Positions 1 through 64,000 of a DNA stretch of 64,000 nt are shown here, one piece after another. Source of the stretch: Kordiimonas pumila (GTDB taxonomy: Bacteria; Pseudomonadota; Alphaproteobacteria; Sphingomonadales; Kordiimonadaceae). Location of the stretch: NCBI RefSeq assembly GCF_015240255.1, contig NZ_CP061205.1, positions 620,001-684,000 of the forward strand, read 5' to 3'. A model generated the notes under the pieces. The model saw only the letters and a program-made list of their open reading frames with translations, had not been told where the DNA came from and made no database searches. The position numbers were made by a program, and so were the translations under genes. Within the stretch, counting starts at the first letter, position 1. The number at the start of each line of letters is the position of its first letter.

Positions 1-1
1 G

Positions 2-1759
2 GGAGCGGATCTGTCCGCTGTCACGTTCCTTGATGCAGACAATCTTGAGCATGTGGAAGAAAACTTCAATGATGCGTCTTACACGGGGTTTCGCGTCAGT
101 GCTCTGTATGAAGTGAATGAAGACTGGACTGTCACAGCCACTCACACACGACAGCGTATTGACTCAGAAGGGGTGTTCTTCATCGATCCTGAGCTTGATG
201 ACCCGGACGATCTGTCGGTTCAACGTTTCTCGCCTGATGAAATTGTTGATGACTTTGACAACACCTCTCTTACTGTTGAAGGCCGTCTTGGTATGCTGGA
301 AATGGTGTACTCAGGGGCGTTCTTGAACCGTGATACAGCGCAAACGGTTGATTATACAGACTATCTGTTTGTAGGGCAGTATTTGCCATACTATATCTGT
401 GATGCGTCTGTTAGTTACCCTGGCGCGGCGGACCCGTCCGGTACGTGTCAGCCACCAAATCTTTATGTGAACTCGACAACAGATACAGAAGTTATGACGC
501 ACGAACTGCGCTTTGTGACTCCTGAGGAAAATCGGTTGAAAGCAACATTTGGTGGTTTTTATAGCGACCAGAAAATTGTTGAAAACAATAACTTTACCTA
601 TCCGGGATCTCGGTTCGTTGCAGGCTATGCGCCCGGTGAAATAGGGTTCCCGCAAAATGGACCGTTACCGGGTTCATCTGTCAGTGACCCTAATCCACGC
701 CCTCTTGGTGTGATCTTCTTTAATGATATCACGCGCACAGATGTGCAAAAGGGCCTCTTTGCTGATGTCACCTATGATCTTATCCCTGATACGCTTTCTA
801 TCACAGGCGGTGTGCGTTGGCATGATGTAGATGTGCGCCTGAAGGGTAGTGCGAACTCGTCTTTCAATAATCTTTTCTATCAAGAAGATGTGAATGATTT
901 TGGCACCAACCTTGACACCCAGTTTGATGGAACACAGGTTATTAATGGGGTAACAGTGCCGACAGGCGCAGAAGCCAAGGGCACGGTGTTTAAAGGAAAC
1001 ATTTCATGGACACCGAATGAGAATACTCTCATTTATTTCACATACTCTGAAGGGTTCCGCCCAGGCCTTCCTAACCGCCCAGCGGGTGCGGGCGGCGGTG
1101 CTGTTCCGGCGATTATCCGTACGGATGAAGTAGTAAATTATGAATTTGGTTGGAAACTGGATCTGTTTGAAAATCAGCTTCGGTTTAACGGAAATGCCTT
1201 CTATGTTGAGGTGAAAGATCTGCAAACCACAATCTTTGACCCGACAATTGTGAACCTCTTTTTCTCTGACAATGCAGCAAATGCAGAAATTAAAGGGGTT
1301 GAAGGCGACCTGACCTACGCACCAACCGAAGTGCCAGGCCTGACTATCAGTGGTGCCTTCTCCATTCTTGATACAGAAATTAAGGAGTTGGTGGGCGCTA
1401 GTGTGGCGATTGCTGGGCCGGGTGAAGATCTTGCAAATGCACCGTCTTTCCAGGGGAACCTGCGGGCGCGTTACGCATGGGATCTGAATGATGACATGCG
1501 GGCCTATGTTATGCCGCGCATCACCTATTCGGCGTCGTCTTATAGTGATATCGTCCTTATCAACCGCGCAGAACAGGACAGTTACTTCCTGATGAACATG
1601 TCTTTTGGCATTATAATGGAAAACTGGTCTGCTGAAATTTACGGTGAAAACCTGACTGATGAGCGGGCACAGCTTTCCAATAACCTGTATTTTGACCGTG
1701 AGCGTATCTCTATAAACCGGCCACGCACATTTGGTTTGCGGGTGTCCTATAGCTACTAG
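2..1759 (+). CDS. TonB-dependent receptor, C-terminal part (5' end outside window)
   Basis: The frame is open from the first bases, so the gene starts before the window. About 585 residues are visible, all of beta-barrel character: alternating aromatic/hydrophobic strands, long polar loops, and the phrase YFTYSEGFRPG found near the last third of many catecholate-type or substrate-uptake TonB receptors. The protein ends in VSYSY, an aromatic C-terminus suitable for BAM recognition. The plug domain and signal peptide are not visible. It would import a ligand across the outer membrane using TonB energy. The substrate cannot be read from the barrel. A TPR-sulfotransferase follows 83 bp downstream on the same strand, past a terminator-like hairpin. 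Confidence 0.9.
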   Translation, partial: GADLSAVTFLDADNLEHVEENFNDASYTGFRVSALYEVNEDWTVTATHTRQRIDSEGVFFIDPELDDPDDLSVQRFSPDEIVDDFDNTSLTVEGRLGMLEMVYSGAFLNRDTAQTVDYTDYLFVGQYLPYYICDASVSYPGAADPSGTCQPPNLYVNSTTDTEVMTHELRFVTPEENRLKATFGGFYSDQKIVENNNFTYPGSRFVAGYAPGEIGFPQNGPLPGSSVSDPNPRPLGVIFFNDITRTDVQKGLFADVTYDLIPDTLSITGGVRWHDVDVRLKGSANSSFNNLFYQEDVNDFGTNLDTQFDGTQVINGVTVPTGAEAKGTVFKGNISWTPNENTLIYFTYSEGFRPGLPNRPAGAGGGAVPAIIRTDEVVNYEFGWKLDLFENQLRFNGNAFYVEVKDLQTTIFDPTIVNLFFSDNAANAEIKGVEGDLTYAPTEVPGLTISGAFSILDTEIKELVGASVAIAGPGEDLANAPSFQGNLRARYAWDLNDDMRAYVMPRITYSASSYSDIVLINRAEQDSYFLMNMSFGIIMENWSAEIYGENLTDERAQLSNNLYFDRERISINRPRTFGLRVSYSY

Positions 1760-1782
1760 GACTTTAGCTGAGAACCAGAATT

Positions 1783-1810
1783 AAAGAGGCGCCCCTTAGA
1801 GGGCGTCTTT
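1783..1810 (+). terminator. Probable rho-independent terminator after the TonB receptor
   Basis: Arms AAAGA-CGCCC and GGGCG-TCTTT form a stem with a two-base bulge (GG) and a short loop, followed by an AT-rich stretch. It lies 24 bp after the receptor stop codon and before the sulfotransferase gene. Confidence 0.55.
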
Positions 1811-1842
1811 ATTTATGGATGTAACTGGGGTAAGTCTGTTTT

Positions 1843-3825
1843 ATGGACGATAAAACGACGCAGGCATCGCTTAAGACCGCACAGGCCCATATTTATAAGG
1901 GGCAGTTTGAAGTGGCGCTTGCTGTGCTTTCTTCCCTTGATATATCGGGAGGTAACGGCCCTGATATTCTCTATATGAAAGCCGTGTGTGAACGCTACGG
2001 CAAACAGTATGCTGCTGCGGGTAAAACTCTGCGTGCATTATTTCATCTAGCCCCTGAATTTGGTCGAGGGTATCAGGAGCTTGGCTACCTCAGGCTAGCA
2101 GAAAATGATCAGACTGGTGCCTTCTCTGCTTTTTCAAAAGCCTGCCAGTATAATCCTGCTCTTGAAGCAAGCTGGCGGTCGTTGGCAGAACTTCAGAAAA
2201 ATATGGGCAGGCAGGTCGAGGCGGATCAGGCATTGGCGCAGGCGAACCGGCTGAAAGCCCTGCCCAAAGAGTTATTCGCAGTCACTAATTATATTTATGA
2301 AGGCAAATTACTGCGGGCAGAAAACTTATGCCGTCGTTATCTTCAAGCCAACCCCAAAAATGTCGAGGCCATGCGCCTTCTAGCTGATATTGGCCGTCGT
2401 TTTGGTGTATTGGAAGAAGCAGATTTTTTACTTGAAAGTGCGCTGGCCTTTGACCCTGAGAATATTCAGGTCAGGCTTGATTACATACATATTCTGCGAC
2501 AGCGGCAAAAGTTTGATGCCGCTTTAAAGGAAGCGCGGGCTCTTTATGAAAGAGAACCTAATAATCCCGTCTTTCAATCACACTATGCCATCGAGGCTTT
2601 GCAAGCGGGAGACTTTGATACAGCTTTCAGTATGTTTGACAGTGTTCTTGAGCGCATACCAAATGATCCAGCAACACTTACTTCAAAGGGGCATGCCCTT
2701 AAAACGGTGGGTAAGCAGGATGCGGCGATTGAAGCTTACAGGGCAGCTTGTATCAGCAAGCCTGACCACGGAGATGCATACTACGGCCTTGCAAACCTGA
2801 AGACTTACCGTTTCACGGATGATGAGCTGGGGAGAATGACCGTGCAAGAAGCATCACCAGATATTTCGCACATGAGCCGTATTCAGTTATGTTTTTCCCT
2901 TGGAAAAGCATATGAGGATAGAAAGGAATATGACAGGTCTTTCGGTTTCTATGAGCGCGGCAATGACCTGAAGCGTGCGCAAAGCCGCTATGATGCCGAT
3001 CAGATGGCAGAAGAACTGGATGCTCAGGCTGATGTTTGCAATGGAGAACTGTTTGCCAAACATAAGGGTGCCGGGTGTAGCGCTGCTGACCCCATTTTTA
3101 TCGTTGGCTTACCGCGCGCTGGCTCAACGCTGCTGGAGCAAATTCTGGCCTCGCATAGTCAGGTAGATGGCACTCTTGAGTTGCCGAACATTCTGTCGCT
3201 GTCGCACCGGCTGCGAGACCGGCAGAAGGTAAGTTCAGAAGCCAGTTACCCTCGTATTTTACATAGTCTCAGTGCTGAAAAATTACAGGAACTGGGCGAA
3301 ACCTATATTCGTGAGACGCAGGTTCATCGATCAGGGGCACCTTATTTCACAGACAAGATGCCTAATAATTTCCGGCATATCGGCCTGATCAAACTGATCT
3401 TGCCAAATGCTAAAATTATCGATGCCCGGCGTAACCCAATGGCTTGCTGTTTCAGTGGTTTCAAACAGCTTTTTGCAGAAGGGCAAGAATTTACATACGG
3501 CTTAACTGAGATTGGTCGTTACTATAAGAGCTACACAAAATTAATGGACCATTGGCACAGTGTGTTGCCGGGGCAGATACTGCATGTACAGTATGAGGAT
3601 GTCGTTGACGATTTGGAAACGCAAGTGCAGCGTATTCTGGACTATTGTGGCCTGCCGTTTGAAAGCGCGTGTGTGAACTTTCATAAAACAGAGCGGTCTG
3701 TACGCACAGCCAGTTCTGAGCAAGTACGTCAGCCCATTAACAAAAGTGGGCTTGAGCAGTGGCATCACTTTGATAGTTATCTTGGCCCCTTGCGCGAGGC
3801 ACTCGGCCCGCTCGCCAGCCCTTAA
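1843..3825 (+). CDS. TPR-repeat sulfotransferase
   Basis: A 660-residue protein in two parts. Residues about 1-330 are helical tetratricopeptide repeats (alternating A, L, Y and G positions, for example AFSAFSKACQYNPALEASWRSL). Residues about 415-655 are a PAPS-dependent sulfotransferase domain. Its 5'-phosphosulfate loop is FIVGLPRAGSTLLEQIL at about residue 419. The DKMPNNFRHIGLI block and the ARRNPMACCFSGFK stretch match the 3'-phosphate-binding region of the Sulfotransfer_3 family. No signal peptide is obvious, so it is likely cytoplasmic. The acceptor is unknown; the TPR part could bind a protein or glycan partner. It follows a TonB receptor, and its 3' end overlaps csaA on the other strand by 4 bp. 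Confidence 0.9.
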   Translation: MDDKTTQASLKTAQAHIYKGQFEVALAVLSSLDISGGNGPDILYMKAVCERYGKQYAAAGKTLRALFHLAPEFGRGYQELGYLRLAENDQTGAFSAFSKACQYNPALEASWRSLAELQKNMGRQVEADQALAQANRLKALPKELFAVTNYIYEGKLLRAENLCRRYLQANPKNVEAMRLLADIGRRFGVLEEADFLLESALAFDPENIQVRLDYIHILRQRQKFDAALKEARALYEREPNNPVFQSHYAIEALQAGDFDTAFSMFDSVLERIPNDPATLTSKGHALKTVGKQDAAIEAYRAACISKPDHGDAYYGLANLKTYRFTDDELGRMTVQEASPDISHMSRIQLCFSLGKAYEDRKEYDRSFGFYERGNDLKRAQSRYDADQMAEELDAQADVCNGELFAKHKGAGCSAADPIFIVGLPRAGSTLLEQILASHSQVDGTLELPNILSLSHRLRDRQKVSSEASYPRILHSLSAEKLQELGETYIRETQVHRSGAPYFTDKMPNNFRHIGLIKLILPNAKIIDARRNPMACCFSGFKQLFAEGQEFTYGLTEIGRYYKSYTKLMDHWHSVLPGQILHVQYEDVVDDLETQVQRILDYCGLPFESACVNFHKTERSVRTASSEQVRQPINKSGLEQWHHFDSYLGPLREALGPLASP

Positions 3826-4166
3826 CCCAGCTTTGCACCGTTTTGCAGCGGCTTGTCTGGCACCGCCAGCACTACGTCACCGCTTGCATCATAAAAGCCG
3901 GTGACAAGGCATTCTGACATGATTGGCCCAATTTGTTTTGGCGGGAAATTCATCACAGCCATCACCTGTTTGCCAATCAGGTCTTCTGGGCTGTAATGCA
4001 CGGTTATCTGGGCGCTTGATTTCCGCACCCCTATTTCTGGCCCGAAATCTACTTGCAGGATATATGCTGGGCGTCTTGCTTCTTTGAATACTTCTGCGGC
4101 AATAATAGTTCCGGCTCTAAGGTTTATTTTATCAAAATCAGCCCAGGTAATCTGTTCTTTTGTCAT
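3822..4166 (-). CDS. csaA: CsaA-type tRNA-binding-domain protein
   Basis: A 114-residue protein that is almost entirely one tRNA-binding OB-fold domain, the usual length of CsaA. Visible family features are ITWADFDKINLRAGTI at the N-terminus, the VDFGPEIGVRKSSAQIT strand-turn and the NFPPKQIGPIMSECLV stretch. CsaA is a dimeric export-related chaperone and tRNA-binding protein in Bacillus and other bacteria; its role in this organism is inferred by family only. It lies 18 bp downstream of betT on the same strand, so the two may share a transcript. It converges on the sulfotransferase gene with a 4-bp overlap. Confidence 0.9.
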   Translation of the reverse strand: MTKEQITWADFDKINLRAGTIIAAEVFKEARRPAYILQVDFGPEIGVRKSSAQITVHYSPEDLIGKQVMAVMNFPPKQIGPIMSECLVTGFYDASGDVVLAVPDKPLQNGAKLG

Positions 4167-4184
4167 CGCTTCGTTTTATCCATC

Positions 4185-6173
4185 TTAGCTGCGGGCAATG
4201 TTTAAAAAGTGAATATGTTTATTATATTGGCTCAGGATATCATGGATCAATTGTTCCTCGCTGTAGCCATAAACACAGTAGTGTTGGCTGCCTTCAAGCA
4301 GATCCACTTCTGCCTGATAAAAGCGCCGTTTATCGTCTTCATCTTTTTTGTTGATATAGGCAAAATCAGGCCGCAGACGGCTGCGCACACGAACAGTATA
4401 TAAAAAGTCGGTCTCGCCGCCGTGCAAAATGCGGATTTCATGATTTTCTTCGTCAATCAACGCTTCTGCAGCACAGTCATTTTTCATGATTTCTGCCCCA
4501 ACCTTATGCAAGGCTAGCATGACAGTTTCTGCAACATAAGCCTCCACCTTTCTTTTACTGGGGTAGGTCATGAGGGCGCTTAATCTTTGTTTCCAACTGG
4601 TCTCTGCACCAATGATTTTCACATCAGGGGCAACTGCGGCTCCTTGCATTTTTGCGGCCTCAATTTTTAGCCCCTTCATAAGCCCCATGCAGGCAATAAT
4701 GATCACAAAGGTAAAAGGCAATGCAATGGTGATAGTGGCCGTTTGCAGGGCCACAAGGCCCCCGCCAATCATGAGGACAGCAGCCACCACACCTTCTGTT
4801 ACAGCCCAAAAAACACGTTGCCAAACAGGGGGGTTCATATGGCCACCAGAGGTGATGGTATCAATCACCAGTGAGCCTGAATCTGATGAGGTCACAAAGA
4901 ATGTCATGATCAGAAGTATGGTGCAGAAAGAGACTATGCCAGAGAATGGCAAGTGCTCGAGAAACGCGAATATCCCCAAGGGCAAATTATTTTCAATAGC
5001 ATCGGCGATGCTAGGCATAACGCCGTTCATTTCAAACGAAATGGCGCTGTTACCAAAGGCAGTCATCCAGATGAAAGTGAAAAGGGATGGTACGAGTAAA
5101 ACACCGAGCATAAACTCGCGAATTGTGCGGCCCCGTGATATGCGCGCAATGAAAATCCCTACAAAAGGCGACCAACTAATCCACCAGCCCCAGTAAAACA
5201 GTGTCCAGCCTGCGAGCCAGCTTTGGTCTTCTCTGTAGGCGTTCATATAAAAACTGCGTTCAACAAGCGTACTGATATAAAGCCCAAGGTTTTCAACAAA
5301 GCTGTTAAGAATAAGCAGTGTGGGACCTGCAGCAATGACAAACAGCAGCAAGAGGGTGGCAAGTACCATATTAATTTCAGATAATTTTTTAATTCCAGCA
5401 TCCAGCCCAGAGACAACGGAGGCCGTTGCAAAGGCGGTAATAACAGCGATGAGGACAATTTGTGTTGTGGTGCTGTAGGGAATGTCGAACAAATAGTTCA
5501 GTCCGGCATTTACTTGCGAAACACCAAAGCCTAGCGAAGTAGCAACACCGAAAAGGGTTCCTACAACAGCAATGGTATCAACAACATGACCGGCGGGGCC
5601 GTATATTCTATCCCCAATCAAAGGATAGAGTGCCGAGCGGATTGTAAGGGGCAGGTTGTGGCGAAAGCTGAAATACGCAAGGATAAGGCCGACAATGGCA
5701 TATATGGCCCACGCATTGATACCCCAGTGAAAATAGGTAATTTGCATTGCTTTTTTTGCGGCTGCGATTGTTTCCGGGGTGGCATTTGGCGGCATCATAT
5801 AGTGGGTCAGGGGTTCTGCTACCCCGTAAAACAGCAGGCCAATACCAATGCCTGCGGAAAACAGCATCGCAAACCATGACGTGAAGCTATACTCGGGCTC
5901 AGCCTGGTTTGGGCCAAGTTTGATTTCCCCCGTTTTTCCGATAGCGATATAGAGGCCAAATAATAGGAACCCCACCACAGAGGTCATATAAACCCAACCA
6001 AATTCTGTTGTGATAAAGGCCTGTGTTGCAGCAAAAAATGCACTTGCCCGTTCTCCGGCTACAAGTGTCACGATAACCAGGAGACCAATCAGAAAAGCGG
6101 AGGGGTAAAATACTGGCGGCAAAATGCTCGCTTTTTCGCTTCTGGAATTATCCAAGTCTTTCTTTAAATACAT
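4185..6173 (-). CDS. betT: BCCT-family choline/betaine/carnitine transporter (BetT-like)
   Basis: A 662-residue inner-membrane secondary transporter with about 12 hydrophobic segments. It carries the BCCT signatures GIGIGLLFYGVAEPLTHY and the tryptophan-rich FYWGWWISWSPFVGIFIARISRGR motif of the substrate site. The C-terminal hydrophilic extension of about 150 residues after the last membrane segment is typical of the long BetT type (E. coli BetT 677 residues), where it senses osmolality. Expected cargo is choline or a related quaternary ammonium compound; the exact substrate is not certain. csaA follows closely. No bet catabolic gene is adjacent, which suggests an osmoprotection role. Confidence 0.9.
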   Translation of the reverse strand: MYLKKDLDNSRSEKASILPPVFYPSAFLIGLLVIVTLVAGERASAFFAATQAFITTEFGWVYMTSVVGFLLFGLYIAIGKTGEIKLGPNQAEPEYSFTSWFAMLFSAGIGIGLLFYGVAEPLTHYMMPPNATPETIAAAKKAMQITYFHWGINAWAIYAIVGLILAYFSFRHNLPLTIRSALYPLIGDRIYGPAGHVVDTIAVVGTLFGVATSLGFGVSQVNAGLNYLFDIPYSTTTQIVLIAVITAFATASVVSGLDAGIKKLSEINMVLATLLLLFVIAAGPTLLILNSFVENLGLYISTLVERSFYMNAYREDQSWLAGWTLFYWGWWISWSPFVGIFIARISRGRTIREFMLGVLLVPSLFTFIWMTAFGNSAISFEMNGVMPSIADAIENNLPLGIFAFLEHLPFSGIVSFCTILLIMTFFVTSSDSGSLVIDTITSGGHMNPPVWQRVFWAVTEGVVAAVLMIGGGLVALQTATITIALPFTFVIIIACMGLMKGLKIEAAKMQGAAVAPDVKIIGAETSWKQRLSALMTYPSKRKVEAYVAETVMLALHKVGAEIMKNDCAAEALIDEENHEIRILHGGETDFLYTVRVRSRLRPDFAYINKKDEDDKRRFYQAEVDLLEGSQHYCVYGYSEEQLIHDILSQYNKHIHFLNIARS

Positions 6174-6425
6174 CGATACCCGATCATTTGCTTTGAGTTC
6201 TAATTATTATTCTTGCTCCTTCTATAGCGGCTTAACGAGAATGAAGCCACCCATGTGTCAGAAAATGTCTGTTGAACAGGCTTTTATGGGGCTTTTCTCT
6301 TTGGGGCATCATTCTTCTTCAGTGATTATTTCGGATCTGAAAAGGCCGTGCACAAGAAAGCCTGTAAGGCGGGCGAGCTAGGTGCGCAACAATGCGGTAG
6401 TCATGAAACCTGTAGGAATGTAGGA
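6174..6425. other. Intergenic region between betT and the insertion sequence
   Basis: 252 bp upstream of betT with no convincing gene. It should hold the betT promoter. No regulator site could be recognised. Confidence 0.4.
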
Positions 6426-6445
6426 GCTCGTGGGACACCTCGTGT
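6426..6445. repeat. Left terminal inverted repeat of the IS
   Basis: Twenty bases matching the reverse complement of 7394-7413 with one mismatch (T for C at the fifth inner position, before GGGACACC). Confidence 0.9.
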
Positions 6446-6471
6446 AAATTGATTTGCATGGAGGATGGATC

Positions 6472-7391
6472 ATGAATGCAGATGAAAAAGAAATACGCCG
6501 CAAGCTCCGTGTCATAGAACGGGCTCAAGATGTAGGCATTGCCGCAAAGGCATATCGCTATTTTGGGATACCAAAATCAACATACTATCGATGAAGAAAG
6601 CGGTATCTGGAGCAAGGGGAAAAGGCGCTGATTAACCGGAAGCCAATTGCGAACTCTCACCCCAACAAGACACCCGATGAAATCGTTGAGAAAATCCTTT
6701 ATCTCCGCAAAAAGTATCATCTCGGTCCCTTGAGGATCATGTGGTATATGGCGCGCTATCATCAGCTAAAAGTCTCGGATGCAACCATATCTCGCGTATT
6801 GAAGCGACGCGGTGTCAATCGATTACCGAACAATGTCGGACGCAGGAAGGTCCATACAAAGCGATACGAAAAACAGGTGCCGGGCCACCACATTCAGATG
6901 GATGTTAAGTTTCTGGTATTCAAAGGGAAAGATGGCAACAAGATTAAACGATACCAATATACGGCTATTGATGATGCAACGCGTGTTCGAGCTTTGAAGG
7001 TCTATACGTGTCACACGCAGAAGAATGCTATCAACTTTGTTAATCACATCATCAACAAGTTTCCATTCAAAGTACAGCAAATCAGGACAGATAGAGGGCA
7101 TGTTCGCGAAGCAGACGTTTACGTCAATTTCAGGCCAAATTCCATTGGCATGTTGAAGACTTGGGTATTCGACACGTTTACATCAAAGCCAGAACACCGC
7201 AGCTAAATGGCAAGGTCGAAAGGTCACATCGATCTGATGAGCAAGAGTTTTACCAGCTGATGACCTACAAGGATGATGTCGACCTGGAAGAAAAATTAGC
7301 TGAACGGGAAGCCTTTTATAACTTTACAAGACCCCATGGGGCACATGGTGGAAAAACCCCCTATGAATCCCTCAGAGAAAAGCTAATATGA
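6472..7391 (+). pseudogene. DDE transposase, inactivated by nonsense codon and frameshift
   Basis: From ATG 6472 the reading frame gives an N-terminal HTH ending STYYR, then TGA at 6592-6594 where the family has Trp (YYRWKKRY), a probable TGG to TGA change. The same frame continues with the integrase core (QMDVKFLVFKG holds the first Asp, QIRTDRG the second). It then loses phase near 7100. The last part, GIRHVYIKARTPQLNGKVERSH with the catalytic Glu and the NFTRPHGAHGGKTPYE tail, lies one frame over and ends at 7391. Compared with the usual GHEFQAKFHWHVED segment there appear to be about 23 extra bases between GGGCAT (7098) and TTTCAGGCC. The gene cannot make a full transposase without suppression and frameshifting. 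Confidence 0.85.
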
Positions 7392-7393
7392 AA

Positions 7394-7413
7394 ACACGAG
7401 GTGTCCCGCGAGC
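7394..7413. repeat. Right terminal inverted repeat of the IS
   Basis: Twenty bases complementary to 6426-6445 with a single mismatch. They begin just after the transposase stop codon. Confidence 0.9.
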
Positions 7414-7462
7414 GAGTGTCTATTACATATTACACGCAAGAATGATGGCACGATGTTATGTC

Positions 7463-8161
7463 TCAAACATCGAAACGCCACATTGTAGCCTCTACAGGAA
7501 CTTCGTCTTGCAATACGTCCCAATGCTCAGCTAACTTGCCATCTTTAACCCTGAATATATCTACAACAATTTGAGGCTTGTTAGCCCAACCGCGGATGCG
7601 GCCATGGATGGCAACAAAATCTCCTTCAGCTATCATTAAGCCGGGTTCGTAATAAACATCTTTCGGCAAGTTTTTTACGACTTCCTTTATTCCGTCACGG
7701 CCTTGAGAAATATTAGGGTTATGCTGAATATAATCGGGCGATATTAGACGGTCTACCTTTGCTACATCGTGTTTTTGGAATAATGAAATCATAGAGTCGA
7801 AGACAATCGCCTTATTACGATGTGGACGATCATCAAAAGCGCGATCGGCGGGACGTGTAATCTCGAAGGTTCCTGTCCCGCGCAAAAATTGGCCGTTCGG
7901 TAAGGTCGCGTATGAATGAATTAAACCGCGATCAAAATCTTGAATGTTTGTAACGGTTGAACCATCCTCCTCCTGCCAGCTCACCACGAATATACTACTG
8001 CCGAGCGGCACAACTTGTATATCCACGATCTCAATGCGGACATATGGCCCGTCCTTGATCTCGAACTTCAATTGCGCATCTGATATTAACGCCAGATAGA
8101 CTTGAAAATCCGGATAGGCCACATCCATTTCTAATCCAACTGGAAAACCTTCTATCGTCAT
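7463..8161 (-). CDS. MoaF-like/SnoaL-like two-domain protein
   Basis: I place the start at ATG 8161 (232 residues). It has an AAGGA ribosome site nine bases upstream, better than the TTG two codons earlier. Residues about 5-105 resemble the MoaF/lipocalin-like beta-barrel (AQLKFEIKDG, SIFVVSWQEEDGSTVT, DFDRGLIHSYATLPNG). Residues about 110-232 are an NTF2-fold SnoaL-like domain, with DYIQHNPNISQGRDG and VVDIFRVKDGKLAEHWDVLQ typical of the family. Function is not known; such proteins often bind small hydrophobic ligands or act as cyclases or isomerases. It lies 46 bp downstream of the YcaC-like gene on the same strand. A perfect 25-bp inverted repeat brackets its ribosome site and start codon. 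Confidence 0.75.
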   Translation of the reverse strand: MTIEGFPVGLEMDVAYPDFQVYLALISDAQLKFEIKDGPYVRIEIVDIQVVPLGSSIFVVSWQEEDGSTVTNIQDFDRGLIHSYATLPNGQFLRGTGTFEITRPADRAFDDRPHRNKAIVFDSMISLFQKHDVAKVDRLISPDYIQHNPNISQGRDGIKEVVKNLPKDVYYEPGLMIAEGDFVAIHGRIRGWANKPQIVVDIFRVKDGKLAEHWDVLQDEVPVEATMWRFDV

Positions 8162-8205
8162 TCTCAAAGGTCCTTCTATTCGTTAATATCAGATGCGCAA
8201 TTGAA
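8067..8205 (-). repeat. Perfect 25-bp inverted repeat bracketing a start codon
   Basis: Positions 8067-8091 are the exact reverse complement of 8181-8205 (25 of 25; central part GCGCATCTGATATTAACG). They are separated by 89 bp. One arm is inside the MoaF/SnoaL-like coding sequence, codons about 24-32. The other is in the gap after the YcaC-like gene. In the minus-strand mRNA the ribosome site and ATG 8161 would sit in the loop of a very stable hairpin. Confidence 0.9.
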
Positions 8206-8207
8206 TA

Positions 8208-8861
8208 TTAATCCTCTGCCTTCGGCACCGGTGTATTGAGCAATTGTTGCTCCCACAGGAATGCGATACCACTGCCAGCCAGATGATCGATCATCACTTT
8301 CGTGATTGCTTCTGCGGTTTCTGTTCTTGCCCAATCACGCTGCCATTCAGCCAACACTGCAAACCAGGTCATCACATTTGCCCCAGCCCCTATCATCCGC
8401 TGTATCGCAACCTCATGAGCTTCTTTCGAAACACCGCCGCATGCATCTGTCACTACTGTTACGTCCCAACCTTCGCCAAGCGCCTGAATAACCGGCATCG
8501 CCACACAAATCTCTGTAAAGAGCCCTGCAATAATCAGCTGTTTACGGCCCGTCGCTTTCACTGCATCCACGACCTTTTTGTCTTCCCATGTATTGATGAA
8601 TGTACGGTCAATCACTTCTTGACCCGGGAAAACATCCGTGATTTGCGGGAAGATAAGACCACCACGATCAACAAGCACACTGGTTAAAATGGTCGGAACA
8701 TTGAAGGCCTTCGCCGCGTTAGCCAAACCTGCGGCTGCATTAACAGCCATATGCGGGTCATGACTATTAACATTGGTAAGCTGGAATGGTTGGTGATCAA
8801 TTAAAACCAGCACTGAATCTTCCGGGCGAAGTAGTGAGTCAAGGCCATTACGAGGTTTCAT
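8208..8861 (-). CDS. Isochorismatase-family hydrolase (YcaC-like)
   Basis: I place the start at ATG 8861 (217 residues) because AAAGGA lies seven bases upstream; an earlier GTG at 8882 has no better site. The protein matches the cysteine-hydrolase/isochorismatase fold. The catalytic Asp is in LVLIDHQPFQLTNV, a basic residue region follows in DRTFINTWEDKKVVDAV, and the nucleophile Cys is in AGLFTEICVAMP, preceded by the cis-peptide turn. Length and the C-terminal VMTWFAVLAEWQRDWARTET stretch fit the YcaC group (E. coli YcaC 208 residues), whose substrate is unknown. It is divergent from the LysR gene and probably regulated by it, and it is upstream of the MoaF/SnoaL-like gene in the same transcript. 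Confidence 0.88.
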   Translation of the reverse strand: MKPRNGLDSLLRPEDSVLVLIDHQPFQLTNVNSHDPHMAVNAAAGLANAAKAFNVPTILTSVLVDRGGLIFPQITDVFPGQEVIDRTFINTWEDKKVVDAVKATGRKQLIIAGLFTEICVAMPVIQALGEGWDVTVVTDACGGVSKEAHEVAIQRMIGAGANVMTWFAVLAEWQRDWARTETAEAITKVMIDHLAGSGIAFLWEQQLLNTPVPKAED

Positions 8862-8956
8862 GTTTAAATCCTTTTCTGCCACTATATGGGGCGTTTATTA
8901 CTGCACATAGAAAACACCAATGATGCTGTCCATGCGTAACATTGCATTCCCATAAT

Positions 8957-8972
8957 CGATACACTAGTATCG
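8957..8972. promoter_or_regulatory. Palindromic candidate LysR operator
   Basis: CGATAC-ACTA-GTATCG is a perfect 6-bp dyad with a 4-bp centre. It lies in the 150-bp divergent region between the YcaC-like gene and lysR, where a LysR-type regulator normally binds. Its placement supports autoregulation plus control of the divergent gene. Confidence 0.5.
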
Positions 8973-9011
8973 CTATTTGGTAATCAACGTTGCTAAAACA
9001 GGAACGATAAA

Positions 9012-9923
9012 TTGGACATTGAAGAACTACATACATTTATAGAAGTTGCTCGTATAGCGAGTATTTCTGCGACCGCGCGGCGGCTTGGCGTGGCGAAATC
9101 CATTGTTAGCCGCCGGCTTTTAAAGCTTGAGAATGAACTTGGCGTTCAGCTTCTTTTGAGGACCACGCGAGGCGTAACCCTCACAGAAGCAGGGGCAACA
9201 TTTCAAGATCATGCTATGAAAATTGTAAACGAAATTGATACAGCCAGAGAAAGGATCCTACCCACGGGTGAATTATGTGGCAGCTTACGAATCGCTATGC
9301 CACTTACGTTTGGCCCGGATCAATTTGCGCCAGTACTTGCACAACTGGCACAAACCCACCCACAGCTCAGCATTTATTCCTCCTATACAGATCGTCATAT
9401 AGATCTCACGGCTGAAGGCTTTGATTGCGCTATCCGCCTTGGTCATCTTAAAGATTCAAACTTGATCGCGAAACGTATTGGGCCGATTTATGGAACGCTG
9501 GTCGCGAGCCCGGCCTATATTCAAGAGCATGGCGCACCAGAAACACCGGAAGAGCTGATCACCGACCACCAAGCCCTGATGCAAGGGACAGAAAGCTGGA
9601 AATTCATACGGGATGGGCAAATCATCTCGGTTAATCCACAAGGACGTTTTAAAGCGGATAACGGCACCGCATTGCTTGCTGCCGCAACCGCAGGACTTGG
9701 CGTTGCCTACCTACCAGATGGCCTAATATATGAATGTTTGACCTCAGGGACGCTTGTACCCGTTATGAAACGTTACCCGGTACCCCCATCTGGGGCATAT
9801 ATTGTGCGCCCACCGGGGCAACACCCCTCACGCAAAATAAAAGCCCTCACAGACATATTCATAAAGTTTTTTGAACAATCCCCACATCTTGCTTGCGATG
9901 CGTCTAATGAAACTGCCGAATAA
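9012..9923 (+). CDS. LysR-family transcriptional regulator
   Basis: A 303-residue protein starting at TTG 9012, with AGGA eight bases upstream. The winged HTH is at residues about 1-60 (LHTFIEVARIASISATARRLGVAKSIVSRRLLKLENELGVQLLLRTTRGVTLTEAG). The periplasmic-binding-like effector domain starts at about residue 90 (GSLRIAMPLTFGPDQFAPVLAQLAQTHP). The arrangement matches the CrgA/DsdC-like subgroup often linked to quinone or electrophile stress genes. It is divergent from the YcaC-like gene, with a palindrome between them, and precedes azoR, pirin and antiporter genes on its own strand. The effector is unknown. Confidence 0.92.
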   Translation: MDIEELHTFIEVARIASISATARRLGVAKSIVSRRLLKLENELGVQLLLRTTRGVTLTEAGATFQDHAMKIVNEIDTARERILPTGELCGSLRIAMPLTFGPDQFAPVLAQLAQTHPQLSIYSSYTDRHIDLTAEGFDCAIRLGHLKDSNLIAKRIGPIYGTLVASPAYIQEHGAPETPEELITDHQALMQGTESWKFIRDGQIISVNPQGRFKADNGTALLAAATAGLGVAYLPDGLIYECLTSGTLVPVMKRYPVPPSGAYIVRPPGQHPSRKIKALTDIFIKFFEQSPHLACDASNETAE

Positions 9924-10184
9924 AAATTTCCTCACTTTCGGAAGAAGGCTCACTATTTATCATAGACAAAAAACGTACATTTATGCGCGCGCCAGAATAA
10001 AATATGGAAAACCTGAATTTTTATGACGCCATATTATCTAGGAACTGCAGCTCTTAGATGGCAAATACAGCGTTCCTACTTTAGCAACGCTGATTGCCGC
10101 ATTGCCGCACTAGTGTAGCCACAAAGAGAAAGCCATATTGTCTGCATATACAAACCATTAAACCTAAACAAAAAAGAGCAGGCA
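9924..10184. other. Intergenic region before the azoreductase gene
   Basis: 261 bp between lysR and the azoreductase gene. No gene, RNA or strong terminator was recognised. It likely holds the promoter of the azoR-pirin-antiporter group. Confidence 0.4.
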
Positions 10185-10778
10185 ATGTCAAAACTTCTTC
10201 ATATTACAGCAAGTATTCGCGGTGATAAATCTATCTCCCGCACTTTGAGCCAGAAGCTCGTGCAAAAACTTTCAGCGGATACAGACTTTCAAATTATCGA
10301 ACGTGACTTAAGCAAAAATGACCTGCCCTATGTCAGTGAAAGCCGGTTTTCCGCCAATAGCACACCAAAAAATGAGCGTACGCAGGAACAAAAAGAGCTG
10401 TCTGTTATCGCAGATACACTGATAGAAGAGCTACAAGCCGCAGACATTATTGTGCTTGGTATTCCTGTCTATAACTTTGGTGTTCCTGCAGTCTTTAAAG
10501 CTTGGGCCGACCTTGTTGCACGTACAGGCACTACATTTAAATATACAGAAACAGGCCCTGTTGGCTTGCTACAAGGCAAAAAAGCTTACCTTGTCCTCGT
10601 TTCTGGCGGCATGCCTATAGGGGGCGATATTGATTTTATGAGTCCTTGGGTGAAATTTTTCCTTGGCTTTTTAGGGATCAAGGATGTTGAAATGATTACG
10701 GCGGATGGAATTATGGGGCAGGATGGCGAAGAGAAAATCCAAAAAGCCCACGAAACAATTGATAATCTGGCAGCGTAG
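10185..10778 (+). CDS. azoR: FMN-dependent NAD(P)H:quinone/azo oxidoreductase (AzoR-like)
   Basis: A 197-residue flavodoxin-fold enzyme, the size of E. coli AzoR (201). The N-terminal LLHITASIRGDKSISRTLSQKL is the FMN phosphate-binding loop. IPVYNFGVPAVFKAWADLVARTGTTFKYTETGPVGLL matches the AzoR block holding the FMN isoalloxazine contact and the substrate loop, and LVLVSGGMPIG the later FMN contact. Such enzymes reduce quinones, azo dyes and nitro compounds with two-electron transfers in the cytoplasm. It heads a row with pirin genes and a CPA2 antiporter downstream of a LysR regulator, which fits a quinone or electrophile response. Confidence 0.9.
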   Translation: MSKLLHITASIRGDKSISRTLSQKLVQKLSADTDFQIIERDLSKNDLPYVSESRFSANSTPKNERTQEQKELSVIADTLIEELQAADIIVLGIPVYNFGVPAVFKAWADLVARTGTTFKYTETGPVGLLQGKKAYLVLVSGGMPIGGDIDFMSPWVKFFLGFLGIKDVEMITADGIMGQDGEEKIQKAHETIDNLAA

Positions 10779-10811
10779 TATTTATGCGCCCAATAATAAA
10801 GGAAGACATCA

Positions 10812-11726
10812 ATGAGTTGGTTACCCTGCGCTGACCCTGATGTAGATTTAAATGCCCCGGAGAGTGTCGAAATGGCTATTCTGCCGCGAACAGGGGACAT
10901 CGGTAATTTTGAAGTTCACCGCGCACTGCCCTTTAAAGAAAAACGCATGGTCGGGCCGTTTATTTTCTGGGATCAAATGGGGCCGGGGGAGTTTTTAACC
11001 GGACAAGGCGTAGATGTGCGCCCACACCCGCATATCGGGCTTTCCACTGTTACCTATTTGTTTGATGGCACAATGGATCACAAAGACTCGATCGGTAATG
11101 ATATGCGCATCGTACCGGGAGATGTAAATTTAATGACCGCCGGATCGGGCATCGTCCATTCCGAGCGTACAGGCCTTGATATCCGGCAAAAACCCTCCAG
11201 CCTTTACGGTATTCAAAGCTGGTTAGCGCAACCATTAAAGCACGAAAATGGCAGCCCTGCTTTTAGCCACACTGAAAAACAAGATTTGCCGAGCTTTGAT
11301 GAAAGTGGCTTAAAGGGCCGCGTTATTCTGGGCGAATTTTCAGGTGTGAGCTCTCCCGTACAAACACAATGGGATACGCTTTACGTCGATTTTCACTTAG
11401 AAAACGGCGGACAGGTGCAAATTCCCAATACGACGGAAGAACGCGCGCTTTATGTGTTGTCCGGCCAGATTGAAATTGGCGGCGTAACCTATGATCCGCA
11501 GCGAATGATGGTGCTGCGCCCCGGTGATACAGTAACAATCAAGGCGCTTTCGCCCGTCCATATGATGCTCCTTGGCGGCGCCGCAATGGACAGCAAACGC
11601 TATATCTTCTGGAACTTTGTTGCTTCTAGCAAGGAGCGGCTGGAACAGGCTAAAGAGGATTGGCGCGAAGGCCGATTTGATAAAGTGGCAGGCGATGACA
11701 AAGAGTTTATTCCCTTACCTGATTAA
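10812..11726 (+). CDS. Pirin-family protein (bicupin)
   Basis: A 304-residue protein of the pirin family. The first cupin holds the metal ligands in RPHPHIGLSTVTYLFDG and MTAGSGIVHSERT (His, His, His, Glu pattern), followed by the GIQSWLAQP stretch. The second cupin has RALYVLSGQIEIGG and RPGDTVTIKA. Residues up to about 25 are an N-terminal extension relative to short pirins, and an internal ATG (MAILPRTGDIG) is a possible alternative start. Pirins bind iron or nickel; some are quercetinases, others redox-sensing regulators. The gene is 33 bp after azoR and just before a second, broken pirin gene. Confidence 0.92.
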   Translation: MSWLPCADPDVDLNAPESVEMAILPRTGDIGNFEVHRALPFKEKRMVGPFIFWDQMGPGEFLTGQGVDVRPHPHIGLSTVTYLFDGTMDHKDSIGNDMRIVPGDVNLMTAGSGIVHSERTGLDIRQKPSSLYGIQSWLAQPLKHENGSPAFSHTEKQDLPSFDESGLKGRVILGEFSGVSSPVQTQWDTLYVDFHLENGGQVQIPNTTEERALYVLSGQIEIGGVTYDPQRMMVLRPGDTVTIKALSPVHMMLLGGAAMDSKRYIFWNFVASSKERLEQAKEDWREGRFDKVAGDDKEFIPLPD

Positions 11727-11745
11727 CCCTGTTTGAGACAAAGCA

Positions 11746-12559
11746 ATGAACAACAAAACTATCACACGCGTTAACCGCGCAACAGGTGGACATTGGGTCG
11801 GTGACGGCTTCCCCGTCAACACTTTGTTTTCCTACCACACGCAAGGGCAGGATATCAGCCCCTTCTTGCTGCTCGACTATGCCGGACCGGCTGAGTTTGA
11901 GCCTTCCGAAAACCAGCGCGGTGTTGAGGTTCACCCGCATCGCGGGTTTGAAACTGTGACCATCGTCTATCAGGGCGAAGTGGAGCACAGCGATAACGCC
12001 GGAAATAAAGGTAAGATCGGCCCGGGTGATGTGCAATGGATGACCGCTGCCCGCGGCATCTTGCATGAGGAAATGCACGGGCGCGACTTTGGAGATGATA
12101 CAACTTTGGGTCAATTTGCCCGCTGCCGATAAAATGAGTGATCCGCATTATCAGGAAATCCTGAATAGCGATATTCCTGTAGTGAATTTACCCAACAAAG
12201 CAGGCTGCATACGTTTGATTGCTGGCCAATATGACGATCAAAAGGGCGCGGCTAAAACATTCACCCCCATCAATTTATGGGATATGCGCCTAAACGCCGG
12301 AAATGCTGTAACGTTAAAGGCGCCTGAAAGCCACAACGTATCCCTGCTAGTTTTGTCGGGCGCACTCTTAGTCAATGACGAAACGCTCAAAACAAAAGAA
12401 CTGGCGCAACTCACCCGTGAAGGCGATGCCCTTACGCTGGATATTCGAGAAGAGACCATTGCTCTTTTCATGAGCGGTGAGCCAATAGATGAACCCATTG
12501 TCGGTCATGGTCCTTTCGTTATGAACACGCAGGATGAAATCCGTACCGCAATTCGGTGA
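11746..12559 (+). pseudogene. Second pirin gene, split by a frameshift
   Basis: From ATG 11746 the frame encodes a pirin N-terminal half (VEVHPHRGFETVTIVYQGEVEHSD, MTAARGILHEEMHGRDF) and stops at 12132. The rest of the pirin (LEMIQLWVNLPAADKMSDPHYQE onwards, to residue IRTAIR before the stop at 12559) is in the next frame, overlapping from 12065. Family alignment from memory suggests that a few residues between HGRDF and TLEMIQLW are missing. This would fit a small out-of-phase deletion between two ACTTTG copies. Both halves keep good pirin sequence, so the break is recent, or it is a sequencing error. It sits 19 bp after the intact pirin gene and is about 45% diverged by eye, not a tandem copy. 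Confidence 0.8.
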
Positions 12560-12624
12560 TTATGCCACCGGAAAATTTTAAAAAGAGATATACTGTGCAA
12601 CACTATTTCTAAAAGGAGATTGTT

Positions 12625-13842
12625 ATGCCGCACCATTTTTTTGAAATTGGTAGCATCGTTTTATTAGCTGCGCTTGCGGCTATATTTTTAAGCCGGTTAA
12701 AGCAACAGCCGATGATAGGCTATGTCCTTGCCGGTTTAATCATTGGCCCGGCGTTCCTAAGGTTGGTCAACGATGAAAAAGAAATTTCCTTTATTGCCGA
12801 AATCGGCGTCATTCTTCTTTTGTTTATTTTGGGCATGGAGCTGCCTCTAAAATCTTTTCGTCAAAGCTATAAGGTTGCGCTGCCTGTCACCTTTTCCCTT
12901 GTTCTCTTAAGTCTTGGCATTGTGTTTGTAATAGGCCTTTTTGTAAGCCTGAGTTTAGAACAAACAATTGTCTACGGCTTTATCATTGCCCTTAGCAGCA
13001 CAGCGGTTGCCGTCAAACTCCTTGAGGATGTTGATCTCTTATCCAAAGGCACAGGGCAAATCGCGATCAGTGTTTTAATTGCACAAGACCTTTTATTTGT
13101 GCCAATGATTATGATTACAAACGCCATGGGAAATGAAAGCGGCATAGACATCATGTTTGTGCCAAAAATTGCGGCAGCAGTTGCTGTTCTCATTGCACTT
13201 ATTGCTTTTTTATCAAAGAAAGAGAAAATCCATCTCTTATTTCACAAAAGGATTGAAAAGCATAAAGACCTTATTCCGGTTGCCGCGCTAGCATGGTGTT
13301 TCGTCGGGGCGGGCCTATCAGAGTGGGCAGGACTGTCGCCTGCCTATGGCGCGTTTTTGGCTGGCCTAATTATCGGCAACAGCTATTCCAAAGAAAAAAT
13401 CATGCCACAAATCGAGCCTATGCAAAGTGTTCTACTTATGGTGTTCTTCCTTTCTATCGGAATGCTGATTGACCTGAATGTTATTGCAGACAACGCGACC
13501 CTAATATTCATGTTACTGTTTGGAGGGCTTGTATTCAAAACAACCGCCTGCATTTTATTATTGAAGTTTTTTCTTCCCGAAGACCGCTGGAGATGCAGCT
13601 TTGTTACGGGACTCACAATAAGTCAAATTGGTGAATTTTCCTTTATTCTCGCAGCAGCAGCCCTTGGAAACGAGATTTTCAGTGATGAGAATTATAAGAT
13701 TATTGTTGCAGTTATCGCGCTAAACCTTGCCTTCAGCCCTTTATGGTTAGCATTTTTAAGACGTTTTGTGGAAGTGGCCTATAGCAAAAAACTTGCAACC
13801 TCCCTCGGAAGCGCTTTACGCATAAGCGCCTTTTCCAAATAA
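12625..13842 (+). CDS. CPA2-family monovalent cation:proton antiporter (KefB-like, no RCK domain)
   Basis: A 405-residue membrane protein with about 12-13 hydrophobic segments covering its whole length. The start ATG 12625 has AAGGAG seven bases upstream. The family motifs are KQQPMIGYVLAGLIIGP (first re-entrant region), SSTAVAVKLLED and the QDLLFVPMI ion-binding region of Na/H exchangers. The TrkA-N/RCK C-terminal domain of KefB and KefC is missing, so this is the short antiporter form. Its position behind azoR and the pirins recalls the link between glutathione- or quinone-gated K+ efflux and electrophile stress, where cytoplasmic acidification protects the cell. That role is inference; the ion is not shown by sequence. 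Confidence 0.88.
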   Translation: MPHHFFEIGSIVLLAALAAIFLSRLKQQPMIGYVLAGLIIGPAFLRLVNDEKEISFIAEIGVILLLFILGMELPLKSFRQSYKVALPVTFSLVLLSLGIVFVIGLFVSLSLEQTIVYGFIIALSSTAVAVKLLEDVDLLSKGTGQIAISVLIAQDLLFVPMIMITNAMGNESGIDIMFVPKIAAAVAVLIALIAFLSKKEKIHLLFHKRIEKHKDLIPVAALAWCFVGAGLSEWAGLSPAYGAFLAGLIIGNSYSKEKIMPQIEPMQSVLLMVFFLSIGMLIDLNVIADNATLIFMLLFGGLVFKTTACILLLKFFLPEDRWRCSFVTGLTISQIGEFSFILAAAALGNEIFSDENYKIIVAVIALNLAFSPLWLAFLRRFVEVAYSKKLATSLGSALRISAFSK

Positions 13843-13888
13843 GAATAAAATCTCTCAGGGCACAAGCTACCTTTCAAGCCTGACGGGT

Positions 13889-14060
13889 TTAGTCTTTCTC
13901 GACCCCAAGCACTTTGGGCGATTGCTTGCTTTTCCGGACATTGATAACCGATGTATCAATCATGTCCTTCAAATGCGCCGCATAGTGTTTTTCGATCATC
14001 TCGACTGACGTTCGACAGTTATTCGCGATCTGGTAAATGTCTGCTCCTTCGACCATTTGT
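13889..14060 (-). pseudogene. C-terminal fragment of a tyrosine recombinase (phage-type integrase)
   Basis: On the minus strand the frame ending at TAA 13889-13891 reads VEGADIYQIANNCRTSVEMI and then EKHYAAHLKDMIDTSVINVR. This is the end of a site-specific recombinase: the I-A-N-N-x-x-T-S-x-x-M-I-E-x-H-Y pattern with the catalytic Tyr. Everything upstream of this, including the Arg-His-Arg residues, is absent. The fragment is joined to an IS3 orfA head at the shared bases near 14055 (TCGAAGGAG). It is too short to act. Confidence 0.7.
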
Positions 14061-14250
14061 AATACATGCTTTGGGCAAGGCCTTCGCGGCGATACAGGTC
14101 TGCAATCGAGGTCTCTCGGCTCAGCCCTTCAAGGACGATCCATATCTTCTCCTCAGCGGAATAGATCTTCCTCGTAGCTCTACGTATGTTTTTAACTGTT
14201 TGATCAGCAGCTGACTTGCTGCTCCCAGAACTAGTGGATTTAGCTTTCAT
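14055..14250 (-). pseudogene. 5' fragment of an IS3-family orfA (HTH transposase subunit)
   Basis: From ATG 14250 (AAGGAACGAAGA just upstream) the sequence reads a Ser/Lys-rich leader, then RKIYSAEEKIWIVLEGLSRE and ADLYRREGLAQSMYYKWSKE, the HTH of IS3 orfA proteins. After KWSKE the homology stops and the sequence becomes integrase DNA in another frame, giving a 15-residue nonsense tail. No orfB is present. This is the head of an insertion sequence cut by a deletion whose other end is in an integrase gene. Confidence 0.75.
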
Positions 14251-14385
14251 TCTTCGTTCCTTACGTCACTTCAAATGAAATCAAAATCCTTTCTTATGCA
14301 ATCCCTAACTTTGGTTCCATAGGGCCTGACGGGGAACAATACCGAATGGCAGAATATAAAAGGTGCCATAGTTGACCAAGATTAT

Positions 14386-14850
14386 ATGTTTCATGAATTT
14401 AGTGTTTATGAAGGTCAGTTGAAGTTGGCCGCAGAACAGGCAAGTCATATAAAGTCACTTGTGCCTATTTTAGTTAACTATGAAGATTGGTTGGAGTGGT
14501 GTAATCGTGAGGAAAAAGACCTAACAGGCTTGCCTGTAAGAGAGTATGCTAACTTCTTGTTCAATATGGAATGCAGAAAAGTGTTAGATAATGCATGTGA
14601 GGCTAATGACCAAATTATCAAGAGTGCTTATATTGCTGTAACTACCTCAGAGATAGGTCTAGATAAAGCCAATGATTTATCAAGTTTAGCGCTTATTTAT
14701 GAAGGCATAGATAGTAGTTCTGTTATCGAATTGGTTAGTGATGCAAGAATTTTTCACGAACATGCTTTGGCACTTGCTTCTGCCTATGCAGCTGCGAAAA
14801 ATGTCTCTCAGGTATGTTGGTACCGAGACAGGATATACTGTTGGTATTAA
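14386..14850 (+). CDS. Hypothetical protein, 154 residues
   Basis: I do not recognise this protein. It is predicted mostly helical, acidic, without signal peptide or membrane segment, with composition that looks genuinely coding (few rare residues until the end). It is more AT-rich than its neighbours. No strong ribosome site precedes ATG 14386. The last ten residues (WYRDRIYCWY) look unnatural, and the frame may have been cut short by rearrangement. It lies directly beside integrase and IS3 debris, so it may be cargo of a lost mobile element. Confidence 0.45.
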   Translation: MFHEFSVYEGQLKLAAEQASHIKSLVPILVNYEDWLEWCNREEKDLTGLPVREYANFLFNMECRKVLDNACEANDQIIKSAYIAVTTSEIGLDKANDLSSLALIYEGIDSSSVIELVSDARIFHEHALALASAYAAAKNVSQVCWYRDRIYCWY

Positions 14851-15546
14851 GCGAGTTATATGCTTAGCTAGTAGTTGGAGAGCAAGGAGTTGGTCCCCCT
14901 GCGGCCCCTATTTGGTCCCCAAGGTGAAATTGCATGATGAATAAGCATATTGTAAAAACAGAAATAGCCGCGTAAGCTATTGCTTCTACGGCTTTTTTTG
15001 GTGGTGCCCTGAAGAGGAGCCTATCTCCCCTATAAAAATCAATATAATCAAATAGTTACGGGTCGTCAATTGCTACCACGCAGCACGCATAGTTACACAT
15101 TTCATAGCACCCTTGGATCCGTGCTTTAGATTATGTTTTTTATCTTATCCAGTATGATGAAAAATTGGTTATGGGGCGTCGGCTTGCCTACCTGTACACC
15201 TCAACTTCAAAGGAAGAGTTTCTGCCATCCCTGCGCCTGCGTTGTAAAAGGGAGTTTTGGAAACGATTTAAAACGTAGGTGGCGGAGTCGGAGGATCGGA
15301 AACCTAGTATATGATAAGATATAAAATATTGTAACCTAATGACTTTAGGCAAGTTCAGCATAGCCGATCAATATATTTGTACTGCCCCTGCCTTTTTATA
15401 ATACACGTGGAATGCTGGGCTACCCCTTTCGTTAAATTGGTGGCGGGAAGGCAAAGCCGGTTTTTGGGTGTAGGATAGAGTGAAACATTGAGAATTTTCA
15501 GGATTGCGTATCACGGCAATCTGTTTTGCGGCATATTGGAGTACCT
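14851..15546. other. Non-coding stretch with two TTGGTCCCC copies
   Basis: About 700 bp with no gene I can support. It contains TTGGTCCCC at 14890-14898 and 14912-14920, a terminator-like hairpin at 14966-14999, and otherwise AT-rich sequence. It may be the decayed end of a mobile element. The end should hold the promoter of the hydrolase gene. Confidence 0.5.
14966..14999 (+). terminator. Rho-independent terminator-like hairpin
   Basis: AGCCG and the later CGGCT form the base of an imperfect stem around a GTAAGC-TATT-GCTTC centre, followed directly by seven Ts on the plus strand. It lies 115 bp after the orphan ORF. Confidence 0.6.
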
Positions 15547-16839
15547 ATGTTTTCTATAAGACTTTTCAGTATCGTGTTTTGTATCTCAGGGGCGTTAGGC
15601 ACGTTTTCTGCTCGTGGCTTTGAGGTGCATGAGGCCGCCGCTGAAGTCCCGTGGCCGCAACACATTGGTCCATATGCAACGGGCACCAGGATAGAAGACT
15701 GGCGGCATGTTTTTGAGGATGGTTCAGAAGTTCGTTTTAAAATGCAGCTTTGGTATCCGGCATCTGTCAATACCACTGCATGCAAGCGCGCGCCATACTT
15801 TCAAAGTATTGAAAATAAACGAATTATTGAGAAAATCGGCAAAATGTTTGGCTTCCAGAGTGATGTTCTGAAGCCGCTGACCCGACTACAAACAAACAGT
15901 TGTCAGGATGCACCTATCCTGATGGGTAAAGCCTTCCCGCTGGTTATTTTCAGCCATGGTTACTGGATGTATCTGCAGCAGAATACAGCCTTGATGGAAA
16001 TGCTGGCGTCCAGTGGGTATCTTGCTGTAAGTATTGCACATTCTGGCGATTCCCTTCCGGTTTTTCTCGCAGATGGAACAGTGATAGATACTGTGCCATA
16101 TGAGGGTGACGGTGCGTCCTCTGCGGAAGAGGCGTTCTGGAATGGTTCTGATCACGCCGCCCGTACAGCGGCCTACCTCGGATTTATGGAAGCTATAAAA
16201 GACCAGCGTATTACCCATAGTCTCCACATATGGCAGCGCGATATCGTCGCTGTTCTCGATGACCTTGAAAGTGGGGTTTCAGGTGCATTTCTCAACGACA
16301 GTATTGACTTTGAGAAGGTTGCTTTTGCGGGCATGTCTTTTGGGGGCGCAACGTCTGCAGCGGCTTGTCACCATGAGCTTCGATGTAAGGCCGCCATCAA
16401 TCTGGACGGGTTTCAGTATGATGCCAGATTATATGACACCGAGATGCGTACTCCGTTCCTTCTTATGAATAAGGACTGGGTTTTGTATGACGCTGATGAG
16501 TCCCCACAATCACCTGACTTTAATGCAAGTGACTATTTTTATGAGCCTCTGACCATGGCTGGTAATATTCCTGATATATATAGAGTACGGGTGCGTCTGA
16601 CACGACATATAGACTTTACTGATCTTGCGCTCATTAAAGACATCGGCGCTACAGGTGATATATTTGGTGATTTGGCAGGTCCTCTGACGCTGGAAAGTGT
16701 GAATCGCGCTGTCTTGGCTTTCCTGGACCATTATGTGCGGCAGAAAGATAATGGATTCCCGGAAAAAACACTGCGCCATTACCCCGGCCTTGTGTTGCGG
16801 GATGCGGGGGCGGTAGCCCGTTGGAAAGCTTCTCAGTAG
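15547..16839 (+). CDS. Secreted alpha/beta hydrolase, platelet-activating-factor acetylhydrolase-like
   Basis: I place the start at ATG 15547 (430 residues) because GGAG lies seven bases upstream; a TTG at 15526 is less likely. Residues 1-23 are a signal peptide (FSIRLFSIVFCISGALGTFSA). The alpha/beta-hydrolase core shows FPLVIFSHGYW (oxyanion region) and the nucleophile elbow GMSFGG, with Ser about residue 264. RLTRHIDFTD may hold the His. The layout fits the PAF-AH/dienelactone-hydrolase-like group, which cleaves short acyl esters. It stands 149 bp before a siderophore-type TonB receptor and the acylase, so an ester-containing siderophore or lipid may be its substrate; that is inference. 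Confidence 0.8.
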   Translation: MFSIRLFSIVFCISGALGTFSARGFEVHEAAAEVPWPQHIGPYATGTRIEDWRHVFEDGSEVRFKMQLWYPASVNTTACKRAPYFQSIENKRIIEKIGKMFGFQSDVLKPLTRLQTNSCQDAPILMGKAFPLVIFSHGYWMYLQQNTALMEMLASSGYLAVSIAHSGDSLPVFLADGTVIDTVPYEGDGASSAEEAFWNGSDHAARTAAYLGFMEAIKDQRITHSLHIWQRDIVAVLDDLESGVSGAFLNDSIDFEKVAFAGMSFGGATSAAACHHELRCKAAINLDGFQYDARLYDTEMRTPFLLMNKDWVLYDADESPQSPDFNASDYFYEPLTMAGNIPDIYRVRVRLTRHIDFTDLALIKDIGATGDIFGDLAGPLTLESVNRAVLAFLDHYVRQKDNGFPEKTLRHYPGLVLRDAGAVARWKASQ

Positions 16840-16988
16840 GCATAAAGATACTTTTCGATACCAATTTGGACATAGTTTTTTCTAAAATGTACAAAACACG
16901 GGCAGAGTGCAAAGTAGGTGCATAGGTCTTGTGGAAACATGACCCTGTTAGAAAGCCGAACAACTTACAATAAGGAAGGATGGTTTTG

Positions 16989-19082
16989 ATGAACAGGGAG
17001 TTCCTAGGGGTACTTATGATGGGAGTGGCTGTATGTGGCATGCAAAGCTCTGCATGGGCACAGGATGCAGCTACAGAAGAGGGGAGCGAAGAGCTTTCTT
17101 TTGATGAAATCTACGTAAGCGGTTACAGAATCAGTAATTCTGCTGCAAAAACAGATACACCGCTGATTGAAACGCCACAGTCTATTTCAATTATTACGGC
17201 CGAGACGCTTGCTCTCAGGAACGTACAGACGATTGAGGAGGCGCTACGGTACACACCAGGTGTGGTTGTCAGCCAGTTCGGGTTTGATCCGCGGTTTGAC
17301 CACACCAGTATTCGCGGGTTTTCATCCACACTTCTCGGCAACTTTAAGGATGGCATGCGGCAAATACCGGGGTTTGGTATTGGTTTCCGGACCGAAGCAT
17401 ATGGTTTGAGCGCGATTGAAGTGTTTAAGGGACCTGCATCTGTGCTTTATGGGCAGAATGCACCGGGTGGTATGGTAAACTATACTTCCAAGCGTGCAAA
17501 TGTCGCAGATCTGCGCGAGTTCCAGTTGGATTATGGTAACTATGATCGCAAAATCGCCCGTGCTGATTTTGGTGATGTGTCCGATGATGGTAATTTCGGG
17601 TGGCGCATAACAGGCCTTTGGCGTGACAGTGATACACAGGTCCCCGGCTCGCCGGACAACAGGAAGTTTATTGCACCAACCGTTACATTTAACCTTGGCG
17701 ACAAGGCGACACTCACATTGCTTGGTCAATATTTGCATGATGAGACAACTGCAACACCGGACTTTGCTGTTGTGAACGGTGAGCTGACGGATATTTACCT
17801 GTCAGACTATACATGGGACCTCGCGGAACAGAAGCAATTGCAAGCTGGCTGGCAGTTTGAATATCGCTTTACGGATACCTTCACATTCCGTCAGAACTTC
17901 CGGTATAATGATGTTGATCTGGATCAGCGCTATATGTTCTCTCTGGGCATTGATCCGGTTAATCAGGTTGCGTACCGGGGCCGGGGTCAAAAGACACAGA
18001 AACTCAAGTCTATCGTGATTGATAACCAGCTTCTGTATGATGTTGACATGGGCGGGTCGAAGCATAGATTCTTGCTTGGTGTAGATTATTCAGACTCTGA
18101 TGATGACTGGGCTGTTGATCTGTCTTTCAATGGTGGGACATATGTCGATAATACGATCTCACTTGTAAATCCTCAATATGGCTTGACCTATGGGGCCCTT
18201 GATCCCTTGGCTGTAAGTAATGAGGGTCAGTCACAGACTGGTATATATTTGCAGGATCAGGTGGAAATTGGTGACCTTATCCTGACAGTAGGGGGCCGTT
18301 ATGACTCTGCTGAAACATTTGTGAACACAGATTATATTCCGTTTGTAAATCCTGTGCGCGCAACAGTGGATTCGGATGCCTTTACATATAGGGTTGCAGC
18401 AACCTACCTGTTTGAGAATGGTTTGGCACCCTATGCCAGTTACTCTACCTCGTTCCAGCTTGTAAGTGGTGCAGACGTAAGTGGTAATCCGTTTGAGCCA
18501 TCAAAAGGTAGGCAAATGGAAGTTGGTCTGAAGTATCAGCCGCAAGACTTCCCAGGATTTATGACCCTGTCCCTCTTTGATCTGACGTTGACAAACGTTT
18601 TGACAACAGACCCCACTAATCCGTCTTTCCAGGTACAGACGGGTGAGGTTAACGCGCAGGGTCTTGAAGCTGAAGTTTCAGTGACACCTACCGCAGGGCT
18701 GGACATGACATTTGCTTATACCTATCTGGACACTGATATTACCAGCAATGGTGCAGACAATGGTTTTGACCGTCAGTTGCAGCCGGGCCATACCATTACT
18801 GTTTTTGGTGACTATACAGTGCCAGACGGTCCGCTTGAAGGCTTCGGTTTGGGTGGTGGTATACGCTACCAGAGCAAAAGTTTTGCAAGTATCGATAATA
18901 CCTTGACGAACGACTCCACTTTCCTTGCGGATGCACAGGTGCATTATACGTTTGGTAGCTGGCGGCTGGGCCTGAATGCTACCAATATTTTCGACAAGGA
19001 AGCCTTTACCTGTAACAATACGGTCAGTTGTTACCCAGGGTATAGGCGCACTGTTCTTGCGAGCCTTCGGTACAGATACTAG
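16989..19082 (+). CDS. TonB-dependent siderophore receptor
   Basis: The start ATG 16989 is chosen over ATG 16980 because AAGGAAGG sits at proper distance only from the second. The protein has 697 residues with a signal peptide ending SSAWA-QD. The plug domain is at about residues 50-165: DTPLIETPQSISIITAETL, EALRYTPGV, IRGFSS, EVFKGPASVLYGQNAPGGMVNYTSKR. This is the pattern of the ferric-siderophore receptor family (FhuA/FoxA/FcuA group). A 22-strand barrel follows, ending RRTVLASLRYRY with the terminal aromatic. Expected role is uptake of a ferri-siderophore. An acylase and an AraC regulator lie downstream, which supports a dedicated uptake locus. No clear Fur box was identified upstream. 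Confidence 0.92.
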   Translation: MNREFLGVLMMGVAVCGMQSSAWAQDAATEEGSEELSFDEIYVSGYRISNSAAKTDTPLIETPQSISIITAETLALRNVQTIEEALRYTPGVVVSQFGFDPRFDHTSIRGFSSTLLGNFKDGMRQIPGFGIGFRTEAYGLSAIEVFKGPASVLYGQNAPGGMVNYTSKRANVADLREFQLDYGNYDRKIARADFGDVSDDGNFGWRITGLWRDSDTQVPGSPDNRKFIAPTVTFNLGDKATLTLLGQYLHDETTATPDFAVVNGELTDIYLSDYTWDLAEQKQLQAGWQFEYRFTDTFTFRQNFRYNDVDLDQRYMFSLGIDPVNQVAYRGRGQKTQKLKSIVIDNQLLYDVDMGGSKHRFLLGVDYSDSDDDWAVDLSFNGGTYVDNTISLVNPQYGLTYGALDPLAVSNEGQSQTGIYLQDQVEIGDLILTVGGRYDSAETFVNTDYIPFVNPVRATVDSDAFTYRVAATYLFENGLAPYASYSTSFQLVSGADVSGNPFEPSKGRQMEVGLKYQPQDFPGFMTLSLFDLTLTNVLTTDPTNPSFQVQTGEVNAQGLEAEVSVTPTAGLDMTFAYTYLDTDITSNGADNGFDRQLQPGHTITVFGDYTVPDGPLEGFGLGGGIRYQSKSFASIDNTLTNDSTFLADAQVHYTFGSWRLGLNATNIFDKEAFTCNNTVSCYPGYRRTVLASLRYRY

Positions 19083-19103
19083 GGCTCCGCGCAGAAAAAA
19101 TGT

Positions 19104-19127
19104 ATGGGCTGCCTTTTGGCGGCCCAT
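19104..19127 (+). terminator. Hairpin between siderophore receptor and acylase genes
   Basis: ATGGGCTGCC and GGCGGCCCAT pair over ten bases (one T-G pair) around a TTTT loop. No T run follows, so it may lower rather than stop read-through into the acylase gene. Confidence 0.5.
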
Positions 19128-19157
19128 GTGGTTTAGGACAAGAATAAAGGTTCCAGT

Positions 19158-21509
19158 ATGCTACAGCGAATACTTCAGATCATTATGCCCAGTGCCGCAA
19201 TTATGTTTTCAGCATCAGCGCTGGCAGAGGATACACCTACAGCAACAATAACGTTTACAGCACATGGCATTCCTCACATTGAAGCAGAAGATATGTACGG
19301 GCTTGGTTTTGGGTCCGGATATGCATCGGCGCGCACAGATTTGTGTGCAGTGGCAGATGCCATTTTGACCTATGCAGGCAAACGCTCGCGTGTATATGGA
19401 CCCGCAGAGAATACAAAACTTTATATCCCGCAGCGAACCAGCATACCGAATGCGGTGAATGACCTAACTATCCATTATTCCATATCTGATGCGCAGCTTG
19501 AGAAGGCAAAAGCAGGTATGTCAGCGGATATGTTGGCAGTGCTGGAAGGCTATGCTGCCGGCTTTAACCATTATGTCGATGTGACTCCCCCGGCAACCAG
19601 ACCTGCGGTTTGCCGGAAAGAAGGCGAAATTCCGCCTGTTTCTGTTGACGATATGATCCGGCGCTCCACAGCGTACGCCATGCTTTTGGGTGAGCGTATG
19701 TTTATGGGGGCACTGTATGCGGCAGCACCACCTGCTGCCAAAGAGGCTGCGGCACTGAAAAATGAAGTGCTTTATGCGGGTGCACCGTACGAGCCCCTTG
19801 GCCTAGGTAGCAATGCCTATGCTTTTGGGGCTGAGATGACAAAGGATGGTGGTGGGCTTTTAATGGCAAATCCGCATTATACGTGGGAAGGGCCAGAGCG
19901 CTTCATGCAAATGCACCTCAGAGCCCCGGGTTATAACGTTATGGGCGCTTCGCTCCTTGGTACTCCGTTAATTGGTATCGGGTTTAACGCTTCTTTGGCA
20001 TGGACACATACAGTGGCAACTGACGCCAAAGCCACGCTTTACCGTTTACAGCTCAATCCGGATAACCCGACCGAGTATTTGATGGATGGCAAGGTAATTC
20101 CGATGACAGCGGAAGAGGTCAGTATTGATGTGCTTGGTGACAGTGGCGAGTTGACAACGCTTTCCCATACGTTCTGGACAACAGAGTTTGGCCCGGTGGT
20201 GTCGGCACCGGGTATCGAGTGGACCTATGACACGGCGTTTGCACTTGCTGACCCCAACAAAAGCAACTTTGGCATGTTCGAGCAATCATTGGAGATGGGC
20301 CGGTCACAGACTGTAGGAACTCTTGAAAAAGTGCTCACAGACTATGTTGCGTCGCCTTTTCTGAACACTCTGGCTGCTGATGCAGACGGGAATGTGCTTT
20401 ATACAAATATGTCCTCCACGCCAGCGTTTGATATGCAGCAACTTCAGGCTTGCTCTCTGAATATTCCGGGGGCGAGTGCCTATTTTACAGCGCATGTGAT
20501 GGATGGTGCGAAAGCTGAATGCCGCCCCAAAGTATTTGAAACGGCATCCCGTCCGGGGATTATGCCTGCAAGTATGAAACCTCTTGTTGTGCGGCGGGAT
20601 TATGTTGCAAATTCCAACAATTCACACTGGTATACAAACCCCGACCAGCCTCTGACTGGTTATTCCCCGCTGATTGGCCGAGAGGGTACGCAGCAAAATG
20701 CCCGGACCAGGCTGGGGCATAGGCAGGTGCAGGATATGCTGCATACAAAAAGTAGTGAGGGGTATATTACTGCGCAAAACGTGAAGGATATGCTTTTTGC
20801 AAACAGAAACTATATGGCTGAAATTCTGGTTGATGACCTTGTGTCTTTATGCGGGAAAACCTCCTCGGTCATGATCGAGGAGAGCGAGGTCAGCCTCAAG
20901 AAAGCATGTACAGTTCTGGCAGGTTGGGACCGCCGCGATGATGTGACAAGTGTTGGCACTGCTCTTTTTCGTGAATTTTTAAAGCGGGCCCCAACGTACG
21001 GTGCAGCGGCAAAAATATTCTGGCGGGTGCAGTTTGACCCAACTCGCCCGCTTGATACACCTGCTGGTATTCAGGCGGATAGCACCCAGGCTGTTGAAGC
21101 GCTTGCAAAAGCCATATTGGCTCTTGAAAAGGCAGGTATTGCATTGGACGCCCCACTTGGGGACGTACAGTTTGTGGTAAGGGGTGGCAAGCGTTTCCCT
21201 ATCCACGGTGGACCGGACAGTTCTGTTTATAATGTGATGGACATGCCCCTTGTGGATGGCAAAGGGTATACAGACCCGGTTGCATCTGGTGCCACATATA
21301 TCGCCGTTATCACGTTTGAAAATGGTGCACCGGTCGCGGATGCAATTCTGGCAACCGATCAGACCACGGATGAAACGGCGCCCTTCGCCCGTGATGGTGT
21401 TCAGGCCTATTCTGAAAAACAGTGGCTACGACTACCTTTTCTGAAAAAGGATATTGCTGCAGCGGCTGTTGGAGAACCTGTTAAGCTATATGCCAAAGAG
21501 GCGCAGTAA
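19158..21509 (+). CDS. Ntn-hydrolase acylase of the penicillin/AHL acylase family (PvdQ-like)
   Basis: A 783-residue periplasmic enzyme with a signal peptide (residues 1-23, ending SALA-ED). The family scheme is alpha chain, spacer, then a beta chain that begins at the catalytic nucleophile. GLGSNAYAFG places that Ser at residue 218. ITFTAHGIPHIEAEDMYGLGFGSGYASARTDL is the alpha-chain signature (residues about 31-62). GGLLMANPHYTWEGPERFMQMHL and NNSHWYTNPDQPLTGYSPLIG hold the oxyanion and Asn residues of the beta chain. Such enzymes self-cleave and hydrolyse amides: beta-lactams, acyl-homoserine lactones, or (PvdQ) the myristoyl chain of pyoverdine precursors. Its place 75 bp after a siderophore receptor suggests acylated-siderophore processing; quorum quenching is the alternative. 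Confidence 0.88.
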   Translation: MLQRILQIIMPSAAIMFSASALAEDTPTATITFTAHGIPHIEAEDMYGLGFGSGYASARTDLCAVADAILTYAGKRSRVYGPAENTKLYIPQRTSIPNAVNDLTIHYSISDAQLEKAKAGMSADMLAVLEGYAAGFNHYVDVTPPATRPAVCRKEGEIPPVSVDDMIRRSTAYAMLLGERMFMGALYAAAPPAAKEAAALKNEVLYAGAPYEPLGLGSNAYAFGAEMTKDGGGLLMANPHYTWEGPERFMQMHLRAPGYNVMGASLLGTPLIGIGFNASLAWTHTVATDAKATLYRLQLNPDNPTEYLMDGKVIPMTAEEVSIDVLGDSGELTTLSHTFWTTEFGPVVSAPGIEWTYDTAFALADPNKSNFGMFEQSLEMGRSQTVGTLEKVLTDYVASPFLNTLAADADGNVLYTNMSSTPAFDMQQLQACSLNIPGASAYFTAHVMDGAKAECRPKVFETASRPGIMPASMKPLVVRRDYVANSNNSHWYTNPDQPLTGYSPLIGREGTQQNARTRLGHRQVQDMLHTKSSEGYITAQNVKDMLFANRNYMAEILVDDLVSLCGKTSSVMIEESEVSLKKACTVLAGWDRRDDVTSVGTALFREFLKRAPTYGAAAKIFWRVQFDPTRPLDTPAGIQADSTQAVEALAKAILALEKAGIALDAPLGDVQFVVRGGKRFPIHGGPDSSVYNVMDMPLVDGKGYTDPVASGATYIAVITFENGAPVADAILATDQTTDETAPFARDGVQAYSEKQWLRLPFLKKDIAAAAVGEPVKLYAKEAQ

Positions 21510-21515
21510 GCTATT

Positions 21516-21550
21516 GGCGGACTAACGGAGCGTTTTGCCGGTAGTCCGCC
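21516..21550. terminator. Convergent terminator hairpin between acylase and araC genes
   Basis: GGCGGACTA (21516-21524) and TAGTCCGCC (21542-21550) are perfect complements with a 17-base loop. The stem covers the end of the araC-type gene and lies six bases after the acylase stop, so it can serve both strands. Confidence 0.6.
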
Positions 21551-22586
21551 GTGCTTCCATGGGGGAAATGCCATAAGCTGCCTTGAACGCGCGGGCGAAA
21601 CTGGCCTGATGCTCGTAGCCCGTTTCAAGGGCAATCTCTATCATTGACATTTCTGAAGACCGGATCAGTTTCAGTGCATATTCCAGTCGCATTTTTTCCC
21701 GCACATGTGCAACGGTATCCCCATATAGTTGCTTGAAACCAAACTGCAGCTTGTGGCGGGTCAGGTCTACGGCGAAGGCCAGTTCTTCAATGTTTGGTCT
21801 GTCACTGAATGAATCTTGGATGTATTTCTTTGCGCGCTCTATTCTTGCATAATCTTTTGCAGTCAGGACTATGCCAGGTTGACGTGTCTGTATTTCCTTG
21901 AAGCCGGACAGAACCAGACAGAGAAGTTCAAGTGCCTTGGATTGGAGAAACACACTTCTGTAGCTGCCCTTTAGCGTACAATCGATCATTTGCAAGGTGG
22001 TTTGCGATTCTTCCCTGGTCATTGGAATGTTGCGGTGGGCGATGGGAATGCCGTTCTCCAGAAAATTTAAAAACGCTGCCGGAATATCGCGAGCATCCAA
22101 ACGTGTACAAGGGAAAAAGCGTGAAGGGTCAATGATTACGGATACCCACTTGAGGGTGCGTCTCGGCGCGTATACGGTTTCAAAAGACCCGTCTGTTTCC
22201 ATGCCGTATATCATGCAGTGCCCGTTCGCAAGCGACCCGTCACGGGTATTTTCTAGGTCTGATATGTCAATGTTGGCCTGCAGAACAGCCGTGAGCACCA
22301 GCTTACCGCCAAGGCTGTGCCGGGATGTCATGACCTGCTTTGTTTTTGTGTCTACCAGAATGAGCCAGAGACCGTCCTGCAACTCATAGAACTCTATGCC
22401 ACCTTCGGCTGTGTCGGGGTCATAAAGATGTTTGAAACCATTGCATCCGGGTATTTTCTCATAGTTGCCGTTGTCAGCCTTTACACATTTTTTCGGTGCA
22501 GCTTGAACAGCCTGCAGGGTCTCTTGCAGCAAGGGAATGCTTCTGAGCAAGGAAACGGATTTATCAGTATCAGCAATACTCACCAT
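21522..22586 (-). CDS. AraC-family transcriptional regulator
   Basis: The likely start is ATG 22586 (354 residues). The frame is open further up to 22805, but the extra N-terminal sequence does not look like protein of this family. The N-terminal part (residues about 1-240) is a ligand-binding region of the PchR/YbtA sort. The C-terminal pair of HTH motifs starts at about residue 250: YARIERAKKYIQDSFSDRPNIEELAFAVDLTRHKLQFGFKQLYGDTV and MSMIEIALETGYEHQASFARAFKAAYGISPMEARR. PchR-like regulators sense ferri-siderophores and switch on receptor genes. It converges on the acylase gene and probably controls the receptor and acylase; this is inferred from position. Confidence 0.85.
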   Translation of the reverse strand: MVSIADTDKSVSLLRSIPLLQETLQAVQAAPKKCVKADNGNYEKIPGCNGFKHLYDPDTAEGGIEFYELQDGLWLILVDTKTKQVMTSRHSLGGKLVLTAVLQANIDISDLENTRDGSLANGHCMIYGMETDGSFETVYAPRRTLKWVSVIIDPSRFFPCTRLDARDIPAAFLNFLENGIPIAHRNIPMTREESQTTLQMIDCTLKGSYRSVFLQSKALELLCLVLSGFKEIQTRQPGIVLTAKDYARIERAKKYIQDSFSDRPNIEELAFAVDLTRHKLQFGFKQLYGDTVAHVREKMRLEYALKLIRSSEMSMIEIALETGYEHQASFARAFKAAYGISPMEARRTTGKTLR

Positions 22587-22774
22587 AATTTCCAGTATAC
22601 TGTCTGCCCTGCATGGCAAATGCAAGATACGTGAAGATACTATGTTCATACCGGGGACCCGGAAACAAGCCTGAAAACCCCTATGGTCCTGAAATGCCTG
22701 TAAATGTAACTGATTTGCTAAAACCAACTTCCAATTTACATAGTGGTAGGGGGGGTCTATGAAAATTTTCTGCA

Positions 22775-23236
22775 TCAGTATTGATGTGCCAAGGGGGCGT
22801 AACACTGACGCTGGTGCGCATATTTTCTGTACACCCCTCCCCAGGGCAGCGCCATGATACCCTTGGGAACAGCGGTATCTTTCTCCCGTTTTTCTAAAGT
22901 GGCCTCGTCAATACCAAGCTGTTTGGCAAGTGCTTTTCGAGTAACACCGTTTCTGCGTCTCCAAGACACGATTTTTTGGCCAAGCGTTTTAGGTTTGGGA
23001 AATGGATCGTAACCTAGAAATGCGAAGATTGCCGGATAGTATTTAAACTCTGGTGTCGATCTACCCTTTTCCCATCCAATTATTGTGGAAATGGCAACAC
23101 GAACCCTCTTGGCAACATCTTTTTGAAAAAGGCCGTTTTCCAAGCGTTTTTTGAGAAGATGCTCTCCAAGTGTTGCAGGGCGTTTTGGGTAAGGTGTTGG
23201 CTTTTCTACAGAAAGCCTGAAATTGTAAGATGGCAA
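22775..23236 (-). CDS. XRE-type helix-turn-helix DNA-binding protein
   Basis: A 153-residue protein with TTG start at 23236. Two HTH-like segments are visible: LKKRLENGLFQKDVAKRVRVAISTIIGWEKG (residues about 28-58) and WRRRNGVTRKALAKQLGIDEATLEKREKD (about 91-119). The joining YYPAIFAFLGYDPFPKPKTLGQKIV stretch is known from a family of small accessory-region HTH proteins. The last 25 residues look unrelated to the family. Its first seven bases overlap the point where comM sequence begins on the other strand, so its present start may have been created by the rearrangement. The target is unknown. Confidence 0.7.
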   Translation of the reverse strand: MPSYNFRLSVEKPTPYPKRPATLGEHLLKKRLENGLFQKDVAKRVRVAISTIIGWEKGRSTPEFKYYPAIFAFLGYDPFPKPKTLGQKIVSWRRRNGVTRKALAKQLGIDEATLEKREKDTAVPKGIMALPWGGVYRKYAHQRQCYAPLAHQY

Positions 23237-23748
23237 CGAACCCCTGTCGCTGTGGGTATTTGGATGATGCTGCGATGGCGTGTGGTCGTGCGCCCCGGTG
23301 CGCGGCGGAGTATCAGGCGAAAATATCAGGCCCCTTGTTTGACCGGTTTGATATATTTATGGATGTACCGGCGGTGTCGGCCGCTGACTTATCACTGCCG
23401 TCAACCGGCGAACCGTCATCTGTTATTGCCGCCCGTGTAGCAGCGGCGCGCGAGCGCCAGCACGGCCGCGCTGAAGCTGAAGGCAAGGAAGATGTCTTTC
23501 TGAATGCCCATGCTGATGGGGCATACCTGCAAGCAATTGCCGCGCCTGACGCAGGTGGCAAACAGATGCTTGAGAAAGCTGTTGATCACTTCCGCCTGTC
23601 TGCGCGCGGGTATCACCGCGTACTGCGTGTTGCCCGCACCATCGCAGACCTAGCGCACAGCGACACCGTCACCCAACCCCACATAGCCGAGGCCCTCGCT
23701 TACAGGCGCATCACACCGCAGTCAGCAATCGCTAGAAGTACCGGGTAA
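23230..23748 (+). pseudogene. comM: 3' fragment of comM/yifB (Mg-chelatase-like AAA+ ATPase)
   Basis: The frame encodes only the end of ComM: NPCRCGYLDDAAMACGRAPRCAAEYQAKISGPLFDRFDIFMDVP followed by the Mg_chelatase_C helix bundle (EKAVDHFRLSARGYHRVLRVARTIADL, ITPQSAIARS). About 170 residues remain of roughly 500. The N-terminal Lon-like domain and Walker A and B motifs are gone, and an in-frame TGA lies four codons upstream. ComM is a branch-migration helicase that aids natural transformation. No 5' part occurs elsewhere in the window. The break point coincides with the start of the XRE gene, the likely edge of inserted DNA. Confidence 0.85.
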
Positions 23749-23790
23749 TAAGTTTATTGCCAAAAACGGAAGCAGAGTGGTCTGGAGTAG

Positions 23791-23825
23791 TAATTGCGGG
23801 ACAAAGTTTATTGGTCCCGCAATTA
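23791..23825. terminator. Perfect 12-bp hairpin between comM remnant and TonB receptor
   Basis: TAATTGCGGGAC (23791-23802) and GTCCCGCAATTA (23814-23825) are exact complements around an 11-base loop. It lies between convergent reading frames and can work as a bidirectional terminator. Confidence 0.65.
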
Positions 23826-23868
23826 TTGGTTTAAAGATTAGGCTCGGCCACATCATGTGGCGCTGACT

Positions 23869-26076
23869 TTAGAAGTTTAACCGGGCCTCTACACCAATCC
23901 AGCGCGGAGGAGTATATGTATCATAGGCTCCGCCTAGAGGGGGGGCAGATACGTCAAACGAGAAAGTTTTGCGAGCTTTATCAAATATATTGTTCGCAAA
24001 TACCGCCAGCTCAAGGCGATCTTCCAGAATTTCGAGCGAAACCCTTGCATTGGCCAACCAACCGCCAGGCACTAAAGTAACTTGGGCATTGGTGAGCTGC
24101 GAATAGAAGTCTGCTGTATAGACTGCATTGAAGGTGGCGCTCAATTTTCCGCTTTTTAGGTCAAAATACTTACTGGCAGCAAGATTGATTGTATAGTCGG
24201 GCGCTTGAGGGGCTTCGCGGTCAACTATACGCGCTCCGATTGGGATATCTTTTACATTCGTGTGGAGCAAAGCCAGCCCCGCATCAAACTGGAAGCCCAT
24301 GCCCGGTCGTATCGACAGTTCAAAGTCGCCGCCATATATTTCTGCGCTGGTGTTGAATAATGTAAAGTTAAAGCCACGTTGGTCAAACGCCTGATAATCT
24401 GAATAGTCATAATAGTATAAGGAACCATTGAGGCGTACATGTTGGTCAAATAGATCGAACTTACCACCAACCTCATAAGCCATTAGGTTTTCGCCTTTGA
24501 AGCGGAAGCCGCTTAACGGCGCCTGCCCTACAAAGCCTGCATTATAGTTGAATGCCTTGTAGCCTCGGTTGATGCTTGCATAAAGCAGTGTATCCTTGTT
24601 GGGGTGCCAATCTATAGCCAGCCGCCCTGAAACACCGGTTTCACCGTGATTATCTGTGGTGACACCAGCCGCTGCGAGTGACCCGGGAGCGATGAAGGCT
24701 GCACATAAAGGGCCTGTACATACTTCAGAATAATAATAATCCTTTTCGTCGCGTGTGACACGGATACCGGCGGATATCTGCACGTCTGCGTTAAGGTCAT
24801 ATTCAATTTGTCCAAACCCTGAGTAAGATTGGGTGTCTACGCTATAATCCGCCCTCGGATATGTCGCAAATGCAGGCAAGTTGAAGCCCTGAAAATAATC
24901 ACCTTTAATGTTTAGATAATAGAGGCCCGTAGTCCACCGAAATGCCCCTTCATCCTCGATCAGGCGAATTTCCTGGGTAAAATGCTTGGCATCTGCATCT
25001 TGTAAGAAAATACCAATATCAACAGGCGAGAAATCATTGTCTGCTGCATATTCGCTATCAAGCTTTTGGTAACTGGTGACAGTTGCCAATGAAAGGCCGT
25101 TTCCAAGGTCAAGGTTTGCTTTACCGCCGACAGTCCAAGTCTCACGGGTGAAGCGGCCCGGGTAATTATACGAACCTGTGTAGGGATCGCCGTCAGCATC
25201 TGCATAACCAAACCCGGTTGGAGATCCTGCCGGCAACGGTATGCCAAGGCCGTCAGTGTCTTGCCCGGCACCAGTAATCATCGCTCCACCTGATGCTACA
25301 GGTTTGTTCTTATACCAATCAGCAAAGAGATTAACAGTTAGGGCGCTGTTTGGCTCTAGTTTTAGCTGAAAACGCCCTGCAAGGGTGTCATTAGCTAAAA
25401 GATCTGCGCCAATATCATTTTTTACAAAGCCATCAGCTTTGTTTTTTAGCACGGCCAATCGAGCTGAAACTCCCTCTGCAATAGGGCCACCTACAGCTGC
25501 TTCCACACGCACCTGATCATAACTGCCCACGGTAACATCTACGAACCCCTCTAATGTATCTCCGGGCTGATTAGTTACAATATGAACGAGGCCGCCTGTT
25601 GCGTTACGCCCGAAGAGTGTGCCTTGAGGACCTTTAAGCACCTCAACCCGAGCTACGTCGAACAGTTCTTGAACACTTGTAGCGTTAGATGGCTGGTAGA
25701 CCTCGTCAATATAGAAGGCATTGGCTGGTTCAATATGGCCTGCAAAATCGTTTTGTGAGACACCACGAATGGAGATAAGCCCAGCTACTGGCGGGCCACC
25801 CGGTGCGGTAAACTGCAACCCTGGTGTCATGGCAGCAAGGTCGGTCGTGTTACGCATGCCTAGTTCGATTAACCGGTCACCACTATGGGCAGTAACGGCA
25901 ATCGCAACGTCCTGAATATTTGCCGCCCGGCGTGTTGCGGTCACAACGATTTCGTCAAAGGCGCCAATTGTTTCACTTGCAGTCTCAGTTTGTCCGTAAG
26001 CTGTACTTGTCATTGAGGCCATAGCGATGCCAACGAGACAAGAACTGCTTGACCAAAAATTATGTATGATTGTCAC
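23869..26076 (-). CDS. TonB-dependent receptor
   Basis: A 735-residue outer-membrane receptor with a signal peptide (to about TAYG-QTE). FDEIVVTATRRAANIQDVAIAVTA opens the plug, followed by DLAAMTPGLQFT, RGVSQNDF, FYIDEVYQ and RVEVLKGPQGTLFGRNATGGLVHIVT (residues about 45-175). A barrel follows, ending WIGVEARLNF. The plug belongs to the large group used by Sphingomonas-like and Kordiimonas-like bacteria for organic substrates rather than siderophores. The barrel carries DADGDPYTGSYNYPG, a Ca-loop-like motif shared with the receptor at 58122-60455. It is divergent from a LuxR regulator 287 bp away and heads the catabolic module to 34.6 kb. The substrate is unknown. Confidence 0.92.
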   Translation of the reverse strand: MTIIHNFWSSSSCLVGIAMASMTSTAYGQTETASETIGAFDEIVVTATRRAANIQDVAIAVTAHSGDRLIELGMRNTTDLAAMTPGLQFTAPGGPPVAGLISIRGVSQNDFAGHIEPANAFYIDEVYQPSNATSVQELFDVARVEVLKGPQGTLFGRNATGGLVHIVTNQPGDTLEGFVDVTVGSYDQVRVEAAVGGPIAEGVSARLAVLKNKADGFVKNDIGADLLANDTLAGRFQLKLEPNSALTVNLFADWYKNKPVASGGAMITGAGQDTDGLGIPLPAGSPTGFGYADADGDPYTGSYNYPGRFTRETWTVGGKANLDLGNGLSLATVTSYQKLDSEYAADNDFSPVDIGIFLQDADAKHFTQEIRLIEDEGAFRWTTGLYYLNIKGDYFQGFNLPAFATYPRADYSVDTQSYSGFGQIEYDLNADVQISAGIRVTRDEKDYYYSEVCTGPLCAAFIAPGSLAAAGVTTDNHGETGVSGRLAIDWHPNKDTLLYASINRGYKAFNYNAGFVGQAPLSGFRFKGENLMAYEVGGKFDLFDQHVRLNGSLYYYDYSDYQAFDQRGFNFTLFNTSAEIYGGDFELSIRPGMGFQFDAGLALLHTNVKDIPIGARIVDREAPQAPDYTINLAASKYFDLKSGKLSATFNAVYTADFYSQLTNAQVTLVPGGWLANARVSLEILEDRLELAVFANNIFDKARKTFSFDVSAPPLGGAYDTYTPPRWIGVEARLNF

Positions 26077-26363
26077 TCTTTAACCCTCCCCTTGTGGCAC
26101 AACACCAGAAAATGGCGCACGCCTCTTTAAATAACCGGTCTATTTATATCTGTAACACCAGAGCAAAGACTATAACGGAAAACACTCACAGTAACCGGTT
26201 CGGGCTGATCGAAGCACTTGTGGGGCCGCCTTTTTTGTGATTGTAATAAGATTGGTCGAGCGATAATAATAAGGTGATCAAGCGGTCGACTAATAAATTT
26301 GCACCGGGGAAGGTGTCGCATGCTGGAAGGGGAATATCCGGTATGTGAAAAGGGGAAGCTAGC
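26077..26363. other. Divergent promoter region of TonB receptor and luxR gene
   Basis: 287 bp without a gene. It contains GGAAAACACTCA at 26177-26188, which matches 10 of 12 bases of GGGAACCACTCA in the inverted repeat at 29733-29744. This is a possible shared regulator site. Confidence 0.4.
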
Positions 26364-27458
26364 ATGCCGTATAAATATCGTGTGCAGGAGCCGTCTGCAG
26401 AAATCTATGAGCGGATTTTATCCTGTGAGACTTCAGCAGAAATAAGTGATTGTATTCTAAACCCAGTCGCTGACTTACTTGGTGCCAGAAGTGGTGTATT
26501 TCTCAATATTTGCACATCGTCGTCGGGCAGTCATCATTTTGGCGCCCGTGATTATGTAGGCGATGCGCCCCGTTCAGTGGATGTCTATTTAGAAGAAGGT
26601 TTATATATTCGTGACCCGGTTATGCGACCTGCGATCAATTGGCTGAATGGTAAGGCTGCGGCCCCTACTATTCTGACAGGATCTATTGAGGCGACCACGG
26701 TTCATGATGCTGTATATCGTGATAGTTTTCTGCTGCCCTATAATATCGGCCATGTTGTTGCCTTGGCTGTTCCGATCAGCACTGGCCTTGAAACACAATT
26801 GGCGTGTGTAGGATTTCACCGGCGGCATATGGATAAGGGCTTTCTTCCTGAGCAGATCAATTACTTTCAGCGTTTGGGTCCGGCTATACGCTCTGCGCTT
26901 TATGGCTTGGCTTGTCGTGAATCAATACAGTTATCAGATGCGCTCGCTGTGGCAGCACGGGAAAGCGGCGTAGATATGGGATACCTGATTCTGGATGAAG
27001 ATTTAGTCGTGCGAAACGGCAATGCCAGAGGGCTGGATGATATGGGTCTTACCGGTATGCAGCCTGGTACGTCTTTACTGTTGGGGCAGGTTAAACAAAG
27101 GCTGCTTTCTGGTGATCTGCAGGAAAATGAGCATTTTAACATTATGGCGACGGGGCATGCCACAGTTGGTGTCCATGTTCGTAATTTCCATTCTTTTTCT
27201 GGAGATGTTTTTTATCTGGTTACGACCACAAGTGCTGGCCCAAGCCGTGCGATAGGGGATGCGTGCCAAAAATATGGTTTAACAAACCGAGAGGCTGAAA
27301 TTGCACTGTTGATAGCAACAGGTAAATGCAATGCATCACTCGGAAAGGAAATTGGTATCTCCTTGCGAACAGTAGAAAACCATTTGCGCTCTATTTACCG
27401 TAAAGTAGGCGTATCTAGTCGTACACAACTGGTTTCAAGGTTACTGCAAATCCACTAG
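26364..27458 (+). CDS. LuxR-family transcriptional regulator
   Basis: A 364-residue regulator. The C-terminal HTH is clear at residues about 298-360: LTNREAEIALLIATGKCNASLGKEIGISLRTVENHLRSIYRKVGVSSRTQLVSRLL. Residues about 15-185 form a sensor region of GAF or autoinducer-binding type (DYVGDAPRSVDVYLEEGLYIRDPVMRPAINWL, NIGHVVALAVPISTG), and a PAS-like region follows (about 200-290). No phosphoacceptor REC domain and no luxI partner is seen. It is divergent from a TonB receptor and faces the SDR/VOC operon, so it likely controls the module in response to its substrate; that is inference. Confidence 0.85.
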   Translation: MPYKYRVQEPSAEIYERILSCETSAEISDCILNPVADLLGARSGVFLNICTSSSGSHHFGARDYVGDAPRSVDVYLEEGLYIRDPVMRPAINWLNGKAAAPTILTGSIEATTVHDAVYRDSFLLPYNIGHVVALAVPISTGLETQLACVGFHRRHMDKGFLPEQINYFQRLGPAIRSALYGLACRESIQLSDALAVAARESGVDMGYLILDEDLVVRNGNARGLDDMGLTGMQPGTSLLLGQVKQRLLSGDLQENEHFNIMATGHATVGVHVRNFHSFSGDVFYLVTTTSAGPSRAIGDACQKYGLTNREAEIALLIATGKCNASLGKEIGISLRTVENHLRSIYRKVGVSSRTQLVSRLLQIH

Positions 27459-27473
27459 CATAATGCTTAAATA

Positions 27474-27496
27474 GGCGCTTATTTGCTGTAAGCGCC
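27474..27496. terminator. Hairpin after the luxR-type gene
   Basis: GGCGCTTA (27474-27481) pairs exactly with TAAGCGCC (27489-27496) around seven bases. It sits between convergent genes, 16 bp after the luxR stop codon. Confidence 0.55.
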
Positions 27497-27543
27497 CCTT
27501 ACCTATTGAGATGGTTCACCTTTGGGCTCGACTATTGCCATCT

Positions 27544-28101
27544 TCATTCTGGCTCGGATGTAAGAACACGTACAGGGTCAGTGCCATCCCAGTTTTCTGC
27601 GGCAGATTTCATCATGGCAAAAAACGCCTCGGTTTTATCCGTCATCTCTATAAGCTCAATCATGCCAGGCAGCACATTGCTTGTATCCATATAGGCAGCC
27701 CGTGCACCAACGCCCGCTACACCGAAAAGAGCCATGTCATGACCCAGAGCCTTATACCGAGCAACGTCGTCATCAAAATTACTGCATGCTATTGCAAAAT
27801 GATGGAACCCCCAGCCGCGCTTTTGCTGAACCTCGTTATAAACTGAAGGTGTATCCCAATTGTTTTGCTGGATAAGTTCAAAGCACATCGAGCCAGAAAA
27901 GCTGAGCGCAAGAGTAATATCCAGCTCAGTTGGCTGGCCACGATACTGTGCATCCAATAACGGAAAATGCTCAATCACGAACCATGGCCCACAAGCGAGC
28001 CTTGGGGTATAATGCGCAATCGCAGCTTCAATGTCTGGTGTTATGAATGCGATTTGCATAATGCCACCCATGGGTTGCCCAAAATCAAGAATTTCGTTCA
28101 T
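27544..28101 (-). CDS. VOC-superfamily (glyoxalase-fold) protein
   Basis: A 185-residue protein; the start ATG 28101 has GGAGGATAC directly before it. It carries one VOC domain pair: MQIAFITPDIEAAIAHYTPRLACGPW (first beta-alpha-beta unit), LALSFSGSMCFELIQQ with a metal-binding Glu, GWGFHHFAIACSNFDDDVARYKALG with a His, and PGMIELIEMTD with the last Glu. The family includes lyases, epimerases and extradiol dioxygenases; sequence alone does not choose, though the length and motif spacing resemble methylmalonyl-CoA-epimerase/lactoylglutathione-lyase types. It is the last gene of an SDR-SDR-VOC operon, spaced 8 bp from the SDR gene. Confidence 0.8.
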   Translation of the reverse strand: MNEILDFGQPMGGIMQIAFITPDIEAAIAHYTPRLACGPWFVIEHFPLLDAQYRGQPTELDITLALSFSGSMCFELIQQNNWDTPSVYNEVQQKRGWGFHHFAIACSNFDDDVARYKALGHDMALFGVAGVGARAAYMDTSNVLPGMIELIEMTDKTEAFFAMMKSAAENWDGTDPVRVLTSEPE

Positions 28102-28109
28102 GTATCCTC

Positions 28110-28865
28110 CTAGTTGGTAAGGCTCATGCCACCATCAATAACCATTGAAGTGCCCGTAATGAACCGAGCTTCGTCAGACATTAGGAACAAAACGCCGTTT
28201 GCAATATCTACTGCTTCCTGCCATTTTTTCATTGGTACTTTAGACAGGAAAGCCAGTGCCGCCTGTTCCTTATCAATGCCGTTTTCTGCTGCGGTACGCT
28301 GAATAAGTTTGTCATGCATTGGCGTGCGCACTTGACCGGGGTGAACACTATTACATCGGATTGCATAATCCTGCTCACAGCAATGTAGTGCGAGAGAACG
28401 GGTGAACTGTGCAACTGCCGCTTTTGATGCACCATACGCTGACAGGAACGGTGTTGGCACAAGTGCCGCTATCGATGACATATTTACAATTGCTCCCCCG
28501 CCTGCGCGTGCGATTTCAGGCACGGCATATTTGCACCCAAGGAAAACCCCTTCAACATTAACAGTATAAATATGTCGCCAATCTTCCAATGCAGATGCTT
28601 CAGGGTCATTTGCGCCTTTGCTGGCTGACATACCGGCATTATTCACCAGACCATCAAGGCGCCCTGCGCGTGCTACTGTCTCTGCTATTAAATCGCGCCA
28701 AGCTTGTTCGCTTGTCACGTCATGCACAAAAATGCCATCACCGGGAATGATGTCTGTACGAATTACATTTGCCCCTTCCTCTGCAAGCCGTTTAGCAATG
28801 GCTGCCCCAAGGCCAGCTCCTGCACCGGTCACTATAATTGTCTTGCCTGAAACCCGGTTATTCAT
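28110..28865 (-). CDS. Short-chain dehydrogenase/reductase (SDR), second in operon
   Basis: The start ATG 28865 has AAGGA seven bases upstream (251 residues). A TTG two codons earlier is in frame, but the ATG fits better. Classical SDR features: nucleotide loop TGAGAGLG (residues about 14-21), LVNNAGMS, catalytic Ser in IVNMSSIAAL, YGASKAA with the Tyr-Lys pair, and the C-terminal FITGTSMVIDGGMS. The HDVTSEQAW region suggests NAD(H) use. It converts an alcohol to a ketone, or the reverse, on an unknown substrate in the cytoplasm. It starts 2 bp after the first SDR gene ends, so they are co-translated. Confidence 0.92.
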   Translation of the reverse strand: MNNRVSGKTIIVTGAGAGLGAAIAKRLAEEGANVIRTDIIPGDGIFVHDVTSEQAWRDLIAETVARAGRLDGLVNNAGMSASKGANDPEASALEDWRHIYTVNVEGVFLGCKYAVPEIARAGGGAIVNMSSIAALVPTPFLSAYGASKAAVAQFTRSLALHCCEQDYAIRCNSVHPGQVRTPMHDKLIQRTAAENGIDKEQAALAFLSKVPMKKWQEAVDIANGVLFLMSDEARFITGTSMVIDGGMSLTN

Positions 28866-28867
28866 GT

Positions 28868-29653
28868 TCAATCCTTTTTATGTGCGCTTGATGGCCCTGC
28901 CAGCTGTGCGCCGTCGATTACCAGTGCTGATCCGCTCATCATAGAGGCCTCTTCAGATGCCGCGAATAGAATGCTGTTTGCTATATCTTGGGGTGTTGCA
29001 ATTCTTCCCATCGGGACCAAGCTTGCCATGCCAGCTTTCATGGCCTCGCGGCTACCAATGGCATCTGCTACAGGGTCCAGCATTTCGCTATCAACGTATG
29101 TTGGGTGGATGGATATACAGCGGATAGGGAGGCCTTGTTCCGCACAGTAGAGAGCGACGGATTTGCTAAGTGTAGTTACACCGCCTTTAGACGCGCAGTA
29201 ACCAGCTACATCTGAAATGCCAACAAGGCCAGCAAGGGATGAAACATTTATGATCGCCCCATGCCCGTTAGTTTTGGTTATGGCGCGAATTGCAGCCTGA
29301 CACCCTAACATGACGCCGGTTAAATTGACGGCGATCATCTTATTCCATTCATCCATTTTTAGATCAAGGATAGTACCAGGGAAACCGATGCCAGCAATAT
29401 TTGCAAGAATGTCGACCCGACCAAATCTGTTTATTGTTTGGCTAACTGCATCAGCCCAACTTTGTTCACTTGTTACATCCAGACTAACAGGAATTGCCTG
29501 GTCGCCTATATTTTGTGCTGTTGCGTATGCGCCCTCGCTATTGATATCGCTTACAGCAACCGAGGCACCTTCGCGTGCAAACGTTATAGCGGTTGCGCGC
29601 CCGATGCCTGATGCTGCCCCAGTTACGATTGCTATCTTATCCTTAAGCCGCAC
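28868..29653 (-). CDS. Short-chain dehydrogenase/reductase (SDR), first in operon
   Basis: I choose GTG 29653 (261 residues; VRLKDKIAIVTG) because GGTGGGAG lies nine bases upstream; the open frame up to 29713 gives non-family sequence. It has TGAASGIG (cofactor loop), an acidic residue after the second strand (AVSDINSEG, NAD preference), NIAGIGFPG, catalytic Ser in INVSSLAGL, YCASKGG (Tyr and Lys), and MSGSALVIDGAQ. It is the first gene of the SDR-SDR-VOC operon, transcribed from the region holding a perfect 20-bp inverted repeat and divergent from the cupin/ligase pair. Two different SDRs side by side suggest successive redox steps or stereochemical inversion. Confidence 0.92.
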   Translation of the reverse strand: MRLKDKIAIVTGAASGIGRATAITFAREGASVAVSDINSEGAYATAQNIGDQAIPVSLDVTSEQSWADAVSQTINRFGRVDILANIAGIGFPGTILDLKMDEWNKMIAVNLTGVMLGCQAAIRAITKTNGHGAIINVSSLAGLVGISDVAGYCASKGGVTTLSKSVALYCAEQGLPIRCISIHPTYVDSEMLDPVADAIGSREAMKAGMASLVPMGRIATPQDIANSILFAASEEASMMSGSALVIDGAQLAGPSSAHKKD

Positions 29654-29724
29654 AAATAAACACTCCCACCTACAACTTCGTTCTGAGCTAATAAAAGCAA
29701 GCATAAGGCTCATGCTAGGGTGGG

Positions 29725-29779
29725 GAAATAGCGGGAACCACTCAACCGTGGGCTTTGCCTGAGTGGTTCCCGCTATTTC
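29725..29779. repeat. Perfect 20-bp inverted repeat in a divergent promoter
   Basis: Positions 29725-29744 (core GCGGGAACCACTCA) and 29760-29779 (core TGAGTGGTTCCCGC) are exact complements over 20 bp with a 15-bp spacer. It lies between the divergent SDR operon (start 29653) and cupin gene (start 29835). It could be an operator for a dimeric regulator, such as the LuxR-type protein of the module, or a stable RNA hairpin in a leader. Confidence 0.85.
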
Positions 29780-29834
29780 TTGAAAGTAAATTGTAGCGCA
29801 TCGTGAGGATCATCAAAATCTATAAGGAAAGACT

Positions 29835-30314
29835 ATGGCTACACTCACAAAAAACGTAAATGCAGATATTGTTCAAACTAGTCTGCACCGGAAAGCCTTT
29901 TTTGATATCAATGACTTGCCTTGGCTTGATTGGGTTATGGAAGAAACGTGGTTTAAGCTATTAAACCTGAACCCGTTTACTGGTGGCTTCACAATGTTAT
30001 TGAAAGTTGGGCCGAATAATACGGCCCCTGTTCATGGGCATGTTGGGTCAGTGGAAGGTATATTGTTGGAAGGTGGGTTTGGCTACGGTGAGGATCGTGG
30101 GCGCGCTGGTTGGTATGTACGTGAGCCCGGCGGTATTCACCACATTCCAGATACAGACGCTGATGGCATGGTTATGTTCGCCACAGTGAATGGGCCTCTT
30201 GTTGGTTATAATGAAGATGGCAGCGTCGCTATTGTGGTTGATGCAAAGCTTATGTACGAGATGGCATTGGCTGGGAATGCTGCAGATCATATCGATAAAC
30301 CGATTGACTGGTAG
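29835..30314 (+). CDS. Cupin protein, 2,4'-dihydroxyacetophenone dioxygenase-like
   Basis: A 159-residue single cupin protein; GGAAAG precedes ATG 29835 closely. LLKVGPNNTAPVHGHVGSVEGILLEGGFGY provides the two His and Glu ligands of cupin motif 1, and WYVREPGGIHHIPDTDADGM those of motif 2. The overall pattern, with the N-terminal FFDINDLPWLDWVMEETWFKLLNLNPFTGGFTML, matches the ChrR-like/2,4'-dihydroxyacetophenone dioxygenase group, which cleaves a C-C bond with oxygen and one non-haem iron. The true substrate here is unknown. An acyl-CoA ligase follows nine bases later; cleavage to an acid and then CoA activation would be a sensible order. Confidence 0.8.
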   Translation: MATLTKNVNADIVQTSLHRKAFFDINDLPWLDWVMEETWFKLLNLNPFTGGFTMLLKVGPNNTAPVHGHVGSVEGILLEGGFGYGEDRGRAGWYVREPGGIHHIPDTDADGMVMFATVNGPLVGYNEDGSVAIVVDAKLMYEMALAGNAADHIDKPIDW

Positions 30315-30323
30315 GCCGAATAT

Positions 30324-31943
30324 ATGAAGGGTCTGATGCAAGATACACCGCTTCTGATAAGTGGTTTGTTACGGCATGCAGCAATGGCACATCCAAGGCG
30401 GCAGATCACTTCACGACTGGTCGATGAACCAACGTGGCGATATGATTATCTTGGGCTTGAACAGCGAGCTGCCCAAGCTGCCCATATGCTTCAACGAATG
30501 GGCATCAAGGCTGGTGATAGGGTTAGTTCGCTTGGCTGGAACACGCACCGTCATATGGAGTTGATGTTTGCTGTGCCAGGTATCGGTGCGATACTTCATA
30601 CGGCCAATCCGCGTCTCACCGATGAACAGATAATTTACACCATTGAGCATGCAGAGAGCAGTGTAGTTTTTTATGAACGCAGTTTTGCGGGTCTGGTTGA
30701 TAGGATCGCACCTCTGTTACCAAATATCAGGCACTATATAATGCTGAGTGACTCTGACCGGACAATCGTTGGTTCGGTTGGCGCGCAGTCATCAGAAAGC
30801 TTACTTGCACAGGAAATTAGCCATTTTGAATGGCCAAAATTTGACGAGGGATGTGCGGCTTTTCTTTGTTATACTTCTGGCACAACAGGTAACCCGAAAG
30901 GGGTGCTTTATTCACACCGTTCGACGGTACTTCATGCGATGGCCTCTAGCCTTACTTCTGCTTTTGCACTCGATGTTTTTGACTGTATTATGCCGTGCAG
31001 CAGTTTCTATCACGCGACCGGGTGGGGGCTTCCTTTTGCTGGTGCTTTAAATGGCTGTGCGTTTGCCTTGCCCTGTGATCGCATGGATGCAGCCAGCCTT
31101 CATGAACTGGTGATAGAAGAAGGCGTGACTTTTACTTGTGGTGTTCCTACTATCTGGACAATGTTTCTCGATTATCTGGACCGTCACACAAAAAGTACTG
31201 GATCCTTACAAAGGATTGTAATCGGCGGATCTGCAGTTCCTCGCGCTATGGCGGAAGCGTTTGACCGTATCCACGGCGTAAAGGTTTTGCAGCTTTGGGG
31301 CATGACAGAACTGAACCCCGTTGGTGTTGTAGCCACGCCGACGCCCGCCATAGCGGCGCAGGGTGAAAAACACGTTGATGAAATCATCTGGACACGGCAG
31401 GGTCGAATGCAGTTCGGTGTTGAGCTTCAGATCACAGATGACAACGGCAATGCTCTTCCACATGACGGGGAGACATCAGGCACATTGAAAGTAAGAGGTC
31501 CGTGGACTATCAAGCGCTATTTTCGCGCCAAAAATGATGCGGTCGATGCAGATGACTGGTTTGACACGGGTGATATCGCAACGATCGATGCGGATGGGTA
31601 TTTGCGTATTACTGACCGCGCTAAAGATGTCATTAAATCGGGCGGTGAATGGATTAGCTCTATTGATATTGAAAATATCGTAGCGGGCATGCCTGATATA
31701 AAAATTGCTGCTGTTATTGGAGTATATCACCCTAAATGGGAAGAACGTCCGGTTCTGGTTATCGAAAGGCATGATGGTTCAGAACTGTCTATGGATTCTG
31801 TGCAATCGCATTTGGCACCGCTCATTGCAAAATGGTGGATGCCGGATCGCATCATATTTGATCATGTACCCCTAACGTCTACCGGCAAGATTGATAAGAA
31901 GGCACTGCGACAACGCTATGTTGGTTGCCTTGATGCCGAATAG
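30324..31943 (+). CDS. AMP-forming acyl-CoA ligase (medium/long-chain type)
   Basis: A 539-residue member of the adenylate-forming superfamily, starting at ATG 30324 or possibly 30336 (MQDTPLL, with AAGGG before it). Motifs in order: [18 protein letters not shown] (P-loop, residues about 187-204), [20 protein letters not shown] (adenylate pocket), [31 protein letters not shown] (hinge and A8) and [12 protein letters not shown] with the catalytic Lys near the end. The family resemblance is to AlkK-like and 3-methylmercaptopropionyl-CoA ligases. It makes an acyl-CoA from a free acid with ATP. It is translated close behind the cupin gene and likely handles its product. Confidence 0.9.
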
Positions 31944-32225
31944 GCTGCATTTTAAGTTCTGCGAATATATGATTATTTACCTTATATGAGAGTTGAGACA
32001 TTATTTTTAAAAGGGTTTAACGAAAAACGCTTTTTATATTCAAGGAAGTTTATAAGATGTAGTTAATCACTGTCGGACAGAAACCCCTAGGAATGAAATG
32101 ATAGCGGGATTGCATCTGATACGTGGCTGCGCATCCCCCTTTTAATGGTCCAAGAAGATCCGCCGATGTGCTTTCCCACATCTTTCTGTCAAAACCCCCA
32201 GCTCCATACGCTTTTTGAGGATATG
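31944..32225 (+). other. Gene-free stretch, possible small RNA or 3' UTR
   Basis: 282 bp after the ligase gene with no gene I can support. From about 32060 it contains GC-rich complementary segments: GGGAT-TGC (32106-32113) against GCGCATCCC (32129-32137), and GATGTG (32165-32170) against CACATC (32177-32182). A strong terminator follows. This could be a roughly 170-190-nt RNA or just the 3' UTR of the ligase transcript. It matches no RNA family that I recognise. Confidence 0.3.
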
Positions 32226-32250
32226 CCCACCGGTTGTGGTGGGTTTTTTT
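32226..32250 (+). terminator. Strong rho-independent terminator
   Basis: CCCACC (32226-32231) and GGTGGG (32238-32243) form a perfect 6-bp stem around GGTTGT, followed directly by seven Ts. It ends plus-strand transcription just before the convergent TonB receptor gene. Confidence 0.85.
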
Positions 32251-32254
32251 GGGT

Positions 32255-34582
32255 TTAAAACCGGGTTGATACCTGAACACCCACAAACCGAGGCGGCCCA
32301 GCTATCAATGTGGGAGAACCAAACAGTCCGCCAATATTGCCAGCGTCAATAATATAATCTTTATTGAATAGGTTGGTCACATAAAAGGACAGAGCCCAGC
32401 GGTCTTCACTATCTGCGAGCGCAATATTTGCATTTACCAAATGCACGGCACCCTCGCTGATATCTACACCGGCGACTGGCTGGTTTTCAATTTCAAAGAA
32501 AACGCTAGAGCGGTACGTCCATGTAACATTACCAGTTACCTTGATTGCGCTGGTGATGGGGATGGTCCATAGGCCGCCAAGGGCGGTTGACCATTCAGGC
32601 TGTAGTCGAAAACGATTGCCAGCAAAAATGCCATTTTCAGCTTTGTCATCAATGCCTGCATCAATATAGGCGGCAGTGCCGAACAGTTCAAAATGCTTGC
32701 TTATGCTGGCACGGAACTCTCCTTCTGCCCCAATGTTTCTGGCTGTTCCTGCATTGGCCTGACGCGTGATGCCAGCTTGGCGGATTGTTACCTGAAAGTT
32801 ATCGTAGGTTTGATAGAAAAGCGAGGCCGCAAGGTCCAATCGCCCATCCATAAATCGGCCTTTGAAGCCAGTTTCATAATTCCATGTAATCTCAGCAGGT
32901 ACATAGGCGGCGTTAGCGACCGGGGTATTATTTGGCCCGGCTGTGGAAGTAACTTCAATCACGTTCGAGCGGCGACCTTTAGAAACGCTTGCATACAGGT
33001 TGATTGTATCATTGATGGCATAGCGCGCATTAAAGCGTGGCAGAATGGCGTCAAAATTATCCTTTTCAGAAACGGTGCTACCGGCAGTGTCTACATAGCC
33101 AAAGTCAATCAGCGGTGCACCTGTTAGGATGGACGCTGGTAAGGTGGCAAACCCGCCACTCTCGCGTGTTTCATAGATATAGCGGACACCTGCCGTTAGG
33201 GAGAGTCGGTCTGTTGCTTCAACGGTGGCATCTGCAAAGGCCGAATATATGTGGAAATTGCCCGTATTACCGAACTTGGAGGCGTAATAAATGGATGGCA
33301 GGTTTTGGGCGGCTGTTATAGACCCAACGGCGCCGCTGGGTGCAACACAGGGCAGGTCAGGGATAATACCTGCGGCGCATTGAAGAAATGTACCTTCTTC
33401 TGTCAGGAAAGGTACCTCCACACGGCCATTTTCATTGAAATAATTCACACCGAAAAAGGCATTTAATTTTTCATGTGCGTAATTTGCACGCAGTTCCTGA
33501 CTGAATTGGTTGCCAGTGGCATCTTCAGCAAACTCGGCATAGATCGCCTGGGAACCGTCTGCGTCAAAAACTTCAAGGCTGTCAAACTCACGGTAGCCGG
33601 TTATAGAAGTTAAGGTCCATATATCACTCAAGGACCACACAACAGTAAGGTTTGCATCATAAAGCGCGCGGTCAATGCCAAGCTTGTCGTTGCCGAGCAC
33701 ATCAGCAGATAAGGGTCCGCCGCCAGCAAGTTCTGCAAAACTGAAAGGGCTTGTTGTGCCATCTGTAGGGGCAAAGGTGCCAGACTTGAAGCTTGTGCCT
33801 GTATCTGCATCCTTTTCATAGTTGAGCACTAGGTCAACTGTTAGATCAGTGTTTGGTATGAAGCGCAGGCTACTACGAACTGCAAAGCGTTCGAGCCCAT
33901 TCAGGTCTGGTTGCACGATACCGCCTGCGGACTGTGAACCAATGTCGCCTGCAATATTTTCAATATATCCGTCGCGCTTTCTATAGCTGAAGGCAAGCCG
34001 GCCTTGTAGTTTGGTATGCCCACCGGTCACAAAACCTTTAGCTTCCATGCTATTATAGTTGCCGTACCCAAGGGTTAATTCGCCCGCGAATTCTTTTTGT
34101 GGTTTTTTGGTAATTACGGCCACAGCACCTATGGCAGCGGCGGTGCCAAACAGGGTGGCTTGTGGCCCCTTGACAACTTCAATGCGGTCAATATCAAACA
34201 ATTCAAAATGCGACCCGCGTGAGCGAGACACATCAACGCCGTTCAGGTAAATTGAAACACGGGGGGCAATCTGGGGTGAGCCGTTGTCAGATGTAATACC
34301 GCGAATAACAAAGGCTGGGTTATTAGGGCTTTGTTCCTGAATAATAAGACCAGGTGTAATGTCTGACACCCGGTCAAATTCTTCCATGTTTAGCTTGCTC
34401 AGGAAATCGCCATCATAGCTTGTCACACTGAGCGGTACGGTGCGAATGTTCTGTGCCCGTTTTTGGGTTGTCACAATAACTTCTTCGATATAACCCGTTT
34501 CAACAATCGTTGCAGAGGCTATTGCTGGTATATCAAACAGGCTGATACTACCTATGAAACAAGCAATAGTTTTTACAATCAT
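32255..34582 (-). CDS. TonB-dependent receptor
   Basis: A 775-residue receptor with an N-terminal signal-like segment (TIACFIGSISLFDIPAIASA). The TonB-box/plug start is IEEVIVTTQKRAQNIRTVPLSVTS. The plug contains DRVSDITPGLIIQE, IRGITSDNG, VSIYLNGVDVSR, RIEVVKGPQATLFGTAAAIGAVAVITKKP (residues about 55-165), and a barrel runs to RFVGVQVSTRF. The plug has GTAAAIGAVAV where most have GRNATGG or RGSNAIGG, a small variation seen in substrate-type receptors. It closes the catabolic module, opposite in direction to the cupin/ligase pair. Substrate unknown, likely the module's growth substrate or a relative of it. Confidence 0.92.
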   Translation of the reverse strand: MIVKTIACFIGSISLFDIPAIASATIVETGYIEEVIVTTQKRAQNIRTVPLSVTSYDGDFLSKLNMEEFDRVSDITPGLIIQEQSPNNPAFVIRGITSDNGSPQIAPRVSIYLNGVDVSRSRGSHFELFDIDRIEVVKGPQATLFGTAAAIGAVAVITKKPQKEFAGELTLGYGNYNSMEAKGFVTGGHTKLQGRLAFSYRKRDGYIENIAGDIGSQSAGGIVQPDLNGLERFAVRSSLRFIPNTDLTVDLVLNYEKDADTGTSFKSGTFAPTDGTTSPFSFAELAGGGPLSADVLGNDKLGIDRALYDANLTVVWSLSDIWTLTSITGYREFDSLEVFDADGSQAIYAEFAEDATGNQFSQELRANYAHEKLNAFFGVNYFNENGRVEVPFLTEEGTFLQCAAGIIPDLPCVAPSGAVGSITAAQNLPSIYYASKFGNTGNFHIYSAFADATVEATDRLSLTAGVRYIYETRESGGFATLPASILTGAPLIDFGYVDTAGSTVSEKDNFDAILPRFNARYAINDTINLYASVSKGRRSNVIEVTSTAGPNNTPVANAAYVPAEITWNYETGFKGRFMDGRLDLAASLFYQTYDNFQVTIRQAGITRQANAGTARNIGAEGEFRASISKHFELFGTAAYIDAGIDDKAENGIFAGNRFRLQPEWSTALGGLWTIPITSAIKVTGNVTWTYRSSVFFEIENQPVAGVDISEGAVHLVNANIALADSEDRWALSFYVTNLFNKDYIIDAGNIGGLFGSPTLIAGPPRFVGVQVSTRF

Positions 34583-34843
34583 TTAGCTTCCCTAAGCCTT
34601 GTTAAGGCACATCATTTTCTTAAGGTTTCGCGACTATTCAGTGACCAAAGTATATGAGTTTTTGATGTTATGGGTGTATTATATGTCTTGTTATCGTTAA
34701 GTATTCATATGTTTAATGCTGCTTTTAAGATGTAATAAGATGAAACTCTAATAAAAAAAGCTTAAAGCGTACACTTGATAAAAAAACATCTTCTTGCCTA
34801 TAAGCATTGGTAAGTTCAGTAAGATACAGGTAAAAGGGGTATA
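34583..34843. other. AT-rich intergenic region between TonB receptor and response regulator genes
   Basis: 261 bp between divergent genes with no recognisable gene or RNA. It must hold the promoters of both. Confidence 0.4.
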
Positions 34844-35509
34844 GTGGCAAAAACAGTACATATTGCTGTTCTTGATGATCACCGGATGTTTCTGGAAGGC
34901 CTTTCTATGCTGGTCGAAAGCATGGTGGGCCATTATTCTGTAACCAATTTCCATGAACCGGTAGAGCTTTTACATCAGCTAGAAGCTGGCCAGCATTATG
35001 ATCTCGTGCTTTGTGATCTTATTATGAACCGGATGAATGGGCTTGCCTTTGTAGCGGCGGCTCGTGCTTATACAAAGCGTATCCCTATCCTGATGATTTC
35101 CGGCATAAACACCCCGCCACCACTTGCAGAAATGCAAAGTCTGGGGGCAAGTGGTTTTGTCCATAAGTCAGCCGATAATGAAACCTTTTTGAAGGCTATT
35201 GAGACAGTTTTGAGAGGCAAAGCTTTTTTTGAAGTAGTCGGCAGCGATGATGTAGCCGCAGACCTGTGTGCTCTGAGGGGCAACGAAGACAGTGCTAATA
35301 GTTTGATTGAGGCACTCCCATCCCTTGGGAAGCGACAGGTTGAAGTCCTGAAAATGATTGCCCACGGTGCGTCTAATAAGGAAATATCGAACACACTTTC
35401 TATCAGCGAAAATACAGTCAAGACACATCTGAAGCAGATATTTATGATCCTTGGTGTTAATAAACGAACGGCGTGTGTACGAAAGGCACAAGCGCTTGGT
35501 CTTATTTAA
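34844..35509 (+). CDS. NarL/FixJ-type response regulator
   Basis: A 221-residue regulator starting at GTG 34844, with AAAAGGGG just upstream. The receiver domain is at residues about 5-120: VLDDHRMFLEG acidic pair, phosphoacceptor Asp in DLVLCDLIMNRMNG, Ser in LMISGIN and Lys in FVHKSAD. The LuxR-type HTH is at residues about 155-215: LPSLGKRQVEVLKMIAHGASNKEISNTLSISENTVKTHLKQIF. It converges on a hybrid histidine kinase with a 4-bp overlap of 3' ends and is likely its partner. Targets are unknown. Confidence 0.92.
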   Translation: MAKTVHIAVLDDHRMFLEGLSMLVESMVGHYSVTNFHEPVELLHQLEAGQHYDLVLCDLIMNRMNGLAFVAAARAYTKRIPILMISGINTPPPLAEMQSLGASGFVHKSADNETFLKAIETVLRGKAFFEVVGSDDVAADLCALRGNEDSANSLIEALPSLGKRQVEVLKMIAHGASNKEISNTLSISENTVKTHLKQIFMILGVNKRTACVRKAQALGLI

Positions 35510-37269
35510 TGGCCTTTAATAGCCCTGTTTTGTGTTTGAACCGCTTCCTGTAAAATCCTTTGTAATACAGGGGGGGCAATAGGCTTGTTAAGAAATGTCA
35601 TGCCTATGGTGGCCTGCTTTTCAGCATCAGTTAAGGCTGCACCGCTCATCAATACCGCAGGTGTGTCTTCGTTCACCTCTTCTCTCAAGGTATGGATCAG
35701 GTCAATACCACTGGCATGCCGGCTTAGCATTTTGTCGATTACGAGAAGGTCTGGTACTTCAGCGGTGGCAGAAATAATAGGCAGAACATCCTCTTCACAT
35801 GCGCCGCAAATAACCTGACAGCCCCAGTCAGTAAAAAGCCCAGACATGGCATCCCGTATGGCGGTTTCGTCATCAACGATGACAATAAGCGGGGTATGGT
35901 CAAACTGAACGTTGCCAGCAGAGGGCGTGCCGGTTTTATCATCAGTAAGGCCTATAGCCGCCGTTTGTGGGATAGTGAGCGTGAAGCGGGTTCCTTCTCC
36001 CGGGTTTGACACGAGGCTGACTTGAATATTCAACAGGGCGCATAGTCTTTTAACAATAGAAAGCCCGAGACCAACACCATCTTCTGTCACTTCAAGGCTA
36101 TTATCCAATTGCACATATTCATCAAACACACGCTTTTGGTCAGCCTCTGGAATCCCTGGGCCACTGTCAGTAATGGTGATGATGGTGTGATCTGACTTTT
36201 TCTGTGCCTCGATGTTAATAGTGCCGTAGGGCGGTGTGTATTTGATGGCGTTTGACAGCAAATTACGAACAATTCTGTTGAGAAACGCGGGGTCTGTGTA
36301 AATCTTACCAGCCTCAAAATGGCAGCTTAGTTTCAGATGCTTTTGTTTGTTATTTTCGGTAAACTCATCAATAACAAGCTGCATTTCTTCGGCTATGTTT
36401 ATGTGGGCTGGTTTGGCTTTTAGTGTTCCACTATCCAACTGGTTAACATCCATCAGGCCGCGCAGGAACTGGCTTTGGCGTTGCCATGTCAACTCTATTT
36501 TATCAAGTAAGTTATGTTGTTCTGGGCTTGTTAATTGCTTTTTAAGGGCTTGTATAAAATAGCCCTGTGCATGAATTGGCTGAGATAAGTCGTGACTTGT
36601 TGCAGCCAGAAAGCGATTTTTTTCTTCGTTTACACGTTGGATAATTTCGTTTTTAGCTTTGATTTTTTCTGTGAGGTCTCGTGAATTACGGGCAGTTATT
36701 GCTTCGCGCATATCCAGTTCAGAGCGGGCGCTTGCAATCATGCCGAAGGCAAAATACACAAGAGTAGCCAGCCCTAGAAGATGAACTGGCCAGCTAGCAT
36801 AAATGAGAATATAACTGGCGAGTGGCAGCAGGGAAAAAAGCGCGAGCCCAATATATCCGGGCCTGTATGCTGAGCTGGGCAGCATGCCCCCAACTGTAAT
36901 GCTGAACACAAGCACACAGGCAACAAAAATGGTGAAATAAGACGACCAGTCAATTAAGTAAATTGAAAAGCCCCCCCACACAAGGCCCGTAATACAACAC
37001 AAAAGCGTATGCCCGTGCAGATAGCGGTCTACAGTTTCGCGGGTTATGCTACTAGCGCGTACACCGTACAGCCACACCAGCCCGACCATTATTGATGCTA
37101 AAATGAGCCAATAAACCGCTTTATTTTCATATCCGGTAAAATAGAGAATGATGAAATAGTTGCAGATTATAAACAGCACAAACAGGCAGGAACTAGTTGT
37201 TCGGTTTTTCAAGAGTAAGGCTTGTTCTACCCGTACATCCAGAAGGTCATATCCTTGTGTGTTACTCAT
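35506..37269 (-). CDS. Hybrid sensor histidine kinase with C-terminal receiver
   Basis: A 587-residue protein. Residues about 25-180 hold six or so hydrophobic segments with very short loops, so the sensor may read a membrane signal or a transported compound. A coiled linker follows (SRDLTEKIKAKNEIIQRVNEEK). The H-box is FLAATSHDLSQPIHAQGY with His about 226. The ATPase has RIVRNLLSNAIKYTPPYGTI (N box), ITDSGPGIPEADQKRVF (G1) and GVGLGLSIVKRL (G2). The receiver at about 460-580 has VIVDDE, phosphoacceptor Asp in LLVIDKML and Lys in LNKPI. It follows the MFS transporter gene by one base and converges on the NarL-type regulator. Confidence 0.92.
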   Translation of the reverse strand: MSNTQGYDLLDVRVEQALLLKNRTTSSCLFVLFIICNYFIILYFTGYENKAVYWLILASIMVGLVWLYGVRASSITRETVDRYLHGHTLLCCITGLVWGGFSIYLIDWSSYFTIFVACVLVFSITVGGMLPSSAYRPGYIGLALFSLLPLASYILIYASWPVHLLGLATLVYFAFGMIASARSELDMREAITARNSRDLTEKIKAKNEIIQRVNEEKNRFLAATSHDLSQPIHAQGYFIQALKKQLTSPEQHNLLDKIELTWQRQSQFLRGLMDVNQLDSGTLKAKPAHINIAEEMQLVIDEFTENNKQKHLKLSCHFEAGKIYTDPAFLNRIVRNLLSNAIKYTPPYGTINIEAQKKSDHTIITITDSGPGIPEADQKRVFDEYVQLDNSLEVTEDGVGLGLSIVKRLCALLNIQVSLVSNPGEGTRFTLTIPQTAAIGLTDDKTGTPSAGNVQFDHTPLIVIVDDETAIRDAMSGLFTDWGCQVICGACEEDVLPIISATAEVPDLLVIDKMLSRHASGIDLIHTLREEVNEDTPAVLMSGAALTDAEKQATIGMTFLNKPIAPPVLQRILQEAVQTQNRAIKGH

Positions 37270-37270
37270 G

Positions 37271-38587
37271 TCAGACAGGCTCTGCTTCTTGGGTGCTTCT
37301 CACTGTGTCAGATTGTTTGTTAATAACATATAAGGCAGCGAGGCGTAAGAGAATGGGTAGCCCTGAAAAAAAGAACACCAGTGTCAACATTTCAGTACAT
37401 CCGTTTTGGCCTTGTTCCTGAAAACCGACAAGGTCCAGAACTGGAAAGGCTAGCCCCATGGGTACGACAAAGGCCAGTTTGGACACAGAGTTTTTAACAG
37501 CAAGCGACAGGCCGCCCAAGCGTTTCTTGCCGCCCTCTTCTCCTTTATACACAATATCGGCGAGCATGGATGTTGGCATAATGGCGTCACAGCCAAAACA
37601 GGCCCCCAGTATGGCAGCCAGCATTGCGGCGGCAACCACATTGCCTTCGCCGACAAAAGCAAAAGCGGCCAGCACCACAGAGCATGTGATAACGGAGCAG
37701 CTCCATGCATACTGCTTGCTTTTGCGTTTTGATACCCACACCCAAACGGGCAGAAACAAGGCAGAAGAAAGTAAAAGTAGGCCCATCAAAAGGCCAATAA
37801 GGTTTGGAGCATTCAGGCGGTGGGTTATAAAGAGAACCATAAGGCCAGCGGTTAAGGCATTGGCACTTTGAACGATCAGAAACCCGGAAATAAGCGTTCT
37901 GTAGGGGCGGCTATGCCAGACCATTTTAACCGCTTTAATAAGAGACGCACGCGGCTCGGTCACCGTACGGTTCCGCTCGGGCATTGAGTGCATAAACAGA
38001 ATAAGCCCAAGCACGCTCGTGACCATAATTGTCTGTGCGACAACGGGTAGTGTGTCGCCAATAGGTAGCATCAGCACTACTGGCGCCGCCGCAGCAAACA
38101 GCGCACCGATAACCTGAAAGCTGGCTTTTGAACTGGCAAGGACCGAGCGTTCATGCACATGGGGCGATATCTCAAGGCCGGTTGATGAATAAGGCACATC
38201 AAGGACAGTGTAAAAAAGGAAATAAAGCCCGCTCGCTATCAGCAAATATAGAAGCCCTGCCCCCTCGGGCGGCGCAAGCAGCAGCCATGCGGCGATACTG
38301 AAGCCGGGTACCCCAACAAGCATCCACGGTTTTCTAGCGCCAATGCGGGAGCGGGTCTCATCGCTCAGGTGCCCAATCAGCGGGTCAGTGACCACATCAA
38401 AAAGCCTGCCTGCTACAAACACGGCACCCACAAGCCCAAGACCAAGCCCCATATCAACCGCGTAAAAGGTGGGAATATACATCACAAGCGCAAACCCACC
38501 CATAGCGAGAGGCGCGGTCAGGAACCCGTAGGAAAAGAGCTGCCACCATGTGAAAGCGCTTGTCTGTGTGTTTTTTGTGTCTGTCAT
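37271..38587 (-). CDS. MFS transporter of the GPH (MelB-like) family
   Basis: A 438-residue membrane protein with about 12 hydrophobic segments. The GPH family signature is AGRLFDVVTDPLIGHLSDETRSRIGARKPWMLVGVP between helices 2 and 3. The later DVPYSSTGLEISPHVHERSVLASSKASFQVIG and ADIVYKGEEGGKKRLGGLSLAVKNSVSKLAFVVPMGLAF segments are also GPH-like. GPH carriers move glycosides, pentosides, hexuronides and related solutes with Na+ or H+. The gene lies one base before the histidine kinase gene; kinase and transporter are thus co-expressed, which suggests that the kinase may sense the carrier's solute. Confidence 0.9.
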   Translation of the reverse strand: MTDTKNTQTSAFTWWQLFSYGFLTAPLAMGGFALVMYIPTFYAVDMGLGLGLVGAVFVAGRLFDVVTDPLIGHLSDETRSRIGARKPWMLVGVPGFSIAAWLLLAPPEGAGLLYLLIASGLYFLFYTVLDVPYSSTGLEISPHVHERSVLASSKASFQVIGALFAAAAPVVLMLPIGDTLPVVAQTIMVTSVLGLILFMHSMPERNRTVTEPRASLIKAVKMVWHSRPYRTLISGFLIVQSANALTAGLMVLFITHRLNAPNLIGLLMGLLLLSSALFLPVWVWVSKRKSKQYAWSCSVITCSVVLAAFAFVGEGNVVAAAMLAAILGACFGCDAIMPTSMLADIVYKGEEGGKKRLGGLSLAVKNSVSKLAFVVPMGLAFPVLDLVGFQEQGQNGCTEMLTLVFFFSGLPILLRLAALYVINKQSDTVRSTQEAEPV

Positions 38588-38743
38588 AGGGTGCCCAGCT
38601 TAGTGGCATGTGCCGCAATGTGAAGGCTTATGTTCACGATTAATAAATCTGACGTCAATCACCCTTTTGGGCGATTGTTTTCATCTCTGCATTCGTTAAC
38701 CCTTTCTTAAAGAATTCATAATCTTCAAGAGAAAGCGCGAAGC

Positions 38744-39622
38744 ATGGCGAAGTTGAAAGATAAAACGCCCCGGGTATTTAATTTTATTTCAGGCTTGCCT
38801 CGTTCGGGGTCTACGCTTTTATCCGCTATTCTTTTGCAAAACCCGCAGTTTCATGCCGGGATGACAAGCCCGGTCGGGAACTTGTTTTCAACACTTATTT
38901 CATCAGTCAGTGCGGGCTCAGAGTTGGCCCCGATGGTGTCAACTGAGCAGCGTATTCGCCTGAGTCAGGGCCTTTTTGACAGTTATTATGCTGACCTTGA
39001 TGAAAGGCGCACCCATGTGTTCGATACTAATCGAGCCTGGACCGCAAATTTATCTGCCGTCACAAAAATGTTTCCAGATACAAAGATGCTTTGCTGCGTC
39101 CGGGATGTAGCTTGGGTGATGGACAGTCTGGAGCGGCAGTACCAGTCAAATGCCTTTGAAAATACGGGTCTCTTTAATGACCATGGGTCTCGCAGTACAG
39201 TTTATTCGCGTACAGAAACTCTGGCTAGCAGAAATGGGCTTGTTGGTTATGCGTGGTCTGCGCTCAAGGAAGCGCTATACGGCCCGCACGCAGATCGCCT
39301 TCTCATTATAGATTATGATCTTTTGGCCTCGCGCCCTGGTGAGGTTATCCCTCTCGTTTATGATTTTATTGGAGCAGATCCATTCGAGCATGATTTTGAT
39401 AATGTAATCTATGATGCTCCCGTATTTGATGCTCAGCTTGGCCTTTCCGGCCTGCACCGCGTTCACAAAAAAGTGGCGCCCATGCCTCGCCGCACCATCC
39501 TGCCGCCAGAACTGTTTGAACAGTACAGTCAGTTGAACTTCTGGCGAGACCTGCAAGGCAGCCGTGCGCGCATTATTAGTGAAACAAAAACTGAGGAAAC
39601 GCCGCTCTTTAGCGTTGCCTGA
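38744..39622 (+). CDS. Sulfotransferase
   Basis: A 292-residue single-domain PAPS-dependent sulfotransferase. FNFISGLPRSGSTLLSAIL at residues about 11-29 is the 5'-phosphosulfate loop. CCVRDVAWVMDSLERQY (about 117-133) is the 3'-phosphate region. The last third carries LLIIDYDLLASRPGEVIPLVYDFIGADPFEHDFDNV, the usual C-terminal pattern of this family. There is no signal peptide. The acceptor is unknown. Its stop codon is 26 bp before the start of the 1269-residue RTX protein, so the two genes probably form an operon; a role in sulfating a glycan or protein linked to the cell surface is possible. Confidence 0.88.
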   Translation: MAKLKDKTPRVFNFISGLPRSGSTLLSAILLQNPQFHAGMTSPVGNLFSTLISSVSAGSELAPMVSTEQRIRLSQGLFDSYYADLDERRTHVFDTNRAWTANLSAVTKMFPDTKMLCCVRDVAWVMDSLERQYQSNAFENTGLFNDHGSRSTVYSRTETLASRNGLVGYAWSALKEALYGPHADRLLIIDYDLLASRPGEVIPLVYDFIGADPFEHDFDNVIYDAPVFDAQLGLSGLHRVHKKVAPMPRRTILPPELFEQYSQLNFWRDLQGSRARIISETKTEETPLFSVA

Positions 39623-39648
39623 CCCGCTGTATTTATAAAGGACTCCCT

Positions 39649-42600
39649 ATGGCGACTTTGACCGTAACGACCAATAGCGATACTGGCGCTGACAGCACGC
39701 TTGATACAGACTTTGCAACCGATATGACTGATGGTGGTGGCCTTTCTATTCGGGAGGCGATTGGCAGGGCATCAAGCGGGGATACAATCACCTTTGACCT
39801 TGATAGCGGAACAGCTGGGGCGCAGGGCGGCACCATTACGCTTGGGGGCAGCGCTCTCGCTATATCTACGAACCTGATAATTGATGGTGATTTGGATGAT
39901 GATGGCACGCCGGACGTTACGTTTGATGCGGATGGCAATAGCCGGACTGTTGTGATTAGTGGCAGTGATGTAACCCTGCACGGTTTAACCGTTACTGGTG
40001 GGTCTGGCAGTGGCGGCGGCACAGTGAACCAGGGCGGCGGCATTCATTCCAGCACAAGCGGCACTTTAACAATCACCAACAGCATCATTACGGGGAACAC
40101 AACAACAAACGGCGGCGGTGGTATCTATAAGTTCGGTGGCAGCCTTGTGATAACAGATTCTCTCATTTCAGGTAATTCGGCCATGTATGGGGGCGGTATA
40201 CGCAGTGTAGGGGCCACAAACACATTTACACGCGCAACTATTACCGGAAATTCGGCCGATTTTGTTGGCGGGGCAGAACTCAGGAGTTCGGTAGCTGGTT
40301 CATCTTTCACGAACACGACAATAAGTGGCAATGTGAACACCAGCGCCTCCCCATATGGGGATGAGCTTAGGGTTCGTTCGGGTGAAGTAACCATTTCTGA
40401 CAGTATCATTGGTAGCACGAACGCAACATCGAGCCCTAACATTGGTAGTTCACTGTCTGGTGGCATTACATTCAGTGGCACGGTTTTGTTAACCGAGGCT
40501 TTCACGCCAGTGTCTGGCAGTGGCACGGTTGATACGCCTGCTAATATTTTTGCGTCTACAGAAGCAGTAACGGTGGGCGGCGTTAGCACAACGCGTGGGG
40601 TACTTGCAGATAATGGCGGCGTTGTTCAGAGCATGGCGGTTGCATCTGGTGTATCAGCAGGCGCTAGCCCGACTTTAGCGATCACGAATACAGCCCCCAG
40701 GCTTGATACGAACAATGATACACCGCTGGATTATACAGAGAATGGTTGGTATGCACAGCTTGTGGGCGGGACACTCATTGATGATGACGGTGACGCCGAC
40801 TGGGACGGCGGCACTTTGGTGGTGCAAATTACCGGCAATGCAGAAACGGCTGATGAGGTTAGTTTAGCTCGCACTGAGGTTATTTCAATTGTAGGTACGG
40901 ATGTTTTTTCCAACAGTACCAATATTGGTACTGTATCTGTGGCAGCGGTTTCGAACCATAGTACAGTCACGGGCGATACAGCACTCACCATTACATTTAA
41001 CAGCAATGCTACTAATACCAATGTTGAATGGGTTCTACGCAGTATTCAGTATCAAAATTCATCTGATGACCCAAGCACGGATGACCGAACGGTTACTATT
41101 ACAGCAACGGATGCTCATGGCGCCTCCACAGTAGGCACCCGCACCATTGAGGTCACCGCAGTTGAGGATGGACCCACGATTACCATAATGGGGGAAGACC
41201 CAACATTTACAGAAGACGGTGGTGCGGTCGCGATTTTTTCGGGGGCAGATATCAGCACTGTTGAAGCCGGCCAAACGATCACGGGGTTCGGTTTATATGT
41301 GACAAATGTATCAGACGGGGCGGATGAAATCCTGGCCGTAGACGGAACAGATATTACCCTTACAGTCGGTACGAGTGGTACCACAGCAAACAATAGCCTT
41401 ACATACAGTGTGTCTACATCTGGCAGTGGCGTACGGGTGGATTTTTCAGACGGCACGTTGTCAGAGGCCCAGATAAACACGGTGATGGACGGTGTTACTT
41501 ACCGTAATGATAGTGACACGCCCACCACAACGGACACACGCGTTATCAACTTTTCTGATATTGCTGATACCGGTGAGACAACAAGCAGTGGCGGCGAAAC
41601 GGAGGTCACCGTTGTGGCAGCGAATGACGCGCCGACAGCTACAAATAGCAGCCCACTGATTGATGAAGAAGACGGCGCATATGCGCTAACCGTTGCGGAT
41701 TTCAATTTCTCTGACGTTGACGGAGACAGCTTCAGTTCTGTAAGAATTGATTCGCTGGCAACGGTAGATGGCAGCTTCCAGCTTTCGGGCGTTGATGTGG
41801 AGGCAGGTGACATTATTCAGGCGTCAGATATTGTGGCGGGTAACCTGACATTTACACCGGAAAATGTTGTGGACCCGGATAATGGATCAGGTGTTCTGCT
41901 TGAATTTACCCACAGTGTGAATGATGGCACCACTTTTGCCGCAAGCCCGGCCCGTATGCAGATTGAGGTAAGCTTTTTTAATGACGCTCCGACAGCGACC
42001 GGCATGCCGTCTGACCTTGAGGTAGATATTGAAACAAAGTCTGATATTGACCTCTCTGACATTGCCTTTGCAGATGCAGACAGTACCAGCATTACGGTAA
42101 CACTATCGGTTGATACAGGTGACCTGTATTACACGCCTTCTGATCTCAAGATTAGAATAGCCACTGATAGCGACGCTCAAAACAAAGGTGGAGAGCAGGA
42201 GGCAGGATCCTATATCACCCTAACTGGTTCAATTTCTGATATTCATACTTACCTCTCTGACCCTTCCAGCATTCAATATATCAGTGCAGACGGCGTAACC
42301 GGCAATGATGCCGCCACGCTGACAATTTCAGGTGGCAGCGGCCGAGAATCTGTGTCTCTCGGCACTATCAATCTGGATATCGGCACGATTAATACCAATC
42401 ACACACCGACAGGCCTGACCCTGAGTAATAGCGCTATTAAAGAAAATGTAGCAGGCGGCACGGTTGGTACTGTTTCCGCAACAGACCCTGATGGAGACAG
42501 TATCACATACAGTGTTTCTGATAGCCGGTTTGAGATTGTTGGCACCACCTTAAAGTTGAAAGATGCAGCCAGCCTTGATTATGAAACCGAGAGCAGTATT

Positions 42601-43458
42601 CGTGTTTCCATTAAAGCGACAGACAGCCACGGAGCTAGTTTTACCAAAGGCTTTACGATATCTGTGACGGATGTAGGCGAACATACGACCTCTGATGATG
42701 CAGATACCGTGACAGGGGGTGATGAAGACGATCTTGTGTCCTCGGGTGGGGGTGATGACCGTATCACCACAGGGAATGGCCGTGACACGATTGACGGCGG
42801 TGACGGGGATGACGATGTCTCAGGCGGTAATGATGATGACAGTATAGACGGCGGTGCTGGCTCAGATACAGTTGATGGGGGTTCAGGTCGGGATACCCTG
42901 AAGGGTGGGGACGGTGATGACACAGTTATGGCGGGCGGTGATGATGACCTTGTTTTTGCCGGGCTTGGGGACACTGGTAATGATAAAGTGAACGGCGATA
43001 GCGGCGATGATACCATAGGCGGCGGTGCCGGAAATGACGATTTGAACGGTGATGACGGTGATGACCTTGTGTGGGGTGGCTCAGGTAATGATAGGGTTAG
43101 CGGCGGTACAGGGGACGATTTAATTTATAACGGGGATGGCAGTGATGATATCACGGGCGGCGCCGGTAATGATACCCTTTGGGCGGGTGCTGGCGATGAT
43201 GTTCTCACCGGCGGCACAGGTGCTGATACGTTTGTGTTTGGTGCGGTTGCAGGGAATGACACAATCACTGACTTTGATGTAAGCGAGGACAGCCTGTCAT
43301 TTATGGCGATCACGGGCTTTGCCAGTGCTGCCGAGGTTATTGCAGCAGCAAGTGAAGTGGATAGTAGTGTACTGATTGACCTGGGCGACGGTGAAAGCAT
43401 CCTGCTTTCTGGCCTGACACTCGCAGAACTTAATACAGCATCCATGACGTTCGGATAG
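39649..43458 (+). CDS. Large RTX/cadherin-like surface or secreted protein
   Basis: A 1269-residue acidic, Cys-free repeat protein. Residues about 1-300 carry the LSIREAIGRASSGDTITFD signature and parallel beta-helix repeats (ITNSIITGNTTTNGGGGIY, ITDSLISGNSAMYGGGI). Residues about 300-1010 are cadherin/VCBS-like domains (AVEDGPTIT, AANDAPTATNSS, SFFNDAPTATGMPSDLEV, ISVTDVGEHTT). Residues about 1017-1195 are RTX calcium-binding nonapeptides (GGxGxDxxx, for example GGSGNDRVSGGTGDDLIYNG). The last 70 residues (DTFVFGAVAGNDTITDFD onward) are the type-I secretion C-terminus. It is expected to be exported by a type-I system that is absent here, and to fold outside with Ca2+. AAAGGA precedes ATG 39649. 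It resembles the 46.3-53.2 kb protein in helix, cadherin and RTX parts. Confidence 0.88.
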   Translation: MATLTVTTNSDTGADSTLDTDFATDMTDGGGLSIREAIGRASSGDTITFDLDSGTAGAQGGTITLGGSALAISTNLIIDGDLDDDGTPDVTFDADGNSRTVVISGSDVTLHGLTVTGGSGSGGGTVNQGGGIHSSTSGTLTITNSIITGNTTTNGGGGIYKFGGSLVITDSLISGNSAMYGGGIRSVGATNTFTRATITGNSADFVGGAELRSSVAGSSFTNTTISGNVNTSASPYGDELRVRSGEVTISDSIIGSTNATSSPNIGSSLSGGITFSGTVLLTEAFTPVSGSGTVDTPANIFASTEAVTVGGVSTTRGVLADNGGVVQSMAVASGVSAGASPTLAITNTAPRLDTNNDTPLDYTENGWYAQLVGGTLIDDDGDADWDGGTLVVQITGNAETADEVSLARTEVISIVGTDVFSNSTNIGTVSVAAVSNHSTVTGDTALTITFNSNATNTNVEWVLRSIQYQNSSDDPSTDDRTVTITATDAHGASTVGTRTIEVTAVEDGPTITIMGEDPTFTEDGGAVAIFSGADISTVEAGQTITGFGLYVTNVSDGADEILAVDGTDITLTVGTSGTTANNSLTYSVSTSGSGVRVDFSDGTLSEAQINTVMDGVTYRNDSDTPTTTDTRVINFSDIADTGETTSSGGETEVTVVAANDAPTATNSSPLIDEEDGAYALTVADFNFSDVDGDSFSSVRIDSLATVDGSFQLSGVDVEAGDIIQASDIVAGNLTFTPENVVDPDNGSGVLLEFTHSVNDGTTFAASPARMQIEVSFFNDAPTATGMPSDLEVDIETKSDIDLSDIAFADADSTSITVTLSVDTGDLYYTPSDLKIRIATDSDAQNKGGEQEAGSYITLTGSISDIHTYLSDPSSIQYISADGVTGNDAATLTISGGSGRESVSLGTINLDIGTINTNHTPTGLTLSNSAIKENVAGGTVGTVSATDPDGDSITYSVSDSRFEIVGTTLKLKDAASLDYETESSIRVSIKATDSHGASFTKGFTISVTDVGEHTTSDDADTVTGGDEDDLVSSGGGDDRITTGNGRDTIDGGDGDDDVSGGNDDDSIDGGAGSDTVDGGSGRDTLKGGDGDDTVMAGGDDDLVFAGLGDTGNDKVNGDSGDDTIGGGAGNDDLNGDDGDDLVWGGSGNDRVSGGTGDDLIYNGDGSDDITGGAGNDTLWAGAGDDVLTGGTGADTFVFGAVAGNDTITDFDVSEDSLSFMAITGFASAAEVIAAASEVDSSVLIDLGDGESILLSGLTLAELNTASMTFG

Positions 43459-43514
43459 AGGGTAAATTTTCAGGCAGCGCATGGCCCTAATGTCATGCCT
43501 TGCAGAGAAGGGAA

Positions 43515-43541
43515 AAGGGCACTCTGTATCTGAGTGCCCTT
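43515..43541 (+). terminator. Terminator hairpin after the first RTX gene
   Basis: AAGGGCACTC (43515-43524) and GAGTGCCCTT (43532-43541) are perfect 10-bp complements around TGTATCT, followed by a T-rich stretch. It lies 57 bp after the RTX stop codon. Confidence 0.75.
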
Positions 43542-43649
43542 GCCTTTGTAGCACTGAAAGACATTGTAGTGAATCACCCTTATTCCAGCTCATAATGGTG
43601 AAGTTTATAACGCCAATAAGGTGTCCCACATCTTTTTACCGTAGAGCTC

Positions 43650-43986
43650 CGCCCGCATTATCGCTGATCTCGCAAAGAGTGCCACCATTCAGAAAAACCA
43701 CATCGCCGAAAACCGTTCTTCAGGTCTTGGGTTTCATGTTTTGAGTTTTGATGGTACGACAGGGGAGCTGGTCAGGCAGCAAACACCGGGTGAGGGGTCT
43801 GTGGGTGATGTTATTGTCGCGGCACAATACTTACTTCATACCGGGACGATTATGGGTTTTGTTGGCCGGGTTCTGGTGTCTGTCACCGGGCTTGTTCTCA
43901 GCGCTATTTCTGTCACGGGTTTATATCTCTGGTGGAAAAAGCGATCTCAACGAACCATTATTAAAAAACGCAGGCGGGTAGTTTAA
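43650..43986 (+). pseudogene. C-terminal remnant of a PepSY-associated membrane protein
   Basis: The plus-strand frame following TAG at about 43647 and ending at TAA 43984-43986 reads FHVLSFDGTTGELVRQQTPG, then LHTGTIMGFVGRVLVSVTGLVLSAISVTGLYLWWKKR. This is the end of a PepSY_TM (PiuB-like) iron-uptake-associated protein: a PepSY strand followed by the last LHxG helix and Trp-Trp-rich end. No start codon except TTG 43741 and no upstream domains are present, so the gene is truncated. It lies 14 bp before the M55 peptidase gene. Confidence 0.6.
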
Positions 43987-43999
43987 AAGGAATACAACG

Positions 44000-44914
44000 A
44001 TGGTTATCATTATACGGGCAGTATTTGTAGCCTGCCTTGCTTTATTGTGGGGTGCAGGTGGTGCTGTTTTTGCGGATTCTAAAGGGTACCGCATATATAT
44101 TTCGGCTGATATGGAAGGCTTGTCTGGCGCGGTCACGGATGTTCAGCTTATGCCCGGTGGCTCTGAGTATCAGCAGTTTCGCAAAATCATGACCAATGAA
44201 GTGCTTGCGGCCATTGAAGGTGCGCGCGCGGCGGGTGCTACCAGTTTTGTACTGTCAGATTCGCACGGTATTGAGCAAAATATCATTCTGGAAGATTTGC
44301 CGGAAGATGTAACCGTGGTGAGAGGATTAGGCCGCCCCCTTGGCATGATGGAAGGTATTCAGAACGGTCATTTTGATGGGGTTATCATGCTTGGCTACCA
44401 TGCTGGTGCTGCCGACACGATGGGCGTGCGGGCTCACACAATGTCAAGCAGCCTGCTCTCTGACATATCCCTGAATGGCACAAGTGCCACAGAGGGGTAT
44501 TTTAATGCCGCGATCGCAGGCGATTATAAAGTGCCGGTGCTGATGATCACTGGTGACGATGTTATTGTCGGTAATATGAGCAAGCTGATCAGAGGCATTG
44601 AAGGTGTGACTGTGAAAAAAGCGATTAGTTTTCATGCCGCTGAAACGGTAACACCTGCGAAGGCTTACGCTATGATCAGGGCTGGTGCTGAACGTGCGGT
44701 GAAACAGATAGGCAAGGTGAAACCTTTTGTGCTGCAAGCACCAATAAAAATGGATATTACATTCCATTTTTACCAGCCAGCAGAGATGCTTTCGTGGCTC
44801 CCAATTGTTGACAGGCTTGGGTCACGCACGGTGCGAGTAACATCAAAAGATATGTCAGAGGCATCTAAGATGATGGGCTTTATCCTTGGCTATTCAAGCA
44901 GTGCAAAACCTTGA
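44000..44914 (+). CDS. M55-family (DppA-like) D-aminopeptidase, exported
   Basis: A 304-residue protein with a signal peptide at residues 1-25 (AVFVACLALLWGAGGAVFA). The M55 motifs are YISADMEGLSGAVT (metal-binding Asp and Glu), FVLSDSHGIEQN (His-containing), MLGYHAGAADTMGVRAHTM (His and catalytic region), ATEGYFNAAIAG and VLMITGDDVIVG. B. subtilis DppA is a zinc D-aminopeptidase acting on D-Ala-D-Ala-like peptides. Exported versions probably act on cell-wall or environmental D-peptides; that is family inference. It lies between the PepSY remnant and a GST gene. Confidence 0.88.
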   Translation: MVIIIRAVFVACLALLWGAGGAVFADSKGYRIYISADMEGLSGAVTDVQLMPGGSEYQQFRKIMTNEVLAAIEGARAAGATSFVLSDSHGIEQNIILEDLPEDVTVVRGLGRPLGMMEGIQNGHFDGVIMLGYHAGAADTMGVRAHTMSSSLLSDISLNGTSATEGYFNAAIAGDYKVPVLMITGDDVIVGNMSKLIRGIEGVTVKKAISFHAAETVTPAKAYAMIRAGAERAVKQIGKVKPFVLQAPIKMDITFHFYQPAEMLSWLPIVDRLGSRTVRVTSKDMSEASKMMGFILGYSSSAKP

Positions 44915-44930
44915 GCTGAGAAACACACCA

Positions 44931-44962
44931 CACAAGTCATTCTTGGTTAAGAGTGGCTTGTG
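44931..44962. terminator. 14-bp hairpin after the M55 peptidase gene
   Basis: CACAAGTCATTCTT (44931-44944) pairs with AAGAGTGGCTTGTG (44949-44962) with two G-T pairs and a GGTT loop. No T run follows. It lies 16 bp after the stop codon, with a convergent GST gene beyond. Confidence 0.5.
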
Positions 44963-45086
44963 CCTATGGCCAACTTCAAAGGCAATTTCTATCATCTATC
45001 CGCTGGATATTTATATCAGCTTCAACTGCTGTTTACTTGCCGGGCCACACAGATCGCTGGATCTAGTGCTGGGCAAGGATACATAG

Positions 45087-45740
45087 TTATAGCCTGTAGC
45101 GATCTTTCAGATAAATGCGTTTTGGGTCATTTTTTTCAGGGAGAGACTGTGTAAACGCATCTCTTTTGCTGAGCCGGTTATAATAGTCGGCTATATGCTG
45201 AAATTCGCTTATGTCGGTGAAAAGCCGGCCAACATGAAGGGCATAACCAATGTTGATGTCAGCCGCTGAAAACCCGCTTTTGAGTATGTAGGGGTGATCG
45301 TTTAGTTTTTGATCGATAACCTCAATTGCTTTTTCAAGGCGTCGTTTTTCCAGTTTTACAACGGTGGCTGATTGCAGGGAAGCGTCGTTGAGTGCAATGA
45401 ATTGCTGGGTAAGGTTTGCGCAGTGCACAGCTATTGTTTCTGAATAATGTATCCATTGCAGCCATTCGAACCGTTCATCACTGTCTGGCTTTCGCCAAAA
45501 CTCATGGGTTGAATCGTACTTTTGGCATAGCCATTCAGTGATCGCACCGCTTTCAAACAATGTTGTTTTGCCGTCGATAAGGCAAGGAACCCTGCCAAGA
45601 GGATGTACGGCAAGATAGTCCGGTGCGCGGAGGTCGCGGCCAAAGCTGTGTGTTACAACGTCAAAATCCAGCTTTAGTTCATAAAGCAGCCACAGAGATT
45701 TCATGGACCGTGATTCAGGGCAGTGGTGCAGGGTAATCAT
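45087..45740 (-). CDS. Glutathione S-transferase
   Basis: A 217-residue protein. The N-terminal thioredoxin-fold half has HHCPESRSMKSLWLLYELKLDFDVVTHSFGRDLRAPDYLAVHPLGRVPCLIDG with the cis-Pro in RVPCL, and FESGAITEWL with the gamma-Glu contact Glu-Ser. The all-helical C-terminal half has a normal ending (ISEFQHIADYYNRLSKRDAFTQSL). It resembles the YfcG/Nu-class bacterial GSTs. The glutathione substrate is unknown. It stands alone on the minus strand between surface-protein genes, convergent with the M55 peptidase gene. Confidence 0.9.
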   Translation of the reverse strand: MITLHHCPESRSMKSLWLLYELKLDFDVVTHSFGRDLRAPDYLAVHPLGRVPCLIDGKTTLFESGAITEWLCQKYDSTHEFWRKPDSDERFEWLQWIHYSETIAVHCANLTQQFIALNDASLQSATVVKLEKRRLEKAIEVIDQKLNDHPYILKSGFSAADINIGYALHVGRLFTDISEFQHIADYYNRLSKRDAFTQSLPEKNDPKRIYLKDRYRL

Positions 45741-46261
45741 GGGGCTGTCTCTTGTGTGAAGTGTTCTTGGGCGTGATACCTAAAGTGGATTATCTGTAAA
45801 GTTATTGATGCTGCGGGGCAGTATATTTCGGTCGCATATTATGATCTTTCGTACAAGAAAATATTAAAATGCCGCCTTGTTACTGCCTTTAAAACTGGCA
45901 TAGAATTTCCGGCTAATTGTGCGGAAACAAGGGGGGATAGTATATGCCCGTCACGCCTGAAGGTTGTTTTGATTAAATAATCAATAAGGGGTGGTAATTC
46001 TTTTTTAAGCTATGTAATCTAAACGTAATTGGGGGCTTAAATTGCCTGAAAATATAAACTATTTTCTAGTGTGTTATAAAAGCAGCGCACAACCTATGGT
46101 TTTTTAATAAAAATAGATAGTGAAAAGTGCCGATTACATAGTGAACCCACCATCTCGGAAAATGCAAAGCCTTCTAACGGCGATACCCGAATAAATAGCA
46201 ACAACCCCTATAGTGACCCAAGGCTTTTGTCAGTCTTGTCAGTACAGTGAAGAGACATTTT
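45741..46261. other. AT-rich intergenic region upstream of the giant RTX gene
   Basis: About 520 bp with no gene or RNA I can support. It is strongly AT-rich compared with both neighbours and holds the promoters of the divergent GST and RTX genes. Confidence 0.5.
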
Positions 46262-49200
46262 ATGCATTATGAACGGAACGATCAGGACAGTCAAAATTGT
46301 TCAATACTTTCTTTAGATAAAGATGCCTTTTCTGTAGGTGGTGGGCGACAGGCACTGATTGTTGATTCGTCGGTGCAGGACGCTGCCATTCTATGTGGCA
46401 GCCTTCCTGATCACATGGATGTATATATCGCCCAGCCGGGTGGGCTTAACGCCCTGATCAGCGAACTGGAAGCAAGCGGGCATATTGGCAACCTGCATAT
46501 TCTAACCCACGGTGAACCGGGCGCGATCACGCTTGCGGGCGAACGGCTGGATGCTGGTGCACTCAAGGCTTCTCACCCTTTCTCTGCTGTCATCAAACAC
46601 TTGACGCATGCAGGTTCGAAAATCGCACTTTGGGCTTGCTCAGTTGCTGATGGGGCGAAAGGAGAACATTTTGTAAAGGCACTTGAGGCGCTGACGGGCG
46701 CGCCGGTTTTTGCCGCTGATAAACTGGTTGGTTCATTGGTATCTGGCGGTACATGGGATATAGGCACCACCCCGCCCTTTAGCCAAAAATCGTTGGCGAG
46801 CTACCCACACACGCTGCCAACATTTGACATGACTGGCGGCACGCTCGGTACCGCCAGCGGTGCCGACAGCATCGCCGACAACCAGTTTCAGGAAACGGAA
46901 AGCGGTGTGACGATGACCGTTTCCTTTGATCTGGGTGGCGCAACGTTAGAAGATGATGTGTTTCTCGATAATATTACAGCACAGGATATTGTTGGGGACT
47001 ACCTTTATGCTGATAATGGTAATACAGTCACAACTGTAACTGTCAGTTTTGATACCGCAGTGAGCATAGATTCTTTTGTCTTCGGCATCATTGATGGTGA
47101 CGTTGACGGCACCTATACGGTTACACCGAATTCCGGCTCTACCCTTACAATAACAGCACCAGGTGATTTCACTAACAGTGCAACACATATGGAAAGCCCA
47201 AGCGATTGGACAAATGTTACCAGCTTTACTATCACAAGCTCAAACGGTCAGTGGGCCCCACTGATGGACAGCGTTGTCTTTTCTGTTGCCAACAACGCCC
47301 CCGCGCTTGGTGGTACGCCGGCTGATGATACGGCGGTTGAGGATGTTGCAACAGCGATCGATCTTTCCGCCTATAATGTATCAGACGCCGATGGTGACAC
47401 AATCACCCTGACGCTGGGGGTGGACCGGGGCACGATTGCATCTGTGGACGGTAACGGCACAACAGACGGCGTGACCATTGCCACCTCTGGCACTACGTCT
47501 ATGACCCTGCAGGGCACGGCTGCCAACCTGAATACCTATCTGAACGATACATCGCACATTGAGTATACAACAGACAGCAACGACACCACATCAGCAACGC
47601 TGACCGTTACACCAAACGACGGTACGGAGGACGGCACCGCCGACACTGTTACCATCAATATTACCTCTGTGAATGATGCACCAACCCTGACAGCCACAGG
47701 CAATGATCCTGCCTTCACTGAGGGTGGTTCAGCCGTTGACCTGTTCAGCAGTGTGGCACTCTCCACCGTAGACGGTGGCGGTGTTGCCGGATACACGATA
47801 ACGGTTACCAATGTAACAGATGGTGCAGATGAAATTATTAATGCAGACGGCGTTGATATTCTACTAACAAACGGTGATACAGGCACCCTGAACGGCGGCA
47901 CCATTACCTATACCGTTTCCGTGTCTGGCACGACAGCCACTATCGACTTTGTGGATTCAAGCGGTTCCCCTGGAGCAAACCAGATAATTTTGGAAGGCCT
48001 GAAATACGAAAACACAAGCGAGGACCCCACAGCGGGTGCGCGTGTTATCACAATTACCAGCCTCAGTGATGACGGCGGCACCGCAAACGGCGGGGTTGAT
48101 ACAACAGTGCTCTCGCTGGCGTCAACGGTGACGGTGGCAGCTGTTAATAATGACCCAAGCGCCAGCGGTGTTCCAACTGATGTGACGGTGGTTGAGGATA
48201 CTGCGAGTGACCTTGATCTGTCAGCGGTTAGCTTTGCTGATGTGGACAGCGCAGGCAGCGTGACAGTTACCTTGACAGTAGGCACCGGCACGATGGCTGC
48301 GAGCAGTGGTGGCAGTGTGACAGTTGGTGGCTCTGGCACGGGCACAATGACCCTGACAGGCACGATTGCGAATATCAACACCTATCTGGATACCGCTTCG
48401 AACATCCAGTATACGGGGGCATCCAATGCTAGCGGCGATGATGCGACCACGCTCGGTATCACCGTCAACGACGGTGATGGTTCCGGCGATGTGAGTGTTG
48501 GTACGGTTAACATTGATATTACCGCTGTTGCGGACACCTTCACTGTGACCACGATACTTGATAATGGGGATGATACAACTCTGGGTGCTGATTTGGCCGC
48601 TGATATTGCTGATGGTGGCGGCCTGTCGCTTCGGGAAGCTATTGGTTACGCAGGGGCTGGTGATACGATCACTTTCGATGCCGGCCTTTCTGGTGGCACC
48701 ATTCTCCTGAATGGTGAACTTTCTATCACCACCGACATCACCATTGATGGTGATGTGGATGCAGACGACAAGGCCGATATCACGATTAATGGCAATGATA
48801 TTAGCCGGGTGTTCAATATCTCGGGTGGCACCAGCACGCTGCAATCCCTGACCATTTCACATGGTGCTGTCACCGGTAACGGCGGTGCGATCCTGATCTC
48901 GGGGGCCTCCACGGATGTGACCATCGATAGCTCCACGATTTCGGACAGCGAGGCCTCCAGTCGGGGAGGCGGCATTTATGTCGATGATTTGGCTAATATG
49001 TCGCTAACCAACAGCCTTGTCACCGGCAACGAGGCCGAATATGGCTCGGTGGTTGTTGTCGGTACCGCGACCATCGACAATACGACAATTGCCTACAACA
49101 CAGCCGATGGCATTGCTGGCCTGCATGTCCTTGGTACCGGGACAGCCGGGGCTGTTGCAGATGTTACTAATGTCACCCTGACCGGTAACCGGGAAACCGG

Positions 49201-52200
49201 GTTCAACGGCTTTGAAGAAATTTTAGCGGAAGGCAACATCCGGACCGCCACCATTAATGTGACGGACAGTATCATCGCCAACACAGGCGGCGGCACCAAC
49301 ATCCTGAATGCTGGTACGATCAACTTCTCCGGCACCGTCATTGTCAGCGAGGCATTTACCCCCAGTAGTGGCTCTGCAACTGTTATATCTTCTCTGACAG
49401 ACATTTTCGCTAGCACTGCCAGCAATGGTAGCGTGACCGGAGGCACCTTGGCGGATAACGGCCAAGTGGTACAATCTGTTCTGGTTACTGGAGATGCTGT
49501 AGGCTTCGGTGCCTATCCGAACGCTTTACCAACTGCGAGCGGTGTGCCGTCTGATGTAACGGTAACAGAAGATACCGCGAGTGACCTTGACCTGTCGGCT
49601 GTAACGTTTGCTGATGTTGATAGCGCGGGCAGCGTGACAGTTACCTTGACAGTAGGCACCGGTACGATGGCGGCAAGTAGCGGCGGCAGTGTTACGGTTG
49701 GTGGTTCTGGCACGGGCACAATGACCCTGACGGGCACGATTGCGAACATCAACACCTACCTCGATACCGCTTCGAACATCCAGTATACAGGTGCCGCGAA
49801 CGTGAGCGGCGATGATGCGACCACAATCGACATTACCATTAATGATGGTGATGGTTCAGGCGATGTGAGTGTTGGTACGGTTAACATCGATATTACAGCA
49901 GTGAATGATGCCCCGACGATTACGGGGCTTGTCTCTGACCTGACGGTAACAGAGGATGTTGCCAGCGACCTTGACCTGTCGGCTGTAACGGTTGCTGATA
50001 TTGACGGTGATGAACTCACTGTCACACTGGATATCAGTGGGGGTACGTTCAGTGCGCCGATTAACGGCGTTTCTATTGAAGAGACCCTTGTGGACAGCGA
50101 CACCATCACACTGGTGGGAACTGCGGCAGATATTAATACATATCTGGATACCGCGTCGAACATTCAGTACACGGGGGCGTCTAACGTAAACGGCGATGAT
50201 GCTGCCACCCTTACTGTTACCGTCAGTGACGGTACGCTCAGTGATAATGATACCGCAAACATCGACATCACTGTGGTGAATGACGACCCGACTGCGACTG
50301 GGCTACCAAGTGATATTACCGTTACGGAAGACACGGCATCAGACGTGGACCTGTCTGCCACCAACTTCAGCGATATAGACAGTGCCAGCCTTACGGTAAC
50401 GCTGACCCTTGATGACGGTACCTTTGGTACTCCGGCGGACGGCGCCGGTGTGGGCGGCGGTGTCACTGAAACGCTGGTAAACAGCACAACAATCACCCTT
50501 GTCGGTGCTGCGGATGATATCGATACCTACCTCGATACCGCATCGAACATTCAGTATACCGGGGCTGCGGATGTGAGCGGCGATGACGTGGCCACCATCA
50601 CGGTCACTGCCAACGACGGAGACGGCTCTGGCGACGTGGCAATCGGCACTGTCAACATTGACATCACCAATGTCAATGATGCACCAACAGCAACTGGGTT
50701 GCCAGCAACGGTCACTTTCACTGAAGATGCTTCATATCCTACCCTAGACCTATCATCCCTAAGCCTGACGGATGTTGATACGACAGGCGATGTAACAATA
50801 ACACTCACGGCAGTAAACGGTACTTTGGGTGCTAGTATAGTGGGCGGCGTTACGTCTATATATGTATCCGCTGGAGTGCGACAGCTTGTAGGTACTATTG
50901 ACGAGCTTAACACGTACCTGGATGGTGGCAATGTTGCGTATAACCCTGTTGCAAATGCCAGTGGCGATAATGCTGATACGATCACCGTTACCATCAATGA
51001 CGGAAATGGTTCTGGTGATGTCACGATTGGTACGATCAGTGTTAATCTTACGGCAGTGAATGACGACCCGACTGCGACTGGGCTACCAAGTGATATTACC
51101 GTTACGGAAGATACGGCATCAGACGTGGACCTGTCTGCCATCAACTTCAGCGATATAGACAGTGCCAGCCTTACGGTAACGCTGACCCTTGATGACGGTA
51201 CCTTTGGCACGCCTGCGGACGGCGCCGGTGTGGGCGGCGGTGTCACTGAAACGCTGGTAAACAGCACAACAATCACCCTTGTCGGTGCTGCGGATGATAT
51301 CGATACCTACCTCGATACCGCATCGAACATTCAGTATACCGGGGCTGCGGATGTGAGCGGCGATGACGTGGCCACCATCACGGTCACTGCCAACGACGGC
51401 GACGGCTCTGGCGACGTGGCAATCGGCACTGTCAACATTGACATCACCAATGTCAATGATGCTGCCACCTTTGGCGGCGCACTTTCAGTCAGCGTCGATG
51501 AAGACGCCACCTATTCGATCGGCGACACAGCCACAGTCTCTGATGTGGACCCTGGTGAGGGTACGTTCACGGCAGAGACTGTCAACGGCACGTACGGAGA
51601 CCTTACAATCGCCTCCAACGGTGACTGGTCATATGACCTTGATGAGACTTTGGATGCTGTACAGAGCCTGGCAGATCCGGGGGATACCCTTACAGACACT
51701 CTGACCGTCACCAGCGACGATGGTACGGAACAAGATATCGCCATCACCATCACTGGGGTGAATGATGCCCCGACTTCTACGGGGGCTACGGTTACCCTGC
51801 TTGAAGATACAGTGCATGCCTTCACTGTTGCCAACTTTGCCTTTAGCGATGTTGATACCGGTGATACGCTTACCAGTGTACGGATTGATAGCCTGACACT
51901 GGCCTCTGGGGATACATTGCAGCTATCTGGCGTGAATGTGACAGCCGGTCAGGTTATTGCAGTTGCGGATATTACCGGCGGTAACCTTGTTTACACCCCT
52001 GCGCCAGACGCAAATGGCCTGGCACTCTCGAGCTTCACTTACAGTGTGAACGACGGTACAGCCTTTGCGGCAGCACCGTCTAGCTTCACCCTGAATGTGA
52101 CGGATGTGGCAGATAATGCGGCCCCTACCAACCTGAACCTGAGCAATGCTTCGATTAACGAGAATGTTGTGGGCGGTGTTATTGGTACACTTTCTGCGAT

Positions 52201-53182
52201 TGAGCCGGACGGCGAAAGCATCACATTCGGCACATCAGACAGCCGGTTTGAAGTTGTGGGTACAACGCTGAAGCTGAAAGCTGGTGTTAGCCTTGACTAT
52301 GAAGAAACCAGCAGCATACAGATCGGCGTAACCGCGTCTGACCCGGCTGGGGCAACCCATACCCGCTTCTTTACCATCACGGTTAATGACGTCGGCGAAC
52401 ACACCACAACTGAGGGCGCTGATACCATTACCGGCGGCAGTGAAAATGACTTTGTATCCTCTGGTGGCGGCGATGACCGTATCATCACAAATGACGGTAG
52501 AGATACGATTGACGGCGGTGCCGGTAATGATGATATCTCTGGCGGCAATGATGATGATTGGGCGACCGGTGGCACCGGCGACGATACTGTGTCTGGCGGG
52601 TCGGGCGAAGACACCCTGTTTGGCGGTGAAGGCAACGATCTTGTTATGGCAGGCGACGATGATGACCTTGTCTATGCTGGTGCAGGTGATGATGGTGACG
52701 ACCTTGTTGAAGGCAGCGACGGTAACGACAGCCTTGGCGGCGGTGCAGGCAATGATAACCTGCAAGGCGGCGACGGTAATGATGTGCTGTGGGGCCGTGC
52801 TGGCAGCGACACGCTCGAAGGCGGCGCAGGCGATGACGTGCTCTATAACGGCGCTGGAAGCGACACTGTCCTTGGGGGCAGTGGTAACGATACCATATGG
52901 GCCAGTGCGGGCGATGATGTCCTCACTGGTGGTAGCGGGGCAGACGTCTTTATCTTTGGCAGCAATTCCGGCAATGACACCGTTACCGACTTCGATACTT
53001 CTGAGGATATCCTCAACCTGTCGTTTACGGGCTTTAGCACCCTTGATGAGGTAACGGCTGCTACCACAGCAACCGAGGTTGACGGTGCAAACGGCATCCT
53101 AATTACGATTGACGCCAATGAAAGCATCTTCCTGATCGGGCTTTCTGTCGATGATCTGAATAGCGCTACTATGATTTTATAG
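46262..53182 (+). CDS. Giant DUF4347/cadherin/RTX surface protein
   Basis: About 2306 residues from ATG 46262 (GAAGAGA six bases upstream); an in-frame GTG lies 15 bp earlier at 46247. The N-terminal DUF4347 domain (residues about 25-185: ALIVDSSVQDAAILCGSL, HILTHGEPGAITLAGE, IALWACSVADGAKGEHFVKALEALTG) is typical of long bacterial adhesins. A run of cadherin/VCBS-like domains follows, with an inserted beta-helix section at about 770-1090 opening with LSLREAIGYAGAGDTITFD. RTX repeats at about 2055-2235 include GGSGEDTLFGGEGNDLVMAG. A type-I secretion tail ends SVDDLNSATMIL. It is probably a secreted or cell-surface Ca2+-dependent adhesin. Some internal repeats are about 98% identical in DNA. 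No type-I exporter genes are in the window. Confidence 0.88.
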   Translation: MHYERNDQDSQNCSILSLDKDAFSVGGGRQALIVDSSVQDAAILCGSLPDHMDVYIAQPGGLNALISELEASGHIGNLHILTHGEPGAITLAGERLDAGALKASHPFSAVIKHLTHAGSKIALWACSVADGAKGEHFVKALEALTGAPVFAADKLVGSLVSGGTWDIGTTPPFSQKSLASYPHTLPTFDMTGGTLGTASGADSIADNQFQETESGVTMTVSFDLGGATLEDDVFLDNITAQDIVGDYLYADNGNTVTTVTVSFDTAVSIDSFVFGIIDGDVDGTYTVTPNSGSTLTITAPGDFTNSATHMESPSDWTNVTSFTITSSNGQWAPLMDSVVFSVANNAPALGGTPADDTAVEDVATAIDLSAYNVSDADGDTITLTLGVDRGTIASVDGNGTTDGVTIATSGTTSMTLQGTAANLNTYLNDTSHIEYTTDSNDTTSATLTVTPNDGTEDGTADTVTINITSVNDAPTLTATGNDPAFTEGGSAVDLFSSVALSTVDGGGVAGYTITVTNVTDGADEIINADGVDILLTNGDTGTLNGGTITYTVSVSGTTATIDFVDSSGSPGANQIILEGLKYENTSEDPTAGARVITITSLSDDGGTANGGVDTTVLSLASTVTVAAVNNDPSASGVPTDVTVVEDTASDLDLSAVSFADVDSAGSVTVTLTVGTGTMAASSGGSVTVGGSGTGTMTLTGTIANINTYLDTASNIQYTGASNASGDDATTLGITVNDGDGSGDVSVGTVNIDITAVADTFTVTTILDNGDDTTLGADLAADIADGGGLSLREAIGYAGAGDTITFDAGLSGGTILLNGELSITTDITIDGDVDADDKADITINGNDISRVFNISGGTSTLQSLTISHGAVTGNGGAILISGASTDVTIDSSTISDSEASSRGGGIYVDDLANMSLTNSLVTGNEAEYGSVVVVGTATIDNTTIAYNTADGIAGLHVLGTGTAGAVADVTNVTLTGNRETGFNGFEEILAEGNIRTATINVTDSIIANTGGGTNILNAGTINFSGTVIVSEAFTPSSGSATVISSLTDIFASTASNGSVTGGTLADNGQVVQSVLVTGDAVGFGAYPNALPTASGVPSDVTVTEDTASDLDLSAVTFADVDSAGSVTVTLTVGTGTMAASSGGSVTVGGSGTGTMTLTGTIANINTYLDTASNIQYTGAANVSGDDATTIDITINDGDGSGDVSVGTVNIDITAVNDAPTITGLVSDLTVTEDVASDLDLSAVTVADIDGDELTVTLDISGGTFSAPINGVSIEETLVDSDTITLVGTAADINTYLDTASNIQYTGASNVNGDDAATLTVTVSDGTLSDNDTANIDITVVNDDPTATGLPSDITVTEDTASDVDLSATNFSDIDSASLTVTLTLDDGTFGTPADGAGVGGGVTETLVNSTTITLVGAADDIDTYLDTASNIQYTGAADVSGDDVATITVTANDGDGSGDVAIGTVNIDITNVNDAPTATGLPATVTFTEDASYPTLDLSSLSLTDVDTTGDVTITLTAVNGTLGASIVGGVTSIYVSAGVRQLVGTIDELNTYLDGGNVAYNPVANASGDNADTITVTINDGNGSGDVTIGTISVNLTAVNDDPTATGLPSDITVTEDTASDVDLSAINFSDIDSASLTVTLTLDDGTFGTPADGAGVGGGVTETLVNSTTITLVGAADDIDTYLDTASNIQYTGAADVSGDDVATITVTANDGDGSGDVAIGTVNIDITNVNDAATFGGALSVSVDEDATYSIGDTATVSDVDPGEGTFTAETVNGTYGDLTIASNGDWSYDLDETLDAVQSLADPGDTLTDTLTVTSDDGTEQDIAITITGVNDAPTSTGATVTLLEDTVHAFTVANFAFSDVDTGDTLTSVRIDSLTLASGDTLQLSGVNVTAGQVIAVADITGGNLVYTPAPDANGLALSSFTYSVNDGTAFAAAPSSFTLNVTDVADNAAPTNLNLSNASINENVVGGVIGTLSAIEPDGESITFGTSDSRFEVVGTTLKLKAGVSLDYEETSSIQIGVTASDPAGATHTRFFTITVNDVGEHTTTEGADTITGGSENDFVSSGGGDDRIITNDGRDTIDGGAGNDDISGGNDDDWATGGTGDDTVSGGSGEDTLFGGEGNDLVMAGDDDDLVYAGAGDDGDDLVEGSDGNDSLGGGAGNDNLQGGDGNDVLWGRAGSDTLEGGAGDDVLYNGAGSDTVLGGSGNDTIWASAGDDVLTGGSGADVFIFGSNSGNDTVTDFDTSEDILNLSFTGFSTLDEVTAATTATEVDGANGILITIDANESIFLIGLSVDDLNSATMIL
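50276..50682 (+). repeat. 407-bp internal repeat, copy A (offset 780 bp to copy B)
   Basis: By direct comparison it differs from 51056-51462 at about six of 407 positions. Each copy encodes one domain (from DDPTATGLPSDITVTEDTAS to NIDITNVNDA). This indicates recent duplication or gene conversion inside the adhesin gene. Confidence 0.9.
51056..51462 (+). repeat. 407-bp internal repeat, copy B
   Basis: The partner of 50276-50682, with about 98.5% identity by eye. A less similar repeat pair encodes the SGVPxDVTV domain at about 48157-48530 and 49537-49900. Confidence 0.9.
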
Positions 53183-53206
53183 GATCAAATAAGGGCTTCA
53201 ATAATA

Positions 53207-53234
53207 ATCCTGAGGGGTAAGAACCCCTCAGGAT
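53207..53234. terminator. Perfect 11-bp hairpin between RTX gene and ligase gene
   Basis: ATCCTGAGGGG (53207-53217) and CCCCTCAGGAT (53224-53234) pair exactly around TAAGAA. It lies between convergent genes and probably ends transcription from either side, though no T run is present. Confidence 0.65.
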
Positions 53235-53281
53235 GTATAGTTAAGTATAGAGAAAATGGTTTTAACCAGCGATTGAAATGG

Positions 53282-54907
53282 TTAGCTACCTTTGCCCCAT
53301 TCGCGGTTTCTAAGGTCAATTCGTCTTATTTTACCAGAAACTGTTTTGGGGAGTTCGCTGACAAATTCAATTTTACGGGGGTATTTATAAGGGGCAGTTA
53401 CATGCTTTACATGGTCTTTTAATGTTTGTTTTAGATCATCTGATGCTGTGTAACCGGGCGCCAGCACCACAAAAGCAGCCACGATTTCCCCGCGTGTTGC
53501 ATCAGGGCTTGAGACAACCGCGCTTTCTGCAACCGCCGGGTGCTCAATAAGGGCACTTTCCACCTCAAAAGGCCCAATTCGGTAACCGGCTGACAGAATT
53601 ACATCATCTGCCCGGCTGACAAACCAAAAATAGCCATCTTCGTCGCGGTAAGCCCGATCTCCTGTTAAATACCAGCTACCCCTGAAACAGGCTTCTGTGC
53701 GATCAGTGTCGCCTTTATAGCCTTTAAACAACCAAGGCGGCCTGACCGGACTGATAGAAAGGGCAATGTCACCTTCAACACCTGCTGCCACTTCGGTGCC
53801 GGTTTCATCTATGATCGCAAGGTTAACCCCCGGTGATGGTTTGCCCATTGAACCGGGGCGTACGTCAAGCGCGGGGAATGACCCGCATAGAATAACGGTT
53901 TCTGTCTGGCCGTAGCCATCCCGTATCTTGAGGCCAGTCGCCTTTTGCCATGCGCTGATAATTTCAGGATTCAGCGGCTCGCCTGCGCCGACACAGTGCC
54001 GAAGGTGGGGGAATGTATAAGCCGCAAGGGTTTCCTGTACCAGCATCCGGTATATGGTGGGGGCACCACACATGGTGGTAATAGGGTAGCGCGCAAACAT
54101 ACCAAGACATGTTTTTGGGTCAAAACCTGCAGTATGGTGCGTGAAAAGCGCAGCTCCTTGTATCCAGGGTGCAAAATAGCTGGACCATGCAGCTTTGGCC
54201 CAACCAGTATCTGAAATATTCCAGTGCAAATCGTCTTTTGTCAGGTCGAGCCAGAATTTGCCGGTTGTGACATGCCCTTGACCGTAGCCGTGTGTGTGCA
54301 TAGTCATTTTAGGGTACCCGGTAGTGCCAGAGGTAAAATAACAGAGGGCGTCTTCTTCTGCGGCTGTGTCTGCTGTGGTAAAGTTGGTGGAAGCAGCAGC
54401 GTTTGCAGCAGTATAGTCAACCCAACCATCTCGTGCACCGTCTATCAATATACGCGATTTAAGGGTTGGACATGCTGTGAATATTTCATCAACCTTGGCG
54501 GCGTTCAAACTGTCTGTAACAACAGCGGTGGCGCCCGATGCATCTACTCGGTAGGCAATGTCTTTGGGTGAAAGCTGTGTGGTGCCGGGTGAAGCGATAA
54601 ACCCGGCCCTGATGCAGGCAGTTAGGGTTTCCCACCAGGCAAGCTGGCGCGACAGGATAATAATAACGGTATCACCGCGCCGCACGCCAGCACCGGATAG
54701 CATGTTTGCTACCCGGCATGATCGCTGCGCAATATCCGCAAAGCTGATATCCAGTTCTGTGCCGGTATCGTCAATCCACAGCATTGCCCGCTTGTTGTTT
54801 TCAGGCTGGGCCCAAACATCAATTACGTCGCGGGCAAAATTGTACCGCTTGGCATTGCTGGGCGTAAACGAAGCGTACGCCGCAGCATAGTCTGTCATAT
54901 TTGCCAT
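53282..54907 (-). CDS. AMP-forming acyl-CoA synthetase (ACSM/acetate-like), last gene of the amine operon
   Basis: A 541-residue adenylate-forming enzyme. Motifs: ALCYFTSGTTGYPKMTMHTH (P-loop, residues about 186-205), HWNISDTGWAKAAWSSYFAPWIQGA (a segment typical of ACSM medium-chain and benzoate-type ligases), GAPTIYRMLVQ, IRDGYGQTETV (adenylate pocket), WYLTGDRAYRDEDGYFWFVSRADDVILSAGYRIGPFEVE (hinge) and PKTVSGKIRRIDLR with the catalytic Lys. The ACSM resemblance favours medium-chain or aromatic acids over acetate; this is inference. It is 14 bp downstream of the aldehyde dehydrogenase gene and would activate the acid made there. Confidence 0.9.
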   Translation of the reverse strand: MANMTDYAAAYASFTPSNAKRYNFARDVIDVWAQPENNKRAMLWIDDTGTELDISFADIAQRSCRVANMLSGAGVRRGDTVIIILSRQLAWWETLTACIRAGFIASPGTTQLSPKDIAYRVDASGATAVVTDSLNAAKVDEIFTACPTLKSRILIDGARDGWVDYTAANAAASTNFTTADTAAEEDALCYFTSGTTGYPKMTMHTHGYGQGHVTTGKFWLDLTKDDLHWNISDTGWAKAAWSSYFAPWIQGAALFTHHTAGFDPKTCLGMFARYPITTMCGAPTIYRMLVQETLAAYTFPHLRHCVGAGEPLNPEIISAWQKATGLKIRDGYGQTETVILCGSFPALDVRPGSMGKPSPGVNLAIIDETGTEVAAGVEGDIALSISPVRPPWLFKGYKGDTDRTEACFRGSWYLTGDRAYRDEDGYFWFVSRADDVILSAGYRIGPFEVESALIEHPAVAESAVVSSPDATRGEIVAAFVVLAPGYTASDDLKQTLKDHVKHVTAPYKYPRKIEFVSELPKTVSGKIRRIDLRNREWGKGS

Positions 54908-54921
54908 AGTGGCAGGCCCCC

Positions 54922-56325
54922 TTATTTGGCGATATTCAGCACTTTCATCTGTGTGAATTCGTCCAGTCCTTCCTGAGACTGCTCAACACCAATGCCAGAT
55001 TTTTTATAGCCGGCCATGGGTACATTTGGTGCAATGGTAACATGCTGGTTAATCCAGACGGTGCCGCTTTCAATGCGGTTTGCTATCTCGCAGGCTTTGG
55101 TAATATCAGGTGACCAAACCGAACCACCAAGGCCGTAGTCAGAGGCGTTCGCACGGCTGATGACATCGTCAATGTCTGAGAAGCTGATAACAGGCAGAAC
55201 GGGGCCAAACTGCTCTTCATCAACAATCTGGTGGCCGTCTTTTACATCACGCACAATTGTTGGCCTGATAAAATAGCCCTTCATATCCGGGATAGTGCCG
55301 CCCGCAATAATGGTACCGTCCTGACCAGCCTGTTTGATCATGGCCGATACCTTATCATATTGCATTCTGTTCTGGATTGGCCCTTGCGTGGTACCTTGCT
55401 TAAAGCCATCATCAACAACAGCACTATCTGCAATGGCGGCAAGCTCGTTGCACATGTCATCGTAGATTGTTTCGTGTACATAGGCGCGTTTGATGGCCAT
55501 GCATACCTGCCCGCCGTTCATGAAGGCGCCGCCGTAAATTTTCTGGGCAGTTTCCTTCACGTTTACATCATCAAGTACGATTGCAGCATCATTGCCGCCA
55601 AGCTCCAGCGTAAGCCTTTTCAGGGTATCAGCGCTGCTTGAAGCAATTTTTTTGCCTGTCGCTGTTGAGCCAGTGAAGGTTACTTTGGCAATGTCTGGGT
55701 GGCTTGTTAGAAGCGGCCCTAAATCATTATTGTCAGCAATAATATTGATAACCCCGGCCGGGAATATTTTCTGACACAGTTCACCAAACTTGAGCGTAGC
55801 GACAGGCGTAGTGGGAGCCGGTTTTATAATGATGGTGTTCCCGGTGATAACGGCAGGCCCCAGTTTCCAGCAGGCAACCAGCAGTGGGAAATTCCAAGGC
55901 ACAATACCTGCAACAACCCCAAGCGGTTCGCGGCGCGCTTCAATTCGGCAGGTTTCATCGTCCTGAATAACCCGGCTTGAGGGTGTGAGTGTTGCATAGT
56001 GGCGCAAATATCCTTCTGTCCATGCGACCTCGCCTTGTGCTTCCGGCAGAGGTTTACCTTGTTCGCTGGTTAGCAGGCGTGCCAATACGTCCGCATTTGC
56101 GGCCAGTGCATCGGCAAGCTCAAGCAATTTTGCGCGCCGGTGCTCTATGGGTGTTTTTGCCCACGCAGGGAACGCCTTTTTTGCAGCAGCGACAGCCTGA
56201 TTTGCCTGAGCTTCAGACGCCCAGGAAACCTGTGCAAACACGTCTTCAGTTGCTGGATTGATGACATCCAGTGTTTTATCTCCGTCGATCAGCTCCCCAC
56301 CGATCAATAGTTTATAGTCAGTCAT
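54922..56325 (-). CDS. NAD(P)+-dependent aldehyde dehydrogenase
   Basis: A 467-residue member of the ALDH superfamily. The oxyanion Asn is at about 145 (IVPWNFPLLVACWKLGPA), cofactor Lys at about 168 (IIIKPAPTTP), FTGSTATGK (Rossmann turn) is at about 217, the general base Glu about 241 (LELGGNDAAIV), and the catalytic Cys about 275 (GGQVCMAIKR). All key residues are present. The sequence belongs to the broad group of gamma-aminobutyraldehyde- and succinate-semialdehyde-type enzymes. In context it should oxidise the aldehyde released by the TTQ amine dehydrogenase. It lies between two acyl-CoA ligase genes, spaced 23 and 14 bp. Confidence 0.92.
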   Translation of the reverse strand: MTDYKLLIGGELIDGDKTLDVINPATEDVFAQVSWASEAQANQAVAAAKKAFPAWAKTPIEHRRAKLLELADALAANADVLARLLTSEQGKPLPEAQGEVAWTEGYLRHYATLTPSSRVIQDDETCRIEARREPLGVVAGIVPWNFPLLVACWKLGPAVITGNTIIIKPAPTTPVATLKFGELCQKIFPAGVINIIADNNDLGPLLTSHPDIAKVTFTGSTATGKKIASSSADTLKRLTLELGGNDAAIVLDDVNVKETAQKIYGGAFMNGGQVCMAIKRAYVHETIYDDMCNELAAIADSAVVDDGFKQGTTQGPIQNRMQYDKVSAMIKQAGQDGTIIAGGTIPDMKGYFIRPTIVRDVKDGHQIVDEEQFGPVLPVISFSDIDDVISRANASDYGLGGSVWSPDITKACEIANRIESGTVWINQHVTIAPNVPMAGYKKSGIGVEQSQEGLDEFTQMKVLNIAK

Positions 56326-56348
56326 AATACTTCCCTTCCCCTAGGGTT

Positions 56349-58043
56349 TTAGGCAGACTTCTGCTCTTTCACACCCAGTTCTTCCTTCATTGTTTCACGC
56401 ATAACAAATTTTTGAATTTTTCCGGTCACTGTCATGGGGAATGCTTCCACAATCCGTATATGACGCGGCACTTTATAGTGAGCGATTTGGTCCTTGCAGT
56501 AAGCAATAACCGCTTCTGGTTGCAGGGCTGCGCCCGGTTTTGGAATAATCCAGCAGCTTACTTCTTCGCCGTATTTTTCATCGGGTACACCAAAAACCTG
56601 CACATCCTGCACAGCGGGATGGCTGTATAAAAATTCTTCTATCTCACGCGGGTATATGTTTTCTCCGCCCCGAATGATCATGTCTTTCACGCGGCCTGTG
56701 ATATTCACATAGCCTTCTGTATCCATTACTGCCAAGTCGCCGGTGTGCATCCACCCTGCGGTGTCGATCGCCTCGCGGGTGCGGCTATCGTCGCCCCAGT
56801 AGCCTAACATTACGCTGTAGCCACGGGTGCACAGCTCGCCTTGTTCGCCGCGTTTTACAGTGTGGCCATCTGCATCAATAATTTTTACTTCAACATAGGG
56901 GTGAACCTGCCCCACCGTACTAACCCGTTTTTCGATTGAATCTGTCGTGGTGCTTTGCAGGCTAACGGGGCTGGTTTCTGTCATACCATAACAGATGGTA
57001 ACCTCTGCCATGTGCATATCGCCGATTACCCGCTTCATAATTTCAACCGGGCACGGCGACCCTGCCATCACGCCAGTTCTAAGGCTTGAAAGGTCGTAAT
57101 TTTTAAAATCAGGGTGGTCTAGTTCGGCAATAAACATGGTTGGCACACCGTATAGCCCAGTGCAGTGCTCAGTGTGCACTGCCTCTAGCACACTTTCCGG
57201 TGTAAAAGCCTCCCCGGGGAAAACCATGCATGCCCCATGGGTAATGCAGCCCATAACCCCCATAACCATGCCAAAACAGTGGTATAGCGGTACCGGTATG
57301 CAGAGAATATCTTCCTGTGTCAGGCGCTGCCGCTCGGCAACAAAAAAGCCATTATTCACAATATTATGGTGGGTTAGTGTTGCGCCTTTTGGGAAACCGG
57401 TTGTGCCACTGGTAAACTGAATGTTGACCGCATCATCGGGTTGCAGCATTGCAGCCCTTTCATGGAGCAGGGCATCTGACTGTACGGTTGCTTTTTCGGC
57501 GATTTGGTCAAAGCTCATAAAACCCGGTTTTGGATTACTGGAGATGGAAATGGCAAATTCAAGCTGTGGCAATTTTTGTGCTTTTAAAGCACCGGGTTTT
57601 GCATCAGATATTTCCGGCGCGATTTTTAGCAGCATGCTGGTGTAGTCAGAACTTTTAAACCTTTCTGCAAGTACAAGGGCCCGGCAGCCTGATTTATTGA
57701 GTGCATATTCAAGTTCGCTAGCCCTGTAGGCAGGGTTAAGGGTCACCAGAATAAGGCCAGCTTTGGCGCTGGCTAGCTGAATAATAACCCATTCAACACA
57801 GTTTGGGGCCCAAATGCCCACCCGGTCACCGGCATTAAGCCCAAGCGCTATAAGACCTGAGGCAGTTTTCTCTACGACAGACGCTAGTTCTGCGTAAGTC
57901 CAGCGAATATTTTGGTGTTTAACAATAAGGCCCAGTCTTTGGCCGTGGTGTGCAACAGTTTCATCCAGCATTGCACCAATGGTTTGATACTTTAGCGGCA
58001 CACTGCTGGTTCCGCACACATAACTATGCTGCTGTATCTGCAT
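56349..58043 (-). CDS. AMP-forming acyl-CoA ligase (FadD/ACSF2-like), amine operon
   Basis: The likely start is ATG 58043 (564 residues; GAGG six to nine bases upstream); an ATG four codons earlier at 58055 is in frame. Motifs: [22 protein letters not shown]-type P-loop at about 207-228, [39 protein letters not shown] (adenylate pocket), [42 protein letters not shown] (hinge/A8) and [14 protein letters not shown] (catalytic Lys). The family includes ACSF2 and FadD3-like ligases for medium-chain or branched acids. It follows the TonB receptor gene after a 14-bp inverted repeat. It sits upstream of the ALDH gene, so it may serve a different acid from the second ligase. Confidence 0.9.
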
Positions 58044-58074
58044 TTTACGCCTCATGACAACTAAAACTATAAGT

Positions 58075-58115
58075 ATAACCCGGTTCTCCTTAATGTCCCC
58101 TGAGAACCGGGTTAT
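58075..58115 (-). repeat. Perfect 14-bp inverted repeat between receptor and ligase genes
   Basis: ATAACCCGGTTCTC (58075-58088) and GAGAACCGGGTTAT (58102-58115) are exact complements with a 13-base loop. On the minus-strand transcript it lies seven bases after the TonB receptor stop. There is no T run, and AAGGAG lies at the loop/stem edge. It could set differential expression inside the operon through partial termination, processing or stability. Confidence 0.8.
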
Positions 58116-58121
58116 GGGGGG

Positions 58122-60455
58122 TTAGAAACTATAGCTTAAGTTAACACCCCAAGTACGTGGGCGGCCATAATATTGTTCTATCATGCCAAAGAAAACGCCA
58201 CCGTTATCTATGTTGCCTGACAGGTCAAACGTTTGAACGGTATATTCAGCGTCTGTTATGTTGTTCACAAAGAACCGCAGGCTCCAGTTATCTTCTTCAG
58301 GGATCCATGTGATAGAGGCATTGGCGATCGTATAGCCTTTTTCAGTGGAAGCTGGTGATTCGATAAGTGCAAAGAAATGTTCGCTTCTATACTGAGCATC
58401 TGCTTGGAAGGCGAGATAGCCGCTGCCAACAGGCACTTCGTACCGAACAAGGCCGTTCAGGTTCCATTTTGGTGTTTGCACAGGTGTTAGTGTTTGGCCG
58501 GGTGCGGCTGCAGCCACAACGCCGAGCGGCGTATCAACATCAAAGGTAACACCAGGGATGTTATTTACTTCAGCATCAATGAAGCCAACGCCAAACAGCA
58601 TATCAAGCCCCTGTGCCGGTGATGTTTGATACTCAACCTCGAAGCCTTTTGATTTACAATCGGCGTTCAGGGTGAAGGTATCAAGCCCTACAATGGAGAA
58701 TGCCTGACAGTGGTTATAATCATAGTAGTAGCTGGCCACATTCAGGCGGCTTGTTCTGTTAATGCTCCACTTCATGCCCACTTCAAAAGCGTCGAGTTTT
58801 TCAGGGCCGTAGTTCATGAACTGGTCGGTAACCAGCACATCTGTTGGCAGGAGCGGCGCGTTAAAGCCGCCTGATTTTACACCCCGGTTCCAGCTTGCAT
58901 ACAGCAGCATGTCGTCATTTGGTGTGAAATCAAGCTGCACACGAGCAGACCAGTTGCCGTCGTTTCGCTCGCCGCTGTAGGGTAGAACAGCATCGCCAAT
59001 TTCCACTGTCGCGGGGTCTGAGCCACTGACCAGTGTATCAGGGAAAGCCACCAGAATATCGCGGTAATCATGGGTTTTGTTTTCGTCAATCCAGCGAATG
59101 CCAGCGGTGAGTGCAAACTCTTCATTAAAGGCATATGTTGCCTGCCCAAACAGGGACCAGCTTTTTGTTTTGGTTGTGTAGGGGTTTAATAGGCCGTTTG
59201 TACCACCAAGGTCAGCGGGTGTTACACCGAAGGCAACGGGCAGGAAGTCATCAAACCAGCCGGGTGAATAGGTACCGTTACTATCGCTGATGTTGAGGTC
59301 TAGATAATAGAAACCTGTTACCCAGTTGAAATTGTCTGTGCCGCCAGAAAGCCGTAACTCTTGCGAGAACTGCTCTACGTCGGTTGTCAGGAAAAAGTTA
59401 AAATAGTTAACCGGTGATGCGTCTGAATCTTCAATATAGTCACGCTTCACTTGCTGATAATCAGTAATGCTAGTGAGTTTTATATCGCCGATTTGCCAAT
59501 TGATAGTGGCTGACAGGCCTTTTGTTGACAGGTCATTCCGCCCGGCAAAATCATAATCACCGGCATAAACATCACCGTCAGTATCATTATAGCCACCCAG
59601 GTTTGAGTTAGGCTCGGTTGGTGTTGGTGTGGCGTCTGGGTTAATGGCTGAAACATACTCAAAGAAACCGGTGCGGATATCCTGCGAGCCGTATCTGGCA
59701 TTCAACAGCAGGTCGAAGTCTTCATTTGGTGTATAGAGAAGCTGTACCCGGCCTGCAAATTCGTTCGCGTTATTCAGATCGGCATTGGGGTTAACGCGGT
59801 TTTCTATGTAGCCGCCGCCTTGATGTGTGGCAAGCGATACGCGCATGGCCAGCGTGTCTGACAGCGGTATGTTAACAGCGCCTTCCGCTTTAACTCGGTC
59901 AAAGCTACCATAGGTAATGCTACCATAGCCTTCAAATTCGTCTTTTGGTTTTTCTGAAATATAGTGCACAAGGCCACCTGTGGCGTTACGGCCAAACAAG
60001 GTACCTTGCGGCCCACGTAGCACCTCAACACGTGCCATGTCAAACAGCATAAAACCAGCACCAGACATCTGGCTGATATAAACTTCGTCAACATAAATGG
60101 CGATTGGGCTTTCCACATTTGTGGTGAAATCACTATTGGAAACACCACGAATACCAATGGCATAGTTTGCCTCGCCGTTTGGCTGAATAGTGCTGACGCC
60201 AGGGGCAAGAGCTGTTACTTCCTGCGCGTTTGTATAGCCAAGGCGTTTCATTTGTTCGCCGCTTAAAGCGGTTATGGCAATCCCTACGTCTTGTTGGCTT
60301 TGCTCGCGTTTTTGTGCCGTTACAACAATCTCTTCAAACAGGTTGCCACGCTGCTTTGTTTCATTTTCTTGTGCATGGGCACTAAAGGCAACTGCTGGGC
60401 ATAAAGCCACTAGGCCACATGTTGTTAACCACTTCCTTTTGTTTGACAGTACCAT
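58122..60455 (-). CDS. TonB-dependent receptor inside the amine dehydrogenase operon
   Basis: A 777-residue receptor with a signal peptide (to about FSAHAQ-ENE). The TonB box/plug start is FEEIVVTAQKREQSQQDVGIAITALSG. The plug contains AQEVTALAPGVSTIQ, IGIRGVSNSDF, AIYVDEVYIS and RVEVLRGPQGTLFGRNATGGLVHYIS (residues about 40-175), and the barrel ends TWGVNLSYSF. The barrel has DTDGDVYAGDYDFAGR, a Ca-loop-like insertion shared with the 23.9-26.1 kb receptor. It lies 21 bp after the second cytochrome gene and 78 bp before the ligase gene. The operon context suggests import of the amine substrate or of a bulky precursor; that is inference. Confidence 0.92.
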   Translation of the reverse strand: MVLSNKRKWLTTCGLVALCPAVAFSAHAQENETKQRGNLFEEIVVTAQKREQSQQDVGIAITALSGEQMKRLGYTNAQEVTALAPGVSTIQPNGEANYAIGIRGVSNSDFTTNVESPIAIYVDEVYISQMSGAGFMLFDMARVEVLRGPQGTLFGRNATGGLVHYISEKPKDEFEGYGSITYGSFDRVKAEGAVNIPLSDTLAMRVSLATHQGGGYIENRVNPNADLNNANEFAGRVQLLYTPNEDFDLLLNARYGSQDIRTGFFEYVSAINPDATPTPTEPNSNLGGYNDTDGDVYAGDYDFAGRNDLSTKGLSATINWQIGDIKLTSITDYQQVKRDYIEDSDASPVNYFNFFLTTDVEQFSQELRLSGGTDNFNWVTGFYYLDLNISDSNGTYSPGWFDDFLPVAFGVTPADLGGTNGLLNPYTTKTKSWSLFGQATYAFNEEFALTAGIRWIDENKTHDYRDILVAFPDTLVSGSDPATVEIGDAVLPYSGERNDGNWSARVQLDFTPNDDMLLYASWNRGVKSGGFNAPLLPTDVLVTDQFMNYGPEKLDAFEVGMKWSINRTSRLNVASYYYDYNHCQAFSIVGLDTFTLNADCKSKGFEVEYQTSPAQGLDMLFGVGFIDAEVNNIPGVTFDVDTPLGVVAAAAPGQTLTPVQTPKWNLNGLVRYEVPVGSGYLAFQADAQYRSEHFFALIESPASTEKGYTIANASITWIPEEDNWSLRFFVNNITDAEYTVQTFDLSGNIDNGGVFFGMIEQYYGRPRTWGVNLSYSF

Positions 60456-60476
60456 ACCATCTCTCCCTGAGTTGTT

Positions 60477-60962
60477 TTATCGTTGGTCGTCCAGCCCCTC
60501 TCCAGAGGCTATTTTTGTGCTGTAACTGTCTGGGTGGGGCTTTGGCCCTTCAAATTTTTCAATCAGTGCAGCACGGGTGGTGGCAGCTTCATCCATAAGC
60601 GCAGCTTTGCGAAGGGATCCGACCTCTTTGCCCGAGTATGGCTTGAAGTCTGCCGGTAAATCATCTTTGTCATATTCAACCAGTAACCAGTTTAGTAACG
60701 CTGCCAGTTCTTCATCGTTTACAGGGGCATAGGCGGCGCCGGGAACTTGGACCAGATACTCTCTGCCACCCTCAACGCTCAGAAACCGGGCAACAACACC
60801 GCGCATATCTGGTGCGCCCCCCTCTGACCCGGAAGCATCTGCCTGATGGCAGCCTTGACAGTTCATTTTCCAGTCAAATTCAGCCTTCAGTGCTTCCCGG
60901 CCTTCTGAGAATGCAGGCACGGTAAAAGCGGCCAATAACCCTAAAACCGGAATAAGTTTCAT
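60477..60962 (-). CDS. Monohaem c-type cytochrome (second of two)
   Basis: A 161-residue periplasmic protein with a signal peptide (residues 1-19, VLGLLAAFTVPAFS). A single haem site CQGCH is at residues 35-39. A likely axial Met is in GGAPDMRGV. EYLVQVPGAAYAPVNDEELAALLNWLL is the class I C-terminal helix region. The polar tail of about 60 residues after this helix is longer than usual. It is not the dihaem MauG type. It starts immediately after the stop codon of the first cytochrome gene, so they are translated together. Expected role is to pass electrons from the amine dehydrogenase or its partner to the respiratory chain. Confidence 0.9.
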   Translation of the reverse strand: MKLIPVLGLLAAFTVPAFSEGREALKAEFDWKMNCQGCHQADASGSEGGAPDMRGVVARFLSVEGGREYLVQVPGAAYAPVNDEELAALLNWLLVEYDKDDLPADFKPYSGKEVGSLRKAALMDEAATTRAALIEKFEGPKPHPDSYSTKIASGEGLDDQR

Positions 60963-61451
60963 TTACCCCTCTCCGTCCGTAGCCACCAGTTTCTGGCGCC
61001 TTTTGGAAAGCTCCTGAGCTGAAACTTTTGGTTCTGCTGTTTTTATGGCCTGTACTTCTTCAATGGTGAAGGGGCTATGGTCAGGCTTTTCTTCGTGCAG
61101 GTCAGATTGAATATAATTTAAAACAGCGGCAATGCCGTCGTTTTTTAAAGCCTTGCCTTGTGCAGGCATAAAACCCCGGTAGGTAACGCCGTTAACAGTA
61201 ATAGCGCCTGCTAGCCCGTGGCTGAGAACTTGTACCAGGTAGGCCCGTCCTTCCTCAGATGTGTAAAAACTTGAAAGCCGGTTTTTCAAGGGAGGAAACG
61301 CACCGGGCACCCCCTCGCCCGTAGGCAGGTGGCAAGCCGCGCAGCGCTTATAAAGCTTTGCTCCATCAGGTGCGGTATCATCAGCAAAAACAGGGCTGAT
61401 CATACCAAGCACCAAACCCGCAGAAACACATACAGCCGTTAAAACACGCAT
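60963..61451 (-). CDS. Monohaem c-type cytochrome (first of two)
   Basis: I choose ATG 61451 (162 residues; MRVLTAVCVSAGLVLG) over the in-frame TTG at 61469, since GAGGGG lies ten bases upstream and the signal peptide then begins properly. The signal peptide ends SPVFA-DD. The haem site CAACH is at residues 37-41, and the axial Met is probably in YRGFMPAQGKALKNDGIAAVLNYIQ, which is the class I C-terminal pattern. The ribosome site overlaps the end of the TTQ subunit gene 7 bp away. In known TTQ systems a copper protein or a cytochrome takes electrons; no copper protein gene is present here, so this cytochrome may be the direct acceptor. Confidence 0.88.
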   Translation of the reverse strand: MRVLTAVCVSAGLVLGMISPVFADDTAPDGAKLYKRCAACHLPTGEGVPGAFPPLKNRLSSFYTSEEGRAYLVQVLSHGLAGAITVNGVTYRGFMPAQGKALKNDGIAAVLNYIQSDLHEEKPDHSPFTIEEVQAIKTAEPKVSAQELSKRRQKLVATDGEG

Positions 61452-61458
61452 TGGTACG

Positions 61459-62016
61459 TTACCCCTCAAGGGCTGTGCCGATGATCACGGCAGTTGAGCA
61501 AGTGTAAACGGCGCTTTCAGTACCAAGGCACCAGTTTGTATCATTGTTTGCTTGTGGACGCGCCATTGGCTTGTCTGACTCGTTCCTGTTACACAGGCAC
61601 CGACCACAACTGCTTTTGCCGCAACAGTCATTGTAGGAAATAATATAATTGATGCCGTCTGCCGGGTTTTGACAGGTGCCAATCCATGTAATGGGAGACA
61701 TCTCTGTACCGGGCGGGCAAGCATTTTGTGACCCGCCGCAGCAACTGCACAAAAAGCCGTCAATCGCACAGTAGCGCCAATAGTCGCAGCTTGATGGGTC
61801 ACCGGGATCTTGCGGGTTTCCGGTAGACTGCTCCCCAACACCGGGATAGCCGTTGCCTTTTGTGCTTGAACCATCAGACGCACGTGCAACCGGTAATAAT
61901 GGAATACTGGCACTGCCAACAAGCATGGCACCAAACACCCCTAGAAAACCCCGGCGCGACGACTGGTTTGCCAGCGTGCGAGACATAAATTCAACAGTAC
62001 GGTCAAATTTTTTCAT
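61459..62016 (-). CDS. Amine dehydrogenase small subunit with TTQ cofactor
   Basis: A 185-residue periplasmic subunit. A twin-arginine export signal is SSRRGFLGVFGAM (residues about 19-31). The mature part has the Cys-rich pattern of MauA/AauA: CDYWRYCAIDGFLCSCCGGS, CPPGTEMS, SYNDCCGKSSCGRCLC. The two Trp residues that form tryptophan tryptophylquinone are Trp111 (PITWIGTC) and Trp162 (NDTNWCLG), and the Asp needed for TTQ formation and catalysis is Asp130 (SYNDCCG). The family oxidises primary amines to aldehydes and ammonia. Whether this one is methylamine- or aromatic-amine-specific cannot be read by eye; the gene order B-E-D-A without mauF resembles the aau (aromatic amine) cluster. Confidence 0.92.
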   Translation of the reverse strand: MKKFDRTVEFMSRTLANQSSRRGFLGVFGAMLVGSASIPLLPVARASDGSSTKGNGYPGVGEQSTGNPQDPGDPSSCDYWRYCAIDGFLCSCCGGSQNACPPGTEMSPITWIGTCQNPADGINYIISYNDCCGKSSCGRCLCNRNESDKPMARPQANNDTNWCLGTESAVYTCSTAVIIGTALEG

Positions 62017-62065
62017 TTTCTTACTTCCCTGTTTTCAACCATGTCAGAACTTGTTGCCAAGCCTG

Positions 62066-62671
62066 TTATCCTTGTTGTTCCATTGCCTTGCGTTTCATGA
62101 AGTCCTGAATAGAGGCAACACCCCGTTCTTTTGCTTCAACAAGGCTTTCCAGATGCTCGCGCGAGTTTACAAGGCCCAGCGACGCCACCTTGCCGGTTTC
62201 ATCAATCAATACCGCATAAGGTAATTTTGATACCCCGAATGCCCGGCCAAGCTGCTCTGACAGTACATAACGGGCAGGGTCGAGTTTTTCAGCCTTAACA
62301 AGCTCCATATGGGCTTTTTCAGCACCGTCGCTTGCGAGTGTAATATCAAGCCAATTATGTTCTTTTGCTTCAAACGAGCGGATCGTTGGCAGAAGGGTTT
62401 TGCAAACAGGGCAATCGGGCGACATGAAAAATAACAGGTCGCTTTTACCGTTTTTGTTTTTCCCGAACATGTAGGACGTGCCGTCCAATGCTGTGACAGG
62501 CACATCAGCAACTGTGTCGCCTGCCCGTATTTTCTGGTTCATGGCAAGGGCACCTGCTGGCGCCAGCCTTTCATGCAGAAGCCCAACCTGCCGGATAAGC
62601 GCAAGGCAAACGAGCGATAGGCCAACAACCACAAGCCAAAGCAGAATTTGCGAAACATAAACTGTTGTCAT
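62066..62671 (-). CDS. mauD: MauD-like disulfide oxidoreductase for TTQ subunit maturation
   Basis: A 201-residue protein anchored by one N-terminal membrane segment (residues about 8-28). A periplasmic thioredoxin-like domain carries MSPDCPVCKTLLPTIR with Cys87 and Cys90. The VSKLPYAVLIDETGKV stretch holds the cis-Pro. MauD helps form or shuffle the six disulfides of the TTQ small subunit in Paracoccus. Its ATG overlaps the mauE stop codon by one base, so translation is coupled. The small-subunit gene follows 49 bp later. Confidence 0.9.
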   Translation of the reverse strand: MTTVYVSQILLWLVVVGLSLVCLALIRQVGLLHERLAPAGALAMNQKIRAGDTVADVPVTALDGTSYMFGKNKNGKSDLLFFMSPDCPVCKTLLPTIRSFEAKEHNWLDITLASDGAEKAHMELVKAEKLDPARYVLSEQLGRAFGVSKLPYAVLIDETGKVASLGLVNSREHLESLVEAKERGVASIQDFMKRKAMEQQG

Positions 62672-63201
62672 TACGAATGCCTCCGGTGTTGAAAACTGGG
62701 CAGTGCAAGCAGTGCCTCAAGCGTTGCGTACAGGGCGAGCAGTGCTGCCACAGAGAAAAAAATGTTCATGCCGTCGAACCAGCCAAGAGCCCGCGTGGTT
62801 TGGGGTGCTGCCGCAACGAGAGCGGCAACCAGCAGAATGCCATTACGTATCAGCATAAAAGGGTGCGCTGACGTTTTGGCTTTGCCCCAGTTGCAGCCAC
62901 AGTCAAATGGGTTGGATGATTGTGTTAGAGCAACCATCATTAAGGCTGCATACAATACCATTAGGCCGAGTGCTGCCAGTGCAGCACTGTATGAAATAAC
63001 AGGCACCAGCAAGGCAATAGCAATGGCAGCCTCACTGAAAGGTACGCCGTACGCCAAGGGCCGTGATAGGGCATTTGGTATAAGGCTGAAACCTTTAAGG
63101 GCAGTTTCAAATGTGCCGAGACTGTTCAGCTTTTTCAGAGCGCCGATTGCAAGAACCGCCGCTAGAAAAAGCTTTGCTGATATGACAAGAACCAGATCCA
63201 T
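62671..63201 (-). CDS. mauE: MauE-like membrane protein
   Basis: A 176-residue integral membrane protein with four to five hydrophobic segments. It is of the DoxX/MauE-type fold, with the characteristic ALKKLNSLGTFETALKGFSLIPNALSRPLAYGVPFSEAAIAIALL and a conserved Cys pair in NPFDCGCNWGKAKTSAHPFMLIRNGILL. MauE is required together with MauD for correct disulfide formation of the small subunit, perhaps by passing oxidising equivalents across the membrane like DsbB. It lies nine bases after the large-subunit gene and overlaps mauD by one base. Confidence 0.9.
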   Translation of the reverse strand: MDLVLVISAKLFLAAVLAIGALKKLNSLGTFETALKGFSLIPNALSRPLAYGVPFSEAAIAIALLVPVISYSAALAALGLMVLYAALMMVALTQSSNPFDCGCNWGKAKTSAHPFMLIRNGILLVAALVAAAPQTTRALGWFDGMNIFFSVAALLALYATLEALLALPSFQHRRHS

Positions 63202-63210
63202 GGCCCGCCC

Positions 63211-64000
63211 CTACTTTACAGCGTGTAACAGGAACGGGTTTGCGGCCATGCCAACAGTGATGGTGCGCAGATATGTGCCTGTGGCAGCTGTGTATATATC
63301 CAGCGTAGAATGTTCGTTTGCCGCTGCCAGATAGGGTGTTTCACCTGCGGTCAGTTCAATAGAAATGGCAGGAGCGTTTAGGGTGATACGCCGCACAATT
63401 TCTTTTTTAACAGGGTCTAGAACCCACACTTCACTGCCGCCGTATTTATGGTCACCAGGGGCCGCATTCTCGCGCATCAGCGTGTAAACATAGCCATCTT
63501 TATCGTTCGCGGCTATCACCTGCCAACCCGAAGGCCGCCAGCCGGTTGTGCTTTTGTCTGTATCAACAAATGTCCAGCTATTAAGCGGTTTTGGTGTATC
63601 GCTTTTCATATCAACCGCTTGAAGTGCGCCACCAAAGCTTGGAAAATAGGTTATACCGCCAACGGTTACACTTTTCATGAACAGGGGGTTATCATCAATG
63701 TTGTTGAAGGCCTCAGTGGAAGCGCCTCGTTTTGCGATACCAGCATCATTGACGGAAAAAGAAGCCATTGTGCCATTACCGCACAGTGTACTAAAGCCCT
63801 GGGCACCAAGCGGGTAAATAAGGCTACAGCCGGGTATTTGTATATCGCTCATGATTTTGCGGGTTTCAACATCGATGATTGAAACCGAAGCCGCTGGCGT
63901 AAAGTTAAATACCAGCAGAAATTTCTCATTCCCAGTTAATTGCAGGCTGCCTTTTTGTGCAACGGACATGCTGCGTTTGCCGTCTGGCAGTGCAATCTCT
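63211..64000 (-). CDS. Amine dehydrogenase large subunit, C-terminal part (5' end outside window)
   Basis: The frame is open to the window end, where it reads EIALPDGKRSMSVAQKGSLQL, so the start is outside. About 263 residues are visible. They show seven-bladed beta-propeller repeats as in MauB/AauB: NEKFLLVFNFTPAASVSIIDV, PGCSLIYPLGAQGFSTLCGNGTMASF, STTGWRPSGWQVIAANDKDGYVYTLM and STLDIYTAATGTYLRTITVG. The TGWRPxGWQ phrase is a hallmark of the family. The large subunit forms an alpha2beta2 complex with the TTQ subunit encoded three genes downstream. It would be exported to the periplasm, though the signal peptide is not visible. Confidence 0.9.
   Translation of the reverse strand, partial: EIALPDGKRSMSVAQKGSLQLTGNEKFLLVFNFTPAASVSIIDVETRKIMSDIQIPGCSLIYPLGAQGFSTLCGNGTMASFSVNDAGIAKRGASTEAFNNIDDNPLFMKSVTVGGITYFPSFGGALQAVDMKSDTPKPLNSWTFVDTDKSTTGWRPSGWQVIAANDKDGYVYTLMRENAAPGDHKYGGSEVWVLDPVKKEIVRRITLNAPAISIELTAGETPYLAAANEHSTLDIYTAATGTYLRTITVGMAANPFLLHAVK

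What the first reader, a model, noticed from the sequence alone, without database searches (positions are those of the whole stretch)
8067..8205. Perfect 25-bp inverted repeat with one arm in a gene and one arm before it, enclosing the start codon
25 of 25 bases match at a spacing of 89 bp; chance is negligible. In the mRNA of the YcaC-like/MoaF-SnoaL pair the ribosome site and ATG fall in the loop, so the stem could gate translation of the second gene or uncouple it from the first. Another explanation is a recent template-switch event that copied coding bases into the gap. No known element was recognised.
Basis: partly seen in the sequence, partly recalled or inferred. Interest (0 to 1): 0.62.

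Follow-up and report, generated by a model that had tools for sequence, protein, structure and literature searches.

The report
Hairpin copied from a gene start
A 25-base piece of a bacterial gene has been copied backwards into the short gap in front of that gene, most likely by a copying slip during DNA replication, giving the messenger RNA one long hairpin where related bacteria carry a different, self-contained hairpin.

Summary
The repeat is real: 25/25 complementary bases, 8067-8091 and 8181-8205, loop 89. It is the only spaced perfect repeat with arms of 14 nt or more in 464 kb sampled from this genome, and the arm occurs nowhere else in the genome. Relatives show its polarity. The moaF-like/SnoaL gene and its ycaC-like partner occur together in many proteobacteria. 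The coding arm aligns without gaps to conserved codons. No relative has an inverted repeat of 12 nt or more joining gap and gene.

What it replaced is informative. Most relatives carry a self-contained hairpin a few bases after the ycaC stop codon; 7 of 9 pairs tested show compensatory changes, and Rfam had no match. The window lacks it. Its 46-nt gap is essentially the copied arm plus a moaF ribosome site resembling those of two relatives. The new stem makes the site about 3.6 kcal/mol harder to open, so translational dampening or RNase III processing is plausible but unproven. An invertible element or small transposon is not supported. The event is probably a one-off of a known mutational kind.

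The parts
8181..8205 (-). Upstream (intergenic) arm, derived inverted copy; begins 3 nt after the ycaC-like stop codon
   Evidence: no counterpart in the gaps of 29 relatives (best 10-13/25 matches, the level of unrelated sequence)
8067..8091 (-). Downstream (coding) arm, ancestral; parts of codons 24-32 of the MoaF-like/SnoaL gene (residues ALISDAQLK)
   Evidence: gap-free alignment with conserved S27 and L31 in 14 homologues; up to 19/25 nt identical in relatives
8092..8180 (-). 89-nt loop holding the SD (AGAAGGACC), the ATG at 8161-8159 and the first 23 codons
   Evidence: 'ATAGAAAGGACC' / 'GAATAAGGACC' at the same place in L006 and L034
8162..8207 (-). 46-nt intercistronic gap, shorter than in nearly all relatives and without their self-contained hairpin
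7463..8161 (-). MoaF-like + SnoaL-like gene (232 aa)
   Evidence: PF22036 3.4e-23, PF12680 1.5e-14
8208..8882 (-). ycaC-like isochorismatase-family hydrolase gene
   Evidence: PF00857 6.1e-26; nearest NCBIfam model YcaC, below its cut-off
9012..9923 (+). Divergent LysR-type regulator, a possible regulator of the pair (inference)
   Evidence: PF03466, PF00126

Best explanation
The inverted repeat is the footprint of a single replication template switch (or an equivalent snap-back copying event). About 25 nt of moaF codons 24-32 were copied in reverse complement into the spacer after ycaC, and in the same event or a linked one the older spacer with its own hairpin was lost. SHOWN by comparison: the coding arm is ancestral, the gap arm has no counterpart in any relative examined, and a conserved hairpin is absent here. 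INFERRED: the copying mechanism, and that insertion and loss were linked. In mRNA the arms should form a 25-bp stem starting 3 nt after the ycaC stop codon. Its most likely effects, both inferred, are to act as a new 3' stem for ycaC mRNA and RNase III substrate, and to lower moaF initiation modestly when the two genes are on one transcript. It may equally be a near-neutral scar.
For: 25/25 identity, single occurrence in the genome, and no other spaced perfect repeat in 464 kb. The coding arm aligns gap-free with homologues. No inverted repeat of 12 nt or more joins gap and gene in 18 relatives. Relatives have a covarying hairpin just after the ycaC stop (0/500 shuffles reach the observed pairing or covariation score, 7 of 9 pairs with double changes), found after ycaC with or without moaF (L116) and not in the window. 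Window gap alone folds with z +0.7, gap plus 110 nt of CDS with z -6.5. Arm duplex -38.5 kcal/mol; opening cost of SD/start 10.7 with the stem against 7.1-7.5 without. Template switching is documented as a one-step source of perfect stems (PMC8794818) and as a mutation mechanism in E. coli (PMC7202029, abstract).
Against: The nearest relatives are only about 70% identical in protein, so the ancestral gap and the switch points cannot be reconstructed. The coding arm is somewhat less conserved (56% nt identity on average) than the first 70 nt of the gene (about 67%), so some homogenisation in the other direction is not excluded. No expression or RNA data exist. That one transcript spans both genes is inferred from the 46-nt gap.
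Confidence: 0.72

Rival explanations
1. Selected translational gate: the long stem holds SD and ATG in a closed loop and represses moaF unless ribosomes finishing ycaC, or an RNA-binding protein or RNase, open it.
For: Stem is strong (z -6.8); predicted cost of exposing SD/start rises by about 3.6 kcal/mol; the stem begins 3 nt after the ycaC stop codon, within reach of a terminating ribosome.
Against: No relative has the stem. In the model a ribosome parked on the ycaC stop (first 12 nt after it masked) does not lower the opening cost, because the inner half of the stem remains (10.7 kcal/mol either way). No compensatory changes can be shown.
Confidence: 0.2
2. The new stem functionally replaces the conserved hairpin after ycaC (3'-end stabiliser or processing site that sets the ycaC:moaF ratio).
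For: The conserved hairpin sits within about 3-14 nt of the ycaC stop in relatives and covaries; here it is absent and a stronger stem begins at nearly the same place.
Against: The function of the conserved hairpin is unknown; some relatives (L017, L015, L115) fold no better than shuffled sequence there, so it seems dispensable.
Confidence: 0.25
3. Invertible DNA element (inverton): a recombinase flips 8067-8205 to switch moaF off and on.
For: Geometry fits: perfect 25-bp arms, short spacer, start codon inside. The flipped state would put stop codons upstream of the moaF frame.
Against: One arm is ordinary conserved coding sequence, not a dedicated site. No serine or tyrosine recombinase lies in the window; the nearest is about 26 kb away with an open frame of 572 aa. 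No other copy of the arm exists.
Confidence: 0.05
4. A 139-bp MITE or IS remnant whose terminal inverted repeats are the two arms.
For: An IS-type integrase-domain remnant lies close by at 6730-7391.
Against: The interior is the homologous N-terminus of MoaF; arms occur once each in the genome; flanking bases show no target duplication.
Confidence: 0.01

Closest known systems
Template-switch mutations creating RNA hairpins (Monttinen and Loytynoja 2022, PMC8794818)
   Same: A reverse-complement copy of nearby sequence yields a perfect stem in one step; loop sequence unchanged
   Different: Documented there for microRNA and rRNA genes; here one arm is protein-coding in a bacterial operon, and the event coincides with loss of a different conserved hairpin. 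Switch points not reconstructable
Quasipalindrome-associated template switching in E. coli (PMC7202029, abstract read)
   Same: Bacterial replication template switch at inverted repeats
   Different: That process perfects existing imperfect repeats; here no pre-existing repeat between gap and gene is seen in relatives
Intercistronic stem-loops and RNase III sites in bacterial operons (own knowledge, e.g. rpsO-pnp, malE-malF REP)
   Same: Stable stem between two cistrons just after a stop codon
   Different: The 3' arm lies inside the downstream CDS and the start codon is in the loop; no RNA evidence
Invertons / invertible promoters (e.g. PMC11892184, abstract read)
   Same: Short perfect inverted repeats flanking a small segment at a gene start
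   Different: No evidence of inversion, no dedicated recombinase, arm is ordinary coding sequence

Membership tests
Template-switch mutation footprint | Perfect local reverse-complement copy, improbable by chance | tested here: met
Template-switch mutation footprint | One copy ancestral, the other absent in relatives | tested here: met
Template-switch mutation footprint | Four switch points placed on a close ancestral sequence | tested here: inconclusive
   nearest relatives about 70% protein identity; gaps not alignable
Inverton | Both orientations seen in a population | not testable with these tools
   no reads available
Inverton | Cognate recombinase nearby and dedicated inverted-repeat sites | tested here: not met
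   no recombinase in window, nearest about 26 kb away; coding arm is homologous CDS
Conserved hairpin after the ycaC stop (relatives) | Match to covariance model R1 after the ycaC stop | tested here: not met
   no match in the window, while the post-ycaC site of some 21 relatives matches
Selected translational-control RNA structure | Conservation or covariation of the stem across species | tested here: not met
   no such stem in relatives
Known RNA family (Rfam 15) | Match at gathering score | tested here: not met

The most novel reading that the evidence does not exclude
A single mutation swapped a conserved intercistronic hairpin for a new, stronger stem that uses the next gene's coding sequence as its second arm, and the new stem took over the old one's role while adding control over moaF translation: a structure turnover that can be tested directly.
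Probability: 0.2. Interest if true: 0.55.

Novelty: new member of a known kind. Interest (0 to 1): 0.36.

Why it matters
It is a clean bacterial case in which comparison tells which arm of a perfect stem is the copy and what was lost. It suggests how long RNA stems can arise in one step inside operons. It also points to a conserved, covarying hairpin after ycaC-like genes in many proteobacteria that had no Rfam match in the loci scanned and may deserve an entry of its own.

Tried and rejected
RNAalifold on the MAFFT alignment of relatives' post-stop regions predicted no pairs; the named stem, counted on the same alignment, is well supported. The stem was read off this alignment, so control (b) leans towards it; the shuffle control does not. 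Searches of the genus, family, order and class gave no close relative: within the family only weak partial hits, and one good homologue in another family of the order. Exact arm in viral contigs and distant matches in phages: none. MITE/IS ends, dispersed repeat and operator readings rejected because the coding arm is homologous CDS and the arm is unique. Possible junction microhomology (ATAGA near both inner ends) seen by eye, too short to use.

Full report
OBSERVATION. The window holds a perfect 25-nt inverted repeat with arms at 8067-8091 and 8181-8205 and 89 nt between them. The two genes are on the minus strand: a ycaC-like isochorismatase-family gene (8208-8882) followed by a MoaF-like plus SnoaL-like gene (7463-8161). 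The gap is 46 nt. Read as mRNA it is: ycaC stop TAA, 3 nt, the 25-nt arm, then AATAGAAGGACCTTTGAGA, then ATG. The second arm covers parts of codons 24-32 of the MoaF-like gene. Chance is negligible: about 3e-8 expected perfect 25-mer pairs within 500 bp in 64 kb (own arithmetic), and in 464 kb of the same genome all other perfect repeats with arms of 14 nt or more have loops of 15 nt or less. The arm occurs nowhere else in the 4.04-Mb genome even with three mismatches.

POLARITY. Relatives of the MoaF-like protein at 50-71% identity, with a ycaC-like gene nearby, mostly just upstream, are found in Rhizobiales, Rhodobacterales, Azospirillum, Halomonas relatives, Xanthomonadaceae and others. In the genus, 18 other genomes gave no match or only weak partial ones; one good homologue (65%) lies in another family of the order. 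Horizontal acquisition is therefore likely (inference). The coding arm aligns without gaps to the homologous codons, with invariant S27 and L31, and matches relatives at up to 19 of 25 bases. The gap arm matches nothing in relatives' gaps (10-13 of 25, the level of unrelated sequence). No inverted repeat of 12 nt or more joins gap and gene in 18 relatives checked. The gap arm is therefore the derived copy. The bases that follow it resemble the ribosome-site spacer of L006 (ATAGAAAGGACC) and L034 (GAATAAGGACC), so the copy lies between the ycaC stop and the apparently ancestral SD region.

WHAT WAS LOST. In most relatives a self-contained hairpin begins a few bases after the ycaC stop codon, typically GGGGATGACG...CGTCATCCCC. 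Over 34 relatives the 80 nt after the stop fold better than shuffled sequence (mean z -2.2, several below -4; a few, such as L017 and L015, do not). On an alignment of 21 relatives, a 9-pair stem has 7 pairs with changes on both sides; 0 of 500 shuffles reach the observed percentage paired, number of double-change cells or covariation score, and a separate permutation of arms among sequences gives 0 of 10000. These controls do not remove relatedness. A covariance model built from those 21 sequences finds this hairpin after ycaC in essentially all of them (by construction), also where no moaF follows (L116), hardly anywhere else in the relatives' loci, and neither in the window nor in 400 kb of further sequence of this genome. 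No Rfam family matched in the loci scanned. The window's gap alone has no structure (z +0.7), whereas gap plus 110 nt of coding sequence folds at z -6.5. The locus thus lacks the conserved hairpin and has instead a stem that borrows its second arm from the next gene.

HOW IT AROSE (inferred). A replication template switch, copying about 25 nt of the nearby strand in reverse complement, explains a perfect, unique, local inverted copy with an unchanged loop. This mechanism is described as a one-step source of perfect stems (PMC8794818) and is studied in E. coli (PMC7202029). A hairpin already in the spacer could have stalled the fork and prompted the switch. The ancestral spacer cannot be aligned, so the switch points and the link between copying and loss remain unproven.

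WHAT IT MAY DO (inferred). The arm duplex is worth -38.5 kcal/mol, and the predicted cost of exposing the SD and start is 10.7 kcal/mol with the stem against 7.1-7.5 without it. A ribosome on the ycaC stop does not relieve this in the model. A perfect 25-bp stem is long enough for RNase III (own knowledge). Modest dampening of moaF, a cut between the cistrons, and protection of the ycaC 3' end are all plausible; none is shown. A neutral scar is equally compatible.

RIVALS. An inverton is not supported: no recombinase in the window, nearest about 26 kb away, and one arm is ordinary conserved CDS. A MITE is excluded by homology of the interior. A selected gate lacks any conservation of the stem.

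VERDICT. Real and well explained as to origin; function open. A new instance of a known mutational kind, made more interesting by the conserved hairpin it displaced.

Noticed in passing
L010:2853-2927, L018:2460-2530, L116:1637-1700 (minus) and about 18 further relatives: Conserved, covarying hairpin directly after the stop codon of ycaC-like genes in many proteobacteria, no Rfam match in the loci scanned; absent from the window's copy. Function unknown.
   Followed up: partly
window 6730-7391: Remnant of an IS transposase (rve and rve_3 integrase-core domains in two overlapping frames, apparently broken) right beside the MoaF-like gene; fits horizontal acquisition of the locus.
   Followed up: no
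window 29725-29779: Perfect 20-bp inverted repeat with a 15-nt loop in the space between divergent genes (short-chain dehydrogenase 28868-29713 minus, ChrR-type cupin 29835-30314 plus); possible operator, attenuator or terminator.
   Followed up: no
window 39649-43458 and 46247-53182: Two large RTX-repeat proteins with cadherin-like domains (1269 and 2311 aa), the longer with an N-terminal DUF4347; probably secreted surface or adhesion proteins.
   Followed up: no
L118:2550-3744: In Rhizobium sp. WL3 an extra NTF2-like gene lies between the ycaC-like and MoaF-like genes; several relatives with long gaps may share this arrangement.
   Followed up: no
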